A DNA stretch of 64,000 bases from Exiguobacterium antarcticum DSM 14480 (GTDB lineage: Bacteria; Bacillota; Bacilli; Exiguobacteriales; Exiguobacteriaceae). Under the pieces are notes generated by a model. That model did not search any database, had not been told where the DNA came from, and saw only the letters and a list, made by a program, of their open reading frames with translations. This document shows, piece after piece, positions 1 through 64,000 of this stretch. Position 1 is the stretch's first letter; each line of letters begins with the position of its first letter. Location of the stretch: assembly GCF_000685865.1 (NCBI RefSeq), contig NZ_JMKS01000003.1, positions 744,001-808,000 of the forward strand, in the 5' to 3' direction. A program made the translations under genes and the position numbers.

Positions 1-492
1 TTTAAGACGAATCGATAGCGTGTTGGCAGAGACAGAATGTTGAAGAGAAGCTTGAAGTTGCTCCAGCGCCTGCTCTTCATTGACTTGGCGAAGCGGACGA
101 CCGGTCACAGTCAGTTCACATTCTTCGAGATCCCCCGGCTCAATGATGGCATTGGCATTAAAGAGGTCCAGATGAATCGTCTCGCCGCTGAATGGGAATT
201 GTTTGACGTAGGTGACGTTTGGTCCAGATGTTTGATTAAGTGACAAATCACTTTCCTTGATCCGGTTGACGAGTCCGTCAAATGCCGACATGACTTTCGA
301 CGTCAGTGAATCGACCGTATAATGATCGACCCGGTCGTAGTGTTCCGGTTCGTCCACGTACTTGTGTTCACTGGCTGTCGACTGATGCTCGTTAATCGCT
401 TCGAGTCGTTCCAGCTTGTCAAGCGCTTCATCAATCGTCAGCTTTCCTTCTTTCACTTGTTCAAGTATCAGTTGGCGCATATCTTGCTTCAT
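1..492 (-). CDS. yvlB: YvlB-like DUF4097 protein, C-terminus outside window
   Basis: The minus-strand frame is open from an ATG at 492 to the window edge (164 codons seen). A good ribosome site (GAGGAGGGA) sits just upstream. The first ~35 residues form a short helical bundle-like segment (KQDMRQLILEQVKEGKLTID) of the kind found at the N-terminus of YvlB proteins. A charged linker follows, then the start of a beta-rich DUF4097 (putative adhesin-like) domain. In B. subtilis yvlB lies immediately downstream of uvrA, as here, which supports the name. The function of YvlB is not established; in B. subtilis it belongs to the envelope-stress-linked yvlABCD group. The stop codon is not in this window, so nothing can be said about the end of the protein. 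Confidence 0.75.
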   Translation of the reverse strand, partial: MKQDMRQLILEQVKEGKLTIDEALDKLERLEAINEHQSTASEHKYVDEPEHYDRVDHYTVDSLTSKVMSAFDGLVNRIKESDLSLNQTSGPNVTYVKQFPFSGETIHLDLFNANAIIEPGDLEECELTVTGRPLRQVNEEQALEQLQASLQHSVSANTLSIRLK

Positions 493-599
493 CAATATTC
501 CCTCCTCTGATCTGACACACGGTAATCGGTCCTGCATACTTATTACTTTCGTTCTACTTCCTTTACTTCCCTTTTTACGATTCTTGAATCAAAAAAGTT

Positions 600-3464
600 T
601 CACGATTCGATTCGTGCCGCATCTCGTTCCAAGACTGGAGCCAGGTAGTGACCCGTATACGATTCCTTGACGGCCGCGATTTCTTCCGGTGTTCCGGTCG
701 CAACAATCTTCCCGCCACCGTCGCCACCTTCCGGACCCAGATCAATCAGGTAGTCGGCCGTCTTGATGACATCGAGATTGTGTTCGATGACGAGGACGGT
801 GTCACCGTTATCCACTAGACGCTGCAAGACTTTTAATAAGCGGGCGATATCGTGGACGTGTAATCCGGTTGTCGGTTCATCGAGAATATAAATCGTTTTC
901 CCGGTCGATCGTTTGTGAAGCTCAGACGCCAGTTTGACCCGTTGTGCTTCCCCGCCGGATAGTTCCGTCGCCGGTTGGCCAAGGCGCATATACGTCAGTC
1001 CGACATCGGCGATCGTCTGGAGCTTGCGGCTGATTTTCGGAATCTTCTCAAAGAATTCCAATGCATCTTCGACCGTCATTCCCAGGACGTCGGCAATCGT
1101 CTTCCCTTTGTACTTCACTTCGAGTGTCTCACGGTTGTACCGTTTGCCATGGCAAATCTCACACGGAACGTAAACATCGGGTAAGAAATGCATCTCGATT
1201 TTGATGATTCCGTCGCCACGGCACGCTTCACAACGGCCACCTTTGATGTTGAAGCTGAAACGCCCTTTTTTGTAACCGCGGAGCTTCGCTTCGTTCGTCG
1301 ACGCGAACACGTCACGAATGTCATCAAAGACGCCGGTATACGTCGCCGGGTTCGAACGTGGGGTCCGACCAATCGGCGACTGGTCGATGTCGATGACTTT
1401 ATCGATTTGATCCAGCCCGGAAATCCCTTTATGGGCACCTGGTTTTTCTTTCGCCCGGTTCATTTCATGGGCGATCGTTTTATAAAGGATCTCATTGATC
1501 AACGTCGATTTCCCAGATCCCGATACACCCGTGACGGCGACGAACAAACCAAGCGGAATGTCGACATCCACATTTTTCAGGTTGTTTTCCGACGCTTTAT
1601 GAATCTGTAGTGCCCGACCATCCGGTTGTTTCCGTTCTGACGGAACAGGAATGAATTTTTTCCCCGACAAGTATTGACCTGTCAAGGAGTTGGGATCTTT
1701 CATCAATTCTTCCGGACGTCCGGCTGCCGTCACGAAGCCACCGTGGTCCCCTGCACCCGGTCCGATATCGATCAGGTAGTCGGCCGCCATCATCGTATCC
1801 TCATCGTGTTCGACGACAATCAACGTGTTTCCGAGGTCACGCATCGTCTTCAGCGTATTGATCAGCCGGTCATTGTCGCGTTGGTGTAAACCGATTGATG
1901 GCTCATCCAAGACGTACAGGACCCCTGTCAGACGGGAACCGATTTGTGTCGCCAGACGAATCCGTTGTGCTTCGCCGCCAGACAACGTCCCGGCAGCGCG
2001 TGAAATCGTCAAGTAATCCAACCCGACGTTTTCGAGGAACGAGGACCGTTCATGAATCTCACGGACGATCATCTTCGAAATCGTCTGATCCTTTTCAGAC
2101 AACTTCGCCGGTAATTCTTCGAACCAGACGACCGCTTGTTTGACGGACATCTTCGTCACGTCTCCGATATGGATACCGGACACCTTGACGGCAAGTGACT
2201 CACGTTTCAGACGGTGCCCTTTACACGTCGGACATGCCTTTTTCGCCATGTAACCTTCCATCTGTTCCCGGATATAATCCGAGGATGTCTCTTTGAACCG
2301 GCGTTGCAGATTGTTTAAGACCCCTTCAAAGAACAATGACGTATTGCGGACCATCCCGAAGTCATTTTCATAACGGAATTGAATTTCTTCTTTAGTACTG
2401 CCGTTCAAGAGGATATCACGGTGTTCTTCCGACAACTGGTCGAACGGTGTATCCATATCGATCTTGAAGTGACTGCAGACGGCTCCGAGCAATTGCGGAT
2501 AGTATTGTGAACTGGTTGGTTCCCAGGCGACGATCGCCCCTTCGTTCAACGATTTATCAGGATGCGGAACCACAAGATCAACGTCGACCTCAAGTTTTGT
2601 CCCGAGTCCGTCACAGGACGCACAGGCACCAAACGGTGAGTTGAAGGAAAACATCCGCGGTTCGAGTTCCCCGATCGAGAAACCGCAAATCGGGCAGGCG
2701 TGATGCTCACTGAATAACAATTCGTTGCCATCCATCGTATCGACGATGACCCGTCCATCAGCGAGACGTAACGCCGTTTCGAGTGAATCGGCAAGGCGCG
2801 CTTCGACGTCCGGTCGAACGACGACCCGGTCGACGACAACTTCGATCGAGTGTTTTTTATTTTTTTCGAGTTCAATCTCGTCCGTCAAGTCAATGGTCTC
2901 GCCGTCGACCCGTACACGGACGAACCCTTCTTTTTTTAAGTCTTCGAACACTTTGACGTGGGCACCCTTCCGACCCGAAATGATCGGTGCAAGAATTTGG
3001 AGACGACTCCGCTCCGGCAGTTCCATCACTTGGTCGACCATTTGACTGATCGTCTGGCTCGAAATCTCGATACCGTGATTCGGACAGATCGGTTTGCCGA
3101 TCCGGGCGTACAGCAGACGCAGATAATCATAAATCTCCGTCACTGTTCCGACCGTCGAGCGTGGATTCTTACTCGTCGTCTTTTGGTCGATCGAAATCGC
3201 CGGGCTTAACCCTTCGATCGCATCGACATCCGGTTTATCCATCTGTCCGAGAAATTGACGGGCGTAAGCGGATAGACTTTCGACATATCGCCGCTGTCCT
3301 TCTGCATAAATCGTATCAAACGCGAGTGACGATTTCCCGGAACCGGATAAACCCGTCAGGACGACGAGCTGATCACGCGGGATTTCGACATCGATGTTTT
3401 GTAAGTTATTGACGCGAGCGCCCTTGATAATGATTTTGTTCTTTTTTTCTGCCACCTTAGGCAC
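600..3464 (-). CDS. uvrA: UvrABC excinuclease subunit A
   Basis: DNA-damage recognition ATPase of nucleotide excision repair; it loads UvrB at lesions. The 954-residue length is usual. Visible features are the first Walker A GLSGSGKS at residues 38-45, an ABC signature [10 protein letters not shown], a zinc-finger CPICG...CASC, a second Walker [10 protein letters not shown] at about residue 645, a second zinc motif CEAC...CEIC, and a second signature [10 protein letters not shown]. The start overlaps the uvrB stop by 8 bases, so the two are co-translated in a uvrB-uvrA operon as in B. subtilis. No separate promoter is apparent. Transcription probably starts upstream of uvrB, where a LexA-type box is present. 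No clear terminator is seen between uvrA and yvlB. Confidence 0.98.
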
Positions 3465-5424
3465 CTGCTTTCAATTCTAAGATCAGATCACGCAATTCTG
3501 CTGCTCGTTCAAACTGCATATCTTTTGCTGCTTGGCGCATCTCTTGGTCCAGTTGCTCGAGCAACGTCTCGCGTTCTGGTTTTTTCAACTTATTGAATTT
3601 CTCCAGTTTTTCCATCGTGTCATCACTTTCAATCGTCGTACTGATGACACCGCGGACGTCTTTTTGAATCGTTTTTGGGGTGATGCCATGTTCTTTATTA
3701 AAGGCGAGCTGAATGTTTCGCCGCCGTTCCGTTTCACCCATCGCCCGTTGCATCGAGTCTGTGATCTTATCGGCAAATAGGATGACATGCCCTTCCGAGT
3801 TCCGTGCTGCTCGTCCGATCGTCTGAATCAGTGACCGTTCCGACCGCAGGAACCCTTCTTTATCAGCATCGAGGATCGTCACGAGCGAGACTTCCGGAAT
3901 GTCGAGTCCTTCTCGCAACAAGTTGATGCCGACGAGGACATCGTATTTCCCAAGCCGCAGGTCCCGAATGATTTCGATTCGTTCGAGCGTCTTGATTTCG
4001 GAGTGCATATAGTTGACCTTGACACCATGTTCTTTCAGATAATCCGTTAAATCCTCCGACATCTTTTTCGTCAATGTCGTCACGAGGACCCGCTCATTTT
4101 GGGCAACCCGTTCCCGAATATTATCCATCAAGTAGTCGATTTGACCCGTAATCGGATGAATTTCGATCGTCGGATCGACAAGTCCCGTCGGACGGATGAT
4201 CTGTTCGACCATCTCTTTTGTATGTTCGATTTCGTACGGTCCCGGTGTCGCCGAAATATAGATCGCTTGACTGACCTTCTCTTCAAACTCTTCAAAACGT
4301 AACGGACGGTTATCTTTTGCCGATGGCAGACGGAAACCATGTTCGACGAGCACTTGTTTCCGTGCCTGATCCCCGTTGTACATACCACGAATTTGCGGCA
4401 AGGTGACGTGTGATTCATCAGCAATCAGTAAAAAATCTTTCGGGAAATAATCAATCAACGTGTATGGTGTCGAGCCTGGTGGCATCAAGTTCAAATGACG
4501 GGAATAGTTTTCAATCCCGGAACAGTAGCCCATCTCGCGCATCATCTCAAGATCGTAGTTCGTGCGTTGTTCGAGCCGCTGGGCTTCAAGCAACATCCCG
4601 TCTTCGCGCATCTTCGCGAGTTGCGTCTCGAGTTCCGCCTCGATGTTCGTGATTGCTTTTTGGAGACGGGTATCCCCCGTCACGAAGTGGGATGCCGGGA
4701 AAATCGAGATATGTTCCCGGTCAGCAATGATTTCGCCCGTCAAGGGATCCATGTCCCGAATCCGTTCGATCTCATCACCAAAAAATTCAACCCGGACACA
4801 CTGTTCGTCACGCGATGCCGGGAAAATCTCAACGACGTCCCCGCGGACACGAAACCGCCCCCGTTGGAAATCGATATCGTTCCGTTCATATTGGATGTCG
4901 ATCAAGCGGCGTAACATTTCATTACGCCCCATCTCGTTGCCGACACGAAGCGACAAGACATGGTTGTTGTACTCTTCCGGATTACCGAGACCATAGATAC
5001 AAGACACCGACGCGACGATTAGTACGTCTTCCCGCTCAAATAGTGAGGACGTCGCCGAGTGACGGAGTTTATCGATCTCATCATTGATCGAGGAATCCTT
5101 TTCAATGAACGTATCCGTCGATGGGACGTATGCTTCCGGTTGGTAATAATCATAAAAACTGACGAAATATTCGACGGCGTTATTTGGGAAGAACTCTTTG
5201 AACTCCGAATAAAGCTGACCGGCCAGCGTCTTATTGTGCGCCAGGACCAATGTTGGTTTTTTGATCTCGTTGATGACATTCGAGACGGTGAACGTTTTCC
5301 CTGTTCCCGTCGCTCCAAGTAACGTCTGATGGCGTTCACCATTTTTGACACCTGCAATCAGTTTTTCGATTGCCGTCGGTTGGTCGCCACCGGGTTCAAA
5401 CGGTGATACTAACTCAAAATCCAT
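3457..5424 (-). CDS. uvrB: UvrABC excinuclease subunit B
   Basis: Helicase-like DNA-damage verification subunit that receives the lesion from UvrA and recruits UvrC. I chose the ATG at 5424 ([15 protein letters not shown]) because AGGGGGAAG lies 7-8 bases upstream; an in-frame ATG at 5442 would include that ribosome site inside the gene. The protein is 655 aa. Walker A GATGTGKT is at residues 38-45. The damage-probing beta-hairpin region ([16 protein letters not shown]) is near residues 92-107, followed by helicase motifs such as [14 protein letters not shown] and a C-terminal UVR motif ([14 protein letters not shown]). It is the first gene of the uvrB-uvrA unit. Confidence 0.98.
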
Positions 5425-5477
5425 CGTATTCTTCCCCCTCATCCAGTAAAAAAATCTATTTTTATTGTATCACTTTA

Positions 5478-5491
5478 CGAACAAACATTCG
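5478..5491 (-). promoter_or_regulatory. Candidate LexA (SOS) box upstream of uvrB
   Basis: On the minus strand the 14-mer CGAATGTTTGTTCG lies 54 bases before the uvrB start. It differs at one half-site base from the Gram-positive LexA consensus CGAAC-N4-GTTCG. A TACAAT -10-like hexamer follows within about 10 bases, so a bound repressor would cover the promoter. SOS control of uvrB is established in B. subtilis; here it is inferred from the motif and its location. Confidence 0.6.
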
Positions 5492-5529
5492 ATTATGAAG
5501 TACTCTTTTTAGAAGTTACCCGTTTTTCG

Positions 5530-5563
5530 ACAAAAGAAAAAGTCCAGCTGGTCAGCTGAACTG
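5530..5563 (-). terminator. Intrinsic terminator of minJ
   Basis: The inverted repeat AGTTCAGCTG / CAGCTGGACT (one G-U pair, two-base loop) is followed on the minus strand by TTTTTCTTTTG. It lies just after the minJ stop and before the uvrB promoter. Confidence 0.8.
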
Positions 5564-5589
5564 TTTTCCTACGCAGATTCTGATCTCGC

Positions 5590-6753
5590 TCATTGAAGCG
5601 TCCTGATTTTCGCCCGTTTGTTCCCCGGTTCACTGACGAACACGATTCCGAGATCGTGATGGTCCTGTTCATAAAAGGCACGCTGGGCAAAACGGACGTC
5701 TCCGTTATGATTCATCACTTCAAGCCGGAGATACGGTTTATGTCGTTGAATCGCTTCATAAAACGTCTTCTCTGATTCGACGAACTCCCCATTGACTTTA
5801 TAAATCGCTTCCCCCGGGACAAGACCCATCTCGGACGCCGGTTTTTCCGGAAGTGTTCCGAGAATGACGACACCCCGTTTTCCGTTGAGGAACAATGGCG
5901 TCTGCGAACGGTTCCAGCGTTTCGTCCGCTGATGGAGCACGATATGCACGAGGAGCAAGACAGGTAAGCCGTACAGCCAAGCGGCTTGTCCGGTCAAGAA
6001 GGCAGCAAGCGCAAGGACGACCGCTGACAAGAAGCTGATCAGACGCCCTTGAACAAGCGGACGCATCAATTGTTCCGGCAATTGCCCCGTAAAGAGGAAA
6101 CTGAATCCGATCGGTAAGAAGACGACCACTGGAACGAACTCCGGAAACGTCCATTGCGGAATCCACTGTTCGAGGCTACTGCCCGGAACGAGGACGACAA
6201 GCGGGATCAGCCACAATTTATTGGACGCCAGCCCGCCGATGTAACGGCCCCGTTTCGACAGGACAAGTGACGGTGATAAGTTTTTCTTGCCGCGCCAGAC
6301 GAGCAACATCAGTTCGGCTGCCAGTGACAACGCAGCAAGCAGCAACCAATTCGTCACGCTGACCTCAGTCAGACCATCGATTCGGTCGTCGGCCACGAAC
6401 CAGGTCAGACCCGCCATGACCACGAGCGGCCAAAGCGGTAAATTAAACCGGACGACTCCTGTTAGTAAGATCAGGAATGTCAGCGCGGTAAACGCCATCA
6501 GAAATTCTGACGAGACCGTCAGCTTGAGACTGAGACTGATGACGGATAAGACGAGACCGACCACGAGTCCCGGGACAAGCGTTTCGAATACATCGGTCCG
6601 CTTGCTCCGGGTACGTGACCGAAACAGGTTCCGTTCGCGTTTGACACGCCGCATACTGAGTAAAAAACTGACCAGAATTGCTAACCACAAGATCGGACTA
6701 ACGAAGAGACTAATCGCTGTCCAACCGATTCCATCGAGTAATTCCACGCCCAT
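5590..6753 (-). CDS. minJ: MinJ-like polytopic membrane protein with C-terminal PDZ domain
   Basis: 387 aa. The N-terminal two-thirds holds about six to eight hydrophobic segments (for example LFVSPILWLAILVSFLL). Residues ~290-387 form a PDZ-like domain (GVVILGTLPEKPASEMGL...GEAIYKVNGEFV). In B. subtilis, MinJ (YvjD) has this architecture, bridges DivIVA and MinCD at poles and septa, and lies between ctpB and uvrB, as here. No swrA gene is found between minJ and uvrB, unlike B. subtilis. The ATG at 6753 has AGAGGTCTGA in front. Assignment rests on topology plus synteny; the sequence itself evolves fast in this family. Confidence 0.8.
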   Translation of the reverse strand: MGVELLDGIGWTAISLFVSPILWLAILVSFLLSMRRVKRERNLFRSRTRSKRTDVFETLVPGLVVGLVLSVISLSLKLTVSSEFLMAFTALTFLILLTGVVRFNLPLWPLVVMAGLTWFVADDRIDGLTEVSVTNWLLLAALSLAAELMLLVWRGKKNLSPSLVLSKRGRYIGGLASNKLWLIPLVVLVPGSSLEQWIPQWTFPEFVPVVVFLPIGFSFLFTGQLPEQLMRPLVQGRLISFLSAVVLALAAFLTGQAAWLYGLPVLLLVHIVLHQRTKRWNRSQTPLFLNGKRGVVILGTLPEKPASEMGLVPGEAIYKVNGEFVESEKTFYEAIQRHKPYLRLEVMNHNGDVRFAQRAFYEQDHHDLGIVFVSEPGNKRAKIRTLQ

Positions 6754-6772
6754 TCAGACCTCTTTCTGTGAG

Positions 6773-8194
6773 TTATTGCGCAGCGACTTCAAGCGCCTTG
6801 ATCCGTTGTACATCATTTTTTTGATCTTCGAGTTTCTTCAGCAGACGTGTTTCCATCTCAGCTGCCGTCACTGGATCGATGTTTCCTGTCGCGTCCAGCT
6901 TCGCATCCTTCTGCAAGCGCTCGACTGCCTGTTTCATCGTATCGCCGAAATATCCTTTCTGTCCTTTTGGATCAAAGCCGATTGCTTCGAGGACCAGATG
7001 GGCATTTTCGACGGACTTTCCATAATCACCGCTCGCTAACGTCTTGTCATCCGTCAAAATCTTCGTCACGTTGAAGTAATCCGGTTGTTTGACTTCGACA
7101 GTCGGTTTGACACCTTTTTTATGAATCCAGTTCCCATCCGGCGTCAGCCATTTGTTGGTCGTCAATTTCAGGTCGCTGCCGTCTTTTAAGTCATAGGCAC
7201 TCTGGACGATCCCTTTTCCGAACGACTTCGTCCCGACGACTTCTGCACCCGCGCCCTCTTTCAGACCGGCTGCGAGAATTTCAGACGCAGAGGCCGAGCC
7301 ACTATCTTCGAGGACAACGATCTTATACGGTTTCTTCTCTTCCGCTTTCCCGAATTCCTGCGTCCGTTCCCCTTTGTTGTCTTCCACTTGGAAGATCGGT
7401 GTCTCTTTTGGAATGAACGGCGCAATCATTTGCGAGACTGCCGTCAGCAAGCCACCCGGATTACCCCGGACATCAATCACAAGACCATCGATGTTTTTTT
7501 CCTCGAGTGCTGCCAGTTGTTTCTCGAATTCATCTGCTGTCGGATCCGAGAACTGGGTGACTTGCAGGACACCAATCGTCTTCCCGTCGACTTGTTCCGT
7601 CTCGGAATACACCGTCTCGATCGGAATCGTATCGCGGACGATCGTGATCTTCATCGGATCTTGTCCACCCCGTTGAATCGTCAAGACGACTTTTGTTCCT
7701 TTTTCGCCCCGGATCTTCTTGACCGCTTGATCCGTTTTTTGTCCTTTGGTCGTTTTCCCGTCGATTTCTAAGATGATGTCCCCCGGTTTGATGCCCGCCT
7801 TTTCAGCCGGTGAGCCCTTGATCGGTGAGACGATGACGATTGCTTCTCCTTTTTGTTCAAGTGTCGCCCCGATTCCTTCGAACGAAGACGACAGATTCGT
7901 ATTAAACGACGCCGTTTCCGACTCATCCATGTACACCGAGTACGGATCCTCGAGCACTTCCGTCATTCCTGTCAGTGCACCTTCCAGCAATTCCTGATCC
8001 GTCACGTCCTCCAGATAATTTTGTGAAATCATCTGCCGGACTTGATCAATCTTTTTCCAATCGCCTGTAGATTGTGATGAAGAACTTGTCGCCACTGTAT
8101 CCGTTCCACCTGTCGCTAACATCCCGACAGCACCTGCGCCAAGCCCCAAGCCAAACGTACTGACCGCTATGACGGCCGTTGTCGATTTTTTCAC
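6773..8194 (-). CDS. ctpB: Carboxy-terminal processing protease CtpB (S41 family)
   Basis: 473 aa with an uncleaved or cleaved N-terminal membrane segment (residues ~5-28), so it acts outside the membrane. A PDZ domain spans about residues 100-190 (GSPAEKAGIKPGDIILEIDG). The S41 catalytic core follows: Ser302 in GSASASEI, Lys327 in SFGKG and Gln331, with the same spacing as the Ser/Lys/Gln triad of B. subtilis CtpB. A peptidoglycan-binding-like helical segment (LEAIGFDPKGQKGYFGDTM) lies near residue 402. The start is GTG with GAGGA upstream. In B. subtilis CtpB cleaves SpoIVFA in sporulation; no sporulation genes are visible here, so the substrate is unknown. Confidence 0.95.
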   Translation of the reverse strand: MKKSTTAVIAVSTFGLGLGAGAVGMLATGGTDTVATSSSSQSTGDWKKIDQVRQMISQNYLEDVTDQELLEGALTGMTEVLEDPYSVYMDESETASFNTNLSSSFEGIGATLEQKGEAIVIVSPIKGSPAEKAGIKPGDIILEIDGKTTKGQKTDQAVKKIRGEKGTKVVLTIQRGGQDPMKITIVRDTIPIETVYSETEQVDGKTIGVLQVTQFSDPTADEFEKQLAALEEKNIDGLVIDVRGNPGGLLTAVSQMIAPFIPKETPIFQVEDNKGERTQEFGKAEEKKPYKIVVLEDSGSASASEILAAGLKEGAGAEVVGTKSFGKGIVQSAYDLKDGSDLKLTTNKWLTPDGNWIHKKGVKPTVEVKQPDYFNVTKILTDDKTLASGDYGKSVENAHLVLEAIGFDPKGQKGYFGDTMKQAVERLQKDAKLDATGNIDPVTAAEMETRLLKKLEDQKNDVQRIKALEVAAQ

Positions 8195-8240
8195 GCATGA
8201 TTCCTCGTTTCTGGTGTAAACCTGCTATTTTTTTCAGTAT

Positions 8241-8271
8241 AGCAAAAAAAGATAGGTTCCCCTATCTTTTC
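8241..8271 (-). terminator. Terminator after the ftsEX-M23 unit
   Basis: AAGATAGG / CCTATCTT hairpin followed on the minus strand by seven T residues. It separates the M23 hydrolase gene from ctpB. Confidence 0.85.
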
Positions 8272-8291
8272 GTTGGTCGCTCTCTTTAAAG

Positions 8292-9683
8292 TTACAAGAT
8301 ATACGGTGCCGGATCGACGGCATTCGGTTGTCCGACTGCCCATTCCCCACGATGGATTTCAAAATGGAGGTGGGGACCCGTGGACCAACCGGTCGAACCG
8401 AGTTTTCCGACGATTTCTCCCGGCATGACCGTTTGACCCGCCTTCACGGAGACCGCGTCCAGATGACCGTAGACGGTCGTCCAGACTTTCCCCTCAATCA
8501 GGTGCGTAATCATGACGACATTGCCGTATCCGGTCGCACTGCCGGCCCGGAGGACAATCCCCCCCGCCGCTGCTTTGATCGGCGTCCCTTTCGCATTGAC
8601 GAGATCGATGCCGGTATGCCGTTCTGACTTCCCGGTCAACGGATTGTTTCGTGGACCAAACGGGGACGAGACATACCCGGTCACAGGCAATAAAAAGGGT
8701 TTTGCGACCGTTTCCGCCGTATCGGTTGGTACCTGGTCCGTTGTCGGCTGCTTGGTCTCAGCTTCCGCCGCTGGTGCCGGACGCGAATCCGTCGGTTGTC
8801 GTTTTTTCTGCGCCGCCTCCTGCTCCGCTCGGCGTTGCTCTTCCGCAGCTGCACGGGCTGCTTCTTCCGCTGCTTGTCGAGCCGCTTCGGCACGTTCCTT
8901 CGCTTCTTGCTGTGCCCGTAATTCAGCGGCACGTAATGCCTCTAACTCTTGACTGATCAGCCGTTGTTGATCCGCTAAAATCGCTGCTTCTTCTTCTTTT
9001 GAGAACTGCTCCTGTTGCAACTGTTTGACCTGACTATTCAGTTGGACGACTAACGTCCGTTTGATGTCCGACTCCGTGATGATACGTGCCTGTAAGATCA
9101 ATAATTTCCGTTGTTCTTTTTTTAATTGACCGAGCACGAGTTCTTGCTCCGACCGTTGTTCCGTCAATTGTTTGACGTTCGTTTGGTACGTCTGCAAGAT
9201 GCCGTCATCCTGTTTGATGATTTCACTGACGGTACTGAAGCGTGAGATCAAATCCCCGAAATCCTTTGCATCGAGCAACACTTCGATGTACTTGACATCA
9301 CCGTCCCGTTGGACGGACCGCAGGCGGTCACCAATCAATTTTTCTTGAGTCCGGAGTTTGGATTCGGTCTGACTGACGGCACGGCTCACAATCGCCAGTT
9401 CCGCTTTCGCAACAGAAACAGCCGCCTGTTGATCCGCAATCTTACTCGCTAAATCATCCAGACGGCTGTTGACTTCATCGAGGCGCGCTTGTGCTTCCTT
9501 GCGCTCCTGCTTCGTCAAGACTAACTTCTCAGATGTCTGATTCTGCGATCGTTCCGTCTCTTGTAGACGGGACTCGACCTCCTGTTGTTCCTTCAACAAA
9601 TCTTCCTTGGACGTTGCGTGAACGGATACACTTGAACCAATTAATGCCAAGCTTAGGACGGCAGAACAGAATCGGACCTTCAT
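8292..9683 (-). CDS. Secreted M23 (LytM) peptidase with long coiled coil, EnvC-like
   Basis: 463 aa from the ATG at 9683, chosen because it is preceded by AGGAGAG and begins a signal peptide (KVRFCSAVLSLALIG, cleavage near VHA). Residues ~25-290 are strongly coiled coil, with an Ala/Glu/Arg-rich stretch at the end. A Thr/Pro/Gln linker leads to a LytM domain (~345-463) with the zinc ligand motifs HTGIDL and HLHFEI intact. It lies 41 bases downstream of ftsX. In E. coli, FtsEX activates EnvC; in B. subtilis it activates CwlO; a coiled-coil hydrolase in the same operon is therefore the likely FtsX partner. That partnership is inference from architecture and position. Confidence 0.9.
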   Translation of the reverse strand: MKVRFCSAVLSLALIGSSVSVHATSKEDLLKEQQEVESRLQETERSQNQTSEKLVLTKQERKEAQARLDEVNSRLDDLASKIADQQAAVSVAKAELAIVSRAVSQTESKLRTQEKLIGDRLRSVQRDGDVKYIEVLLDAKDFGDLISRFSTVSEIIKQDDGILQTYQTNVKQLTEQRSEQELVLGQLKKEQRKLLILQARIITESDIKRTLVVQLNSQVKQLQQEQFSKEEEAAILADQQRLISQELEALRAAELRAQQEAKERAEAARQAAEEAARAAAEEQRRAEQEAAQKKRQPTDSRPAPAAEAETKQPTTDQVPTDTAETVAKPFLLPVTGYVSSPFGPRNNPLTGKSERHTGIDLVNAKGTPIKAAAGGIVLRAGSATGYGNVVMITHLIEGKVWTTVYGHLDAVSVKAGQTVMPGEIVGKLGSTGWSTGPHLHFEIHRGEWAVGQPNAVDPAPYIL

Positions 9684-9724
9684 GAGAAGCATCTCTCCTC
9701 TATCTTTTATTTGATTGTGCGTAC

Positions 9725-10624
9725 TTAAATCTTCAAGAATCGACCGAGTGACGTCGTTGATCCCCAAACACCGATGAAGGCGCCTAACGCCAGCAAGATG
9801 ACGGAGACTTGGACAGACAGCTCACCTGGCGGAATCAGTGTGAAGATGGACGCGTTTAGCGAAACGAGTTGTGGTTGCAGGGCGTTATACGTCACTTCGT
9901 ACCCGAAGTAGACGACGGCAATCGGAATCAATGCCCCGAGAATACCCATCAATAATCCTTCAATGAAGAACGGTGCACGGATGAAGCCGTTTTTCGCACC
10001 AACAAGTCGCATGATCTCAATTTCGCGACGACGTGAGAAAATCGTCACCTTGATCGTATTCGAAATCAGGAACATCGCCATGAATGTCAAACCGACAATC
10101 AGGATGATTCCACCAATCCGAACCCCTTCAAGGAAGTTGAACATCTTTTCAACATAATCTTCCCCATATTCGACACTATCTATATTTTCCATTTTTTTGA
10201 CGGTAGTTGCAATAGTTTCTGTCTCATTTGGTGAAGTCGCTTTGACGATATACCGGTCGTGGAGCGGATTATCCTTTTCAACTGACTGATACGCCTGTGA
10301 CCCTTCGCCAAGCTGTTCCTTGAAGCGGTCCAGTTCATCTTCTTTTGAGCTATAACGGACAGACTTGACGCCCGGCATCTGCTCTAAGTTCTTTCCGACT
10401 GCATCGATTTTTGCTTGATCGGATTCACGTTCGACGAACACTTGGATTTCGACGTCTTTTTCGACGTTATCGGAAATCTTGTTGACGTTAAACATGACCA
10501 TCGCAAAAATTCCTACTAGTAATAAGGTCACGGTAACAGCACTGACGGAAGCAAATGTCATCCAGCCGTTTCGGACGAGACCTTTTGCCCCTTCCCGTAA
10601 ATGACGGAATCCATTAAACTTCAT
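9725..10624 (-). CDS. ftsX: Cell-division ABC transporter permease FtsX
   Basis: 299 aa from the ATG at 10624 ([16 protein letters not shown]), which has AAAGGA upstream; a longer in-frame start would run into ftsE. One transmembrane segment lies near residues 22-45. A ~120-residue extracellular domain follows, and three more segments near the C-terminus complete the four-helix FtsX topology. FtsX transmits the ATPase state of FtsE across the membrane to a peptidoglycan hydrolase. It overlaps ftsE by 11 bases, indicating translational coupling, and is followed by the M23 hydrolase gene. Confidence 0.95.
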   Translation of the reverse strand: MKFNGFRHLREGAKGLVRNGWMTFASVSAVTVTLLLVGIFAMVMFNVNKISDNVEKDVEIQVFVERESDQAKIDAVGKNLEQMPGVKSVRYSSKEDELDRFKEQLGEGSQAYQSVEKDNPLHDRYIVKATSPNETETIATTVKKMENIDSVEYGEDYVEKMFNFLEGVRIGGIILIVGLTFMAMFLISNTIKVTIFSRRREIEIMRLVGAKNGFIRAPFFIEGLLMGILGALIPIAVVYFGYEVTYNALQPQLVSLNASIFTLIPPGELSVQVSVILLALGAFIGVWGSTTSLGRFLKI

Positions 10625-11300
10625 AGCCGTACATTCCTTTCTCTTCGTCTCGGACGATTTTTCCACCGTCGATCGCTAACACACGATGACGCATCTTATT
10701 GACGATATCTCGGTTGTGGGTCGCCATTACGACCGTTGTCCCACGGCGATAAATCTCTTCGAATACTTCCATGATCTCCCATGCGGTATCCGGATCAAGA
10801 TTTCCGGTCGGCTCGTCGGCGATGACGAGTGACGGACGGTTGACGATGGCTCTCGCGATCGAGATCCGCTGTTGTTCTCCACCGGATAGTTCGTCAGGAT
10901 AGTTCCGTTCCTTATGCTTTAGCTTCACGAGATCGAGGACCTCAAGCACTTTCTTACGGATTTGCGATTGATCTTCCCCGACGACTTCCAGGGCAAACGC
11001 AACATTTTCATAAACCGTCAGTGACGGGAGTAGTTTAAAGTCTTGGAAGATGACGCCGATTTGGCGACGGAGTTCGGGGATTTGGCGGTTTTTGAGCTTA
11101 CCGACTTCAATTCCTTTAAATAAAAATGAACCGCTTGTTGGTCGTTCTTCGCGGTACATCATTTTCATGAATGTCGATTTCCCGGCACCGGACGGCCCGA
11201 CGATATAGACGAATTCACCTTGGTTGATCGTCAGATTGACTTCACGAAGTGCCGTGACACCGTTCGGATAAATTTTACTGACTTGTTGCATCTTGATCAC
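10614..11300 (-). CDS. ftsE: Cell-division ABC transporter ATPase FtsE
   Basis: 228 aa if translation starts at the GTG at 11300 (sequence [14 protein letters not shown]); AAGGATG is placed 8 bases ahead of it. This is the usual FtsE length. A longer frame from 11342 would begin inside the hairpin of the neighbouring mobile element and is unlikely. Walker A is GPSGAGKS, the signature LSGGEQQR, and Walker [13 protein letters not shown]. Partner of FtsX. Oddity: the gene's native upstream region is occupied by an IS200/IS605-like element ending ~30 bases before the start codon, so its promoter may lie in or beyond that element. Confidence 0.95.
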
Positions 11301-11330
11301 TTGCTTCACATCCTTAGAGAATTTACGAAC

Positions 11331-11721
11331 GAGAAAGCCCATGTTGGGCGTAGCCCGTCTTTAGACATGGGATGAACGTGAGTTCGGATGTCTTAACATC
11401 CGACACTGCGGGTATATTTATATCATAGACAAGTACAAGTCTCTAAAACGCCTATGTCCATTGCCCTTTGATAATCGTATACGGTTCGGTCACGAAACCA
11501 TGTGACCGGTAAAACGATGTTTGTCGTCATGCAAAAGACGAAAAAACATGTAATGGACTACTCAGCAACGGCCTGTGGTCGATCGTAAAAGCCGACCAGC
11601 CTGAAGTCTGTCTCAGGAGGGGTGATGGCACACCCTCATCTGAAGGCTTGAGTAAAACAGAAATGGACTGCGCTCGCACAAGCACTTTAGAATCTCACGG
11701 TTTCAATCGTGGGCGTGTCAA
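11331..11721 (+). mobile_element. Deleted IS200/IS605-type element with omega-RNA-like right end
   Basis: This gene-free stretch between cccB and ftsE has recognisable IS200/IS605 (TnpB) end structure. The right end GAATC-TCACGG-TTTCAA-TCGTGGG-CGTGTCAA (11690-11721) has the same layout as the 3' end of TnpB omega (re)RNAs. These carry GAATC, a short hairpin and a terminal TCAA, after which a guide would start. The left side holds a nested hairpin (CCCATGT...ACATGGG, 11338-11371). A plus-strand frame near 11565-11700 reads like a decayed TnpB C-terminus (ACGRS.KPTSLKSVSGG, then VKQKWTALAQAL) with in-frame stops. No transposase gene remains. Exact termini and family name were not verified by search. 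Confidence 0.6.
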
Positions 11722-11818
11722 TGATGGTAATCAGATAGGTCTTAAAACCTACCGATTCCCATTATAACAGGCAACAATTTTTAAGCACATTACAATCAAA
11801 TGTCATTTCCGACCTCTT

Positions 11819-11877
11819 TATAGGAAAAAAGGGACTAGATCCGATGAACACATGTCATGTTCGTCATCTCTAGCCCC
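11819..11877 (-). terminator. Terminator of cccB
   Basis: Long interrupted stem (GGGGCTAGAGATGACGAACA pairing with the complementary arm) followed on the minus strand by CCCTTTTTTCC. It stands between cccB and the mobile element. Confidence 0.8.
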
Positions 11878-11891
11878 ATAGTATCACATAA

Positions 11892-12254
11892 TTATTTTTT
11901 TTCAGCTAACCAATCAGCGACGGCAACGATTTCTTTATCGTCTTTCAGGATACCCGCCGGCATTTGTCCTTTACCGTTCTTGATGATTTTTTGAATCTCT
12001 TCCGATGATAATTTGGCTCCGACTTTCGTTAAGTTCGGTCCGACATTTCCTTCTAAGTTATTCCCGTGACAAGAAGCACAGTTGTTCGCGAAGATTTTTT
12101 CCGCGTCGACCGCTGTTTCTGTCTTCGACGAATCATCACTCATCGTCGATTCATCCTTCGATGTATCTGATGAACTGGAGTCATCACTGCCACACGCACC
12201 AAGTACAAGCGTCGCACCGAGTCCGGCTGCGAGTAAAAGATTTTTAAGTTTCAT
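11892..12254 (-). CDS. cccB: Membrane-anchored cytochrome c-551 lipoprotein
   Basis: 120 aa. A lipoprotein signal ([21 protein letters not shown]) ends at a lipobox cysteine. A Ser/Asp-rich linker of ~30 residues follows, then a small class I cytochrome c fold with the haem-binding CASCH and a likely axial methionine in KGQMPAGI. It carries electrons on the outer face of the membrane toward terminal oxidases. B. subtilis cccB lies between yvjA and ftsE, as here. Confidence 0.93.
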
Positions 12255-12369
12255 CCGTCTGTCCCCCTTAAAAAAATACCAATCGTGATTAATCTATTCT
12301 ATATAGAGTATAACCGTTCTCGGCACTTATTAAGCATGATTTCACAAAAATTTCACTCTTTTCGAACAA

Positions 12370-13239
12370 TTACGGCACATTCCGGTACCGTTTATCGTCG
12401 GAAAACCCAAGCCCCAGTACTTCATGGGCTTCACTGACGACAAGGAAGGCGTGCGGATCGATGTGTTTGACGATCTCTTTGAGTGTCGTGATCTCACCTT
12501 GGCGGACGACGACCATCAGCATCGGTTTCCGCGTCCTAGTGAAGGCACCGGCTGCTTCGATCTCCGTCGCTCCCCGATCAAGCGTCTGGAAAATCTCCTT
12601 AACGAGCGCTTCACGTTGGTCCGAAATGATATAAGCCAGTTTGTCGTTCGTGATCCCGAGCTGGACGATATCGATCATCTTGATCGTGATGAACAGGGCG
12701 ACGAGCGCATACAAGCCGATTTCAAGTGAAAAGATGATCGCGGCACTGATGACGATCGTTCCGTCGAGCAGGGCGATACAGAGATGGAGCGGTAATTTCG
12801 TAAAACGGTGAAGAATCTGGGCAATCAGATCCATTCCCCCGGTCGACGCCCGTGCTTTAAAGATCAGACCGAGTCCGATCCCGACCCCGGCCCCACCAAA
12901 AATCGCAGCGAGCATCGGGTTCATCGTCGCGGCCGGAACATCAAACCGTTCATAGACCAGGATGACGACCGGTAAAAAGATGGAACCGACAAGCGATTTG
13001 ACGCCAAAGCCCATCCCGAGAATCATCCAGCCGATCGCAAGGAGGACGATGTTGGCGATCAATTGAAACAAGCCGGGTGAAATCCCAAACAAATCGTTCA
13101 GGACGATCGAGAGACCACTGACGCCTCCGGACGCCAACTGATTCGGCGCTAAAAATAAACTGAAGGCACTGGCGACGAACAACGAACCGAGTAATAAATA
13201 GATATAGTCGCGAACGACTTCCTGACGTGTTGATGTCAT
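12370..13239 (-). CDS. yvjA: YitT/YvjA family membrane protein (DUF161-DUF2179)
   Basis: 289 aa. About five to six transmembrane segments fill residues ~10-175. They include the family motif LFLAPNQLASGGVSGLSIVL and the repeat-like STGGMDLIAQIL. A soluble C-terminal DUF2179 domain (ITNDKLAYIISDQREAL...) follows and ends in a short tail. The molecular function of YitT proteins is not established. A paralogue is encoded at 43623-44504. Synteny with B. subtilis yvjA supports the symbol. Confidence 0.88.
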   Translation of the reverse strand: MTSTRQEVVRDYIYLLLGSLFVASAFSLFLAPNQLASGGVSGLSIVLNDLFGISPGLFQLIANIVLLAIGWMILGMGFGVKSLVGSIFLPVVILVYERFDVPAATMNPMLAAIFGGAGVGIGLGLIFKARASTGGMDLIAQILHRFTKLPLHLCIALLDGTIVISAAIIFSLEIGLYALVALFITIKMIDIVQLGITNDKLAYIISDQREALVKEIFQTLDRGATEIEAAGAFTRTRKPMLMVVVRQGEITTLKEIVKHIDPHAFLVVSEAHEVLGLGFSDDKRYRNVP

Positions 13240-13340
13240 AACGTTACATTTCCCCTTACCTAAATTCTACAACCCGTGTTTCATTTTAGCGGAAAAGACG
13301 GGTAACGACTAGAAGGGCTGACCAACTCGCAGTGGTCCTC

Positions 13341-13844
13341 TTATACCGTGCTAAAGGGTTTGGAATAACGAACGATGCCTCGAATTCCTTTTAAGGCTTG
13401 TCGCTCAAGCGGCATGATCAGGAAAAAATCGACCGGCACCGGGAATGGGGCTTCGATGCCGTAATCAACAGCGCGCTCAAAGCCAAATTGCGGATAATAG
13501 CTGTCGTGACCGAGGACGACGATGTGCGACTCCCCGGCTTCCCGTGCCTCTTCAATCACTTGGCGGATCAGTTCGGACCCGATGCCTTTCCGTTGCCAGT
13601 GCGGTTTAACACCGACCGGGGCTAACGCGAGCGATGGAATGTCCTCGATGTAAATCCGGCTGAGTAAGACATGCCCAGCGATTTCCCCTTTGTCCGTTAC
13701 GGCGACGCGGCTGTAATGCGGGAGTGAAGCCTCGTCTTCCCGCAATGCTTCGACGAGATCGGCTTCCGTCCGTTGGCCAAACGCGGCTTGATGAACAAGC
13801 CGGATTCCGGCAGCATCCTTGAATATTTCTGTACGAATCTGCAT
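13341..13844 (-). CDS. GNAT-family N-acetyltransferase (YhbS-like)
   Basis: 167 aa from the ATG at 13844, which has a perfect AGGAGG 8 bases upstream; the frame extends further but without a ribosome site. The acetyl-CoA loop is visible as VKPHWQRKGIGSELI (R/Q-x-x-G-x-G/A type). A strand GHDSYYPQFGFERA is typical of the YhbS subgroup. The substrate is unknown. It is absent from the equivalent B. subtilis interval, so it is an insertion between yvjA and prfB. Confidence 0.88.
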   Translation of the reverse strand: MQIRTEIFKDAAGIRLVHQAAFGQRTEADLVEALREDEASLPHYSRVAVTDKGEIAGHVLLSRIYIEDIPSLALAPVGVKPHWQRKGIGSELIRQVIEEAREAGESHIVVLGHDSYYPQFGFERAVDYGIEAPFPVPVDFFLIMPLERQALKGIRGIVRYSKPFSTV

Positions 13845-13870
13845 CTGTCTCGCCTCCTGAATCGATTGGT

Positions 13871-13904
13871 AGAAAAAAACCGCCGACACGAAGGTCGACG
13901 GTCT
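13871..13904 (-). terminator. Terminator of prfB
   Basis: ACCGTCGAC-CTTCGT-GTCGGCGGT hairpin followed by seven T residues on the minus strand, just after the prfB stop. Confidence 0.88.
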
Positions 13905-13910
13905 GTTGCC

Positions 13911-15011
13911 TTACATATTCATTAAGCGCAGGTAGGCATCGATGAAGCCCATGATGTCTCCATCCATCGCCCCTTGCGTGTTCCCGACTTCATAGTTCGT
14001 CCGGTGATCTTTGACCATGCTGTACGGGTGGAAGACGTACGAACGAATCTGGCTTCCCCAGGCGATGTCTGATTTCTCGCCGCGGATTTCGTCGAGTTTC
14101 TTTTGTTTCTCTTCGATTTCACGTTGGTAGAGTTTCGCTTTCAACATCTTCATTGCCGCTTCACGGTTCTTGATCTGTGACCGTTCCTGTTGACACGATA
14201 CGACGACATTTGTCGGGATATGGGTAATCCGAACGGCAGAGTCCGTCGTATTGATGTGCTGTCCACCCGCACCAGATGCCCGGTACGTATCGACGCGTAA
14301 GTCTTCCGTCCGGATATCGATATCGATGTCATCGTTGAATTCCGGCATGACGTCACACGACACGAATGACGTATGGCGGCGGCCTGACGAGTCAAACGGC
14401 GAAATCCGAACGAGACGATGGATCCCTTTTTCCGCTTTTAAGTACCCATAGGCATTGTGCCCTTGGATACGGAGTGTGACCGATTTGACACCGGCCTCGT
14501 CACCCGGCTGATAGTCCATCGTTTCGACTTTCCAACCTTGTTTGTCGCAAAAACGTTGGTACATCCGGAGTAACATCGACGCCCAGTCTTGCGACTCGGT
14601 TCCGCCTGCTCCCGGGTGTAATTCAAGAATTGCGTTGTTTGCATCATATTCGCCGTTCAACAAGATTTGTAACTCAAACTCGTCAAACTTCCGTTTGATG
14701 TCACCGAGTTCGGATTCAAGGTCTTCTTGCAGCTCGACATCCGGCTCTTCTTTGATCAATTCATACGTCAAGACGATGTTCTCATGTCCGTCGGCGAGGT
14801 GTTGGTATTTATCGACCATCGCTTTCAGTCCGTTTGATTCGTCGATGACTTTTTGTGCCGACTCTTGATTGTTCCAGAAGTCCGGGTACGTCATCTCGTT
14901 TTCGAGTTCTTCGATCCGCGAGATTTTGTTCTCAAGATCAAGTGATGCCTTGTATTCATCGAGTTTCTTTTCCATCCACTCGGCGGTATTGCGTATTTCT
15001 GCTAATTCCAT
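13911..15011 (-). CDS. prfB: Peptide chain release factor 2, no frameshift site
   Basis: 366 aa in a single frame. It recognises UGA/UAA: the SPF tripeptide is at residues 204-206, and the GGQ that triggers hydrolysis is at 249-251. In B. subtilis and many bacteria, codon ~25 is an in-frame UGA that needs a +1 frameshift. Here that place reads CTT GAT CTT (KASLDLEN, residues 21-28), as if the extra T of CTTTGA had been lost, so autoregulation by frameshifting is absent. It lies downstream of secA, separated by a hairpin with a short T run. Confidence 0.97.
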
Positions 15012-15034
15012 TGTGTTCCACCTTCTCTTTCCGT

Positions 15035-15066
15035 CAAAAGAGGCAGGAATCTCCCGCCTCTTTCAG
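15035..15066 (-). terminator. Hairpin between secA and prfB
   Basis: AAGAGGCGGG / CCTGCCTCTT stem followed by only TTTTG on the minus strand. It is probably a partial terminator that tunes read-through from secA into prfB. Confidence 0.6.
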
Positions 15067-15078
15067 CCGTTTCGCCAC

Positions 15079-17598
15079 TTATGCCTGACGGCCGTGACAG
15101 TTCTTATATTTTTTGCCGGATCCGCACCAACATGGGTCGTTACGTCCGATTTGTTCATTTGGGTTTTTGCGGACTGGTGCTTTTTTGACGACCTTGTCCT
15201 CTTTCCCGGAAACCGCGACTTCGTCTTTGACGACTTTTTCACGTTTCAAGTTCGGATCAAGATCCGCCCGCAGGACAAACTGTGTCACTTCTTCCGCGAT
15301 TGCTGCGTTCATCGTATCAAACATCATCGAACCTTCCGATTGATATTCACGGAGTGGATCGTTCTGACCGTAAGCGCGTAAGTGAATCCCTTCACGCAAC
15401 TGGTCCATCTGATCGATATGGTTCATCCAGTGTTGATCGACGGCACGAAGGACGATGACTTTTTCGAACTCGTCAAACGCTTCAGCCGGTACTTCCGAGC
15501 GTTTGTGCTCGTAATGGGCGAAGGCACGTCCTTGTAAGAGTTCGATGATTTCTTCGCGTTCTTTTCCGAACAGATCCTGCTCGGACACTTTTTCTTCAAT
15601 CGCAAGCGTCTGGTTGGCCCAATCTGCAAGCGCCCCGATGCTCCATTCTTCCGGAACGAATTCGATTGGCGTGTACTGATGGACACCTGATTCGATTGTC
15701 TGTTCAATCATCGGACGGACGATGTCAGAGACGGACTGCGCATCTAAAATCGCTGCCCGGTCGGCGTACATGACTTTCCGTTGATCGGCCATGACATTAT
15801 CATATCCGAGGACTTGTTTCCGGGCGTCGAAGTTATTTCCTTCGACGCGTTTTTGAGCGGATTCGACGGCACGTGAGACCATCCGGCTTTCAATCGGTTG
15901 CGAATCATCCATCCCGAGACGATCCATCATCGATTGCAAGGAGTCGGATCCGAAACGACGCATCAATTCATCTTCGAGTGACAGATAGAATTGTGACGCA
16001 CCCGGATCGCCTTGACGTCCGGCCCGACCACGCAACTGATTATCGATCCGGCGTGATTCGTGACGTTCTGTTCCAAGGATGTAGAGACCCCCTTTTTCGA
16101 TGACGCCTGTGCCGAGCTTGATGTCGGTACCACGGCCGGCCATGTTCGTTGCAATCGTCACCGCATTCGGCTGTCCTGCATTCTCAACGATTTCTGCTTC
16201 CCGCGCGTGGTTCTTCGCGTTCAGAACTTCGTGACGGATGCCACGTTTCTTGAGGATGCTGCTGAGCAACTCCGACGTCTCGACGGCAACGGTCCCGACG
16301 AGAACCGGCTGACCTTCGCGGTGGGCGCGTTCGATTTCATCCGCGACCGCAGCAAACTTCCCGTTCATCGTCTTGAAGATCAAGTCCGGCTGATCGTCCC
16401 GGACGATCGGTTTGTTGGTCGGTACCGGTACGACGTGCATGTTGTAGATATTGCGGAACTCTTCTTCCTCGGTTTTCGCTGTCCCGGTCATACCGGCAAG
16501 CTTCGTGTACATCCGGAAGAAGTTTTGGTACGTGATCGTCGCAAGGGTCATCGACTCCCGCTGGATCTCGACGCCTTCTTTCGCTTCGATGGCTTGGTGA
16601 AGACCTTCTGAGTAGCGGCGTCCTTCCATGACACGACCGGTGAATTGGTCGATGATCATGACTTCGTCTTCACGAATCATATAATCGACGTCACGGTGCA
16701 TGACCGAGTTCGCCCGAAGCGCAAGGCTCAAGTGGTGGTTCAGAGCGATATGTTCAAGCGCAAACAAGTTATCGATGCCGAAGTATTTTTCTGCCCGGTC
16801 GATCCCTTGTTCCGTTAACAAAACACTTTTCGTCTTGATGTCGACCGTATAGTCTTCATCTGCCTTCATCATCTTCGCGAACATATCCGCCTGCGAATAG
16901 AGTGCCGTTGATTTTTCAGCGGATCCCGAAATGATCAGTGGTGTCCGCGCTTCATCGACGAGGATCGAGTCGACTTCATCGACGACGGCAAAATAAAGCG
17001 GACGTTGCACACGGTCTTCTTTATACAGGACCATGTTGTCACGCAAGTAATCGAAACCAAACTCATTGTTCGTTCCGTACGTGATGTCGCAGCTGTACGC
17101 CGCTTGTTTTTCCTGACGTGACATGCTCGACAGGTTCAAGCCGACCGACAGTCCGAGTGCCGCATAGAGCGGCTCCATGATGTCACGGTCACGTTTCGCC
17201 AAGTATTCGTTGACCGTGATGACGTGAACACCGTTGCCTGCGAGGGCATTCAAATAGACGGGAAGTGTCGCAACAAGCGTTTTCCCTTCCCCGGTCTTCA
17301 TTTCAGCGATATCACCGTTATGCAAGACGTATCCACCGATTAACTGCACACGGTAATGACGCATGCCCAGGACACGTGTCGACACTTCACGACAGACAGC
17401 AAACGCTTCCGGTAAGATGTCGTCGAGCTCTTCTCCATTCTCAAGACGCGTCCGGAATTCGACCGCTTTCCCTTCTAACTCCTGATCCGATAAGGCAGCG
17501 ACTTGTGCCTCAAATGATTCAACGGCATCTGCCGCTTTTTCTGCTTTTTTCAGCACACGTTTCGTCGGTGCGAATAACTCTTTTAGAAAATTAGCCAT
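15079..17598 (-). CDS. secA: Preprotein translocase ATPase SecA
   Basis: 839 aa, the usual Bacillales length. This is the motor that drives unfolded preproteins through SecYEG. Walker A (GEGKT) is at residues 103-107, the DEAD-type Walker B is VVDEVDS, and the preprotein cross-linking and helical scaffold regions follow. The C-terminal zinc-binding tail has [14 protein letters not shown] poorly conserved linker ([17 protein letters not shown]) precedes that tail. The ATG at 17598 is preceded by AAGGGGACTGTAAGGC. It lies between hpf and prfB, as in B. subtilis. Confidence 0.98.
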
Positions 17599-17771
17599 GC
17601 CTTACAGTCCCCTTACTTCGAACGATTCTTTAAACGAACAGAATTCCGAGATTTTTCCTTTATCAAGTGTACCGAATACGCCGTCAAATTTCAACAAGCG
17701 GACCGACTGCCTCACTTGAAATCCAACTTTAGTCTGAGACACGTTCTGCGAACAAACGATTTTTCAGCATA

Positions 17772-17806
17772 CCAAAAGGGGACTCACTCCGTAGAGTAAG
17801 TCCCCT
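17772..17806 (-). terminator. Terminator of hpf
   Basis: GGGGACTTACTC-TACG-GAGTGAGTCCCC stem followed by TTTT on the minus strand, between hpf and the secA promoter region. Confidence 0.88.
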
Positions 17807-17815
17807 GTAGATTCA

Positions 17816-18379
17816 TTATTCTGGTTCAATCAGGCCATAACGGCCATCTTTTCGACGGTAGACGACGTTCGTATTACCCGTTTCTGCGTCTGAGAAGACG
17901 AAGAACGTGTGACCGAGCATGTCCATCTGAAGAATCGCTTCTTCTGTATCCATCGGTTTGAGTGTGAAACGTTTTGTTCGAACAAGTTCGAGTTCCGCTT
18001 CATCCTCTTCGTAGACAGGTGCATCTGCCTCCGGTCCCTCGAGCGTTTTGAAGTACTCCCCAATACCGCCTTCTTTGGCGCGGCCTCTCCGGTTGATCTT
18101 CGTTTTGTGTTTCCGGATTTGGCGTTCGAGCTTATCGACGACGAGGTCGATCGCTGCGTACATGTCGCCATTGACATCCTCTGCACGAAGCAAAAGATTT
18201 GGCATTGGAATCGTCACTTCGACTTTTTGTTTCTCATTGTTGACCTTGAGATTGACATAAGCCGTCTGCGCTTCCGTAGGAGTTGTAAAATAACGAGTTA
18301 ACTTTTCAAGCTTTTTCTCGACGTAATCCTTGAGAGCATCTGTGACGTCCAAGTTTTCACCGCGAATGTTGTAGATCAT
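17816..18379 (-). CDS. hpf: Long-form ribosome hibernation promoting factor
   Basis: 187 aa, the long form that both blocks the decoding centre and pairs two ribosomes into 100S dimers in stationary phase. Residues 1-~100 are the HPF/YfiA domain (basic, KLEKLTRYF ... RQIRKHKTKINRRG). Residues ~125-187 are the C-terminal dimerisation domain (KRFTLKPMDTEEAILQMDMLGHTFFVF). The ATG at 18379 follows AAGGAGGAGTTTAC. B. subtilis hpf (yvyD) is driven by sigma-B and sigma-H; a sigma-B-like promoter is visible upstream here. Confidence 0.96.
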   Translation of the reverse strand: MIYNIRGENLDVTDALKDYVEKKLEKLTRYFTTPTEAQTAYVNLKVNNEKQKVEVTIPMPNLLLRAEDVNGDMYAAIDLVVDKLERQIRKHKTKINRRGRAKEGGIGEYFKTLEGPEADAPVYEEDEAELELVRTKRFTLKPMDTEEAILQMDMLGHTFFVFSDAETGNTNVVYRRKDGRYGLIEPE

Positions 18380-18472
18380 GTAAACTCCTCCTTAAGTAAC
18401 CGGTTGAACCTATGAATTCGTCATCCCTTCAGTCGTTTCCTTCTGAAGATTCCAAATTCTTTTGGTTCGTGA

Positions 18473-18480
18473 TTATTATA
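18473..18480 (-). promoter_or_regulatory. Extended -10 promoter for hpf
   Basis: The minus strand reads GTGGTATAAT, a TG-extended perfect TATAAT, ~95 bases before the hpf start. No good -35 lies at standard spacing; TTTCCT is the best 17 bases upstream. Confidence 0.45.
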
Positions 18481-18584
18481 CCACGATAAGCTAGACAAGG
18501 AAATGAAAACGATAACATTCTATCGAATATCTCCCATGAAACTTAGCGTACTATAACAGTTGTTGCATGTTGATATTAGCGTAT

Positions 18585-18610
18585 ATACCCTTAACAAATT
18601 GAGATGAAAC
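18585..18610 (-). promoter_or_regulatory. Sigma-B-like promoter upstream of hpf
   Basis: The minus strand reads GTTTCA, 14 bases, then GGGTAT, matching the general-stress sigma-B consensus GTTTAA-N12-14-GGGTAT at all but one position. It begins immediately after the csp terminator and ~205 bases upstream of hpf. General-stress control of hpf is known in B. subtilis. Confidence 0.55.
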
Positions 18611-18647
18611 AAAAAAACCGCTTTTAGGGGATTCCTAAAAACGGTGG
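18609..18647 (-). terminator. Terminator of the cold-shock gene
   Basis: ACCGTTTTTAGG-AATC-CCCTAAAAGCGGT hairpin followed by seven T residues on the minus strand. Confidence 0.88.
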
Positions 18648-18662
18648 TGGCTGCTAGCGGAA

Positions 18663-18863
18663 TTACAGTTTCGAAACGTTCGACGCTTGAGGACCACGAT
18701 CGCCTTCGACGATTTCGAACTCAACTTCTTCGCCTTCTTCTAATGATTTGTAACCTTCTGCTTGAATCGCTGAGAAGTGGACGAAGACGTCTTTTGCGTC
18801 TGATGTCTCAATGAAACCGTAACCCTTTTCAGCATTAAACCATTTGACTTTACCTTGTTCCAT
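18663..18863 (-). CDS. csp: Cold-shock protein (CspA/CspB family)
   Basis: 66 aa single cold-shock domain, an RNA chaperone that binds single-stranded nucleic acid. RNP1 is KGYGFIET (residues ~13-20) and RNP2 is DVFVHFSAI (~25-33). The N-terminus [14 protein letters not shown] is typical. It is transcribed alone from a strong promoter ~50-80 bases upstream. The leader of ~50 bases holds a small GAGAGC/GCTCTC hairpin. The particular paralogue (B, C or D) cannot be told from sequence. Confidence 0.95.
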
Positions 18864-18919
18864 TCGAATTCACGTTCCCTTCGCAAACTAGGATTGCGAG
18901 AGCAAGCTCTCTACCGTCT

Positions 18920-18948
18920 ATACTAACAAAAGAAACAAATATTGACAA
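18920..18948 (-). promoter_or_regulatory. Sigma-A promoter of csp
   Basis: TTGTCA, 17 bases, TAGTAT on the minus strand, 57 bases before the start codon. Confidence 0.7.
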
Positions 18949-19030
18949 TTAAAAATTCTGATTAATTCGAATTCAATGTTAATTAAAACGCCATACCGCC
19001 ATCTATTGCTCTATTTTTTAAAAAATTACA

Positions 19031-19059
19031 TTGTCATTACAGGTGTAGTATTGTATTAT
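19031..19059 (+). promoter_or_regulatory. Sigma-A promoter of comK
   Basis: TTGTCA, exactly 17 bases, TATTAT, ~50 bases upstream of the comK start. AT-rich tracts around 19010-19030 could hold ComK or repressor sites, but no clean AAAA-N5-TTTT pair was found. Confidence 0.65.
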
Positions 19060-19114
19060 ATCGTTAGTAATTACCTATTTTATCCATTGTCCTATCTAAG
19101 GAGGATGCAGTCGA

Positions 19115-19621
19115 ATGCGACCATTCCATAATGACGAAAAGTATCGAATCACGAAACGGACCGTTGCGATTTTACCGTGCTATGACATGATGAAACAATC
19201 CATCATCGTCTTAGAAGACGGGTCAACGATCATGACACCGCTTCGTCCGTATCAACTTCTGCAGTTATCCTGCAGGCAGTATAACAGTTCCATCGAGGAA
19301 CGGATCGTCACCGCTAAACGTGTCGCTTCCGTGAAAGGAAAAGTCCCTGTCGTCATCGAACCGACACTTGGTCTCGTCTTTTTCCCTACCAAATCACCAA
19401 AACGTGATGATTGCGAGTGGTATGCCTGGAGTCACATGTCCGAAGTCATCGAGGAAGACGGACAGACCAAACTCAAAACTCGTAATGGCATGATCCTTCC
19501 CGTAAACGCCTCTCCTTACATCGTCCGCAACCAAATGAAAGCAACCGGCGAGCTGATGGCTCGTTACCAACAATTGAACGCGATGACATTCGAGGACCGC
19601 TTTAATGCAATTAAATCGTAA
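19115..19621 (+). CDS. comK: ComK-like competence transcription factor
   Basis: 168 aa. It aligns by eye to Bacillus ComK across the core. Shared blocks are PLRPYQLLQLSCRQYNSS (ComK: PLQIVDRSCRFFGSS), PVVIEPTLGLVFFPT (ComK: PIMVDPSNQIFLFPT), a Cys-x-Trp then SHM, and NGMILPVNASPYIVRNQM. ComK activates DNA-uptake genes such as comF, which is encoded at 51.4-53.3 kb. The protein is ~24 residues shorter than B. subtilis ComK. It lacks the C-terminal FMLYPK-type segment that MecA uses to deliver ComK to ClpCP. AAGGAGG precedes the ATG. It is transcribed alone, between a sigma-A promoter and a terminator. Confidence 0.88.
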   Translation: MRPFHNDEKYRITKRTVAILPCYDMMKQSIIVLEDGSTIMTPLRPYQLLQLSCRQYNSSIEERIVTAKRVASVKGKVPVVIEPTLGLVFFPTKSPKRDDCEWYAWSHMSEVIEEDGQTKLKTRNGMILPVNASPYIVRNQMKATGELMARYQQLNAMTFEDRFNAIKS

Positions 19622-19626
19622 AAAAA

Positions 19627-19663
19627 ATGGGTTGGGCGATGATTTCGCTCAATCCTTTTTTGT
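19627..19663 (+). terminator. Terminator of comK
   Basis: GGGTTGGGCGA-TGATT-TCGCTCAATCC hairpin followed by TTTTTTG on the plus strand. Confidence 0.85.
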
Positions 19664-19675
19664 TTGTGCCGATAT
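19649..19675 (+). promoter_or_regulatory. Sigma-D promoter of the accessory flagellar operon
   Basis: TCAA, 15 bases, GCCGATAT: a perfect sigma-D -10 and a 3-of-4 -35 (consensus TAAA-N15-GCCGATAT), ~33 bases before the FliK-like gene's start. It overlaps the comK terminator arm. Confidence 0.75.
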
Positions 19676-19715
19676 ATAATAAGATGAAGAATTTTTTAAG
19701 AAAGGAGGTTCATCG

Positions 19716-21611
19716 ATGAATATCCAGATGAATCCAACGAGTCCGACCCGTTCCGCCCCCACGACCACCTTATCGGAGACAAAAACATACAGCGGGACCG
19801 TCCTTGAAAAGACGGGTCCGAATACGGCCCTCGTCCAAGTCGGTCGCGAGAAGGTCGAGATGACCTTCACCGGCGACGTCCCGGAGGGCACCTTTCAATT
19901 CAAGGTCAAAGGACAGACGACGGAAGGGTATCTGATTGAACAAATCACGGATCAACCGGAAGTCCCGGCAAGCGGACCGCCTAAACCCGATTCGTCTGGT
20001 GTCGATGCGACCTTACTCGACGAACTCCCACCAGAACTGAAACAAGCCGTCGCCCGGCTACTTGCGACAGGTCAACTACCGCAGACGCCGGAAACGGTTG
20101 CTAAGCTCGTTGCTGCCCTGCAGGGGACGTATAAGGACTTGGTCCTCCAGCTCGTGACGCGACCGTCTGACAGTGCCTTACCGGCAGAGGCAGACGTCTT
20201 GATTGCGCAACTACTCGCGACAACCGATTCCTTAGTCGACGTCTTGCCGGAGCGGCAGGCAGTCCTCGACAAACCGACGCTCAGTAATGTCATCGCCCTT
20301 GACGTCGCCCGTGTGACGTTGCCGACACGTACCCAGATTGACCAGGCAACACCTGTTGCCTTAAGACAAATCGCAAATCACGTACCGGCAGATCTGCAAC
20401 CGGACATCATCGCCCGGATCGATCGGGGCGAACTGACGCAGGTCCGGGAGCAATTGCGCCCGTATTTCCCGAGTGAACGACCGGTACTCGCGGAACGACC
20501 GGCACCAAGCAAACTCGATCAGTTGACCGCTGTCATCGCACAAGCGCAACAACCGAGCACCGAGAAAGTCGCTCCGCTCGCCACACCCGTACGGTCGAAC
20601 TTGACCGTCATCGCCGAAGTGACACCACGCCTCGCCGAAGTGACGAATGACTTCCGGAGCCAGCAGCGGACGATTGTCTCGCAACTCCGGCAAATCGAAC
20701 CACTTGTCGAGGAACGACCGTTGCAGATGGCACAAGTCATCGAAAGTACAGCGAACCGCCTGCGTCAGACGTTCCAGCAGACGGACGCGATGTTACATAC
20801 GAGCATGCGTGATGAAAAACAATTGATACAACTGTTATCGAAACTCGAACGGGGAACCGAACTGGCGTTTCTCGGACGTGGCGCAGAAGCAAAGGCCGTC
20901 GTCCAGGACGTCCGTCAAGCACTCGAAGCCTTCCGCTTCGCTCCGACCAATGTCCGGACAGCCTATTTGCCAGAATTGAACACGATGCCGCGTCCTGTCG
21001 TCACGAATACGACTCCGGCGCCAACTCAAGCACCAACACCACAACGCCCGATCCCGTACGAGCCGGGACAAAACAGTCCCCGTGTCTTACAGGAGACGGT
21101 CCAAAAAACGCTTCAACTGCAGACGGCTGAATTAAAACTGGCAACGCCTGCAGCAAATCCGGAAGCGGCGAAACTGCAGACGTTCCTGACGACGCAGCAA
21201 CAGGTCAATAAACCGGACAACAACCAGCAACTCCAACAAATCTTGCTTGCCCTGCCTGTCCAACTCGTCGAAGGAACGGCTGGACTGCACGTCCACTTAC
21301 AAAACAAACGACCGGACGAAGTGATCGACTGGGAAAACAATACGTTGTATGTTCAGCTCGAGACCCCACGTCTCGGTGATATCGGCGTCCGCGTCGAGAC
21401 GGTCAACCGGAAGATGCAGATTACGATTGAAAATGATTTCCCGTTACTGGAACGATTAGCGACGCCGTTTCTCGAACGGACGACCGATGCCTTACAATCG
21501 ACCGGTTATCAGGACGTCCGAATCCGCTTCGATTCCTTTACGAAAGACCAGACGACACCAGAAACCGTCAAACCGGATGAAAAACCGACCGGCTACGATT
21601 ACCGGATTTAA
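19716..21611 (+). CDS. FliK-like hook-length control domain protein (YlqG-like)
   Basis: 631 aa, rich in Pro, Gln and Thr, with a long low-complexity middle (PTQAPTPQRPIPYEPGQ). Residues ~520-615 resemble the conserved C-terminal domain of FliK (LYVQLETPRLGDIGVRVETV ... MQITIENDFPLLERLATPF). That domain in FliK contacts FlhB to switch export specificity. The N-terminal ~70 residues form a small beta-rich unit (GTVLEKTGPNTALVQVGREKV). The next gene encodes an FlhB C-terminal-domain-like protein, the same pair as ylqG-ylqH in B. subtilis. AAAGGAGG precedes the ATG. It is probably not the main fliK, which would sit in the large fla/che operon elsewhere. Confidence 0.72.
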   Translation: MNIQMNPTSPTRSAPTTTLSETKTYSGTVLEKTGPNTALVQVGREKVEMTFTGDVPEGTFQFKVKGQTTEGYLIEQITDQPEVPASGPPKPDSSGVDATLLDELPPELKQAVARLLATGQLPQTPETVAKLVAALQGTYKDLVLQLVTRPSDSALPAEADVLIAQLLATTDSLVDVLPERQAVLDKPTLSNVIALDVARVTLPTRTQIDQATPVALRQIANHVPADLQPDIIARIDRGELTQVREQLRPYFPSERPVLAERPAPSKLDQLTAVIAQAQQPSTEKVAPLATPVRSNLTVIAEVTPRLAEVTNDFRSQQRTIVSQLRQIEPLVEERPLQMAQVIESTANRLRQTFQQTDAMLHTSMRDEKQLIQLLSKLERGTELAFLGRGAEAKAVVQDVRQALEAFRFAPTNVRTAYLPELNTMPRPVVTNTTPAPTQAPTPQRPIPYEPGQNSPRVLQETVQKTLQLQTAELKLATPAANPEAAKLQTFLTTQQQVNKPDNNQQLQQILLALPVQLVEGTAGLHVHLQNKRPDEVIDWENNTLYVQLETPRLGDIGVRVETVNRKMQITIENDFPLLERLATPFLERTTDALQSTGYQDVRIRFDSFTKDQTTPETVKPDEKPTGYDYRI

Positions 21612-21620
21612 GGAGGAGCC

Positions 21621-21911
21621 ATGTATCAGAAAATTGATTTAAAACACCGAAAATCAGCGGCCGTCCTCCGGTACGATGAGGCGTCCGGCAATGCACCGAT
21701 CGTCGTCGCCCGGGCAACCGGTGCCGCAGCGGATCGGATCCTACAGGAAGCCCGCGCAAGCGGCGTCGCGATCGAACAGGATACCTCGCTGCTCGGGCAC
21801 CTGCTCGACCTCGATCTCGGCACGGCGATTCCACCGCAATTCTATGACGTGATGGCGGAACTGTTACTGTTGATTGAAGAACTGGATCACGCGAAAGGAC
21901 GGGACGTATGA
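21621..21911 (+). CDS. FlhB C-terminal-domain-like protein (YlqH-like)
   Basis: 96 aa. It resembles only the cytoplasmic export-switch domain of FlhB: KSAAVLRYDE, APIVVARATG, a helix with RILQEARASGVAIEQD, then LLGHLLDLDLGTAIP. Full FlhB cleaves itself at NPTH; that tetrapeptide is missing here, so the protein starts roughly at the post-cleavage domain. Pairing with the preceding FliK-like gene mirrors FliK-FlhB contact. Its role is unproven. The ribosome site is AGGAGG, and the last 4 bases overlap the next gene. Confidence 0.8.
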   Translation: MYQKIDLKHRKSAAVLRYDEASGNAPIVVARATGAAADRILQEARASGVAIEQDTSLLGHLLDLDLGTAIPPQFYDVMAELLLLIEELDHAKGRDV

Positions 21912-22300
21912 CAGAACAAGAATTGTATCAGATGACACCCCAGCAATTGACGGAGACGATGTTAAAAGGTCTTGTCTTCCAATACGAACAAACGATATTC
22001 GCCCGTGACGAACGACGGTTTGACGCCGTTAACACCCGTCTGCAAAAAGCCTACCAACTGCTTGAAAAACTACAAGCGGGCTTACACGACGACGGCGGCA
22101 TCATCACGGCACAACTCGATCAACTCTATTATTACTTAGCCGAACAGACGTTACAGGCATACATCGAGCCGACGTGCTTGGAAGAACTGTTACAATTGAC
22201 GGAAGAATTGTTGATCACCTGGCAAGCCGCCAGTCTAAAGAAAGACCGTCCCCTTGTCCGGGCGGCACACCACGAGCGTTACGAAGGGATGGACTATTAA
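21908..22300 (+). CDS. FliS-like flagellin chaperone paralogue
   Basis: 130 aa, all-helical. It follows the FliS pattern: MTPQQLTETMLKGLVFQYEQ (FliS: P-x-x-L-x-x-x-LY-x-G-x-x-x), then a helix with RLQKAYQLLEKL, then QLDQLYYYLAEQTLQA, and the C-terminal ITWQAA (FliS: ETW-x-x-A). It lacks the N-terminal ANPYATYQ cap of the standard FliS at 26783-27154. It directly abuts the second flagellin gene (stop at 22298-22300, next ATG at 22301). A dedicated secretion chaperone for that flagellin is therefore the likely role. Confidence 0.72.
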   Translation: MTEQELYQMTPQQLTETMLKGLVFQYEQTIFARDERRFDAVNTRLQKAYQLLEKLQAGLHDDGGIITAQLDQLYYYLAEQTLQAYIEPTCLEELLQLTEELLITWQAASLKKDRPLVRAAHHERYEGMDY

Positions 22301-23194
22301 ATGCGGATTTCAAATAATGTACAGGCCTTAAAAGCCTATCGAAACTTAAGTGCCAATCAGATGAACGTCAAGACGACGATGGATAAACTGTCGAGCGGTC
22401 AAAAAATCAACCGCGGCGCCGATGACGCGGCGGGTCTCGCGATTTCCGAAAAGATGCGGAACCGTCTCAAAGCACTCGATAAAGCGGAACAAAACGTTCT
22501 CGACGGCATCTCGATGGTCCAGACGGTCGAAGGTGGACTCAGTGAGACGCATAACCTGTTACAACGGATGCGCGAACTCGCCGTCCAGGCTGGTAACGGA
22601 ACGCTTGCGACCGAAGACCGGACCGCAATCCAGGAAGAAATCAATCAGCTGACGAATGAAGTCTCGCGGATTGCCGAAACGACGCAGTTTAACGGAAAAA
22701 AATTACTGACGGGTGGCTTTAGTAAAGAAAGCAATGCCCTCTTCATTCAAACAAATGCCGGTGCCAACGAAGGAATCTCAGTAAAAATCGGTGATATGCG
22801 TGCTAGAAATATCGGAATCAGCACTAACACTAAACCAAACGCTACTGCTCAGTCACTTGATTTCCCAACAATCAAAACAAAACCAGAGTACGCACTCAGC
22901 GTCATGACGAGCAGCAACGCCGATGAAGCTATCAGCCGTTATACAAAAGCCATCGATACGATTTCCCAACAACGGGCAAAACTCGGAGCGATCCAAAACC
23001 GGTTCGAAGCAACATCGTCCGTCCTCAGTGTCAGTAAAGAAAACCTGACGGCATCCGAGTCACGTATTCGTGATACCGATATGGCGCGTGAGATGATGGA
23101 GTATGCGAAGTACAACATCCTCAATCAATCGGGCATGGCGATGATCGCCCAAGCAAACGCCTTACCGCAAGGCGTCTTACAACTACTCAACTAA
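22301..23194 (+). CDS. Second flagellin
   Basis: 297 aa. The D0/D1 ends are fully conserved: N-terminal MRISNNVQALKAYRNLS ... LSSGQKINRGADDAAGLAIS, and C-terminal ESRIRDTDMAREMMEYAKYNIL ... ALPQGVLQLLN. The variable centre (residues ~150-205) is short. It differs clearly from hag at 29.6-30.5 kb (for example it ends LLN, not LLR, and starts MRISNN, not MIINHN). It is the fourth gene of a sigma-D-promoted operon with FliK-, FlhB- and FliS-like genes. It may form a minor filament segment, a second filament type or a condition-specific filament. Confidence 0.93.
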   Translation: MRISNNVQALKAYRNLSANQMNVKTTMDKLSSGQKINRGADDAAGLAISEKMRNRLKALDKAEQNVLDGISMVQTVEGGLSETHNLLQRMRELAVQAGNGTLATEDRTAIQEEINQLTNEVSRIAETTQFNGKKLLTGGFSKESNALFIQTNAGANEGISVKIGDMRARNIGISTNTKPNATAQSLDFPTIKTKPEYALSVMTSSNADEAISRYTKAIDTISQQRAKLGAIQNRFEATSSVLSVSKENLTASESRIRDTDMAREMMEYAKYNILNQSGMAMIAQANALPQGVLQLLN

Positions 23195-23212
23195 TCAAAG
23201 GAGGAATCACCG

Positions 23213-23653
23213 ATGGACATCCGGCGCATCCAAGAAACAAGCCGCCTGCAGACACCGAAGACCGGACCGCGTGAAGTCGAAGCGTCGACGACGTTTTCGG
23301 CCTTGATGCAAGATAAGCGTGAACATAAAGGCTACGAACGCCTCCAACAGAAATTGATGCTCGTCGAAGAGCATGGTCAGTTGCTTGCAGAAAGCCAGAC
23401 GATTGAACATCTCGAAGCCTATAAAGAAAAAATCAAGGACTTCCTAAAAGATGCCCTCGATCAGTCGCAACAACTTGAAGAAAAACGTGGCTTCAACCGC
23501 CGTGGCCGAACGAAGATCTACAAGGTCGTCGAACAAGTCGATGCGAAGTTACTGCAGTTGACCGACAACGTCATTTCCGGCGAATCACGCCGACTGGAGA
23601 TTCTCGACCAAATCGGCGAAATCAAAGGAATGCTCGTCAACGTTTTTGTCTAA
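23213..23653 (+). CDS. YaaR family protein (DUF327)
   Basis: 146 aa. It matches the YaaR pattern: FSALMQDKREHKGYERLQ near residue 30, IEHLEAYKEKIKDFLKDAL near 65, and the hallmark EEKRGFNRRGRTKIYKVV near 90, ending GEIKGMLVNVFV. Function is unknown, but its place in a flagellar operon hints at a motility role. AAAGGAGG lies upstream. Confidence 0.88.
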   Translation: MDIRRIQETSRLQTPKTGPREVEASTTFSALMQDKREHKGYERLQQKLMLVEEHGQLLAESQTIEHLEAYKEKIKDFLKDALDQSQQLEEKRGFNRRGRTKIYKVVEQVDAKLLQLTDNVISGESRRLEILDQIGEIKGMLVNVFV

Positions 23654-23676
23654 ATTCATCTTGAGGAGCCAGTCCG

Positions 23677-24345
23677 ATGCCTGACCTGTATATGAAAAAA
23701 TGCCGTTGCCCCTACTGTCTCAAAGAAACGGCGACGAAACGTGTCTTGAGCCGGCATATCCGCGTTGATAAAACGGATCGTGACGGGATGATCCATTATA
23801 AAGGATCAAACGTCTATTACTATGAGCCGGTTCAGTGTACCCACTGCCGGTTCTTGTTTCACGATACGTTCGGCAAACTGACGACGGACGTCCGCGAGAC
23901 AATCGCGACGACCATCTTACCATCGTTACCCGTCCTACCGTTTGCCTCGACGGAACGGACAGCGGATCAAGCACTCCAACTCTATAAACTGTGCCTCTAT
24001 ACGGCGCAAATCACCCGACAAAAGGATGCCATTCAGGCGATGCTCGGCGTGCGGATCGCCTGGCTCTATCGTTTGCTCGAGAACCGGGAACAAGAGTTGC
24101 TTTGGACGGAACGGACGGTCTTGAAATATGAAGCGTTATACGCAGCTTATTTGGATCCGATTCAAGCCGGTATTCCAGAAGAAACGCTTTTACTCCGTCT
24201 TGCTGATTTGTATGCCGTGCTCGATCGAACAGCTGATGCCCGCAAATGGTACAGTGTTATCTTCCAAAGTACAGATGTCTCGGAACGGATTAAAAAAGAG
24301 GCCCGTGAGCACTGGGAACTGTACCGGGAACAACACGATCTTTAA
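23677..24345 (+). CDS. DUF2225 zinc-ribbon/TPR-like protein
   Basis: 222 aa. The N-terminus has paired metal-ligand motifs CRCPYC and, ~50 residues later, CTHC. The rest is helical and TPR-like (QALQLYKLCLYTAQIT, LLLRLADLYAVLDRTADARKWY). This is the DUF2225 architecture, often cytoplasmic and of unknown function. It is the last gene of the accessory flagellar operon and is followed by a strong terminator. Its ribosome site is GAGGAG. Confidence 0.82.
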   Translation: MPDLYMKKCRCPYCLKETATKRVLSRHIRVDKTDRDGMIHYKGSNVYYYEPVQCTHCRFLFHDTFGKLTTDVRETIATTILPSLPVLPFASTERTADQALQLYKLCLYTAQITRQKDAIQAMLGVRIAWLYRLLENREQELLWTERTVLKYEALYAAYLDPIQAGIPEETLLLRLADLYAVLDRTADARKWYSVIFQSTDVSERIKKEAREHWELYREQHDL

Positions 24346-24391
24346 CCCTGTTCGTCTGCGATATGTTAGACGAAACAGGGTTTTTCTCTCT
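24344..24391 (+). terminator. Terminator of the accessory flagellar operon
   Basis: AACCCTGTTCGTCT and AGACGAAACAGGGTT arms around a 10-base loop, followed by TTTCTC. Confidence 0.85.
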
Positions 24392-24440
24392 TGTTGACGA
24401 AATTCATACCTATACAGACTTCGAGAAAGGAGGCGAACAC

Positions 24441-26192
24441 ATGACGAATCCATACGCAATCAGTCTTTATTTACTTCTGACCTATCTGATTCTAGCATTG
24501 ACGTTTGACCAGACATGGACCTCTGCCATCGCCGGCAGCATCACCTTGATCGGCTTAAGTGTCTGTGCCTGGTCAGCGTTTGTTCACTTTTTAAGACGAC
24601 CGAATCACCCGTACCGAAGAATCGGTCAGGCGATTGTTTTGTTTTGGCTCGGCATCATTCTCAACGTTATCTTGGCACTGTTACCAAGCCGCTTCCATCC
24701 TGTCTGGTCGGATGCACTGGCAAACGTGACGCTGACGCTGTTCTTACTCTTGACCGCTCTGACACTGGTCCGATTGATCGATTGGTCGTCATTCCGCCAA
24801 AACCGCTTGCTTTATCTCGATGGCTTTATTTTATTCGGCATGTCGTTCGTCTTCGGTTATATGATGATTTTACAGTACGTCCCTGACTTTGCCCGGACTA
24901 CCGTCGAACTGATTGCGATGACAATCTACGCACTTTGTTTCATGGCACTGATCTTATTTTTCCTGATTCTCTATACGACCGGCTTACGCGGTGCACCGCA
25001 ACACCGGATTCTGATTCAGGCCGTCTCCTTATTTTGTTTCACGAATTTCGGCTACTATACGTTTCTGATTCGTGATCAACTCGACATCGCGGCGTTTTTT
25101 TTACCGCTTTATCCGCTCAGCTTGTTTGGGCTGATTCGCTATTTCCGACAAGTCCCCCCATCGATTACACATACGTACACCCTGTCACGACCGTATTTAC
25201 CGTACGTCAGTCTAGTGCTGTTACTCGTCTGGATCTCATTTTTCCGAGTGCCGAACATCGTCTATGTCTTGGCGATCACACTGCTCTTTTCGTTATTTTT
25301 GATCCGACAATATTTTTCAGAACGCCTCAATCAGCAGTTGCTCGAGGAACATGAAGTCGTCCAGTTAGATCTCGCCAAACGTGTCAAGGAAAAGACCGCA
25401 CTCCTGGAGCTCCGAAAAGAGGAATACCGACGCCTGTTTCTCGATCATCCGGAACCGATTCTGCAGGTCAATCGAATGGGCACCCTCCAGACGATGAATC
25501 CGGCAGCGATTGAGCGATTCGGTCGACACTTACCGGAACGGCTGGCACACCAACTCCGACAAGAAGTCGTGCGTTTAGAGACGAGTCGTAAGTTGCTGTT
25601 ACAAGAGGATACCGTCACGTATGACACGACGTTGATTCCGGTACCAGATCAGGATTACGTCTACGTTCTGTTAGCCGATATCACAGAGACACTCGAACAG
25701 CAACAATGGCTCGAAGGGCTGGGTTATCATGATGTATTGACCCGGTTGCCGAATCGTCGTTATTTCGAAGATTTCCTGCAAGAACGATTGACGCAGATTA
25801 CCTCCGGTTCGTTACTGTTCATTGATCTCGACGGTTTCAAACATATCAACGATTCGTATGGGCATGACGCGGGTGATTATGTCCTGCAGGAGACGGCGAA
25901 TCGCCTCCGGCTCCATCTCCGGCACGACGAGGTCGCGGCCCGGCTTGGCGGTGACGAGTTCATCGTCTTCCTGCCGCGCTCGAAGGCGGATACGATTCTT
26001 TACACCGAAGAACTGATTACTCAGCTGAATCAACCGTTTTGGTTCAATGACAGCGCGATGTCGGTCACACCGTCAATCGGGATTGCCCGCTATCCGGACG
26101 ACGGCGCAACGACCAGTCTGCTCCTGATTCGGGCGGACGAAGCAATGTACAGCGTCAAACAACATGAAAAAAATGCCTATCGGTTTAAATGA
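24441..26192 (+). CDS. Membrane-bound PAS-GGDEF diguanylate cyclase
   Basis: 583 aa from the ATG at 24441 (GAAAGGAGGCGAACAC upstream). About eight hydrophobic segments fill residues ~8-300 and form an integral-membrane sensor. A short coiled coil (LEEHEVVQLDLAKRVKEKTALLELRKE, in part) leads to a PAS-like unit (YRRLFLDHPEPILQVNRMG). The GGDEF domain has an intact active site RLGGDEF near residue 503, so c-di-GMP synthesis is likely. The RxxD inhibitory site is not present at the usual place (RHDE instead). It stands apart from the flagellar operon and ends at a bidirectional terminator. Confidence 0.9.
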   Translation: MTNPYAISLYLLLTYLILALTFDQTWTSAIAGSITLIGLSVCAWSAFVHFLRRPNHPYRRIGQAIVLFWLGIILNVILALLPSRFHPVWSDALANVTLTLFLLLTALTLVRLIDWSSFRQNRLLYLDGFILFGMSFVFGYMMILQYVPDFARTTVELIAMTIYALCFMALILFFLILYTTGLRGAPQHRILIQAVSLFCFTNFGYYTFLIRDQLDIAAFFLPLYPLSLFGLIRYFRQVPPSITHTYTLSRPYLPYVSLVLLLVWISFFRVPNIVYVLAITLLFSLFLIRQYFSERLNQQLLEEHEVVQLDLAKRVKEKTALLELRKEEYRRLFLDHPEPILQVNRMGTLQTMNPAAIERFGRHLPERLAHQLRQEVVRLETSRKLLLQEDTVTYDTTLIPVPDQDYVYVLLADITETLEQQQWLEGLGYHDVLTRLPNRRYFEDFLQERLTQITSGSLLFIDLDGFKHINDSYGHDAGDYVLQETANRLRLHLRHDEVAARLGGDEFIVFLPRSKADTILYTEELITQLNQPFWFNDSAMSVTPSIGIARYPDDGATTSLLLIRADEAMYSVKQHEKNAYRFK

Positions 26193-26225
26193 AAAGGACC
26201 TTCCGCGGTGGAAGGTCCTCTTTCA
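26192..26225. terminator. Bidirectional terminator between convergent genes
   Basis: AAAGGACCTTCC-GCGGT-GGAAGGTCCTCTTT; A and T tracts flank the stem on both sides, serving the plus-strand GGDEF gene and the minus-strand fli operon. Confidence 0.85.
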
Positions 26226-26405
26226 TTACAATGACTCGCGTCGATATTTTTCTTCTTCATACGCATCCGGTAAATCGGAAATCGGGCGTTCGGCTTCTTC
26301 CCAGGATTCCGACTCGACATCCGGTTCGATGAACTGATCGTACGAGCCGTCAGATCGATAAAATGGTTTGACGACTTTTCGTTTTTTGTCTTCACGTTTT
26401 GTCAC
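26226..26405 (-). CDS. Small acidic protein of the fli operon, hypothetical
   Basis: 59 aa starting at a GTG at 26405 with GGGAGGGATC upstream. The sequence has a basic start (TKREDKKRKVVKPFYRSDG) and an acidic second half (PDVESESWEEAERPISD), ending YRRESL. It lies 27 bases after fliT in the same direction and just before the operon terminator. It is therefore the last gene of flaG-fliD-fliS-fliT. I do not recognise a family. Confidence 0.6.
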   Translation of the reverse strand: MTKREDKKRKVVKPFYRSDGSYDQFIEPDVESESWEEAERPISDLPDAYEEEKYRRESL

Positions 26406-26432
26406 GCGAGATCCCTCCCTAGGTCTAGAAAG

Positions 26433-26786
26433 TTACTGACGAGAATCAAAATACGGTGAAAAACTACCTTCGACTTCTTCGTACGGATCGATATACGATT
26501 TCCGACTTGTTTTCGTCTGACGGAGTTGACTGATTTGTACCCCTAATTTAGCGGTTTCTGACGATAATTTCAAGTCGATTTTTTGACTGTCGGCGACAAG
26601 CTCTTGAATGACGGCTTGATTGGCACCGGCAAGTAAGTTCGAATGAGCGGCGATGAACGCTTCCCGTTCGTTCAACAAGTTCTGGATTTTCAGCAACCAC
26701 TCGTCATAGACGTCTTCTTCCGGCGTCTGCTCAAGCAACTCCATCAAGTGTTTCGTCTTCAGACGGAGCGGATCGAGCGGACTCAT
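26433..26786 (-). CDS. fliT: FliT-like flagellar chaperone
   Basis: 117 aa from the ATG at 26786, which overlaps the fliS stop in ATGA; a longer in-frame ATG at 26819 lies inside fliS. The protein is all-helical (LRLKTKHLMELLEQ, WLLKIQNLLNEREAFIAAH, KLSSETAKLGVQISQLRQ) and ends in a basic and Tyr/Phe-rich tail. FliT proteins chaperone the cap protein FliD. Sequence conservation in this family is low, so the call depends mostly on gene order fliD-fliS-fliT. Confidence 0.78.
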   Translation of the reverse strand: MSPLDPLRLKTKHLMELLEQTPEEDVYDEWLLKIQNLLNEREAFIAAHSNLLAGANQAVIQELVADSQKIDLKLSSETAKLGVQISQLRQTKTSRKSYIDPYEEVEGSFSPYFDSRQ

Positions 26787-27154
26787 CGTTGACGTGCGAG
26801 CTTCATCGCTTCTTTCCATGTCTCACGAAACTCTTCAGCAAAACCAATCACTTCATCGATCGCCACAACATCATTTTTGACATTGGCGTCAATTAAGCGA
26901 TCTTGCATATAGTCATACAAATTATTTAAATCTTTTGATAAGGCAATCGACTGGTTGAGCGTCAGTTGGAGTTCAAGAATAATTGCCTGCGCTTTTTGGA
27001 TATTCGTATTTTTTTGTTCAATCAAGCCTTGTTCAATCGACCGTTTCGAAAGCATCGCAAACTTGATCAGTCCTTCATACAGCATCAACGTTAGGTCTTG
27101 TGGTAAAGCAGTTGTAACCGAGTTCGTTTGGTACGTTGCATAGGGGTTCGCCAT
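26783..27154 (-). CDS. fliS: Flagellin export chaperone FliS
   Basis: 123 aa with the canonical NPYATYQTNSV N-terminus, LTLMLYEGLIKF, NLYDYMQDRLIDAN and the C-terminal ETWKEAM. FliS binds the flagellin C-terminus and prevents polymerisation before export. In B. subtilis, FliS also helps FliW sense secretion of Hag. A coupled ATGA overlap links it to fliT. AGGAGG is upstream. Confidence 0.96.
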   Translation of the reverse strand: MANPYATYQTNSVTTALPQDLTLMLYEGLIKFAMLSKRSIEQGLIEQKNTNIQKAQAIILELQLTLNQSIALSKDLNNLYDYMQDRLIDANVKNDVVAIDEVIGFAEEFRETWKEAMKLARQR

Positions 27155-27166
27155 CTGAAGTCCTCC

Positions 27167-28729
27167 TTATTGTCCTAAGTATGAAGCGAGTGTCGCCGAC
27201 TGACTGTTCGCTTGGTTCATCGCCTGTTCCATCGCTGCAAAACGACGGTAATATCCATCTTCTTTTGTTTTCAATTTGTCTTCCCATGTCAGCATACTCT
27301 TATCGAGATCAGCCAGTGATTTTCCGAGACGATACGTCGTCGAGACAGCACCATCGAGTCCTGCGACCTTCGAGATTTTATCACGCATTGTCGTCGCAAA
27401 TCCTTGGATTTGACGGACAAACCCGTCAAGTCCATTTATGCTCGGAATGGTATTTCCTTGAGCGTCTTTCACTGGTTCTGGAGCATCCGCTGTAAACAGT
27501 TTATAAACACCTTCCGGTTGTTCCTCAAGCATCTTTTTAAGTTTTGTTTCATCTAGTTTTAACTTTCCTCCATCGCGGAAATCACTTGTTGAAGTGATTC
27601 CAATTTGCGACATATAGTTTAATTGGATCGTATCAGTCCCTGACGTATACGAATAGCCGGTATCAATTTTTGCAGAAATTGCACTCCGGAATGAGTTCAT
27701 CCCGTCACGCAAAAAACTGTCATTTTTCAGAACACCGCTCACCGCTTTTTCTTCCCATTTCTTAACCTCATCTTCACTCAGTTCTTTCCGCTGAGCATTC
27801 GTTAACGGTTGGAAGTCACGGTACTTTTCTTCTCGGACTTTTTTATTCATTTTATCAATTAAATCGTTATATTTATCGACAAACTTCTTGATTGAATCAA
27901 AGTTTGCCTGCGTATCGAGTTTCGTGTTGAGAGTAGTAGATGTCGTTGACGTCCCGTTTAACGTAATTGTCAGACCGTTTTGCGTGAAGGTGTTGGTCCG
28001 TTGTTCGAGTTCCTGACCTCCGATTGTGTACTTTGCATTTTTACCGTCTTGTCCCATCGTCAATGACTGGGAGTTCGCAATCTCGGAATTGGCATTCGCA
28101 TCGAGAATCGTTATATCTGCCCCGCTTGGATTAAGTTTCCCGGTACTTGTTTTCGTTAAAACTAGTTTACCTGTAATATCATTATAGACAGCACTCATGC
28201 CGAGACTAGATTTACCATTGATAGCTGATGTTAAATCGGACAGTTTTTGCGTTGAATCTAGTGAAAGTGTTTCACTAATTGCTTTTCCGTCAGCAGAAAA
28301 GCTGTTGATTTGAACATTGATTTTTCCACCTGTCACAGTAAACATCCCACTGTCAGCAAGCGTTGAATCGGATGACTTTCCTGCCGTTGTCATCATTGTT
28401 ACAGATGCTGATGATGCTAACTGGTCAATCTTATCAATCGTCACACTCCCAGCTATTGATGCTGGACTAGCAGTCACCAAGACTTTTGATGCATCCGAAC
28501 TGGTCGCGGTCTTCGCTGTATAATTTTTCGATAACAACATATCACTCGCAGCTGTTCGTAAATCGAGTAAACCTCGGTTCATTTCGCGATAGGCATCACG
28601 TTGCCACGTTAAGGTTTGTTTCTTTTGTGAAAGACGATCCACTGGTGCCCGTTCCGCCTGCATCAATTGTTTAATCATCGTTTCTGTATCAATCCCACTT
28701 GCGAGACCACTAAGACGTATCCCTGCCAT
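27167..28729 (-). CDS. fliD: Flagellar cap protein FliD (HAP2)
   Basis: 520 aa. The N-terminal D0 is IRLSGLASGIDTETMIKQLM, followed by a coiled region with QAERAPVDRLSQKKQTL. A Ser/Thr/Lys-rich middle forms the head domains. The C-terminal D0 is LGKSLADLDKSMLTWEDKLKT and ends MEQAMNQANSQSATLASYLG. It caps the filament and folds incoming flagellin. Co-transcribed with flaG (17-base gap) and fliS (12-base gap). Confidence 0.96.
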   Translation of the reverse strand: MAGIRLSGLASGIDTETMIKQLMQAERAPVDRLSQKKQTLTWQRDAYREMNRGLLDLRTAASDMLLSKNYTAKTATSSDASKVLVTASPASIAGSVTIDKIDQLASSASVTMMTTAGKSSDSTLADSGMFTVTGGKINVQINSFSADGKAISETLSLDSTQKLSDLTSAINGKSSLGMSAVYNDITGKLVLTKTSTGKLNPSGADITILDANANSEIANSQSLTMGQDGKNAKYTIGGQELEQRTNTFTQNGLTITLNGTSTTSTTLNTKLDTQANFDSIKKFVDKYNDLIDKMNKKVREEKYRDFQPLTNAQRKELSEDEVKKWEEKAVSGVLKNDSFLRDGMNSFRSAISAKIDTGYSYTSGTDTIQLNYMSQIGITSTSDFRDGGKLKLDETKLKKMLEEQPEGVYKLFTADAPEPVKDAQGNTIPSINGLDGFVRQIQGFATTMRDKISKVAGLDGAVSTTYRLGKSLADLDKSMLTWEDKLKTKEDGYYRRFAAMEQAMNQANSQSATLASYLGQ

Positions 28730-28746
28730 CCAATCAGTCCTTTCCC

Positions 28747-29103
28747 TTAAATCCGTTTATCAATCAGTTGATTAAATTCCATAAAAGCGGCAAAAAAATC
28801 GAGTTCCTTTTTACTCGGAATTTCTTGAACGACATGGTTATTTGTATCGACGACTTGAATATAAAATTCATTGAGTTTTTCATGTTTGATGAACTTTAAG
28901 CCTGTTCGTTGTGCTTCGAGCTGGACATTTGCCTTTTCAATGGCTGTTTCAAGCTTTGAGATATGCTGTGGTGTTGGCAAGATGACGATGCCATCCTGTG
29001 CCAAATCTTCTTGATTCGCTTCGATGAAGACATTCCGTGTCGCTTCGTAAGGTAAAACATTTTCAGGCAGGTGAAGCCGAATTTCCGTGTTGATGGAATT
29101 CAT
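28747..29103 (-). CDS. flaG: FlaG family protein
   Basis: 118 aa from the ATG at 29103 (AAGGAGTG upstream); the frame is open further upstream but without a start signal. The C-terminal half has the FlaG signature: LKFIKHEKLNEFYIQVVDTN, then VVQEIPSKKELDFFAAFMEF. FlaG proteins lie beside fliD and influence filament length; the mechanism is unclear. It is the first gene of the flaG-fliD-fliS-fliT unit. Confidence 0.9.
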   Translation of the reverse strand: MNSINTEIRLHLPENVLPYEATRNVFIEANQEDLAQDGIVILPTPQHISKLETAIEKANVQLEAQRTGLKFIKHEKLNEFYIQVVDTNNHVVQEIPSKKELDFFAAFMEFNQLIDKRI

Positions 29104-29135
29104 GGACAAACACTCCTTTTTCTTCTCTATGTAGT

Positions 29136-29162
29136 ATATCGGCATATTCGAGTAAGTTGTAA
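29136..29162 (-). promoter_or_regulatory. Sigma-D promoter of flaG-fliDST
   Basis: Perfect -10 GCCGATAT at 29143-29136 on the minus strand; the -35 region at 15-base spacing is TTAC, a weak match to TAAA. The ATG follows ~33 bases later. Confidence 0.65.
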
Positions 29163-29185
29163 TACCTGATTTAAAAATCAATAGA

Positions 29186-29217
29186 TAAAAGGCCATGGAA
29201 CAAGTCCATGACCTTTA
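29186..29217 (-). terminator. Terminator after the hag intron and second exon
   Basis: AAGGTCATGG-ACTTGTT-CCATGGCCTT hairpin followed by TTATCT on the minus strand. It lies after the 3' flagellin tail at 29242, so the intron and downstream exon are inside the hag transcription unit. Confidence 0.8.
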
Positions 29218-29241
29218 CGTAAGCTGTATAACCAATTACGA

Positions 29242-29286
29242 TTAACGGAGTAATTGGAGAACGCCTTGCGGCTGTTGGTTCGCTTG
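29242..29286 (-). CDS. hag: Predicted second exon of hag (alternative flagellin C-terminus)
   Basis: These 45 bases read QANQQPQGVLQLLR and a TAA stop, a complete flagellin C-terminal end. An in-frame TAG (29287-29289) lies directly upstream, and no start codon exists for it. It can only be expressed if joined to the flagellin body by splicing at GCT|CAA. It differs from the copy retained inside the intron at 12 of 45 bases but at only two residues (Ser to Ala and Thr to Gln), the pattern expected if both tails are under coding constraint. Confidence 0.65.
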   Translation of the reverse strand, partial: QANQQPQGVLQLLR

Positions 29287-29656
29287 CTACGCGCATTAGC
29301 TTTCGCTAATGATAAGACTATATCTTCATCCTAGATTTACTAGGAGCTGGGCGCTTCCCCCGCCGTTTACGGAGTACGGATTTCATAACCATCGGAAGTC
29401 TCCATTAGGTCGTCTATCCTAGTCGTTGAACCTTCACCAAGGTTTCCCTACAGGTGCTTGGCTGCTGATTGTCCAATCCTTGACGTTTTTCAGAACGGTC
29501 ACGCTCGCCGTTTCCAGCCACGTTGTCGTACATCAAGGCTCTCAGGAGTTCCAGCAATTCACCCAGTCATGCTCTGATTAGTTACCCAATCAGACGCCCG
29601 GTGGAATCAAATTACCGAAGGAGTTGAAGCACGCCTTGGGGTGTTTGATTCGATTG
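29287..29656 (-). ncRNA. Group I self-splicing intron in the flagellin gene
   Basis: On the minus strand the core elements are in the right order. The P-type element ACAATCAGCAGCCAAGC is at 29472-29456. R is GTTCAACGACTAGG at 29431-29418, and S is AAGATATAGTC at 29326-29316. The R and S segments pair through GACTA/TAGTC (P7). P8 is CCTAG...CTAGG (29344-29330), and P9 is ATTAGC-GAAA-GCTAAT (29310-29295). A likely internal guide GAGCC (29541-29537) pairs with GGCTC at the proposed 5' site (29660-29656). Boundaries come from aligning the two flagellin tails: exon 1 ends ...TTGGCT at 29657 and exon 2 starts CAAGCG at 29286. The exon-terminal U would pair with A rather than the usual G. No homing endonuclease is encoded. 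Group I introns have been reported in flagellin genes of thermophilic bacilli. Confidence 0.8.
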
Positions 29657-30454
29657 AGCCAACATTGCTTGTGCAGCTTGCGCAAGAATTGAGTTCTTTG
29701 TTTGGTTCATCATTTCTTTCGCCATATCAACGTCACGAACGCGTGATTCAGCCGCTGTTAGGTTTTCAGAAGATGTTTTGAGGTTGTTGATTGTGTGCTC
29801 GAGACGGTTTTGAGTCGCACCAAGCTTAGAACGCTCTGCTGAAACTGTTTCAATCGCATCGTTTACTGTAGTGATGGCTGTATTAGCACCAGTTTGAGTA
29901 GTAATGTCAATACCAACTGTTGTAGCTTCGTCTGTTCCAGTACCTACTGCAAGTGCAGTTGCATCCATGTTACCGATTACCAATGTAAGATTTTGTGATT
30001 CGTTAGCCCCAATTTGGAAGACTTTACCATCAGCATCTGAACCATCCAGCAATTTTTGAGTGTTAAACTCAGTAGTTTTAGCAATACGTGTAGTTTCTTT
30101 TGCTAACTGAGTAAATTCTTTTTGTAATTCTTCACGATCAGTAAGAGTGTTAGTATCATTGGATGATTGAGTAGCTAGTTCACGCATCCGTTGGAGAATG
30201 TCATGCGTTTCGTTCAATGCACCTTCAGCAGTTTGAATCAACGAGATTCCGTCTTGTGCGTTACGTGAAGCTTGATCAAGTCCACGAACTTGTCCACGCA
30301 TTTTTTCAGAGATTGCAAGACCAGCTGCATCGTCGCCCGCTTTGTTGATGCGAAGACCTGAAGCGAGTTTCTCCATTGATTTCCCTTGAGCTGAAGAAGC
30401 TGCCGAAAGTTTGTTGTGTGTGTTAAGAGCTGTAATGTTGTGATTAATAATCAT
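29612..30454 (-). CDS. hag: Major flagellin Hag (unspliced reading)
   Basis: 280 aa from the ATG at 30454 with GGAGGG upstream; the longer open frame lies in the leader. The N-terminal D0/D1 is MIINHNITALNTHNKLSAAS ... LASGLRINKAGDDAAGLAIS. The C-terminal D1/D0 is ESRVRDVDMAKEMMNQTKNSI ... SNQTPQGVLQLLR. Only a short variable centre is present. Structural subunit of the filament and the target of CsrA/FliW control in B. subtilis. The last 15 codons (29656-29612) lie inside the predicted group I intron. After splicing, codons 1-266 would instead join the tail at 29286-29242, giving an equal 280-aa product. Confidence 0.95.
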   Translation of the reverse strand: MIINHNITALNTHNKLSAASSAQGKSMEKLASGLRINKAGDDAAGLAISEKMRGQVRGLDQASRNAQDGISLIQTAEGALNETHDILQRMRELATQSSNDTNTLTDREELQKEFTQLAKETTRIAKTTEFNTQKLLDGSDADGKVFQIGANESQNLTLVIGNMDATALAVGTGTDEATTVGIDITTQTGANTAITTVNDAIETVSAERSKLGATQNRLEHTINNLKTSSENLTAAESRVRDVDMAKEMMNQTKNSILAQAAQAMLAQSNQTPQGVLQLLR

Positions 30455-30460
30455 TGTAAT

Positions 30461-30510
30461 TTCCCTCCATAGGAATAAATTTTTTGTCTCTTTGAAGATC
30501 CTTCTTCTCC
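30461..30510 (-). promoter_or_regulatory. Candidate CsrA sites in the hag leader
   Basis: GGA motifs occur at the ribosome site (ATGGAGGGAA, 30470-30461) and twice ~30-40 bases upstream (CGGAGAAGAAGGATC, 30511-30497). B. subtilis CsrA dimers bind one site over the Shine-Dalgarno and one upstream in the hag leader. csrA and fliW are encoded at 46.4-47.1 kb. The pairing structure of this leader was not computed. Confidence 0.45.
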
Positions 30511-30577
30511 GAGATGCGCCCCCTGGCCGGCCCAAGAGTAGCGCGGTGGTTGTAGTCGATGACTGCTTCCACTCTAT

Positions 30578-30603
30578 ATATCGTCGCCGTACCAAAATGT
30601 TTA
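30578..30603 (-). promoter_or_regulatory. Sigma-D promoter of hag
   Basis: TAAA, 14 bases, GACGATAT on the minus strand (consensus TAAA-N15-GCCGATAT). It gives a leader of ~115 bases before the hag ATG. Confidence 0.75.
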
Positions 30604-30635
30604 ACAGTTTCTCTCAAAAAAAATAAAAAACTTCA

Positions 30636-30674
30636 AAGAAAAATCGCAGACGAAGATATCCGTCTGCGATTTCT
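30636..30674 (-). terminator. Terminator of the chemoreceptor gene
   Basis: AAATCGCAGACG and CGTCTGCGATTT arms with an 8-base loop, followed by TTCTTTG on the minus strand. Confidence 0.85.
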
Positions 30675-30677
30675 ACT

Positions 30678-31961
30678 TTACAAACGCGTTGCGCCTGTTT
30701 CTTCCTGTAGTTGTTCGGCGACCGCCACCAACTCTTCCATCGCGCCATTGACTTCACCTAGTGAAGCGGCTTGATGGCTTGACGCCTGTAACACCTGCTC
30801 AGCATGTTTTGATGCTTCTTCAACCATTGCGAGGATATTTGCTGTCGTTAAACCAACTTGATCGATTTCCTTGTCCGACTTGATGACGAGTTGATCGACT
30901 GACTGGACGCGTGAATAGACACTTTCCGTTGACTGATGAATCTCTTCAAACGACGAACCGGCTTGTTCGACGAGTCCAACACCGGTCGCGACTTCTTTTT
31001 GCACGTCGGTCATCGCATTTGCCGTGTCGTTGACCAGACGTTTAACACCGGAAATCAAATCGGTGATTTCTTTCGCTGACGTTGCTGTCTGTTCCGCCAG
31101 TTTTTTGACTTCTGCTGCAACAACGGCAAAGCCACGTCCGGCGTCGCCGGCACGAGCCGCTTCAATCGACGCATTGAGGCTAAGTAAGTTCGTCTGCGCC
31201 GAGATATCACTGATGACATCGGTAATCCGTGAAATTTCACCGGTCATATCCGTCAAACGACCGTTTAGTGTTGCGGATTGTTCCATCTTGCTTGAAATCA
31301 TATGCATTGCTTCGACCGAATCCGTTGCTAGCGTCTTTCCGTTTTCCGCTTCTGTCTGCATGACCGTCGCTGATTTCAAGGCTTCGTTCATCTCTTTTGC
31401 CACTTCGTCCATCGTCCGTTTGACGGCACCGAGTGCGTCCATCGACAGATAAGCTTGATCGACGTTTTCATTCATCTTCGTCGAGAGCTCTGCCATCGCC
31501 GATTGAATGCTTTCACCGGAAGCGTTACCCTCTTGCACAGCGGCGGCGATTTCTTGCGCTGACGCCGTTAACTTATCACTGGAATTGCCCATCTGTGTTG
31601 CTTGCTTGCGAATATGTAAGACCATGACTTCAAGTTCATGCATCAATTGATCGACTTCGTCGCCGCGTTTCGCTTCTTCGAAATCGACGTTGAAGTTGCC
31701 GTTTGCGACTTCACGCGCTGTTTCCGTCGCTTTTTCGATTGCTTTAATCGGTTGACGGAGAATCAATTGAATCAATAACGAGCCGAGAATCGAAAGTATT
31801 AATCCAATTCCAGCGCCGAATAAAATCGCCTGATTATCCGCGACGTTTACTCCGCGCGATAGGAATAATGTCAGCTGGGCAGAAATTCCGCCGGTAATGA
31901 TTGAAATAACGAGAACCCATACAAATAATCGAATCTTTAAATTGCTACGTAACTTGCTCAT
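30678..31961 (-). CDS. Methyl-accepting chemotaxis protein, minimal sensor
   Basis: 427 aa. Two transmembrane segments (residues ~9-34 and ~46-68) are separated by only about a dozen residues, so there is no periplasmic-type ligand domain. A HAMP unit follows ([20 protein letters not shown]), then the long signalling coiled coil with the conserved hairpin tip [22 protein letters not shown] (in part) and [17 protein letters not shown]. Such receptors may sense membrane or intracellular signals. There is no C-terminal CheR-docking pentapeptide. A sigma-D promoter lies upstream, so it belongs to the motility regulon. It is not in the B. subtilis version of this region. Confidence 0.93.
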
Positions 31962-32003
31962 ATTCCGTAACTTCCCTTCCTGATGCTTTTCTCAACATTC
32001 TCC

Positions 32004-32030
32004 TTATCGGCATCAGATGAGAACGCTTTA
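32004..32030 (-). promoter_or_regulatory. Sigma-D promoter of the chemoreceptor gene
   Basis: TAAA, exactly 15 bases, GCCGATAA: one mismatch to the full consensus, ~43 bases before the ATG. Confidence 0.8.
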
Positions 32031-32146
32031 ATAGGATTGACCTGATTTCAAAGTCAGTTAAGTCATTTCCTTGTCACAAAATGACAAGCTGATTCATCTA
32101 ACGACTAATCCATACAAGATAAGACGGGTGTTTACTGCCTTTCTGT

Positions 32147-32194
32147 GGAAAAACAAGGACGAGAGACCTTAATGTGAAGTGGCTCTCGTTCTTG
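32147..32194 (-). terminator. Second terminator behind the peptide-binding protein gene
   Basis: CAAGAACGAGAG and CTCTCGTCCTTG arms with a 17-base loop, then TTTTTCC on the minus strand. Together with the hairpin at 32246-32301 it forms a double terminator. Apart from these and the chemoreceptor promoter, I see nothing in the 31962-32308 gap. Confidence 0.7.
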
Positions 32195-32245
32195 GCCACG
32201 AAAGGCAAGAAACCGGTCTTATCCATTTAACGTTTCTCTTTCCAG

Positions 32246-32301
32246 CACAAAAAAACCGTTCCCTTGTCATATGTAAACGACAAGATGAACGGCTTTTTCG
32301 A
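32246..32301 (-). terminator. Terminator of the peptide-binding protein gene
   Basis: GCCGTTCATCTTGTCGT arm pairing with ACAAGGGAACGGT, followed by seven T residues on the minus strand. Confidence 0.82.
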
Positions 32302-32308
32302 TTATTCT

Positions 32309-33823
32309 TTACTTCCGGTTTATCTCCACATATTTATAAGAAATATCCGTTCCGACATTGTGACGGGCGAGGTTTTTGACTTCCGTGTTTTGCAGGAAGG
32401 CATTTTTCCGTTGGTAGACCGGTGAAATCGCTTGATCGTCAAGTAACATCGTTTCCGCTTTGCTCAACAATTCCAGACGTTTGTCTTGATCAAGTTCGTT
32501 TTCAGCCTGTTTCAAGAGACTGTCATACTTCTTGTTCGAGTAGTCCATCATGTTGAACGGGTTGCCGGTCATGAAGAGGTTCAAGTACGTTGTCGCATCC
32601 TGATAATCCGGAGCCCAGCTCGCGAGTGACAAATCATAATCCCCTCGTCCTTCACGTGCCAACCGTTCTTTTTTCGGCAGTGACAACAGTTTGACATCGA
32701 CGTTTTGTTGTTTTAGCGAACCTTGGATGTACTCCCCGATTTTTTTCGAGACATCGTCATCTTCAATGATCATCGTCAGTTCTAGCTTTTGACCAGCCAA
32801 GACTTGTTTTGCTTGTGTTGCGTCAAACGACGCTTCGATTTGACGGGTCTTGTCGTACTTCGGATCAAGTTCTTGCGGGACGATGTAATCAGCCGGCAAT
32901 GATCCGTTGCCAAGTAACGTCTCCGTCAACGCTTTTTTATCATACGCGGCATCGATTGCCTGACGGGTCTTTTGATCTTTAAGAGCGTCCGTTTTTTGAT
33001 TCATCCGGATGAAGAACATCCGTGAGTCGCTGAACGTGTTGTACTCTTTTTTCGATTTGTAGTTGATGACATTCTCTGAGTTCAGTGGCGCAACGTCAAG
33101 TTCACCCGTTTCAAACAAGTTGATCGCAAGCATCGGATCCTTGATGATCTTGACGTCGACTTCGTCAATCTTGACGTTTTTTTGGTCGGCATAATCAGCG
33201 TTTTTCGCCAATGTATAACCTTGCTCCGCTTGGTATTTCTTGAACGTAAACGGTCCGTTGTAGACGTTTGTTTCCGGGTCTGTTCCGAACTGCTCGCCTT
33301 GTTGTTTGACGATATCTTCCCGAACCGGCATATACGTCCCGAACGTCGTCATGCTGAGGAAGTACGGTGTCGGACGTTTGAGTTCAATTTGTAACGTCTG
33401 ATCGTCGATGACTTTTGTTTCTTTAACTGGTTCTAACAAGTAAGAAAACGGTGAGTTCGTCTCGATTACCCGCTCATAGGCATAGCGGAAGTGTTCCGCT
33501 GTGACCGGTTTGCCATCCGACCATTTCGCATTCTGATCGAGCTTAAACGTGTAAACTTTTCCGTCTTCCGACACGCTGTGTGATTTCGCTGCTGCCGGTA
33601 CGAGTTCGTTGTTGGCATCAAAGCGATAGAGTCCTTCGTAGATTTGGTTGAAGATATTCGACGTGATGGCATCTGCCGGGTCGACCGACAGGAGATCATA
33701 ACTTTCCATCGTGTGCAGGACTTTCTTTTCGTTTTCATTTGGTGCTGCCTTTTCTGTTTCCGTCGTCGAGCATCCTGCGAGCAGGAACGCCGTACTGGCC
33801 GCCGCGATCAATGTCTTTTTCAT
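32309..33823 (-). CDS. Peptide ABC transporter substrate-binding lipoprotein (OppA/DppE type)
   Basis: 504 aa from the ATG at 33823 (AGGAGGAATTTTTG ahead). The lipoprotein signal ends LLAGCS. The SBP_bac_5 signature is visible: KLDQNAKWSDGKPVTAEHF near residue 95, RYAYERVIE, LKRPTPYFLS, and the C-terminal SWAPDYQDATTYLNLF. It captures oligopeptides outside the membrane. No permease or ATPase genes adjoin it, so it must share a transporter encoded elsewhere. Expression is placed under a T-box leader whose specifier appears to be UGG (Trp), suggesting that it feeds tryptophan-containing peptides when charged tRNA-Trp is scarce. Confidence 0.92.
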   Translation of the reverse strand: MKKTLIAAASTAFLLAGCSTTETEKAAPNENEKKVLHTMESYDLLSVDPADAITSNIFNQIYEGLYRFDANNELVPAAAKSHSVSEDGKVYTFKLDQNAKWSDGKPVTAEHFRYAYERVIETNSPFSYLLEPVKETKVIDDQTLQIELKRPTPYFLSMTTFGTYMPVREDIVKQQGEQFGTDPETNVYNGPFTFKKYQAEQGYTLAKNADYADQKNVKIDEVDVKIIKDPMLAINLFETGELDVAPLNSENVINYKSKKEYNTFSDSRMFFIRMNQKTDALKDQKTRQAIDAAYDKKALTETLLGNGSLPADYIVPQELDPKYDKTRQIEASFDATQAKQVLAGQKLELTMIIEDDDVSKKIGEYIQGSLKQQNVDVKLLSLPKKERLAREGRGDYDLSLASWAPDYQDATTYLNLFMTGNPFNMMDYSNKKYDSLLKQAENELDQDKRLELLSKAETMLLDDQAISPVYQRKNAFLQNTEVKNLARHNVGTDISYKYVEINRK

Positions 33824-33883
33824 CAAAAATTCCTCCTAAAGATAATGTGCGTTGGATGATTCGGCGTTCCTTGACGTAAAACA

Positions 33884-34145
33884 AAAGACGCCCTCTATGC
33901 CACAGCAAAAGCTGATGCATAGAGGACGCCTGTATCCGCGCGGTGCCACCTCTAGTTGAGATTAAAAATCTCCTCTTGTCGCTGGTCCAACAACCAGCTA
34001 GCCCGGTAACGGGGGCAACCGTCCTGTCTACTGAATCGTTCAACAGGCTCTCAGCGGTCCATTCCCTAATCAGCTTACCGCGTCAGGCTCTCACCTTTCC
34101 TGACTCGCTTTGTCGGCAGTGTTGACGGTACTTACTCCGCGTCGT
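33884..34145 (-). promoter_or_regulatory. T-box riboswitch, specifier UGG (tryptophan)
   Basis: The T-box core AGAGGTGGCACCGCG is at 33953-33939 (consensus AGGGUGGNACCGCG). A strong terminator (GACGCCCTCTATGC arm, TTTTG) lies at 33930-33884. Stem I starts with helix GCGG (34140-34137) and AGTA. On its 3' side, GAA, TGG, A and then CCGC close the same helix, so TGG at 34061-34059 occupies the specifier position as in glyQS leaders. The antiterminator bulge UGGC would pair with acceptor end GCCA, fitting the G73 discriminator of bacterial tRNA-Trp. Together these point to tRNA-Trp control of the peptide-binding protein gene. Confidence 0.9.
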
Positions 34146-34216
34146 TGATTTGTTTGATATGGCTTAACTTGTTGTTTACTTTACACGGCTTGTTTTCAAC
34201 TGTCAACGAAAAAAGC

Positions 34217-34609
34217 TTAGAACGGATGATCCTCTTTGTGTTCCTGCTCTTTCCGCACCGGACGGGGACGGATTGGTTCGACGCGTTCGACATGTGTCCG
34301 GGTGATGATCCGGTTGCCGAATGCCGCATCGAGTAGGATCGTAATCGCGGCTGCGATGTGCAACAACATCCCGACGACCGGAATGACACCGACTGTCGAC
34401 GCGACGATTCCGACGATGTTCCCTTTTGACACGCGACCCGCTCGTGCCGTCAAGACGACGACCACGATATGGAACGCTAACATCAACCACAGTGCATTAT
34501 ATCCTGTCCCAATGACAATCAAACCACCCAGCAACGGAATCCCGAGCATTGCCTCTAAACCGCCTGATACCCACTTCAACGTCCGTAATGAATCTTGTCG
34601 ACCGTCCAT
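34217..34609 (-). CDS. Small integral membrane protein, hypothetical
   Basis: 130 aa with about four hydrophobic segments (MLGIPLLGGLIVIGTGYNALWLML ... in parts, FHIVVVVLTARAG, NIVGIVASTVGVIPVVGMLL, IAAAITILLDAAFG). The charged tail is rich in Arg, Pro, Glu and His (RPRPVRKEQEHKED). GGAGGCGACGTC precedes the ATG. I do not recognise a characterised family. It lies upstream of the T-box leader in the same direction. Confidence 0.75.
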   Translation of the reverse strand: MDGRQDSLRTLKWVSGGLEAMLGIPLLGGLIVIGTGYNALWLMLAFHIVVVVLTARAGRVSKGNIVGIVASTVGVIPVVGMLLHIAAAITILLDAAFGNRIITRTHVERVEPIRPRPVRKEQEHKEDHPF

Positions 34610-34756
34610 GACGTCGCCTCCTCTTTTTTTCCATATGTGTAGTATACGACAAAACCCTGAGAAGGTTTCAGATTTCTTTTAGAATATGAACTTGTTTTTC
34701 ATGTTGTCACTTCACCAAATGCCACCATTTTTTCAATACCATAGTTTCCGGTGTCC

Positions 34757-34880
34757 GGGCGCGACTCCTGCGGGAAAAGGAAGGGCTTGTCCCTTCCGTC
34801 AGGAACAGGCAAGACCCGGTCGTCCGAAGAGGACGATCGCGGCTTGCGTTCCGCCCGAGGAAAGCGCGCCAACGGACGAA
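34757..34880 (+). repeat. Bacillales-type intergenic repeat, copy 1
   Basis: Contains CTCCTGCGGGAAAAGGAAG, TTCCGTCAGGAACA, AAGACCCGGTCG, ATCGCGGCTTGCGTTCCGCC and CGAGGAAAGCG, in that order. The same blocks in the same order recur at 40428-40528. The segments fold on themselves (GGAAGGG/CCCTTCC). Similar CTCCTGCGGGA...CGCGGAAAGCG intergenic repeats are widespread in Bacillales genomes. The surrounding 34610-34963 gap holds no gene that I can support. Confidence 0.7.
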
Positions 34881-34922
34881 CGGAAACTTGTTTTTTTCTG
34901 TTCTAAGACCTATGGTCTATCC

Positions 34923-34952
34923 AACAAAAAAAGCCCACTTTCGTGGACTTTC
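34923..34952 (-). terminator. Terminator of the double-GNAT gene
   Basis: AAAGTCCACG-AAA-GTGGGCTTT hairpin followed by TTTTTTT on the minus strand. Confidence 0.85.
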
Positions 34953-34963
34953 CTTCAAACAAT

Positions 34964-35794
34964 TTATAATCCGAGCACGTGGAACTGATAACCCCGTCCG
35001 ACAACGAATCCGGCTTCTTTATACAAATCAAGCGCCCGTGCGTTGTCCGTCTCGACATCGAGTTCAAGCTGCGTCCGACCTGTGCGGAACATCGCTTGCA
35101 CCATCAGTTTCAACATCTTTTTGCCATACCCTTTACCCTGCGCTTCCGGACGAACGGCAAACGCATGGATGCTTGCTTGTGTGTCTGACGCGAGATACGC
35201 CCGAATGACACCAACCGGCTTATCGTTCGCGACACCAAGGAACGTGACGCGATCGTCCGACTCGATGGCTTGATAAATCGACTCTGCTTCATCCGCTGTG
35301 TTGCCAAATGACGAACCAAGTGTCTCGACGATAAACGGACGATCGCCCGCTGTTGCTTCCCGCAGTTCAAAATCCGGGTCCGCTTTTAAGAACAATTGTG
35401 CTTTTTTGAGCACCATGTTGTATTCCGTCATCCGGTATTCGGCACCGAGTTGACCAAGGACAGCCTGACCTGATTTACTTTCATCATCAATGACAAACGT
35501 AAACGCTTCGACGCCTTGCGGACGAGCCGCTTCTTTCGCCGCTTCGACAAGCGTCTTGAAGACTCCTTGCTTCCGGTATTCCGGATCGACGAAAACGTTG
35601 ATTTCCCATTCTGTCGGTAAGTAGGCAAATGCTTGGAGATAACCAATCAATTTTGTATCCTCATAGATGGCAAAATCATTTTGTCCAACCCAATCCGCCG
35701 CGACCTTTAGTTCAATCCCGTCGTGATCATTAACACATTTCTCAAGTTGTAGAACTTCTGTCGTTTGTTTAACTTCTGTTACTGTCCATTCCAT
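34964..35794 (-). CDS. Tandem-GNAT N-acetyltransferase
   Basis: 276 aa with two GNAT folds. In the first, residues ~25-125, the acetyl-CoA loop is VDPEYRKQGVFKTLVEAA. In the second, ~140-276, it is VRPEAQGKGYGKKMLKLM, followed by ELDVETDNARALDLYKEAGF. The second loop (Q/R-x-x-G-x-G/A) is canonical and probably catalytic; the first (RKQGVF) departs from it at the last Gly and may be structural. The substrate is unknown. Confidence 0.88.
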   Translation of the reverse strand: MEWTVTEVKQTTEVLQLEKCVNDHDGIELKVAADWVGQNDFAIYEDTKLIGYLQAFAYLPTEWEINVFVDPEYRKQGVFKTLVEAAKEAARPQGVEAFTFVIDDESKSGQAVLGQLGAEYRMTEYNMVLKKAQLFLKADPDFELREATAGDRPFIVETLGSSFGNTADEAESIYQAIESDDRVTFLGVANDKPVGVIRAYLASDTQASIHAFAVRPEAQGKGYGKKMLKLMVQAMFRTGRTQLELDVETDNARALDLYKEAGFVVGRGYQFHVLGL

Positions 35795-35831
35795 TTCACT
35801 TCACCTCAACCTTTACTATATCGAACCATCA

Positions 35832-35863
35832 AAAGAAGCACTAGCAAAAGCTGGTGCTCCTTG
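35832..35863 (-). terminator. Terminator of the secreted-protein gene
   Basis: GAGCACCAGC-TTTT-GCTAGTGCTTC hairpin then TTTTGA on the minus strand. Confidence 0.8.
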
Positions 35864-35871
35864 CAGTTCAC

Positions 35872-36354
35872 TTATTTTAATTTAAATGTTTTCATCATCG
35901 CCGGGACATCCTTTGTGATCAACTTCGCGATTTTTTCTTTACCGACTGCGCCTTTGACGGCTTCCGTCGGTTGGACATAATAATACGTTTTGTTGCCTTT
36001 TGTTCCGAGATACGTCCCGAACCCGACTTGTTTCTCAAATTGTTTTTTTGTTAATTTTTTCGGTTCAAAGTTCAAATTGACGAGCATTTGATCTTTGCCC
36101 TTCACTTTATAGTAGAGCGAAAACGTCCCGCTGCGTGTCACGGTCCCGTATTTCGTCTTGACGGTTTTGTTTTTGACAAGATCGACCTTATCTTGCTTGA
36201 TCGCGGTCTGCAAGGCTGTCGTCGCTTTGACCGAGTAACCAAAGTCTTTGTTTTGAATCGTTCCTGTGTTGTACGTCACGTTACTTGCACCGAAAGCTGT
36301 CACTGGAATTAGACATGCCCCGATTAATACCCCTGTCATTGCTAGTCGTTTCAT
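35872..36354 (-). CDS. Secreted lysine-rich protein, hypothetical
   Basis: 160 aa. A clear signal peptide (MKRLAMTGVLIGACLIPVTAFGA) precedes a ~137-residue basic mature domain with predicted beta strands (YGTVTRSGTFSLYYKVKGK, TYLGTKGNKTYYYVQP) and a terminal helix. No lipobox is present. I do not recognise a family. It is transcribed alone. Confidence 0.75.
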   Translation of the reverse strand: MKRLAMTGVLIGACLIPVTAFGASNVTYNTGTIQNKDFGYSVKATTALQTAIKQDKVDLVKNKTVKTKYGTVTRSGTFSLYYKVKGKDQMLVNLNFEPKKLTKKQFEKQVGFGTYLGTKGNKTYYYVQPTEAVKGAVGKEKIAKLITKDVPAMMKTFKLK

Positions 36355-36491
36355 GCTAACTCCCCCTCAACTCTTCGATAGTAGAGGAATTCCCTTTTGT
36401 AAAATAGGTAAACTCTATTCTTGAAAAAGATTTGACGGAATTGTCTAAATTTCTTACGATAGAAGTAACGAAACGAAATGGGGTTAAACTG

Positions 36492-36995
36492 ATGGCTGAA
36501 CAAGAACAATTAACGCAAGAACAGCTCGATAATCTGCTGAAGAATTCGTTTGCGATGCAGGTACCAATCCTCGAGAAGTTCATGAAAGATACACATGACC
36601 GCTACGCACTCGCGACGACTTCTTTCAAACGCGATATGAATACGATGAAAGAAAGCGAGTGGCACCAGTTCTTTGCCGGTAAATTGTTACCACACTTCTT
36701 CCTCGAGCATCTCGGATTCGGCGCCTCGTTCCGCTTCAATGGACACGACAAAGAAGTTGATTTGCCGGAAAACGTCGTCCCTGTCCGGAATGACGCTGAT
36801 GACCAAATCGCAAAAGTCGTGCTGGGTGTTGAAAAAGCAATGAAAGACATGCACATCAAAAACCATGGCTTAGTGGCGAAATTCTATCAGGAAACACTCG
36901 AACTCGCTTGCCAGATGGGCAGCCGTGTCGGGATGAGTGATGAATTCTATACACTCGTCAAACCAAGTCTCGTTCAAGCAAACGATTCCGAATAA
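36492..36995 (+). CDS. Hypothetical cytoplasmic protein
   Basis: 167 aa from the ATG at 36492 (AEQEQLTQEQLDNLLKNSF). An upstream in-frame ATG at 36432 has no ribosome site; the chosen one has only a weak ATGGGG. The sequence is largely helical with a His/Phe-rich block FFAGKLLPHFFLEHLGF near residue 65 and no signal or membrane segment. I do not recognise a family. Followed by a strong terminator. Confidence 0.75.
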   Translation: MAEQEQLTQEQLDNLLKNSFAMQVPILEKFMKDTHDRYALATTSFKRDMNTMKESEWHQFFAGKLLPHFFLEHLGFGASFRFNGHDKEVDLPENVVPVRNDADDQIAKVVLGVEKAMKDMHIKNHGLVAKFYQETLELACQMGSRVGMSDEFYTLVKPSLVQANDSE

Positions 36996-36997
36996 GC

Positions 36998-37046
36998 AAA
37001 CGTCTCGCTCCTCATCTAGTTGATGAAGGGCGAGACGTTTTTTCAT
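36998..37046. terminator. Bidirectional terminator
   Basis: AAACGTCTCGC and GGCGAGACGTTT arms around a loop with its own small stem; TTTTTC follows on the plus strand. It serves the hypothetical gene and, in the other direction, the kinase gene. Confidence 0.78.
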
Positions 37047-38323
37047 ATGATCCGTTCTTCTCCGCATCGAATATAAAAGCAGGCTCCCCCAAGCGAACTG
37101 TTGCGAACCCCATACTCAAGTCCATGACTATCCAGAATCAGTCGACTGATCGCAAGACCTAACCCGTGTCCCGACCCACCTGCTTGTTTGACGTAGAGAT
37201 CCCAAATCGTCGCCCGGTCACTTTCCGCGACACCGCTTCCCGCGTCTTCGACCGTCAGTTCCATTGGTGTCAGTCGGACACGGACTTCACTGCCGGTTGG
37301 TGCTGCGACCTGCGCATTCATCAAAAAATTGACGAGGACGCGTTCGAACATCCGGCGATCGACCACAAGACGGACCGGTTCTGTCTCGACGGTCAATCTG
37401 ACCTGGTCCTTGCTGAACGTCGACCGAAGGCGTTCGACCGTCTCCTGCACAAGCGAATCAAGGGCGACTTCCGTTCGGTCGAGCGGCATCATCCCCCCGG
37501 CAAGTTTCGAGTAGACCAGTGTTTCGTCAATCAACAGACCCAACCGGTCCGCCTCCTCGATGATGCTGTCCGTCACTTCCGGTAATTCTTCGACCGGGAT
37601 CACTCCTGCTGCGAGTGCTTCCGTCTCGTTGCGGATGATCGCAAGCGGTGTCCGTAAATCGTGGGTGATCCCGGCGATGAACGATTTCTGCAGGACGTCT
37701 TTTTGTACGAGTTGTTCCTGCATCTCGTCCACGGCACGAATCAACTCCCCTACTTCGTCATTGGGTCGGACCGGCAAGGTGACATCTTTTCGTCCGTCGC
37801 CAATCTGTTTGGCGACTCTGCGCAACTCGATGATCGGACGGATGAACTGTCGTCCCATATAGTAGGCAAGTCCTGCCGCCAGTAATAACGTCACGAAGAA
37901 GGCGACGCCAATTGCGAGATACACGCCGTCAAGTGCACTACTCGCAAGTGGGGCTTCACGGATCGTCGTGATGACCGTCCCCCCACTCGTCAGCTGATAC
38001 GTCAACAAACGATTGCCTTGGACTTCGATGCGGTCCTTCTGTTGCAGGTCCTCTAAAATCGGTAACTCGACGATTTGTCGTCCCCGTCCGCCAATCCGTT
38101 CCGTTACGCCGTCTTTCGTAATGAACCCTTGGATTTCACGCGGGACGGGGCGACTCTCAGCGAGTGCTTCTTTGATGATGTTGGCTTCCCGTGCCAGTTG
38201 ACTGTATCGTTCGTCCTCCGCAAAACGGTTGACGAGGAACGCCGTCAAACCAAAGCTGAGGATCCCCATGATCAATAACGGGGCGATGACGGCGAGTAAG
38301 AACTTCCGCATCAACTTGCTCAT
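37043..38323 (-). CDS. HAMP sensor histidine kinase
   Basis: 426 aa. A first transmembrane segment (~9-33), an extracellular loop of ~100 residues and a second segment (~134-156) are followed by HAMP. The HisKA box is FIAGITHDLRTPLAII with His221. N-box is VLVNFLMNAQVAAP; G boxes are VEDAGSGV and GSGHGLGLAISR. The ATG overlaps the response-regulator stop as ATGA. The likely target is the divergent His-rich repeat gene on the other side of the regulator. Confidence 0.93.
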   Translation of the reverse strand: MSKLMRKFLLAVIAPLLIMGILSFGLTAFLVNRFAEDERYSQLAREANIIKEALAESRPVPREIQGFITKDGVTERIGGRGRQIVELPILEDLQQKDRIEVQGNRLLTYQLTSGGTVITTIREAPLASSALDGVYLAIGVAFFVTLLLAAGLAYYMGRQFIRPIIELRRVAKQIGDGRKDVTLPVRPNDEVGELIRAVDEMQEQLVQKDVLQKSFIAGITHDLRTPLAIIRNETEALAAGVIPVEELPEVTDSIIEEADRLGLLIDETLVYSKLAGGMMPLDRTEVALDSLVQETVERLRSTFSKDQVRLTVETEPVRLVVDRRMFERVLVNFLMNAQVAAPTGSEVRVRLTPMELTVEDAGSGVAESDRATIWDLYVKQAGGSGHGLGLAISRLILDSHGLEYGVRNSSLGGACFYIRCGEERII

Positions 38324-38979
38324 TCGATCGCCTCCAATCGGTACCCGACCCGATGGACTGTCTTCAGCTGTTGTTTAATGGTCGGTAGTTTATCGCGCAA
38401 CTGTTTGACGTGCGTATCGACGGTCCGCGTATCCCCGCCGAACGTGTAGCCCCAGACTTCGTCCAGGATTTGGTCACGGCTGAGCGCTTCTCCGAGGTGC
38501 TCAAAGAAATAGACCAACAGTTCGAACTCCATCTTCGCCAGACTAATCGTCTCCGGTCCATTTTTGACACGGCGGGCCTTTTCGTCAATCGTCACATCTC
38601 CCAGTTGCCGTCCGGCGGGTAACCGTTGTTTTAACGCCCGTTCAAGCCGAATGATTAATTCCTTTAAGACAACCGGTTTGACGAGATAATCATCGGCACC
38701 TAGTTCGAGTCCAAACACCCGGTCGTCTGCTTCCCCGCGTGACGTCAGCATGAAGACGACGGGCGCCGGATGATTTGACTTGATCGATGGGACGAGCGAC
38801 CAACCGTCTCCATCGGGTAGACGAACGTCAACCAGTACGGCGTCAAACGTCTCGTCCATCAAATGTGTTTTGGCCTCTTGCAGTGACCCCACAAGTGTCA
38901 CCGTATAACCATGATGGCGCAAAAACCGTTCCGTGACCTGAGCCAGCTTCAGTTCATCCTCAATCACTAAAATCTTCAT
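38320..38979 (-). CDS. OmpR/PhoB-family response regulator
   Basis: 219 aa from the second ATG at 38979, which is 6 bases after GGAGGG; the ATG at 38985 abuts the ribosome site. The receiver domain has acidic pocket EDE (7-9), phosphoacceptor Asp51 in LVDVRLPDGDG and Lys in LVKPVV. The winged-helix effector domain (residues ~125-219) ends VHRVGYRLE. Coupled to the kinase gene. Tandem 8-base direct repeats that would suit this family lie in the divergent intergenic region. Confidence 0.95.
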   Translation of the reverse strand: MKILVIEDELKLAQVTERFLRHHGYTVTLVGSLQEAKTHLMDETFDAVLVDVRLPDGDGWSLVPSIKSNHPAPVVFMLTSRGEADDRVFGLELGADDYLVKPVVLKELIIRLERALKQRLPAGRQLGDVTIDEKARRVKNGPETISLAKMEFELLVYFFEHLGEALSRDQILDEVWGYTFGGDTRTVDTHVKQLRDKLPTIKQQLKTVHRVGYRLEAIE

Positions 38980-39045
38980 CTTCATCCCTCCATCTGTAGT
39001 GTACCGCCTTTTTTAGCCGGTTGGCGTTTCTTCGCGATTTCTTTG

Positions 39046-39064
39046 CAACTTCCTCACAACTTCC
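39046..39064 (+). promoter_or_regulatory. Candidate response-regulator box before the repeat protein gene
   Basis: Two direct copies of CAACTTCC start 11 bases apart (39046 and 39057), the one-turn spacing typical of OmpR-family dimers. They cover the -35 region for a TAACAT -10 at 39078-39083. Binding is inferred from spacing and location. Confidence 0.5.
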
Positions 39065-39108
39065 GTCCGGACACCCGCTAACATAAAGGGTGAAAGGAGT
39101 GATCACCC

Positions 39109-40239
39109 ATGAAATTCAAAAAACAATGGATCACCGCATTGACCATCAGCGCCTTAACAGTTGGAGGAGCTTCTGCTTACGCCGCAACCAACGACAGCGA
39201 TACGGCAACAAAATCAGAACGCCATCACTTCGAAGGCATGAAAAAACTTGACTTCACCTTACTTCTCAAAAAACTTAATCTGACTCAAGCACAAGCCGAG
39301 GCGGCTCGGGAAAAAGGCTTATCGATCGCCGATCTTGCGAAACAAAAAGGCATCTCGTTTAAAGACTACAAGGCAGCAGAACTCGCTGCTGCAAAAGAAC
39401 AACTTGCTTCCCTCGTCAAATCAGGGGACTTAACGAAGTCGCAGGCAGCAGATATGCTAAAACGACATACGGAACGGTTTAGTGGCGTTTCAAGCTACAC
39501 CGAGCTAAAAGAGCAAATGCCTAAAGGACATCACGGTGACAAAGGCGGTTTCTTTAACGAATCCTTGATTGCTGACGTCTTAAAAGCCCTTGGACTGAGC
39601 CAAGACAAGTTTGATGCCGCCAATCAATCACTCGCTGCCTATGCGAAGGCGCAATCGATCAAGTTCGCCGATTACAAAAAGGCGTTGCTCGCTGCCCAGA
39701 AAACACAACTCGACCAATTCGTCAAAGACGGTAAAATGACGAAAAAACAAGCAACGGACATCAAAGCCCGTCTGACGGAACAATTCTCGGATGCGAACAG
39801 TTACGACGATTTACCGGAACGTGGTCAGCATGGAGCAGGCGAACACGGGCGACCGGGACACGATGTATTTGGTGACACGACATCTGCCATCTTGAAACGG
39901 CTGAACCTCGACGAAACGAAATTCAAAGCTGCCGATCAAGCATTACCGGAATTTGCAGAAGCAAATGACGTATCCTTCGGTCAGTTTGAAAAAGCGGTGC
40001 TCGCGGAACAAACGAAAGCCATCGATGCGAAAGTCAAAAGTGGTACCATTACCAAAAAACAAGCGACGGCAATCAAGGAACGGATGCAGGAACGGGCGGA
40101 TGAAGTCTCAAGTTACGATGACTTGGAACAAGGTCCACGTGGTGGACACGGACCAGGACATCATCACGGGATGAACGATGCTCCTTCCTCTGATACGGAT
40201 CCAAACGCAAGTGACACGTCCGTCGATCTCGCTATCTAA
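39109..40239 (+). CDS. Secreted three-repeat protein with His/Gly linkers
   Basis: 376 aa. The signal peptide (KFKKQWITALTISALTVGG) is cleaved near AYA. Three tandem ~85-residue helical repeats follow, starting TLLLKKLNLTQAQ, DVLKALGLSQDKF and AILKRLNLDETKF. Each has a middle (I/V)xFxxYKxA-like helix, then KSGDLTKSQA, KDGKMTKKQA or KSGTITKKQA, and ends SSYTEL, NSYDDL or SSYDDL. Linkers are His/Gly-rich (KGHHGDKGG, GQHGAGEHGRPGHD, GPGHHHGMND), suggesting metal binding. The repeat resembles the DUF2680/YckD style. It is divergent from a two-component pair that probably controls it. A strong ribosome site (GAAAGGAGTG) is present. Confidence 0.85.
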   Translation: MKFKKQWITALTISALTVGGASAYAATNDSDTATKSERHHFEGMKKLDFTLLLKKLNLTQAQAEAAREKGLSIADLAKQKGISFKDYKAAELAAAKEQLASLVKSGDLTKSQAADMLKRHTERFSGVSSYTELKEQMPKGHHGDKGGFFNESLIADVLKALGLSQDKFDAANQSLAAYAKAQSIKFADYKKALLAAQKTQLDQFVKDGKMTKKQATDIKARLTEQFSDANSYDDLPERGQHGAGEHGRPGHDVFGDTTSAILKRLNLDETKFKAADQALPEFAEANDVSFGQFEKAVLAEQTKAIDAKVKSGTITKKQATAIKERMQERADEVSSYDDLEQGPRGGHGPGHHHGMNDAPSSDTDPNASDTSVDLAI

Positions 40240-40257
40240 TCAATATCTCCAAACACA

Positions 40258-40312
40258 GATGAACCTCATCACCCTTCACACATGTGGATGTTGATGAGGT
40301 TTGTCTTTTTGT
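40258..40312 (+). terminator. Terminator of the repeat-protein gene
   Basis: AACCTCATCA and TGATGAGGTT arms around a 20-base loop; the T-rich octamer array supplies the downstream T tract. Confidence 0.75.
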
Positions 40313-40366
40313 CTTTTTGTCTTTTTGTCTTTTTGTCTTTTTGTCTTTTTGTCTTTTTGTCTTCCT
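40303..40366 (+). repeat. Octanucleotide tandem repeat (GTCTTTTT)n
   Basis: Seven perfect copies of GTCTTTTT start at 40303 and every 8 bases to 40351, followed by a degenerate eighth (GTCTTCCT). It is intergenic, immediately 3' of a terminator hairpin. Copy number probably varies by slippage. Confidence 0.95.
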
Positions 40367-40399
40367 CTATTGCCTTTCCTGTTGGACGAAGCGAACCAG

Positions 40400-40535
40400 A
40401 CGATCGAGCCTGCTGTCGCAGCTCGACTTCTACGGGAAAAGGAAGCTTTGCTTCCGTCAGGAACAAGTGAGACCCGGTCGACTGTCAAGGCGGCCGCGGC
40501 TCACGTTCCGCCCGAGAAAAGCGAGCGCATGAAAG
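40400..40535 (+). repeat. Bacillales-type intergenic repeat, copy 2
   Basis: Blocks ACGGGAAAAGGAAG, TTCCGTCAGGAACAA, GAGACCCGGTCGA, CCGCGGCTCACGTTCCGCCC and GAGAAAAGCG match the copy at 34757-34880 in order and spacing, with divergence in the loop segments. The 40367-40716 gap holds this repeat and a short leader for the next gene, no other gene. Confidence 0.7.
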
Positions 40536-40716
40536 CAGGTTCACCTCTCTTACTTTCCGGTACTCGTCCCTGTTTCCTCACGCCCCTCCCTATTCTCCAA
40601 AAAATGATTCGCTTTTTTTGAAAAAAAAGTCTATTCTTTGAACTTTGATTGCAATTGAGGCTCACTTACTCCGATACTAGAAAGAGAATTAAAATTTCTA
40701 GTGAGGAGATTTGTCT

Positions 40717-43542
40717 ATGACTTTTTTCGACGCGATGCAACGGCTGAGTCGTTCATCTACATCCCCTCTGTTGATCGGCGGGCTCGAACTGTCCCATCCG
40801 GAACGTGTGGAGCCTTTTTTCCAACAAAATACGGATGCCGTCTTTTTCTTTAATCATCTTGGTGAAATCGTCTATTTTAACGAGAACCTTCCTCGGATGC
40901 TGGGGTATTCCGAAGATACTTTATATAACCATTTCGCCATCTTTAGCCCACCGGAACAAAATGATTCGGTGACCGCCTTTTTTGAACGTGCACTTGCCGG
41001 CGAAACCGTTCATTATACGGCCCAAGGATTACATATTGATCAGCATCGACTGACGTTAAAGATCACCAACATGCCAATCGAACAAGATGGTCAGGTCGTT
41101 GGTGTATACGGGATTGCACGAGACATCACACGTGAAAAGCAACTCGAAGACGACGTCGTACAAATCCGTTCGCAACTCAAGCTGAGGGAACAGATTCCGG
41201 AATTGGTCGTTTTCCAATATGATGCGCTGACACGAAAGATTGAATCTTCTGCGTCCTTGATTAACTACTTAGGTTTTTCACAACTTGAGTTAAAACAACT
41301 TTCTAATAAACAATTACACAAACGTATCCATCCGCGCGACTTGAATCCACTGCGTTTCCAGATGATTCGCCTGCTCGAAGGAGAAGTCGATTCGTTCGAA
41401 CAGGAAATTTCACTGTTGAATGCCAATCAGCAATATCAGCTATTGCGCTTAAAAGCCTCACGTAGTAACGAAGATAAGAATCAAATCTCGATGGTTTTAT
41501 ACGATTTGTCAGAAGTCAGCGAGGCCCGTCAGCAATTGAAACTGGAGCGGGAACAAACAAAGGAAATTTATGAAGCACTTGAAGCCGCTATCTCACAAAT
41601 TGATTTATCGACTGGTCGCATCTTGTTTCACTCGAAAGGATTTTTCCAACTTTTCGAAGAATTGCCGGACGATTTGATTCTTAGCGAGGAGTGGTTGTTT
41701 GGACGACTCGATCCTCGAGATATCTCAGCTATGAAACGGTTCATCAAACGGCTTATGTCTGGTAAATCCGGAATGATTCAATATCGCCTGTTGTTCCCAG
41801 ATGGTCGCCTGAAATGGATTGAGGATCAACAAATCCCTGTCTTCCGACTGGATGGGTCGATTGCCTATACGAATAGCATCATGCATGACATCACCTTACA
41901 AAAAGAATACGAAGAGCGCTTGCAACAACTTGCGATGCATGATTCCGTTACTGGTCTACCAAACCGACTTGCGTTGACCGAAACCATCAAAGATTGGATG
42001 CAAGCAAATACAGCCTTTTCGGTCCTATCGATTGCATTCAATCGGATTTCGGATATTAACAACGCATTTGGTCATGCTTCAGGCGATCAGTGGCTTCAGG
42101 CAACGAGCGCACTACTCTCGACATCAAAAACAGCAGAGGTTTTCTTAGGTCACCTGGGTGGTGATGAATATACGATGTTGATTCCGTCTAGTTTCAAGAA
42201 GGACATTACGTCATGTGCTGAAACTTTATTACAGTTATCCACGAAACCCATTCTAATTGAACAGTATGCTTTATTTGCCCGGGTGTCGATCGGGATCAGC
42301 CGTTTTCCGGATGATAGTAACAATTCAGTTGAGTTGATAAAACATTCCTATACAGCACTGCGTCGTTCCCGACGAGAAAATCATAGTACTGTTCACCACT
42401 ATGCGTCTAATCTCGATATCGATTACTACCGCCGTTACCGGCTCGAACAAGATTTGCATTACGCGATCGAGCGGGATCAACTGTTTCTCGAGTACCAACC
42501 GAAAGTCGATAGCTGGACTGGCAAAATCATTGGTCTCGAAGCCTTGATCCGGTGGCAACACCCGGAATGGGGACGGATTCCACCAAATGATTTCATTCCA
42601 CTGGCAGAAGAAAGTGCACTCCATATCGCGATTGGCGACTGGGTCGTCGAGACGGCGTGTCAGGCGATGATCAACTGGTCCCGTGCCGGTGCTGAACTCG
42701 TTCCGATTTCCGTCAATGTCTCCCCGAAACGGTTTTTGATTCCCGGGTTCGAGCATCAAATCGAACAAGCTCTGACCACGTACAAGCTGTCGGCCGATCT
42801 GCTTGAACTTGAAATCACGGAAGCCGCCTTGATCATGGATGACCCGAACATCAGTCGGACCCTCGAACACTTAAGTCAGCTTGGTGTTCGGATTGCTCTC
42901 GATGACTTTGGAAAAGGCTACTCCTCGATGGTCTACTTGCAACGTTATCCGATTAATGTCATCAAGATTGATCGGCAATTTGCGACGCATATCGTAGAGG
43001 ATCGAAAAGCACAAGCCATCGTCAAAAGTATTCTCTACATGGCAACGGAGTTTAATCTAGCCGTCATCGCGGAAGGAATCGAAACCTTGCAACAACTCGA
43101 GATGTTCCGCTCCTTGAACTGTCCGAATATCCAAGGTTATCTATTCAGTAGACCGGTGTCGGCAGAAGTCATGGAAAGTTTCCTCTTACGGGAAGTGTTG
43201 TATCCGATCGAAGCCTGTTCTCTTGCTCCCGATACCGTTCCCCGTTTCTCCGTCCACGGGAAAATCAAGATGCTGAAACATCAAAATCAAGCCTTTGATT
43301 TTAGTTTTTCAGACATTCAGGCGCACCGGACGAGTACCCGTCATCTCTACTTCACGACGAAAACGCCACTGCCGTTACAGACTGCGACGTTTGAAGTACG
43401 GCTCGTCGAAGGGATTCAGATGGTCTCCTGTACCTTGTCCATCATCGCCATCGAACAGGGTCAATATGTCGGAAAATATGCAACGGTCCAAGAAGCTGAA
43501 CCGGTCTTACGTTTTTTCCAGTCTCTTCGCTATACCGAATAA
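40717..43542 (+). CDS. Multi-PAS GGDEF-EAL c-di-GMP phosphodiesterase
   Basis: 941 aa from the ATG at 40717 (GAGGAG upstream). Soluble. A PAS/PAC at ~35-150 (NTDAVFFFNHLGEIVYFNEN, in part), two further PAS-like units (~165-270 and ~285-400) and a GGDEF domain whose signature is GGDEY (~480) lead to an intact EAL domain. That domain has GLEALIRWQ near 606, SVNVSPKRF, LEITEAAL, DDFGKGYSS, KIDRQF, IAEGIET and QGYLFSRP. EAL catalytic residues are all present, so c-di-GMP hydrolysis is expected; cyclase activity is uncertain. About 130 extra residues after EAL look beta-rich and could be a PilZ-like or new regulatory domain. Confidence 0.9.
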   Translation: MTFFDAMQRLSRSSTSPLLIGGLELSHPERVEPFFQQNTDAVFFFNHLGEIVYFNENLPRMLGYSEDTLYNHFAIFSPPEQNDSVTAFFERALAGETVHYTAQGLHIDQHRLTLKITNMPIEQDGQVVGVYGIARDITREKQLEDDVVQIRSQLKLREQIPELVVFQYDALTRKIESSASLINYLGFSQLELKQLSNKQLHKRIHPRDLNPLRFQMIRLLEGEVDSFEQEISLLNANQQYQLLRLKASRSNEDKNQISMVLYDLSEVSEARQQLKLEREQTKEIYEALEAAISQIDLSTGRILFHSKGFFQLFEELPDDLILSEEWLFGRLDPRDISAMKRFIKRLMSGKSGMIQYRLLFPDGRLKWIEDQQIPVFRLDGSIAYTNSIMHDITLQKEYEERLQQLAMHDSVTGLPNRLALTETIKDWMQANTAFSVLSIAFNRISDINNAFGHASGDQWLQATSALLSTSKTAEVFLGHLGGDEYTMLIPSSFKKDITSCAETLLQLSTKPILIEQYALFARVSIGISRFPDDSNNSVELIKHSYTALRRSRRENHSTVHHYASNLDIDYYRRYRLEQDLHYAIERDQLFLEYQPKVDSWTGKIIGLEALIRWQHPEWGRIPPNDFIPLAEESALHIAIGDWVVETACQAMINWSRAGAELVPISVNVSPKRFLIPGFEHQIEQALTTYKLSADLLELEITEAALIMDDPNISRTLEHLSQLGVRIALDDFGKGYSSMVYLQRYPINVIKIDRQFATHIVEDRKAQAIVKSILYMATEFNLAVIAEGIETLQQLEMFRSLNCPNIQGYLFSRPVSAEVMESFLLREVLYPIEACSLAPDTVPRFSVHGKIKMLKHQNQAFDFSFSDIQAHRTSTRHLYFTTKTPLPLQTATFEVRLVEGIQMVSCTLSIIAIEQGQYVGKYATVQEAEPVLRFFQSLRYTE

Positions 43543-43545
43543 TGC

Positions 43546-43587
43546 CAGCACTAAGGTCGTCCTCGCGCGCCTTAGTGCTTTTTTGTT
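43546..43587 (+). terminator. Terminator of the GGDEF-EAL gene
   Basis: AGCACTAAGG and CCTTAGTGCT arms with a 13-base loop, then TTTTTTG. Confidence 0.87.
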
Positions 43588-43622
43588 ATAGTAATGAAAA
43601 GTGTGTAAAAAGGAGGAGTTCG

Positions 43623-44504
43623 ATGCCCGCGACTGAACAGGCCAAACGACACCGCCGTTCGACCAAATGGCAACTCGTGCGTCGCCTGTTGCTATTGACG
43701 ATCGGTGCCGTGATTTTTGCAATCGGACTAAAAGGATTCCTTGTTCCAAACAGCATCATCGATGGTGGCATCGTTGGGATTTCGATCATTGCCTCCAAAC
43801 TGACGGATACGACGCTTGCCTTATGGTTGTTCTTCCTCAATATTCCGTTCATCTTCTTTGGCTACAAACAAATCGGAAAAACGTTTGCTTTATCGACACT
43901 CTATGCCATCTCGATCATGGCAATTGCGACGAAACTGCTCGAAGACATCGGACCGATGACACGCGTCGATCTACTCGCTACTGTGTTTGGTGGATTGATT
44001 CTTGGGATTGGGGTCGGAATTGTCATTCGGGCCAGCGGTTCGCTCGACGGAACCGAAATTTTAGCCGTCTCGTTTAGCCGCTCGACACCTTTTTCTGTTG
44101 GTGAGATCGTCATGTTCTTTAACGTCTTCATCTTAGGTGCTGCCGGTTTCGTCTTTGGCTGGGACCGGGCGATGTATTCGCTGATTACGTATTTCATCGC
44201 GTTTAAGACGATTGATGTCGTCATCGATGGACTGGATCAGTCCAAAAGTGTCTGGATCATTTCTGAAAACCACGAAGAGATTGGTCTAGCCATCATGGAC
44301 CGGCTTGGTCGGACGATGACCTACTTAAATGGAGAAGGGGCGTTTTCCGGTGATGACAAAAAAATCATCTTTTGTGTCATCAGTCGTCTGGAAGAAACGA
44401 AATTAAAAGAAATCGTCCGTGATTTTGACGAAGAAGCCTTCATCGCCATCGGGAATATTCACGATGTCCATGGTGGACGCTTCAAGAAAAAAGACATCCA
44501 TTAA
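43623..44504 (+). CDS. YitT family membrane protein, second paralogue
   Basis: 293 aa from the ATG at 43623 (AAGGAGGAGTTCG ahead). A basic N-terminus (AKRHRRSTKWQLVRR) and five to six transmembrane segments include the family motif LVPNSIIDGGIVGISII. A DUF2179 domain (VWIISENHEEIGLAIM ... RLGRTMTYLNGEGAFSGDD) closes the protein. Related to YvjA at 12370-13239 but with a longer basic start. Function unknown. Confidence 0.88.
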   Translation: MPATEQAKRHRRSTKWQLVRRLLLLTIGAVIFAIGLKGFLVPNSIIDGGIVGISIIASKLTDTTLALWLFFLNIPFIFFGYKQIGKTFALSTLYAISIMAIATKLLEDIGPMTRVDLLATVFGGLILGIGVGIVIRASGSLDGTEILAVSFSRSTPFSVGEIVMFFNVFILGAAGFVFGWDRAMYSLITYFIAFKTIDVVIDGLDQSKSVWIISENHEEIGLAIMDRLGRTMTYLNGEGAFSGDDKKIIFCVISRLEETKLKEIVRDFDEEAFIAIGNIHDVHGGRFKKKDIH

Positions 44505-44542
44505 AACAATCGATTTAATCAGAATAGAGAGGGAGGATCGCC

Positions 44543-45445
44543 GTGTCGTTGTTGAAAAAACACCGTAAGAAACTGATTGCCGGACTGATCGTATTGATCG
44601 TCCTGATTTTGATTGCGATCGTCGGGATTTCCGCTTACGTCGGTTCTTCGTTGACGGAGCCGACTCGGGAACCACTGACGACCAATCCGAAAAAAGCAGA
44701 AGGTCTTGCTTACGAGAAGATTTCCTTTCGGTCCGTCAAAGACCGGACGCGCTTGTCCGGTTGGTGGATTCCAAGCGAGGACGCCAAGCTGACGATCGTC
44801 TTCGCCCACGGGTACGGGAAAAATCGGGAACAAAATGATTTACCGGTTTTACCACTGTTTAAAAAATTTCATGAAGCCGGCTATAATGTGCTAACGTTTG
44901 ATTTCCGGGGATCCGGTGAATCCGAAGGAAAACGTGTCACGGTCGGTGCAAAAGAACAGGATGATTTGTTGACTGCCGTCAACTATGCGAAATCACGGGC
45001 ATCCGAACCGGTTGTCCTGTACGGGATCTCCATGGGGGCTGCGACTTCTCTTGTCACGGCACCAAAAGCGGACGTTGCAGGGGTCATCGCCGACAGTCCG
45101 TTCAGCGACCTCAAAAATTATCTCGAGACGAATCTGCCGGTTTGGAGCGGACTCCCGAACTTCCCGTTCACACCAATCATCTTGCAGGTGACACCACCAT
45201 TGACCGGACTGAATCCGGAACGGGTCCAACCGCTTGAGGCGATTCGCCGAATCGAGTATCCGATCCTCATGATTCATGGGAAGGACGACGATGCGATTCC
45301 GGTGACGGAAAGCATGCGCCTCCAAAAAGCAGCACCCCGGTCTGAGTTGTACGTCACGGAAAACGGCGGACATGTCCAGTCCTACAAACATGACCGAGCG
45401 GCATATGAAGACAAAGTCTTATCATACCTCGAAGATATTCGTTAA
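44543..45445 (+). CDS. Membrane-anchored alpha/beta hydrolase
   Basis: 300 aa, GTG start with GGGAGGATCGCC upstream. One N-terminal transmembrane anchor (LIAGLIVLIVLILIAIVG), then an alpha/beta hydrolase fold. Oxyanion strand is VFAHGYGKN, nucleophile elbow YGISMGA (GxSxG), acid Asp in HGKDDDAIP, and catalytic His in ENGGHVQSY. Similar to the YqkD/BEM46 type of extracytoplasmic hydrolase. Substrate unknown. Confidence 0.9.
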   Translation: MSLLKKHRKKLIAGLIVLIVLILIAIVGISAYVGSSLTEPTREPLTTNPKKAEGLAYEKISFRSVKDRTRLSGWWIPSEDAKLTIVFAHGYGKNREQNDLPVLPLFKKFHEAGYNVLTFDFRGSGESEGKRVTVGAKEQDDLLTAVNYAKSRASEPVVLYGISMGAATSLVTAPKADVAGVIADSPFSDLKNYLETNLPVWSGLPNFPFTPIILQVTPPLTGLNPERVQPLEAIRRIEYPILMIHGKDDDAIPVTESMRLQKAAPRSELYVTENGGHVQSYKHDRAAYEDKVLSYLEDIR

Positions 45446-45452
45446 CCACAAA

Positions 45453-45492
45453 AACGGAGACCCTGTTCCTAGGAACGAGGCCTCCGTTTGTC
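45453..45492. terminator. Hairpin between convergent genes
   Basis: AAACGGAG(ACC) and (GGC)CTCCGTTT arms with an inner TTCCTAGGAA palindrome. T runs are short in both directions. Confidence 0.6.
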
Positions 45493-45499
45493 GATTCAC

Positions 45500-46324
45500 T
45501 TATCGTTTTAAAACCGCACTTCCGACAATCTTCAAGACTTCCGGTCGACTGAGTTTTTCTTTTCCGCGTGCGAGCGCATCGAGCGTCCCGTGCGCAAGAG
45601 CCAGCGGAATCTTACAGAACTCATAAATCGTCGTCTGTTTCGGAATCGATGCCAGATACGCATCCGCTTCCGCTAAGTTCTCGCGTGCATAATCAAACAT
45701 CGTTTCCGTCGTCCAGCCCGGTGGGAAATAACCGACTCCGCGTTCGGCATCTTCTTGTTGATTCCGTAGGATGTTGACAGCCTGCAAACCGCGTCCAAAC
45801 CCAATCGCCTGCTGTTTATCGGTCACGATACCGGCTTTCCAATACCAGATATCCGACAACATGACACCGACGAGTCCCGCCACGTAATACGTATATTCGT
45901 CCAAGTCAGCAGCTGTTTTGACCGTCCAGTCGCGTTCCGCCCAAACCGCCATCCCTTCTGCCATCTCAGCCGTCGATTCCAGTACTTTCGACCGAATGCC
46001 GACTGGGCAGTACGCAATCCATTCCGGAAGACGACGCGTCACTTCCGGTAACTGATTGGCATACGGGGCAATCAGCGTCCGGTATGTTTCATCCGAAAAG
46101 GTTCCCCGCATCAGTAGGGCCGTCTCGCGCAACAGGGTTGTTTTGATGTCTGTCGACAACTCTTCGTGATCCTCGATCTCGTCGATTGCCCGCATACATA
46201 AATAAGCAGCGCCGACTGCTTCCTGTAATTCCTGTGATAGACGGCTGATCGGTATATAAAAGGTCCGGCTCGTCGCTTTTAGTACACGATTCGCCTCTTT
46301 CTTCAGCTGCTTCGTCTCATTCAT
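45500..46324 (-). CDS. Squalene/phytoene synthase family protein
   Basis: 274 aa, all-helical trans-prenyl synthase fold. The first Asp-rich motif is AIDEIEDHEE near residue 50. The second is ILRNQQEDAERG near 190, preceded by GFGRGLQAVN. The helix SRTFYIPISRL near residue 20 also fits. Members condense two prenyl diphosphates head to head, for carotenoids or hopanoids. The second motif has Asn (RNQQED) where RD-x-x-ED is usual, so activity is not certain. No desaturase or other carotenoid gene lies beside it. ATG at 46324. Confidence 0.85.
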   Translation of the reverse strand: MNETKQLKKEANRVLKATSRTFYIPISRLSQELQEAVGAAYLCMRAIDEIEDHEELSTDIKTTLLRETALLMRGTFSDETYRTLIAPYANQLPEVTRRLPEWIAYCPVGIRSKVLESTAEMAEGMAVWAERDWTVKTAADLDEYTYYVAGLVGVMLSDIWYWKAGIVTDKQQAIGFGRGLQAVNILRNQQEDAERGVGYFPPGWTTETMFDYARENLAEADAYLASIPKQTTIYEFCKIPLALAHGTLDALARGKEKLSRPEVLKIVGSAVLKR

Positions 46325-46414
46325 CCCACTACACTCCCTCTTTAGTCAAAAAGGTTTCTTTTCTCTACATTACTATACACGATTCAAAAGAAATGAGCAT
46401 TTTTTTCGTGAGAT

Positions 46415-46456
46415 GAAAAAACTTCTTCTGCTAGGAATTAGCAAAAGAAGCCTCGA
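46415..46456 (-). terminator. Terminator of the fliW-csrA operon
   Basis: CTTCTTTTGCTA-ATTC-CTAGCAGAAGAAG hairpin then TTTTTTC on the minus strand. Confidence 0.87.
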
Positions 46457-46684
46457 TTATGTATCCGTCCGCTGTTTCAACAATTGACTCATCAAACCGG
46501 TACTTTGCGACGCTTCCGCATTTTCGTCCTGAATCGCCAGATAGATCTCTTTCCGGTGAATATCGATTTGTCGTGGGGCATTGATCCCCAGTTTGACTTG
46601 ATCGCCTTCAATCGCAAGAATCGTCAACTCGATATCGTCACCGATTTGAATCGCTTCTCCTGCTTTTCGTTTTAAAACGAGCAT
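46457..46684 (-). CDS. csrA: Carbon storage regulator CsrA
   Basis: 75 aa with the canonical [18 protein letters not shown] start and [19 protein letters not shown]. It is an RNA-binding dimer that blocks hag translation in B. subtilis. The ATG overlaps the fliW stop (ATGA). The C-terminal tail ([18 protein letters not shown]) is the extension with which FliW interacts in Bacillales. Confidence 0.97.
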
Positions 46685-47124
46685 CAGCGGCCACCTACTT
46701 CGGTCAAACTGCCAATCATCCGTCGGTTCGCATACGTTTCGTCGAGGATGATTTGTTTCGCTTGACGACGTTTCGTCTCCATGACGAACGGTGCGCGCAA
46801 GTTTGTCGTCGATTCTTGGAAGGGTTCCCGTAAGGTCACGGTCGTATAGACAGCGACTTGTGCGGTTTCCTGAATACCAAGTTGTTCCTTGGCAGACTCC
46901 GGCAATTCAAACACATAGTCCGGATCAATCCAAAACGGATTCGTCACGACGAACGCACATTCCTCCTGATCAATCGATTGAAACGACCAAAAGGGAATCC
47001 CTTCTCCAAACGGTAACAGGATAAAACGGCGGGCATCTGGAAAGCCCGGTACTTCCGAAGCAAAGGTGATGATTTCACTTTCTTCTACTTGAACCGTACC
47101 AAAAAAGTCAGTATTGATTTGCAT
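46684..47124 (-). CDS. fliW: Flagellar assembly factor FliW
   Basis: 146 aa from the ATG at 47124 (AAGGATAATCAT ahead); 6 more in-frame codons upstream are unlikely. The sequence starts [20 protein letters not shown] and contains [12 protein letters not shown] and [20 protein letters not shown]. FliW binds CsrA to relieve repression of hag and is displaced by cytoplasmic Hag, closing a feedback loop. Coupled to csrA. Confidence 0.96.
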
Positions 47125-47128
47125 ATGA

Positions 47129-47707
47129 TTATCCTTCCCCATCGAACATGCCGCCGACCGGCCACATATCCAGTTGATTTTGTTCCCGTAGATAAATTTC
47201 GACCGTACCTTCCGTCACATTCAACTCCGGTCGATTGACCTGGACCTCAATCCGCGGTTTCTCAGCCGTATAGTTGAGTTGTACTTCTGCCGGCGTGTAA
47301 TTGATTTTGACCCGATCGAGACTACGTGGTGAGAAACCAAGTGTCGTCACTTCAGCAGGCGGCGTGTCCCGCGATTTTGCGACGCGGGCTACCGCATTTC
47401 CCCCTTGCTCGATTCGCATCAATTGATCGCCTTCCGCTGCTGCCCGACTAACTGCCTGTTGCCCCATCTGACGACCATATTCCGCATAACGCTGGACGGA
47501 CTCGAACGCCGGAAGTCGTCCCGTTTCAATCATCGCTTGGGTCGAGTCGATTTCGAGACGTGCTGCGACGGTCTCGATCGACAGATTCCCTTTTGGTTGT
47601 TCGATCGATAACGACGCCGGTGCCTGATGTTGCTCAAGCGTGGCCCGGGTCGCATTGATTCCAATCTTCGCTGACGTTTGACGCATCTCAAGATGTGGCA
47701 GATTCAC
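47129..47707 (-). CDS. yviE: YviE (DUF6470) flagellar-operon protein
   Basis: 192 aa. The start LPHLEMRQTSAKIGINATRA and repeated amphipathic strands (IEQPKGNLSIET, LEIDSTQAMIETGR) match the YviE family found between flgL and fliW in Bacillales. Function is not established. Ribosome site AAGGGAATGACGG. Confidence 0.88.
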   Translation of the reverse strand: MNLPHLEMRQTSAKIGINATRATLEQHQAPASLSIEQPKGNLSIETVAARLEIDSTQAMIETGRLPAFESVQRYAEYGRQMGQQAVSRAAAEGDQLMRIEQGGNAVARVAKSRDTPPAEVTTLGFSPRSLDRVKINYTPAEVQLNYTAEKPRIEVQVNRPELNVTEGTVEIYLREQNQLDMWPVGGMFDGEG

Positions 47708-47724
47708 CGTCCGTCATTCCCTTC

Positions 47725-48684
47725 TTAACGTAAGAAATCAAGCAAGGTCGGCTGAATGATCCGCGCCCCCGCACTGAGTGCCGCACGGTGTAACGTTTCA
47801 TACGACTTCAGTTCCATGATGACTTTTTCGGCTTCGATGTCTTCGTTATCCGACATGACCGATTTTGCGATAATTTCTTGATCCTCCAGACGCGACGCAT
47901 TCAGTTCGAGGCGGTTGACCCGCGCCCCGAGATCAGCTCGCGTTTCGACCGTCTGATTGAGCATACTATCCAAATCTTTTAACATGCCTGATAATTCGGC
48001 TCCATTATTTGAACTATCGACGGCCCCTGCGTCTGAAACCCCACCAAGCGCATCGTATAATTTTTTGAGCGTCGTAAACGTCTCCGGACTAAAGACATTC
48101 GTCGGTGAAACGTTGACTTGGACTTCAATTCCGGAAGAAATTTCATAGCGGATGACTTCATTTTCTTTTTCAGTTGGATCACCGTCCGTAAAAACGGTAT
48201 CAACCGCCTTACCTGGTGTTGTTAAATAGTCTTTCAGACCTTCCATCGAAATGAACGGCTGATCGGTCTTTGTTCCATTAAAAATGGCTTTTTCATTATA
48301 TTTCGTGTTCGCCAGTGTCCCGATATGTTCAATCAACTGACCCACTTCGCTTTGGATTGCTTTTCGTTGCGTGGCATCATACGTATCCGTCGCAGCTTGT
48401 GTCGTCAATTCACGGACCCGGCTCATGGCGGATGTCACTTCGTTCAGTGCCGAGTCCGTCAAGTCCATCCAACCTGTCGCTTCATTGACATTTTTTTTGA
48501 ACTGTTCGACTTCACGCACTTCTGTCCGGTAACGTATCCCTTGCATCGCGACGACCGGATCTTCAGATGGGCGCTGAATCTTTTTTCCACTGATCAATTG
48601 TTCCTGCATCGCACTCAGTTTTTGATAACTGGCTGAGAGATGTCCGATATTTGTTTTCGTCAGCATCGTTTGTGTTACGCGCAT
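47725..48684 (-). CDS. flgL: Hook-filament junction protein FlgL (HAP3)
   Basis: 319 aa. The flagellin-like N-terminus MRVTQTMLTKTNIGHLSASY ... LISGKKIQRPSEDPVVA and C-terminal VIMELKSYETLHRAALSAGA (ending LLDFLR) are diagnostic. It links FlgK to the filament. 7 bases separate it from flgK. Confidence 0.96.
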   Translation of the reverse strand: MRVTQTMLTKTNIGHLSASYQKLSAMQEQLISGKKIQRPSEDPVVAMQGIRYRTEVREVEQFKKNVNEATGWMDLTDSALNEVTSAMSRVRELTTQAATDTYDATQRKAIQSEVGQLIEHIGTLANTKYNEKAIFNGTKTDQPFISMEGLKDYLTTPGKAVDTVFTDGDPTEKENEVIRYEISSGIEVQVNVSPTNVFSPETFTTLKKLYDALGGVSDAGAVDSSNNGAELSGMLKDLDSMLNQTVETRADLGARVNRLELNASRLEDQEIIAKSVMSDNEDIEAEKVIMELKSYETLHRAALSAGARIIQPTLLDFLR

Positions 48685-48691
48685 TTAGTCA

Positions 48692-50221
48692 TCACCGTCC
48701 TACGATTCCCATACCATTGATGATTTTATCAAGCATCTCATCAACCGTAGTAATATTACGCGCTGCCGCGTTGTATGCATGTTGGTACTGAATCATCATC
48801 GTCATTTCTTCATCAATCGAAACAGCCGAAACCGACATACGGCGCTGTTCCGCACTTTCCATCAAGACGGCAGAACTCTGACCGAGCCGAGCGACCTGAT
48901 CCGTTGCGACTGCCATGTCTCCAATGACATTTTGATAAAACGAACCAACTGTCGTCGTCGTATCGGATCGTTCAAAACGAATGCTTGTTGTCTTCATGTT
49001 GGCCAGCTTCAAGGCACCGGCACTATCACCGATGTTCCCGTCCGTCGAGGTAGCAATGTTATCCAGACTCTTTTTAATGTCTGCTCCAAGCGTAATCGAC
49101 TTCGCCGTAATTGCTTCCCCGTTGGAAGAAACAAAAAATTCATTTGTGCCATTTGTCGTATCTTTTTTTACGTTCGTCGCATGCGCTTCGTTGAATGCAG
49201 TCGCAAACGTCGTCGCCATCTCATCGAGGTGTCCTTGCATGTTGACGTACTCACCGGTTGCTTGACCATCCTCCACGTGTCCATACATCTCAATCAGACC
49301 AATTAATCGACCTGATGAAAAACCGCCGGCTGTGTCAAATGACATCGTTTGTGAATCCGTTTTGAATCCTGTATAGAGGCCATTGTCATCTGTTGTAAAG
49401 GTCAACGTCCCAGCTTTTGGCAGATCCGAATCCACTGCAAGCAACTTATCACCATTCGGTAATTTGATTCGAACATCGATCCGACCTTCTGCCGTTTTAA
49501 CCGTATTCCCAAGTGTCCCTTGCTGAATCGCATCACCGTCGACTGATACTTTTTCAAAATCGACGTACTCTGCGAGTTCATCGAAATAACGGTCTCGTTC
49601 ATCATAAAGTGCATTTGGTAACACACCAAGCGGTTCGACCGTATGGATTTCCGCATTGATATTATGAATCTTTTTGAACAGATCATTTACTTTTTTGGTC
49701 GAGACCTCAATCTCACTTTTCAAGTCACCTTGTACTTGATTGAGTGCCTTCGCCATATAATTAAACGTTTGTGTCAACGTCTCGGCTTTTTGACGGACGA
49801 CACTCCGGGCACCTGAATCTTGGGGATTCGTTGATAAGGTCTGAAGGGATTCCCAAAACCCATCAAAGGCTTTGGACAAGCCGGTATCGGATGGTTCATT
49901 GATGACGTCTTCCATCCGACCGAATGCGGCCTCTTTTGTACCATAGTAAGATGTCTTCGTCGCCTCGTCCCGGTATTGTTTATCGAGCATGACATCACGG
50001 ACACGTTCGAGGAGTTCACCTTTCACACCGGTCCCGATTTGTCCCATCTTTCCTGTCCCGATGGCCATCGACAGTTGTTCTGTTGTCGCCATGACAAGAC
50101 GTTGCCGTGAAAATCCGACGGTTCCTGCATTGGCGATATTGTTTCCGGTTGACTGAAGTGCCCACTGATTGGTCGTCAGCGCACGCCGGCCTGTTTCAAG
50201 CCCCATGAATGTTGATCCCAT
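48692..50221 (-). CDS. flgK: Hook-filament junction protein FlgK (HAP1)
   Basis: 509 aa. The N-terminus is STFMGLETGRRALTTNQWAL ... NAGTVGFSRQ and the C-terminus is SIDEEMTMMIQYQHAYNAAA ... LDKIINGMG. It sits between the hook and FlgL. 12 bases follow flgN. GGGGGAAACAAC precedes the ATG. Confidence 0.97.
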   Translation of the reverse strand: MGSTFMGLETGRRALTTNQWALQSTGNNIANAGTVGFSRQRLVMATTEQLSMAIGTGKMGQIGTGVKGELLERVRDVMLDKQYRDEATKTSYYGTKEAAFGRMEDVINEPSDTGLSKAFDGFWESLQTLSTNPQDSGARSVVRQKAETLTQTFNYMAKALNQVQGDLKSEIEVSTKKVNDLFKKIHNINAEIHTVEPLGVLPNALYDERDRYFDELAEYVDFEKVSVDGDAIQQGTLGNTVKTAEGRIDVRIKLPNGDKLLAVDSDLPKAGTLTFTTDDNGLYTGFKTDSQTMSFDTAGGFSSGRLIGLIEMYGHVEDGQATGEYVNMQGHLDEMATTFATAFNEAHATNVKKDTTNGTNEFFVSSNGEAITAKSITLGADIKKSLDNIATSTDGNIGDSAGALKLANMKTTSIRFERSDTTTTVGSFYQNVIGDMAVATDQVARLGQSSAVLMESAEQRRMSVSAVSIDEEMTMMIQYQHAYNAAARNITTVDEMLDKIINGMGIVGR

Positions 50222-50233
50222 GTTGTTTCCCCC

Positions 50234-50641
50234 TTAGGCATTTCGATTGAAGTGTGCGCGATCCAGCGCGGATTGACCGTATGTAAAATCATCGGCTTCC
50301 GGTATCAACAGTTCAAGATGCCAGTTGAGATACTGAAGCGATTGTTCGAGCAGGTCGGCATTCAGTTCATTAAGTGCCTTCAGTTGACCGATTGCCTGGA
50401 GTAACTGACGCATGGAATCGACATCTGTCGGATGAACCTGTAGCCATTCCGTCATCGTCATCGTCCCCATCTGTTCGATCCGTTGCTGTTCCAACTGTTC
50501 GATGCGTTTCAGATGAACCGGTTCTTCCTTGACGATTTGCGAAAGACGTTGCATGTCGTTTTGAATCAGGACCTGCTTTTTTTCTTCTGCTAGTTTTAAT
50601 AACGGAATGTGTGCTGCTGTCAGCTGATCGATGAGTTCCAT
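50234..50641 (-). CDS. flgN: Flagellar chaperone FlgN
   Basis: 135 aa helical protein (YvyG in B. subtilis). It starts ELIDQLTAAHIPLLKLAEEK with central helices EEPVHLKRIEQLEQQRI and QSLQYLNWHLELL. It chaperones FlgK and FlgL, encoded just downstream. GAGGAGGAATGGACGG gives a good ribosome site. Confidence 0.9.
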   Translation of the reverse strand: MELIDQLTAAHIPLLKLAEEKKQVLIQNDMQRLSQIVKEEPVHLKRIEQLEQQRIEQMGTMTMTEWLQVHPTDVDSMRQLLQAIGQLKALNELNADLLEQSLQYLNWHLELLIPEADDFTYGQSALDRAHFNRNA

Positions 50642-50682
50642 CCGTCCATTCCTCCTCTTCTATTATGTATATGCGTTCATAT

Positions 50683-50723
50683 AAAAAACGACCCGCGCAT
50701 CCGTGCCCCGAGTCGCCTCTACT
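50683..50723 (-). terminator. Internal terminator between flgM and flgN
   Basis: GCGACTCG and CGGGTCGT arms with a 13-base loop, then TTTTTT on the minus strand. It would end most comF-flgM transcripts and decouple them from flgN-flgK. Confidence 0.65.
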
Positions 50724-50739
50724 GTCTGAGTTAACCTTC

Positions 50740-50988
50740 TTACAAGTTCAAGAAACGTTCCGCGATTTTTTTCGCATCCGGTTTATAGGTTCCATCCTGA
50801 ATGGCTTGACGAAGGGATTCGATTTTCTCGGTCCGGGAAGAAGGTGTCTCACTAAAACGCATCCGCGCTTCGCTTGAGATCGTCACTTCATCCGGCCGAT
50901 TCGTACGTGTTGGTTCTGTTCCTTCTACTTTTTGATTTTTTTCGTACGCTTTAGGCATATTCACCCATTTCGTAGAATCAATTCGCAT
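50740..50988 (-). CDS. flgM: Anti-sigma-D factor FlgM
   Basis: 82 aa. It has the N-terminal basic segment, PDEVTISSEARMRFSE (FlgM motif) and a C-terminal helix pair ending KIAERFLNL. It holds sigma-D inactive until the hook is complete. It lies 36 bases downstream of yvyF, as in B. subtilis. Confidence 0.93.
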   Translation of the reverse strand: MRIDSTKWVNMPKAYEKNQKVEGTEPTRTNRPDEVTISSEARMRFSETPSSRTEKIESLRQAIQDGTYKPDAKKIAERFLNL

Positions 50989-51024
50989 GTGAACACCTGC
51001 TTTCTAGACTACAAGATTCTTAAT

Positions 51025-51405
51025 TCAAGTTCGATACGTTCTCGGTTTCGAAGGGGCAGAAGAATCCAGCATCGCTTGGGCGAGGTCACGTCGCAAGGTA
51101 TCACGACATTCGGCACAAATCGTGCCATCACGGGAGGGCTTCCCGCAACTCTCACACATGATCTCCATCTGAGAAATCTCAGAAATCAACAATCGCCCTT
51201 CTTTAATGTACCGGTATACGTTTTCTTTTTTCACACCGATAGTCATCTCAATATCGACAGGTGAGGTTCGGACTTTTCGCCGTTCTCGCAGGAACTCACG
51301 CACCTTCTCAAAATCAGTATGATCTTTTCTGATACAATCCACACAGAGATCAGAAGATTGACGAACAAATAACTTCCCACAAGTTTTGCAGTTTAATACA
51401 TCCAT
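51025..51405 (-). CDS. yvyF: YvyF flagellar-operon zinc-ribbon protein
   Basis: 126 aa from the ATG at 51405 (AGGTG 6 bases ahead). Two zinc-ribbon pairs are present: CKTCGKLF ... CVDC at the start and CESCGKPSRDGTICAEC near residue 85. A helix-turn-helix-like middle lies between them (MTIGVKKENVYRYIKEGRLL). Conserved between comFC and flgM in Bacillales; role unknown. Confidence 0.9.
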   Translation of the reverse strand: MDVLNCKTCGKLFVRQSSDLCVDCIRKDHTDFEKVREFLRERRKVRTSPVDIEMTIGVKKENVYRYIKEGRLLISEISQMEIMCESCGKPSRDGTICAECRDTLRRDLAQAMLDSSAPSKPRTYRT

Positions 51406-51447
51406 TTCCTTCACCTCATATTGAATATCGGCAGGAAGGAGACTTTT

Positions 51448-52086
51448 TTAAACACTTCGAAATAAAGTTACGGCAGAAATTTCTTTCGCTCCGGCTTCAC
51501 GCAGTCGAGAAGCGGCTTGGCGTAAGGTGATTCCTGTCGTGTACACATCATCCACAAGCAGAATGTTTTTTCCGCCAACCGGTTGAATGACGTGAAACGG
51601 GTTCGTCCGCTCGTACCGTTGTCGTCTCGATAAGTGGCTGAGCGCAACACCGTCCGTTCGCTCCAATGCCAGATGGACGCGTCCCCGCAACATCCGGGCA
51701 ATCCATTCGGCTTGATTAAAACGACGTTCTGCCAACCGCTCCGGGCTTAACGGAATCGGAACGATCCAGTCCTGTTTGACTTTTACCTTCTTCAGCTCTG
51801 TTTTAAACACTTCGAGCAAAGCGGTGTCTCCGAGAAACTTATACTGTTTCATAAATGCCTTGGCCTGCGGATGATAGAGAAACAAGGGATGTGTGACCAG
51901 TGTTTGTCCCTGCTTTCGCCACTGCTGACAGTCCGCACAGAGCGCGTGTCCCGGTTTTCCACAGTCTGCGCATTCCCCTCTTTTTACAAATTCTATTTTA
52001 CAGGTTGGACACAGGGTTTGCCTAGTCCAGACGTTCGACAACGACCAACTTGGTAAAAATGCCTGTCCGCAAAGTCTGCACTTCAT
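51448..52086 (-). CDS. comFC: ComFC phosphoribosyltransferase-like competence protein
   Basis: 212 aa. N-terminal zinc fingers (CRLCGQAF, CPTC, CADCGKPGHALCADC) are followed by a type I phosphoribosyltransferase fold whose PRPP loop is ILLVDDVYTTGITL. It aids import or processing of single-stranded DNA with ComFA and DprA. It overlaps comFA by 4 bases. comFB, which separates the two in B. subtilis, is absent. Confidence 0.94.
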   Translation of the reverse strand: MKCRLCGQAFLPSWSLSNVWTRQTLCPTCKIEFVKRGECADCGKPGHALCADCQQWRKQGQTLVTHPLFLYHPQAKAFMKQYKFLGDTALLEVFKTELKKVKVKQDWIVPIPLSPERLAERRFNQAEWIARMLRGRVHLALERTDGVALSHLSRRQRYERTNPFHVIQPVGGKNILLVDDVYTTGITLRQAASRLREAGAKEISAVTLFRSV

Positions 52087-53297
52087 CGAAATCCCTCCCG
52101 GTTCGCTTGTTTGATCTGATGAATCGCCTGATACATCGCATCGGAGCGGTCGTTCGCAAAAAATACAACCTCGCCTTCCGGAAAATCCGCACTCCGTCCG
52201 ACACGACCGCTGATTTGAATCAACGCCGCGACACTAAACGCTTGATCGGCATCCAGCACGGCGACTTGAACATCAACGAGCGTCACGCCCCGTTCTAAAA
52301 TCGTCGTCGTCAATAAAATCCCGGTCGTCTGACGAAACTGTCCGACCTTCGTAATCCGGTCCGGATCGGCGGCATGGACGGTTTCGCTTTTCAGTTGGTG
52401 TTGACGGAATACGTCTTGCCATACCTTCAGGTCGTCGACTTTCGGGACGAACACGAGTCGGGGCTTCGTCGAATGGGTGGCGAGCCAGTCCAAGACATCC
52501 GTCTCGGTATACGGAATCTGTAGACGAGGGACAGGTAACGGAAATCCGTGATAGCGGCGCATCAGCCGGACGGTCGGAAGGAGTTTATTGCGTAACGATG
52601 GGGTCGCACTCAGTAAAATCAGTGAGGCCCCTGTCCGCATCGCTTGACGGACATAGCGGTGTAACGTCCGGTCCGCATGATAGGGGAAGGCATCGACTTC
52701 ATCGATGAAGACGACGTCAAAACAAGCACGGTAATGAATCAATTGGTGGGTCGTACTAATCGTGATATCGCCAAGCTGGAGGCGATCTGCAGATCCGCCA
52801 AACAATGAGACGATTGTGGTCTGCCGGAATGCCCCCTTCACATGCACCGTCAACTCCCGCACGACATCCGCTCGTGGTGTCGTGATCAAGACACGTTTCT
52901 GTGTACAAAGCGCCCGTTCAATGCCCGGAAACAGCATCGGTGTCTTACCGGCTCCACAGACGGCGTGGACGAGCAATCGTTTCTTTTGATCAATCGTCTT
53001 GACGATTGCGCGCGCGATCCGTTGTTGATCGACGGTCAAGTTCAGTTCGGCATGGTGGTCGGCTTGAACCGGTTCTAACGGGCGTGGGTCCGTCACCAGG
53101 TAGTCACATGTCCGCAACTTGCCAAAAACCAGGCAATGACGGCAGTAATAACAACGTTTCCCACACGTACACGGACCACGCGTCGGTAACTGACCACACC
53201 GTTGACAACGCCATGTCACGGCCGGCAAGCGTTTGATTGGATAATCGATTGGTTCGTCTAGCTGATATGCCGGAATCACGCGTCCTCTTAGATCCAT
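52083..53297 (-). CDS. comFA: ComFA DNA-import helicase
   Basis: 404 aa, shorter than the ~460 of B. subtilis because the N-terminus is trimmed. An N-terminal four-cysteine region (CQRCGQ, CTCGKRCYYCRHC) precedes SF2 helicase motifs. Walker A is HAVCGAGKTPML, the DEAD-like box is FIDEVDAF, motif III is LLSATPS and motif VI is ISGRVGRSADFP. It is proposed to pull transforming DNA through ComEC. First gene of the comFA-comFC-yvyF-flgM unit, and a ComK target in B. subtilis. Confidence 0.95.
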   Translation of the reverse strand: MDLRGRVIPAYQLDEPIDYPIKRLPAVTWRCQRCGQLPTRGPCTCGKRCYYCRHCLVFGKLRTCDYLVTDPRPLEPVQADHHAELNLTVDQQRIARAIVKTIDQKKRLLVHAVCGAGKTPMLFPGIERALCTQKRVLITTPRADVVRELTVHVKGAFRQTTIVSLFGGSADRLQLGDITISTTHQLIHYRACFDVVFIDEVDAFPYHADRTLHRYVRQAMRTGASLILLSATPSLRNKLLPTVRLMRRYHGFPLPVPRLQIPYTETDVLDWLATHSTKPRLVFVPKVDDLKVWQDVFRQHQLKSETVHAADPDRITKVGQFRQTTGILLTTTILERGVTLVDVQVAVLDADQAFSVAALIQISGRVGRSADFPEGEVVFFANDRSDAMYQAIHQIKQANREGFR

Positions 53298-53415
53298 CTG
53301 TCACGTCCTTTCTACAACCGGCCTTCACGCCAGCGTAGACATGTTTTTCGTCAACGTCCTCGCATTTCCTGCTCATCCAAATCATGTCACGCTATCACAA
53401 AATGCAAACAACTCC

Positions 53416-53454
53416 ACAAAAAAGACGCATCTACTTGAGTAGACACGCCGAAAG
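53416..53454 (-). terminator. Terminator of degV
   Basis: GGCGTGTCTAC-TCAA-GTAGATGCGTC hairpin then TTTTTTG on the minus strand, between degV and comFA. Confidence 0.87.
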
Positions 53455-53484
53455 TTTCAACTATGCGTTTCGTTTGTTCTAGAT

Positions 53485-54330
53485 TCAGGCTTCTTGATAC
53501 CACGTGATCCCGATCGCTCCCGGTCCTAGATGCGTTCCGATGACCGGACCAAACAGACTCATCTCGATCCGTGCTTCCGGGAATCGTGCCTGCAAGACCG
53601 CAATCTCGGCTTCTGCTTTAGACGAATCTTCTGCATGAATGACACCGATGACGTAACCGGCTCCGGTTCCATGAATCGTATCTTCCATCATCTCTTCGAT
53701 TCGTTTGACTGCCCGTTTGAACGTCCGGATTTTTTCGAACGGCACGATCTTTCCTTCAACAAAATGAAGGACCGGTTTGATCTTCAAAAACGAACCGACG
53801 ACAGCTTGCGTCATGCTGAGGCGTCCGCCACGCTGCAGATGCTCTAAGTCATCAACGACGAAGTAGGCGCGAATCAGTCCTTTTAAATCTTCAAGGCGCG
53901 TGACGATTTCAGCTGCCGTCGCACCTGCATCACGCATCCGGACCGCTTCCTTCACTAAAAAGGCTTGCGGCATGCAGGAAATCCGGGAATCAATTGGATG
54001 TACCTGGACGTGTTCGACCATCAGATTGATCGTATGTAGTGCCTGATACGTGCCACTAATCCCACTCGATAACGTGATGCCGATGATATCCGTTCCTTGT
54101 GGAAGACGGTCAAACGCATCGACGATATCTCCAATGTTCGGTTGCGAAGTCGTTGGGAGACTTCCTGTCTGAATCCGTTGATAAAAATCGGGTACGGAAA
54201 TATCAATGCCTTCCCGGTACGCTTCTCTATCAAAAATGACACTGAGCGGTGCGACATGGACGTTGTTTTCTTCACAATAGGTAGTTGGCAGATAGGCTGT
54301 ACTATCCGTTAAAATCACAATCTGGCTCAT
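53485..54330 (-). CDS. yviA: DegV family fatty-acid-binding protein
   Basis: 281 aa. DegV features: TDSTAYLP at residues 8-15, ITLSSGISGTYQAL (lipid carboxylate contacts), the Asp-Ser pair in VHPIDSRISCMPQ and C-terminal GPVIGTHLGPGAIGI. Members present fatty acids to the FakA kinase. It lies next to degU, as in B. subtilis, but is transcribed with its own terminator. Confidence 0.93.
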   Translation of the reverse strand: MSQIVILTDSTAYLPTTYCEENNVHVAPLSVIFDREAYREGIDISVPDFYQRIQTGSLPTTSQPNIGDIVDAFDRLPQGTDIIGITLSSGISGTYQALHTINLMVEHVQVHPIDSRISCMPQAFLVKEAVRMRDAGATAAEIVTRLEDLKGLIRAYFVVDDLEHLQRGGRLSMTQAVVGSFLKIKPVLHFVEGKIVPFEKIRTFKRAVKRIEEMMEDTIHGTGAGYVIGVIHAEDSSKAEAEIAVLQARFPEARIEMSLFGPVIGTHLGPGAIGITWYQEA

Positions 54331-54419
54331 TCGTGAATTTCCTCGCTTTTAAGAGTTCCGTCGTGACATAAGGTATTCTGACAGGTCACAATCGCTTTTC
54401 ATCATATCATATTTTAGTC

Positions 54420-54463
54420 TGTAAAAAAAAGAAAGACGGAGCCGAATCGGCTTCCGTCCTGAA
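54420..54463 (-). terminator. Terminator of degS-degU
   Basis: GACGGAAGCCGA-TT-CGGCTCCGTC hairpin then TTTCTTTTTT on the minus strand. Confidence 0.87.
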
Positions 54464-54464
54464 A

Positions 54465-55160
54465 TCAAACGACGACGACCCAGCCCCGCCGAATGGCTTC
54501 GACAACGGCACTAGTACGGTCAGGAACATTCATCTTGCGTAAAATCGATGACACATGATTTTTGACAGTCTTTTCACTAATAAACAACGTGTCGCTGATT
54601 GCTCGATTGGAGAATCCATCTGCGAGTAGCTGCAAGACTTCGCATTCACGACGCGTCAGCACATGGAGCGGTGCTTCCGCAACACGTTTTTCGATGGGTT
54701 GAGAAGACATCGTCTGTTTCATCTTCATCAAACGACGGTATTCTTGCAGTAAGTTTGGCGTGACTTTCGGATGGACATAACCACCCTCCCGATAAACGGA
54801 ACGAATCGCATTCACGAGCTCATCCGTCGCCATCTCTTTTAAGAGATATCCTACTGCCCCTGCCCCTAACGCATGCATGACATAAGTTTCATCGTCATGG
54901 ATCGACAGAATGATGACACGAACTTCCGGATGAACTTCCATCAGACGTTTCGTTGCTTCGACACCATTGACTTTCGGCATATTTATATCCATTAAGACGA
55001 TATCAGGTTGATGGGCTTCGACAAGCGGAATGACATCCGCTCCGCTTTCCCCTTCCGCGACGACGATGAACTCTTGTTCAAAATCAAGAATTCGTTTGAC
55101 GCCTTCACGGAAAAGCTGATGATCATCGATGATGACTACTTTTACTTGCTCGTTATTCAC
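54465..55160 (-). CDS. degU: Response regulator DegU
   Basis: 231 aa, GTG start at 55160 overlapping the degS stop (GTGA) with GAGGGG ahead. The receiver has acidic pocket DDH and phosphoacceptor Asp58 in VLMDINMP. The LuxR-type output helix-turn-helix is near residues 165-231 ([21 protein letters not shown]). DegU controls exoenzymes, motility and competence and helps ComK at the comK promoter in B. subtilis. Confidence 0.97.
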
Positions 55161-56329
55161 AGTGTTTCCCCTCTCACTCCGGATTCCTCAACTGGAATCC
55201 TTACCTTGATGACTGTCCCTTTTCCTGGTTGCGTCTCGATCTCAAACTCACCATCAATCAATTCAATCCGTTCACGCATCCCGATCAATCCAAACGATTC
55301 ATCACACGATTCGACGATCGAATCGAAATCAAATCCGATCCCATTATCTTTGACGTGAATCCGAACGGAATGTTGGTACTGTTCTATGATAATACGAATG
55401 TCCCCTGCTTTGGAATGCTTAACTGCATTTTGGACGGCTTCTTGAACAATTCGGAAGACGGCGACTTCATACGTCGACTCAATCCGCTCCCCTCCCCCGA
55501 GATAGTTGAAGTGGATCGGAATGTTGGAAATTTCCTGCATATGTCGTAAGTAACGTTCGAGTGTCGGGACAAATCCGAGATCATCGAGCGTCATCGGACG
55601 TAAATCATAAATGATGCGCCGGATGTCGGCTAACCCGTCACGAATCAACGTTCGCAGACGATGAATCTCTTCAAAAGCGGCCTCCGCCCCGTTATGTTGA
55701 TGGATTTTTTCAATCAAGTCGGCCCGGATCAAGACATGGGCCAGCGTCTGTGCCGGACCATCATGCATATCACGCGAGAGCCGACGCCGTTCATTCTCAG
55801 CCGATTGAAAAACTTTTAATCCCATTTCTTGTTTCTGCATCGCTTTTTCGTACTTTTCATTCATGACCTGCATATCGTCCGTCAAAAAGTTCAGGACAAC
55901 CGAGACACGACTGATCAACATGTCGGCTCGTTCAATCGTTTCATCGAGTTGAATCAAACGTCGTTCGAGTTCATCCCGCCGCTTGCGGCAATTCATCTCA
56001 TCCCGTTGATTGATGAATGATTCGAGTTGAAGCGCGTTTGCTGTCTCATACGCGGACCGGATATCTTGTTCCGAGTAGTTGTCGAAGTTCTTGCTCACGA
56101 TGACGAGTCGCGCTTTCGAGTCCTTAATGTGTCGTTCCAGCCGTTCGGCTTCTTTGATATAGTCGTGAACACGTGTCTTCAGTTCCCGTAACTCCTGCTG
56201 GATCTCAGCATATTGTTCGCGTGAACTTTCTGTGATGCGAACGATTTCTTCCCGACTTTCTTCTACGACACCAATGATGTTCTGTACGATATCATTCAAG
56301 GACAGTCGCTCCCCCATCTCATTCGTCAT
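55157..56329 (-). CDS. degS: Sensor histidine kinase DegS
   Basis: 390 aa, cytoplasmic. The N-terminal ~170 residues form a coiled-coil sensor. His189 in [12 protein letters not shown] is at the same residue number as the phosphorylated His of B. subtilis DegS. The ATPase domain has [18 protein letters not shown] and [23 protein letters not shown] precedes the ATG. Forms an operon with degU. Confidence 0.97.
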
Positions 56330-56362
56330 GCTACTCCCTCCGTTCCTTGCCAGTCCCCACGG

Positions 56363-56391
56363 TTGTCTCTCTCTTTAATCGTCGTTATGCT
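56363..56391 (+). promoter_or_regulatory. Sigma-A promoter of yvyE
   Basis: TTGTCT, 17 bases, TATGCT, ~30 bases before the yvyE start, in the divergent region with degS. Confidence 0.6.
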
Positions 56392-56427
56392 AGAAAGAAC
56401 TAGTTCACGAGGAGGACATTTTTGATT

Positions 56428-57069
56428 ATGACATTATTTAATTATTATACAGTAAAAGAAAACGGTTTCCATGAAATCATTATCCAAAAGTCACGATTTA
56501 TTACATATTTGGCGCGTGCCACCTCAGAAAAAGAGGCACAGGGCTTCATTGCGGACCTCAAAAAAAAACATCACGACGCGAATCATAATTGTTCCGCTTA
56601 TGTCATCGGCGAACGAAACGAGATCCAAAAAGCCAATGATGACGGTGAACCAAGTGGGACAGCCGGCGTCCCGATGCTCGAAGTCTTAAAAAAACGGAAT
56701 CTCCGAAATACCGTCGTCGTCGTCACCCGTTATTTCGGGGGCATTAAACTCGGTGGCGGCGGATTGATCCGTGCTTATGGCACCAGTGTCTCGGAAGCCT
56801 TAAACGCCGTCGGGATCATCGAACGGGTCGCTCACGATCTCGTTGAAGTCACAGTCGACTATACGTGGTTAGGAAAGCTCGAGAATGAGTTGCGGGCAAC
56901 CCCTCACATCATCGAGCAGATTCATTATCTCGATCACGTCAAGATCGACGTCTGGGTGGAAGAGAAAGATGTACCTTCCTTCATCGACTGGATGACGAAC
57001 CTGACAAATGGACAAGCGGTTCTCAAGAAAACCGTTTCCCGCTACATCGAACGTGACATTCAACCCTGA
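56428..57069 (+). CDS. yvyE: YvyE/YigZ (UPF0029, IMPACT) family protein
   Basis: 213 aa from the ATG at 56428. A TTG two codons earlier (56422) has better spacing to GAGGAGG and could be the real start. The core motif is DGEPSGTAGVPMLEVL, then VVVTRYFGGIKLGGGGLIRAYG. A C-terminal DUF1949 domain (~135-205) follows. Ribosome-related regulation is suggested for the eukaryotic relative IMPACT; the bacterial role is not settled. Synteny with degS and tagU is as in B. subtilis. Confidence 0.94.
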   Translation: MTLFNYYTVKENGFHEIIIQKSRFITYLARATSEKEAQGFIADLKKKHHDANHNCSAYVIGERNEIQKANDDGEPSGTAGVPMLEVLKKRNLRNTVVVVTRYFGGIKLGGGGLIRAYGTSVSEALNAVGIIERVAHDLVEVTVDYTWLGKLENELRATPHIIEQIHYLDHVKIDVWVEEKDVPSFIDWMTNLTNGQAVLKKTVSRYIERDIQP

Positions 57070-57080
57070 CCTGCTATACT
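57053..57080 (+). promoter_or_regulatory. Sigma-A promoter of tagU
   Basis: GTGACA, 16 bases, TATACT at the 3' end of yvyE, ~58 bases before the tagU start. Confidence 0.6.
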
Positions 57081-57137
57081 GTTTGTAAAGAATTTAAAAG
57101 TTTTCTAATAATTCAGTAAAGTAAGGAGTAATGAACT

Positions 57138-58169
57138 GTGGATGACTCAAAACGATCCCGTTCTGCAAAACAAAAACCGAAACGGTCTTGGTTTAAAGTG
57201 TTCGTCACCGTGTTCCTGATTGTTTTCATCACAGGAGGTGCCGCATTTGCCTATGTCGCGAATAAAACATTCCAGGCTGCCAAGCAGTCAGAAGTCAAAC
57301 TGTCGCGTGGTGATAAATCAGACAAACGGGCTGCTGCCGTCGATTTGACGAAAGACCATTTTTCCGTCCTGCTTGTCGGAACGGACGAACGGCCCGGAGA
57401 CACCTCTTCACGAGCCGATACGATGATTGTCGCAACGTTCAACAAAACCGATAAAAAAGTCAACCTGCTCAGCATTCCACGTGACTCCCTCGTCATGATT
57501 CCGTCTGTCGGTTACGAAGATAAGATCAACCATTCCTACGCCTTTGGTGGGATTGATTCGACGATCGAAACCGTCGAGATGCTGCTTGACATCCCGATCG
57601 ATTATTATGGCTCGATCAACTTCAATGGTGTCGTCGCGATCGTCGATGCCGTTGGCGGGATCGACGTCGACGTCAAATTACCGATCGATACGTTGAATTC
57701 ATCAGACCAAAAAAATGGTGTTAAACTCGAACCGGGTCTTCAACGCTTAAATGGAGAAGAAGCGCTCGCTTATGCCCGGATGCGTTATCAGGATCCGGAA
57801 GGTGACATCGGACGGACAAAACGGCAACAACAGGTCGTCCAAGCCATCATCGATCAGTCGACATCTTTTGGATCCATCACGAAACTAAATAAATTGATGG
57901 ATGCGACGGGTGATAACTTCACGACGAACATGTCACTGACAGAAGCGTTCCAACTCCAACCGTTCGCGAAGTCCCTGAATGCCGTTAATCGGATTGATTT
58001 GAAAGGAACCGACACGAAAATCAATGGTGCCTACTATTATCAGCTTGATCCAACGTCGCTTACAGAAGCAAAAGCTGCTTTAAAAGAACAGCTTAACCTG
58101 CCAACTACAGCTGACGATCCAACGCTTACACCGGAGGTCACGGATGATTCGACAACTGGAATCAACTGA
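57138..58169 (+). CDS. tagU: LytR-CpsA-Psr wall teichoic acid ligase
   Basis: 343 aa, GTG start at 57138 with AAGGAGT upstream. A basic N-terminus and one transmembrane anchor (VFVTVFLIVFITGGAAFAYV) precede an extracellular LCP domain. Its motifs are SRADTMIVATF, LSIPRDSLV, KINHSYAFGG, and AYARMRYQDPEGDIGRTKRQ with the substrate-binding Arg residues. It transfers teichoic-acid-type polymers to peptidoglycan. tagO, the first enzyme of that pathway, lies at 61.1-62.1 kb. The C-terminus overlaps the next gene by 26 bases. Confidence 0.95.
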   Translation: MDDSKRSRSAKQKPKRSWFKVFVTVFLIVFITGGAAFAYVANKTFQAAKQSEVKLSRGDKSDKRAAAVDLTKDHFSVLLVGTDERPGDTSSRADTMIVATFNKTDKKVNLLSIPRDSLVMIPSVGYEDKINHSYAFGGIDSTIETVEMLLDIPIDYYGSINFNGVVAIVDAVGGIDVDVKLPIDTLNSSDQKNGVKLEPGLQRLNGEEALAYARMRYQDPEGDIGRTKRQQQVVQAIIDQSTSFGSITKLNKLMDATGDNFTTNMSLTEAFQLQPFAKSLNAVNRIDLKGTDTKINGAYYYQLDPTSLTEAKAALKEQLNLPTTADDPTLTPEVTDDSTTGIN

Positions 58170-58560
58170 TTATCCGGCTCTCTACCACCTTCAACAACGG
58201 GCTTATCAAGTCGAGGCGGATTTGATTGGTGTCCTGCCTTTCCCACCGCTGACGCAAACGGAAGCCCAACTGGTGCAGGAGCAGCCCGGCGGTTATGTTT
58301 GTGTGTGCGAGGGAACACTTGTCGGGGCGCTGACCCTTGAACAGGAAACGATCACACGGCTGATCGTCTCCCCAGATCATTTTCGTCAGGGGATTGCGAA
58401 ACAGCTCGTGCAACATGTTTTGACGCGACAGACCGTTCGTTTCGTCTCGACGGCTGCTGCAAATCATCCGGCGATTGCCTTATATCGGCAATTCGGATTT
58501 CGACAAACCAACCAACAGACACGTGATGCGATTGTCCTTGTGACACTTGAACGGTCATGA
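58144..58560 (+). CDS. GNAT-family N-acetyltransferase
   Basis: 138 aa. The ATG at 58144 lies inside the end of tagU and has GGAGGTCACGG ahead, so it is translated from the same message. GNAT motif A is LIVSPDHFRQGIAKQLV (R/Q-x-x-G-x-A), then ALYRQFGFRQTN near residue 117. Substrate unknown. Confidence 0.85.
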   Translation: MIRQLESTDYPALYHLQQRAYQVEADLIGVLPFPPLTQTEAQLVQEQPGGYVCVCEGTLVGALTLEQETITRLIVSPDHFRQGIAKQLVQHVLTRQTVRFVSTAAANHPAIALYRQFGFRQTNQQTRDAIVLVTLERS

Positions 58561-58594
58561 AGATCCATAAGCTTGCGGTGTGCTTGCTCCCATC

Positions 58595-58642
58595 GAAAAA
58601 CGAACGATTCCCTGTTACAAAACAGAGGAATCGTTCGTTTTT
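58595..58642. terminator. Bidirectional terminator
   Basis: AAAACGAACGATTCC and GGAATCGTTCGTTTT arms around a 15-base loop with its own CTGTT/AACAG pairing, flanked by A and T tracts; it lies between the convergent GNAT and chromate transporter genes. Confidence 0.87.
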
Positions 58643-58664
58643 GTGTCTTGAGCTCGATTTTGAC

Positions 58665-59822
58665 TCAGATCAAGTTCATGATTGTACCAATCAAAGCACC
58701 GATTATCACGATGCGCAGCGGCGACTGTTTATAGAACCGAAGCAGACAGAACAAACCAAATGCGACGAAAAAATCAGCACCTGTCTTGACGCTTGATGTA
58801 AAGATCGGGTCATACAAAGCTGCCAGTAAAATACCGACAACTGCCGCATTCACCCCGATCAGCATCCGACCGACCTGTTTGTTCGAACGGACGCGGTCCC
58901 AAAACGGGAGCACACCGATGACAAGCAAGAAGCCGGGCAAGAAAATAGCGAGTGTCGCAAGGATCCCGCCCGTCAGACCGTTTACGACTGTCCCAAGGTA
59001 CGTCGCAAATGTAAAGAGCGGTCCCGGTACGGCCTGAGCTGCCGCGTAACCAGCAAGAAAACTATCACCCGTTAAAAAGTCAGGGACAAGTGACTGCTGT
59101 AAAAACGGTAAGACGACGTGCCCGCCACCAAAGACGAGCGCTCCCGCGCTGTACATGATACTTGTGAGTTGGACATTCCCTGTCGCGACATTCGCTAAAA
59201 TCGGTGTCGCAACGAGCAGGACCATGAACAAGACCAAGGCACCGATGCTGAGAAGACGTGGTACGCGAATATCTAACTTTCCGCCACTAGCGGGTTCATC
59301 CTCGAACAAAAACAGACCGATCAGTGCTGCAAGAATCAAGACGCCTACTTGCGCGAGCGGGTGTGCGAGAAGCAAGACCCCTGCAAGGGCAAGCAACATC
59401 AAGAACAACCGTTTCGGACCAACGGCGAGTTTCGTTCCCATACCAAGCACGGCATCAGCGACGATTGCGACGGCGACGAGCTTCAACCCATGAATGAATC
59501 CGGCTTCCGCCAAATTGAATTCAGTCGCAAGCAACGCAAAGATGACCAAAAGAATACTCGACGGTAACGTAAAGCCGATGAATGAGATGATGGCGCCGAT
59601 GACGCCCCCCCGGACAAGTCCAATTCCCATTCCGACCTGACTTGAAGCCGGGCCGGGCAAGAATTGACAGAGAGCGACCAAATCGGCATAAGCCTTCTCA
59701 TCCACCCATTTCCTTCGTTTGACATATTCCTCATAAAAGTATCCTAAATGGGCGACGGGTCCGCCAAATGACGTTAATCCGAGCTTCAAGGACACGATAA
59801 AAATTTCGATCCATCTGTTCAT
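58665..59822 (-). CDS. chrA: Chromate transporter family protein (two-domain CHR)
   Basis: 385 aa with ~10-12 transmembrane segments in two homologous halves. The first half has LKLGLTSFGGPVAHLGYF and CQFLPGPASSQVGMGIG. The second has AGALVFGGGHVVLPFL and AAQAVPGPLFTFATYLG. CHR proteins export chromate or carry related oxyanions. There is no chrB-like regulator beside it. It is an insertion relative to B. subtilis. ATG at 59822 with GGAGGTGGTTAT ahead. Confidence 0.92.
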   Translation of the reverse strand: MNRWIEIFIVSLKLGLTSFGGPVAHLGYFYEEYVKRRKWVDEKAYADLVALCQFLPGPASSQVGMGIGLVRGGVIGAIISFIGFTLPSSILLVIFALLATEFNLAEAGFIHGLKLVAVAIVADAVLGMGTKLAVGPKRLFLMLLALAGVLLLAHPLAQVGVLILAALIGLFLFEDEPASGGKLDIRVPRLLSIGALVLFMVLLVATPILANVATGNVQLTSIMYSAGALVFGGGHVVLPFLQQSLVPDFLTGDSFLAGYAAAQAVPGPLFTFATYLGTVVNGLTGGILATLAIFLPGFLLVIGVLPFWDRVRSNKQVGRMLIGVNAAVVGILLAALYDPIFTSSVKTGADFFVAFGLFCLLRFYKQSPLRIVIIGALIGTIMNLI

Positions 59823-59876
59823 ATAACCACCTCCACCAATGATTATACGAAAAGTTTGTAAATTTTCTGTGACCGT

Positions 59877-60998
59877 TCATACATTCTGTGATTTTTTTAA
59901 GCCATATGTCCCCGCACGCCAGACCGCTTCGATCGGACCTTGACGGTGTTGGTTTAAGTACCAGTTCGAGAACACGACTTGTATTGCCAACAACACGATG
60001 ACAGACAACGTCCCTTGCCATAACGGAATCGTTCCGTACATGCCCGTCAGGAAAATCAGTACCGTAAAGACCATCGTCTGCATCAGATAGTTCGTCAATG
60101 CCATCCGCCCAAGCACTTGAAAACCAGACAGCGAACGACCGGATCGAAGGAGTAAAGCCACTCCTGCCGCATAAGTCACAGCAAGCGTCCGTCCCGATAA
60201 CCAGACAAAAAAGTAGTTGGCCAGTCCGTCCGGCACCGGTCCTTGATGAATACGAATGATTTGATACAACGCAGGGAACGACAGGACGAGACTGATGCCG
60301 AATACCAGCACAAGTGTCCGTGTCGCTGGCGGTCGGATCGTAAAACGTTCCATCAAATAGGCACCAATCAAGAACAATGATAAGATTTCCGGAAAAATCG
60401 TCAGCGTGTTACTTAACGCCTGCGGCAGCTGAACCGTTGCGTGATAGGATATGTAGTCAATAAACTGCCGCGACGCTACCAGTTCCTGAATCGTACCATC
60501 CGGCTCGACGATTGATTGGTCACCCACTGACCGGGCGTACATATAAATCGATCCGTACAGGAAAAACGTGTAGAGTTGTAAGGTGATCCCGATGAATAAT
60601 TTCGTCGTCGGACGCGTCTTGACGAACAAGAGTAAAAAGAAACCACTGAGTGCGTATGTCTGTAAGATATCCCCTTTCCAAAACAAAAGATGGATCAGTC
60701 CAAACACAAATAAAATACTCAGCCTGCGAACAAATACCCATAATGACTTCCCTTTGACACGGAGACGATCGATAAACAAAATAAAGCCTGCTCCAAACAA
60801 CACACTGAACAACGTATAGAATTTCGTCTGGATCAAGAGGTCAAACAATAATCGAAGCATCCGGTCTGCTTGTCCCATTTCACTCGTCAAACGCTCTCCG
60901 AGAAAACTCGGCATGTTGACGAACAGAATCCCGCACAAGGCGAATCCCCGTAAGACATCCAGATAGACAATTCGATCTGTACGTTCCATCAGATTCAT
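59877..60998 (-). CDS. DUF418 integral membrane protein
   Basis: 373 aa from the ATG at 60998 (TAGGAGTG upstream). About 9-10 transmembrane segments. The N-terminal motif RIVYLDVLRGFALCGILFVN, RRLSILFVFGLIHLLFWKGD in the middle and the C-terminal DUF418 block GRMALTNYLMQTMVFTVLIF ... GPIEAVWR are diagnostic. Function unknown; some members resemble acyltransferases. Confidence 0.9.
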   Translation of the reverse strand: MNLMERTDRIVYLDVLRGFALCGILFVNMPSFLGERLTSEMGQADRMLRLLFDLLIQTKFYTLFSVLFGAGFILFIDRLRVKGKSLWVFVRRLSILFVFGLIHLLFWKGDILQTYALSGFFLLLFVKTRPTTKLFIGITLQLYTFFLYGSIYMYARSVGDQSIVEPDGTIQELVASRQFIDYISYHATVQLPQALSNTLTIFPEILSLFLIGAYLMERFTIRPPATRTLVLVFGISLVLSFPALYQIIRIHQGPVPDGLANYFFVWLSGRTLAVTYAAGVALLLRSGRSLSGFQVLGRMALTNYLMQTMVFTVLIFLTGMYGTIPLWQGTLSVIVLLAIQVVFSNWYLNQHRQGPIEAVWRAGTYGLKKSQNV

Positions 60999-61017
60999 TT
61001 TAGACACTCCTAGCGTC

Positions 61018-61052
61018 AATCAGCCGCTCAAATCCTTTGAGCGGCTGATTGG
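61018..61052 (-). terminator. Perfect hairpin between tagO and the DUF418 gene
   Basis: CAATCAGCCGCTCAAA-GGA-TTTGAGCGGCTGATTG is a perfect 16-bp stem but lacks a T tract (it continues ACGCTAGG). It may be a weak terminator, an mRNA 3'-end stabiliser or a protein site. Confidence 0.5.
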
Positions 61053-62096
61053 TTATTTTGATGTGATTCGTTCTAACAGATTGAGTAAGGGACGATACCG
61101 CTCGCCGAGTAAGCCCAATGATTCGACTAAGATATCGAGGACGAGTAACAACATGAGTAACGAGACGAGTGCTCCGAGCGAAGTCGTCTGGGAAAACAGA
61201 ATCGCTGTCATGCCGAATACGGCACACAGTCCATAGATGACGAGCACGGCTTGCCGCATCGTAAACCCAAGATCAAGCAATCGGTGGTGCAGATGGGCTT
61301 TGTCTGGCGCAAACGGTGGTTTCCCTTGCAGGACCCGACGTACGATCGCAAACAACGTATCGGAAATCGGAATTCCAAGCAAAATAACCGGAACGGCCAG
61401 TGAAAACAAGGTGACATTCTTGAAACCCAGCAATGACAAGACCCCTAGCATGTAGCCGAGGAACAATGCTCCCGTATCTCCCATGAAGATTTTGGCCGGA
61501 TAAAAGTTGTGGAACAGAAAACCAAGCGTACTCATCAGCAACAGAATCGCGACGATCGTCACGTAGACGTTGCCTTGGATGACGGCCAAGCTGATCAGTG
61601 TCAACAGGACAATGCTCGAGACACCCGCTGCGAGTCCGTCTAACCCATCAATCAAGTTGACGGCATTCGTGATTCCGATGACCCATAAGAACGTCAACGG
61701 CACACTCCACCAACCGAGGAACAGTTGTTGATCAAAGGGGAGATTGATGAATTCGATCCGAATCCCGCCGTTTAAGACGACGACGGCGGCGACGATCTGC
61801 CCCATCAACTTCAGCCGGGCATTCAATTGAAAACGGTCGTCGAGTGCTCCTGTCAAAATGACGACAAAACCACCAACCAAAATATGCGTCGCATACGGAC
61901 TTGAAGGTTGCAAAATAAAGTAGCCGATCATGAAGGCGATATAAATCGCAAGTCCGCCTAAACGCGGCATGATCCGCACGTGTACTTTTCGCGCGTCCGG
62001 ACTGTCAACGGCACCGACTGCAATCGCAAAGCGTTTCACGACGGGTGTGATCAGTAAGGCCGCGATAAAACAGACAATGGACGCCGTCCATAACAT
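61053..62096 (-). CDS. tagO: Undecaprenyl-phosphate GlcNAc-1-phosphate transferase TagO
   Basis: 347 aa with ~10-11 transmembrane segments. It catalyses the first step of wall teichoic acid synthesis on the inner membrane face. Signature motifs of the MraY/WecA superfamily are NAVNLIDGLDGLAAG near residue 145, FMGDTGALFLGY near 205 and DKAHLHHRLLDLG near 270. It starts at an ATG at 62096 (GGAGCGTG ahead). In B. subtilis tagO also lies near tagU and degSU. Confidence 0.96.
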   Translation of the reverse strand: MLWTASIVCFIAALLITPVVKRFAIAVGAVDSPDARKVHVRIMPRLGGLAIYIAFMIGYFILQPSSPYATHILVGGFVVILTGALDDRFQLNARLKLMGQIVAAVVVLNGGIRIEFINLPFDQQLFLGWWSVPLTFLWVIGITNAVNLIDGLDGLAAGVSSIVLLTLISLAVIQGNVYVTIVAILLLMSTLGFLFHNFYPAKIFMGDTGALFLGYMLGVLSLLGFKNVTLFSLAVPVILLGIPISDTLFAIVRRVLQGKPPFAPDKAHLHHRLLDLGFTMRQAVLVIYGLCAVFGMTAILFSQTTSLGALVSLLMLLLVLDILVESLGLLGERYRPLLNLLERITSK

Positions 62097-62129
62097 AATA
62101 ACATCACGCTCCTGCGCGAATTATATCAT

Positions 62130-62156
62130 AAAAAAAAAGAGCCGACGAGCGGCTCA
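62130..62156 (-). terminator. Terminator of the Rok-like gene
   Basis: GAGCCG-CTCGT-CGGCTC hairpin then nine or more T residues on the minus strand, overlapping the stop codon. Confidence 0.87.
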
Positions 62157-62555
62157 CATGAAGATTGGGACTTCTGCAGACGGATCATATGTATAGATGC
62201 CACGGCCTACCTTTTTAATCGCAGGGTTCGCTTGTTCGACCTTCGCCATCAACTGATAGATGTTGCTGATCTGATGACGGTAACGTAATTCGAGTTCCAT
62301 CTGAATGTCACGCGCTGACATCGACTCACGTTCACGCATCAAGTCACTGATCTGGTGGACATATACTTCCAGCGGGTAACGTTGATTGACACGACGTTGC
62401 TTTAATGGACGTTCTTGTGTCACAGCGATTTCTTTTGCCGAGTCACCGGTTCCACGGCTCAGTTCCGCGATTAAATATTCTGCGCGTCGTTGCAAACGAC
62501 GATATTCCTCTTCGATTTCCATCAGTTCTCGGTAGATATGTTCACTCGTTCCCAT
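62154..62555 (-). CDS. Rok-like nucleoid-associated/winged-helix protein
   Basis: 133 aa. An N-terminal coiled coil (residues ~1-38, EIEEEYRRLQRRAEYLIAEL) and a basic linker (ERPLKQRRVNQRYP) lead to a small winged-helix-like C-terminus. This is ARDIQMELELRYRHQISNIY ... PAIKKVGRGIYTYD. The layout and the end of the domain resemble B. subtilis Rok (SSELQKEIEKESGLEIPNMT ... KKPYRGQYIL). Rok silences comK and AT-rich foreign DNA. The protein is ~60 residues shorter than Rok. The similarity is by eye only, and the protein could be another small DNA-binding family. Confidence 0.55.
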   Translation of the reverse strand: MGTSEHIYRELMEIEEEYRRLQRRAEYLIAELSRGTGDSAKEIAVTQERPLKQRRVNQRYPLEVYVHQISDLMRERESMSARDIQMELELRYRHQISNIYQLMAKVEQANPAIKKVGRGIYTYDPSAEVPIFM

Positions 62556-62846
62556 TCATTGACCTACTTTCCTAAATTAAACATAAATATTTCAATTATG
62601 TTTAATTGTATGTTTTTTGAAATATAATTCACTACATTTTGCCTCTTTAATATATAATTTTATTATATATTTAATTATTCTGTAATATTTTTATCTCATT
62701 GGGTAGCAGTTAACTACACTTCATATTAACAGAAAGGAGCTGTAACGGAACATATAAATTATAAATTAAACTATTTCAAAAGCACTTAATTGACTATATA
62801 AGCTTTTATACGTATTTATCTTACTTAAAAGGAGACTGGAAATTTA
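62556..62846. other. AT-rich divergent intergenic region
   Basis: This gap between the Rok-like gene and the amidase gene is much more AT-rich than the rest of the window (for example 62615-62700). It must hold both divergent promoters; many TATAAT-like hexamers make a unique assignment impossible. No RNA gene or repeat is evident. Confidence 0.6.
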
Positions 62847-64000
62847 ATGGACAAAATAACTAAAATCTTGACCTCAGCGTTAGTACTTTTGCTTCTGATC
62901 ACGATCGTATTTCCGTCCTCATTAGTATCGGCTGCAACTGGAGTAACGTTTACGAAAACAACGTATAAAACAACCGATTTGTTAAATCTACGTTCAGCAG
63001 ACTCCGTTTCTTCAAAAAAATTGGCATCGATTCCGAAAAATACAGCCCTCACGTCCAACTACCGTGCTGGTGATTGGTATCGCGTCACGTACAGTGGAAA
63101 GACGGGTTATGTTCTTGGTCAATACTTAACTAAAGTCGTTTCGGGCACGACGTTTACGAAAACGACATATCAGACGACTGACGCGTTATCGTTACGTCAA
63201 GCTGCCTCTACGGTATCAGCACGGCTGTTGACGATTCCAGTTAAGACGTCGATCAGTTCCAGTTTCCGCGATGGCAACTGGTATCGCGTCACCTATAACA
63301 ACAAAACAGGGTTCGTCTCTGGCTCCTACTTAAAAAAAGTGACCGTTGCTCCTACCACTGCTTATACGACGACCGAACGACTCAACTTACGCAGTGCGCC
63401 GACAACTTCCGGCACGTTGCTGATGACGATCCCAAGCAATCAGGTCGTCCAGTCGCTGTCCATCAGCTCGAACTGGCATAAAGTCACGTATGGCGGGAAA
63501 ACAGGTTATGTCATGGGAACCTATTTGAAAAAAGGAACGGCTTCGCCAGCTGCGACACCTGCCGGCAAAGCCGACTACAGTGGCGCGAAGATGTATGTCT
63601 TGATTGATTCCGGAAGCACAGTCGCCTTACGTTCTGCTGCTTCCGTCTTGAGTGGACAAACCGCCCGACTCGGACGGGGAACACCACTCGTCGTGACGAA
63701 TAGTCTCCATAAAACGCGTGGTTTCGTCGCCGTCCAAACGGCAGATGGTCGTCGCGGTTATGTAGAAGCGACGTATTTGACCCTCTTCCAACCAAGCACT
63801 TCCAACCGTCCACTGATCGTCCTCGATCCCGGTCACGGTGGGTATGATCCTGGTGCCGTCCGGTCCGGACTGGCAGAACGTGATATCGTCCTAGCCGTTG
63901 CGCGCCAAGTCGCAGGTCTCCTTGAAGGAAAAGTCGATTTGACGTTAACACGGTATACGAATGATTATTATCCGACATTAGGAGACCGGAGTGCGATGTC
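62847..64000 (+). CDS. N-acetylmuramoyl-L-alanine amidase with SH3b repeats, 3' end outside window
   Basis: 384 codons are visible from the ATG at 62847 (AAAGGAG upstream). A signal peptide (ILTSALVLLLLITIVF, cleavage near SAA) is followed by three similar bacterial SH3 repeats of ~70 residues (LLNLRSADSVSSKKLASIP, LSLRQAASTVSARLLTIP, LNLRSAPTTSGTLLMTIP). A fourth, more divergent unit (VALRSAASVLSGQTARLG) precedes an Amidase_3 domain starting near residue 325 (PLIVLDPGHGGYDPGAV, zinc His; then GLAERDIVLAVA with the zinc Glu). It cleaves the amide between MurNAc and the stem peptide. The frame runs off the window, so length and further domains are unknown. Confidence 0.93.
   Translation, partial: MDKITKILTSALVLLLLITIVFPSSLVSAATGVTFTKTTYKTTDLLNLRSADSVSSKKLASIPKNTALTSNYRAGDWYRVTYSGKTGYVLGQYLTKVVSGTTFTKTTYQTTDALSLRQAASTVSARLLTIPVKTSISSSFRDGNWYRVTYNNKTGFVSGSYLKKVTVAPTTAYTTTERLNLRSAPTTSGTLLMTIPSNQVVQSLSISSNWHKVTYGGKTGYVMGTYLKKGTASPAATPAGKADYSGAKMYVLIDSGSTVALRSAASVLSGQTARLGRGTPLVVTNSLHKTRGFVAVQTADGRRGYVEATYLTLFQPSTSNRPLIVLDPGHGGYDPGAVRSGLAERDIVLAVARQVAGLLEGKVDLTLTRYTNDYYPTLGDRSAM

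Follow-up and report, generated by a model that had tools for sequence, protein, structure and literature searches.

Elements of the IS608 type are recognized through hairpins that are preceded by AAAG at the left end and by GAAT at the right end, together with the sequences TTAC and TCAA, and the IS608 transposase TnpA requires only the element ends. Some IS605 elements that lack tnpB reportedly carry omega-RNAs, as Meers and colleagues are said to have described in 2023. In other untranslated RNAs, namely CRISPR arrays, boxA has a shielding function. The gamma-proteobacterial boxA consensus is given as GYTCTTTAANA (PMC5725501). According to Nety et al. (2023, PMC10278001), nucleotides 825-875 of the AmaTnpB mRNA, adjoining RuvC-II, inhibit cleavage, and the conservation of this region is posed there as a question. 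Here we analyzed a stretch of 64,000 nucleotides of Exiguobacterium antarcticum DSM 14480 (the window), which contains what is almost certainly a satellite, that is, a non-autonomous transposon with an omega-RNA. Its features are collected in Table 1.

Table 1. Features of the satellite element and its surroundings, in window coordinates.
Feature	Position	Strand	Basis or remark
ftsE-like ABC ATPase gene	10614..11300	-	ABC_tran; GTG inferred at 11300
ftsE ribosome-binding site AAGG	11312-11315	-	intact, by eye
Target/TAM remnant TTAG	11314..11317	+	TTAC in the other 12 inspected copies
Whole satellite element	11318..11721	+	start and end common to copies elsewhere; eight genomes of the genus lack the insertion
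Left end: AAAG guide tetranucleotide and hairpin CCCATGT...ACATGGG	11334..11371	+	sequence; IS608 recognition set
Hairpin TCGGATGT/ACATCCGA, 5' of leader	11384..11403	+	sequence
-10-like TATATT	11413-11418	+	no -35 box; 3' of hairpin 11384..11403
Structured RNA leader	11425..11567	+	covariance models, covariation; no counterpart in autonomous elements
Leader hairpin hp0, AGAC-AAGTACAA-GTCT, then CTAAAAC	11427..11442	+	alignment, motif scan
P1 (11456-11462 pairs with 11552-11558)	11456..11558	+	three outer pairs of relatives lost in window
boxA-like segment GCCCTTTGATAA	11463..11474	+	sequence comparison; relatives GYTCnTTGAAAA-like
Core: P2 (11474-11478/11514-11518), hp2 (11487-11493/11502-11508), GTAAAAC	11474..11518	+	covariation, R2 model
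P3 hairpin CGTC-ATGCAAAA-GACG, then AAAAAAC	11525..11540	+	same type as hairpin within tnpB
Omega-RNA scaffold, through to right end	11572..11721	+	homology to 3' ends of tnpB elements; alignment folding
TnpB C-terminus remnant PVVDRKSRPA, then stop	11572..11604	+	read by eye; PVVDGNSQSA, then stop, in intact genes
Right end: GAAT, hairpin CTCACG/CGTGGG, TCAA	11690..11721	+	sequence; scaffold alignment
Predicted guide, 16-20 nt, flanking DNA	11722..11741	+	position; G012 empty allele

The element is 404 bp long, runs from 11318 to 11721 on the forward strand and carries no gene. Because its AAAG and GAAT hairpins, TTAC and TCAA match the IS608 recognition set, we assign it to the gene-less IS608-type elements of the IS200/IS605 family; consistent with this, the hairpins with their AAAG (left) and GAAT (right) guides are subterminal, and no target duplication was found. 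A sequence-only reading of the window had placed a tnpB-less IS200/IS605 element at 11331-11760. The element itself stands, but its boundaries do not, and 11722-11760 are flanking DNA. That reading was right that GAATC-hairpin-GTGTCAA terminates at 11721 and that no nuclease gene is left. Copies at other sites share TTAC followed by AGATTTTACGAACG or close variants. Among 13 inspected copies (the boundary of L075 being placed by eye, and two pairs of copies lying at orthologous sites), TTAC precedes 12, the window copy having TTAG, and TCAA terminates all 13.

Counting the window's own, the order search yielded 16 copies spread over 9 of 38 genomes, with seven copies in a single genome (G023), and the leader described below is conserved among the 16. 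A second copy in the Exiguobacterium antarcticum genome matches the window element at E 1.0e-120; with these copies, a chance resemblance is excluded. The match in G005 ends at base 382 of 404 since the right-end hairpin of that genome is longer, and no match was found among the phage records searched. The comparison with strains lacking the insertion, which had been proposed as a check, found the target site empty in eight genomes of the genus (for example, CCTTACTTGATTAC/TGATGGTGATCAG). Relative to these empty sites, the window site is missing 8 bases, TTGATTAC, beside the left end. At an orthologous satellite insertion of the window's genome and G012 (L069 and L058), there is a 6-nt difference, TGTTAC, exactly at the right end; this stretch, lost at the right junction, and the stretch lost at the left end of the window copy both end in TTAC.

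Behind two intact tnpA-tnpB pairs of the same genome we found the same right end, as the proposed genome search for tnpB elements sharing these ends had anticipated, and the 3' ends of these two elements are 84-85% identical to 11572-11698. The decayed C-terminal frame of TnpB that had been noticed is a real one (Table 1). Folding of 20 aligned copies (8 satellites and 12 tnpB elements) gave five stem-loops, including the right-end hairpin, with double changes at 7 of the 51 predicted pairs. The first scaffold hairpin of the window copy, in which one inner pair is broken, has a compensated C-G form; the same form occurs in three tnpB elements and may therefore have been inherited. In addition, an omega-RNA loop of the window copy has lost 10 nt, with its stem kept, which corrects the earlier claim that the RNA-encoding right end looks intact. 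The guide had been predicted to start at 11722, and there we agree: over the first 20 bases, a comparison by eye with the empty allele of G012, next to TTAC, gives 19 matches, as would be expected of TnpB homing.

The two resident elements have identical tnpB open frames, and the tnpA, of the Y1_Tnp type, is 100% identical in the second element. Their TnpB, cognate to the satellite and located at G000:C3 1169211-1170284, scores 82.7 bits with the TNB zinc-ribbon domain and 30.2 bits with OrfB_IS605, just below the cut-off of 30.5 (32.4 in the genome search). The left end of these elements resembles that of the satellite at its extreme end, and in elements of several relatives the first 24 bases match by 92-96%. 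From the presence of copies at different sites we infer that the satellite can be mobilized in trans. At a threshold of E <= 1e-60, a cognate TnpB was detected in 42 of 398 genomes of the class, comprising 11 of the 14 with the leader and 31 of the 384 others (Fisher p 1.4e-9, with relatedness left out of account); in the family alone, it was detected in 7 of 9 leader-bearing genomes and 8 of 29 others (p 0.016). The refuting conditions proposed with the sequence-only reading came out in its favour: besides the shared right end and the empty site, a cognate TnpB is present in 15 genomes of the family. No TnpB at this threshold was found in the leader-bearing genomes G005, G009 and G344, so some satellites are stranded or served by another TnpB. 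A plasmid record named Klebsiella grimontii (L077) contains an IS605 element with a Bacillus-like TnpB; its assignment to Klebsiella looks doubtful, as a neighbour is annotated as DUF4257, a domain linked to Bacillus.

The right end had been treated as the sole part of the element that matters, and the conserved leader at 11425-11567 was overlooked. The autonomous elements examined contain no sequence matching the interval between the left end and the scaffold, and the leader does not derive from tnpB. From nine copies of the window's family only, we built a covariance model (R1) that spans 11425-11567; it matched copies in B. carboniphilus (E 2.5e-16) and B. velezensis (E 2.8e-15), and 14 of 398 genomes of the class, belonging to 6 of 145 genera. 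Leader copies are present on one B. velezensis plasmid, on six near-identical B. subtilis plasmids and on a B. carboniphilus phage-plasmid, and the record of Exiguobacterium sp. KRL4 (L129) carries the same leader. Scanning a species-genome collection for the P3 motif gave 30 stretches from Bacilli and a few Clostridia (Desulfosporosinus and a Pelotomaculum metagenome-assembled genome), of which R1 recovers 29, some of them partially, at E <= 0.1, missing L115; run against the 31 pattern loci, it misses L115 and L142. As these loci were fetched through the P3 motif, their P3 hairpin does not constitute independent evidence. The viral match L142, which R1 misses and which by eye continues in a tRNA-like manner, was set aside as a chance match. 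In L095 and L112, an extra hairpin-UUAAAAC unit resembling a duplicated hairpin module is located 5' of P1.

The leader alignment (A4, from 33 selected sources) comprises 34 copies, 33 of them distinct. In it, 92.8% of the cells are paired, compared with 74.0% after shuffling, and 26 of the 30 pairs show double changes. Covariation reaches a score of 0.464, compared with 0.149 (sd 0.010) for shuffled and at most 0.109 for slid alignments, a comparison that the fitting of the alignment to the model favours. Furthermore, conservation is not limited to the helices, but extends to the loops and joining strands. At gathering thresholds, an Rfam 15 search of the whole window gave no match on the element; at E up to 5, the element had two matches of chance level (E 2.9 and 3.4), and two Bacillus copies had no match. 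Since no credible Rfam 15 match exists, a group I or group II intron, an IStron and other Rfam RNAs were rejected as the identity of the leader. Two further structural proposals were also dropped: a pairing between a leader loop and the boxA-like strand, which one Bacillus copy shows on inspection by eye, is absent from the copies of the family, and a conserved switch in which an extension of P3 competes with P2 fails by eye in G005 and G012.

When the window's genome was searched with the boxA-like pattern, the sole matches were, unexpectedly, two copies of a different gene-less element, L173 (on G000:C1) and L174 (on G000:C5, truncated). In this second satellite family, the left end and the last 106 nt, at the omega-RNA end, are common to seven resident tnpB elements, and the interval between them is absent from those seven. 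A model of the boxA-like segment plus P2 and hp2 (R2), built without L173 and L174, matches them at E 3.1e-8 and 5.3e-7, respectively; its best match in the tnpB loci searched has an E of 0.21. A single genome thus contains satellites of two tnpB families with a common RNA core, and no other finding argues more strongly for a functional module, as opposed to debris, in the leader. R2 matches 57 of 398 genomes of the class, in 32 of 145 genera, with up to 13 copies per genome. Taking the best-scoring locus of each of 30 of these 57 genomes, we found an IS605-type right end (by a pattern that allows CTCAA ends) within 300 nt after the core in 30 of 30 loci, versus 1 of 30 control stretches. In tblastn searches of 87 loci, seven TnpB frames detected TnpB-like sequence in four (L060, L061, L121 and L222), never inside an element, and one TnpA of the window's genome detected no TnpA-like sequence; the query frames of L034 and L037 are not TnpB, and the match between L037 and L074 was left out. 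A resemblance of the other satellite families to HEARO was rejected, as none of 12 core loci had an Rfam 15 match at E <= 0.5. L225, L226, L230, L231 and L207-L213 represent additional satellite families that combine this core with different scaffolds, and several of them have a promoter-like TTTACA-17-TAnnnT pair 5' of the core. Among the 30 core loci, a loose promoter pattern (TTTACA-17-TAAAAT-like) is present 5' in only five.

Following the first strand of P1, the leaders contain a GYTCnTTGAAAA-like sequence that is degenerate in many of them. The 16S-23S spacer of the window's genome, which we located through the 23S model (the boxA pattern search itself met no rRNA), contains TCGCACCTTGAAAACTG, and has 14 nt in common with the G009 leader and 11 nt with the G023 leader. 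The second copy of the window's genome, read via the G012 copy that is identical in the alignment, has 9 nt in common with its own spacer. The leaders of the window, G005 and G030 share no boxA stretch with this spacer, the window copy none of at least 8 bases. Ten other genomes were queried for rRNA and a usable spacer was obtained from G049 only, where leader and spacer share 12 nt, GTTCTTTGAAAA. Antitermination is a reasonable but unproven role for this segment, and that the leader acts through boxA antitermination can be put forward as a tentative proposal.

Outside the satellites, all matches of R1 at E up to 1 fall at one position of tnpB (five loci, individually weak, E 0.087-0.99). This position, directly 3' of RuvC-II at about codons 267-274 of the frame used, contains the hairpin ACGGC-AAGAACAA-GCCGT-AAAAAC, which is nearly invariant at the codon level, and whose loop type and A-rich tail are those of hp0 and P3 of the satellites. 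Contrary to the motif-scan loci, the tnpB loci were collected through the similarity of their proteins, which makes their hairpin independent evidence. In 27 tnpB genes (30 loci, less L157, L165 and L168, which an open-frame rule excluded), the synonymous codon identity in windows of 8 codons is 0.948 at the hairpin, a value reached by none of 5000 column permutations, versus a mean of 0.42 (sd 0.08) outside the peaks. The hairpin is the strongest synonymous-site constraint of the gene; a second peak corresponds to the start of the omega-RNA. Three tnpB genes have a compensated hairpin, ACGAC...GTCGT, together with an Ala-to-Thr change; L167, kept in the codon test, has no hairpin, and L168 has it in another form. 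A strict motif of stem, loop and tail, scanned on both strands of 1.1 Mb in which overlapping loci are counted repeatedly, occurs at 225 places, namely 50 within frames of tnpB, 166 that have an IS605-type right end after them and 9 others (4 contig ends, 4 satellite copies whose right end the pattern missed, and the viral L142), and at none in five block-shuffled versions of the same DNA. The hairpin could have the same function in the leader and in tnpB without being a mimic.

We consider it somewhat probable overall that the element is a satellite transposon whose RNA combines an expression or loading leader with an omega-RNA and is served in trans by the resident TnpA and TnpB. Use of the satellite family's RNA in trans by TnpB is quite probable, and the proposal that the leader is an expression or loading module falls just short of likely. 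In this scheme, the resident TnpA would mobilize the satellite, and a promoter just 5' of 11425 would give rise to an RNA of roughly 300 nt consisting of the leader, the omega-RNA and 16-20 nt of flank. The boxA-like and hp2 part of the leader would prevent transcription of this untranslated RNA from terminating prematurely, and the leader hairpins that resemble the one of the tnpB message may aid the capture, processing or regulation of the satellite RNA by TnpB. TnpB loaded with this RNA would then cut the empty allele (TTAC plus guide), by which the satellite would be retained or copied back, as has been proposed for autonomous elements.

On the other hand, the element might be a plain deletion derivative of the MITE or PATE kind, in which the omega-RNA is a passenger of the right end required by TnpA, and the interior either is junk or assists transposition as a DNA structure. 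The absence of genes, the divergence of the window copy and the sufficiency of the ends for TnpA, as established for IS608, are in line with such an origin. Against it stands a leader that is not tnpB sequence, whose helices are maintained through double changes across several genera, whose loops and joining strands are conserved as well, and whose core is common to satellites of different tnpB families; we regard a plain deletion derivative as rather unlikely. The constrained hairpin also lends itself to another explanation, namely that the leader is an inhibitor in which copies of a cis-inhibitory hairpin of the tnpB mRNA damp TnpB or titrate a factor, protecting the satellite or its host. 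The strong synonymous constraint on a hairpin of the same type adjoining RuvC-II agrees with this, as does the position of the inhibitory mRNA region reported for AmaTnpB (PMC10278001), where the presence of the same hairpin is putative. Nevertheless, the fusion of the leader to an omega-RNA that looks intact points to use and not to inhibition alone, and other satellite families carry the core without hairpins of the hp0/P3 type; an inhibitory leader is in our view improbable.

The position of the window copy invites a third explanation, in which a non-coding RNA or the insertion itself was retained to tune ftsE. We take the gene name from the sequence-only reading, our analysis supporting the ABC_tran domain. 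As that reading stated, the element lies within 30 bases of the gene start, namely 18 bp before the GTG that we infer, and a transcript of the element would be antisense to the ftsE leader. Its further claims, that the insertion must affect ftsEX expression and may be domesticated, fared worse: inspection by eye shows an undamaged ribosome-binding site and start, which leaves an effect on expression possible, and the insertion was found in this genome only, the site having been read in 8 of the 18 other genomes of the genus. As the site is empty in those eight, domestication as an ftsE regulator was rejected; moreover, no conservation at the site was observed and the copy is diverged, so that a role in ftsEX regulation is very improbable indeed. 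Among the aligned copies of the genus, that of the window has diverged furthest (85-88% to the other copies, which match one another at 88-100%) and looks old: besides its TTAG target, it has lost three outer pairs of P1, the boxA-like segment is changed and 10 nt of a loop are deleted. A consensus scan found no promoter before its leader, and we doubt that this copy is still active. Elsewhere on the reverse strand of the window, two other RNAs reach the Rfam gathering score: a group I intron at 29294-29614 (84.1 bits), which begins at the 3' end of a gene at 29612-30595 that by eye is flagellin-like, and a T-box leader at 33919-34154.

The preferred account, that of a satellite served in trans, has implications beyond this locus. 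It presents stand-alone omega-RNAs as probable RNA genes that are being maintained, and not as wrecks, with a leader core common to 32 of the 145 sampled genera of the class, and it makes the leader a candidate handle with which to express or regulate TnpB guide RNAs. The constrained tnpB hairpin falls in the neighbourhood of the inhibitory region of the AmaTnpB mRNA, and the question of conservation posed in PMC10278001 is now directly testable. A bolder extension, which we offer with reservation, is that a previously undescribed modular leader is the hallmark of a large class of IS605 satellites without genes, present in Bacilli and some Clostridia, that it has spread between satellites of different tnpB families, and that it acts both by antitermination and by recruiting TnpB, through its boxA-like core and its hairpins akin to a regulatory hairpin of the tnpB message. 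If this were true, gene-less satellites would compete with or control the elements that supply TnpA and TnpB, much like Alu with LINEs.

It remains to place these satellites among the systems described before. In full-text literature searches, which mostly exclude subscription papers, none of the matches listed, judged by title and start of abstract, concerned a conserved leader on tnpB-less IS605 elements, and six terms for tnpB-less elements do not occur in PMC12558985, on archaeal circular omega-RNAs. Elements that lack tnpB and carry omega-RNAs are already known, and the new part would be the conserved leader. Thus, with PATEs and other tnpB-less IS200/IS605 derivatives the satellites share IS605-type ends, the lack of genes, multiple copies, resident helpers and an omega-RNA scaffold at the right end, and they add to these a conserved, covarying leader between the left end and the scaffold that is common to satellites of different tnpB families. 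Like the TnpB omega-RNA (reRNA) of IS200/IS605 elements, the satellite RNA has a 3' hairpin, a TCAA end, a guide derived from the flank and a scaffold homologous to the 3' end of tnpB elements; unlike it, it is predicted not to derive from the tnpB message and to have its own leader at the 5' side. The comparison with the inhibitory region of the AmaTnpB mRNA (Nety et al. 2023, PMC10278001) concerns an RNA-level element in tnpB beside RuvC-II, of which the present hairpin is a putative counterpart; here, a short hairpin is deduced from codon constraint and is also found in satellite RNAs. Finally, as at the rRNA boxA antitermination sites (PMC5725501), a boxA-like segment is located near the start of an untranslated RNA, and the likeness extends to the rRNA spacers, the copies of two relatives resembling the spacer of the window's genome and those of G049 resembling their own. 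In contrast to the boxA of rRNA and CRISPR arrays, the satellite segment is degenerate in many copies and is embedded in a covarying fold, where its function is putative.
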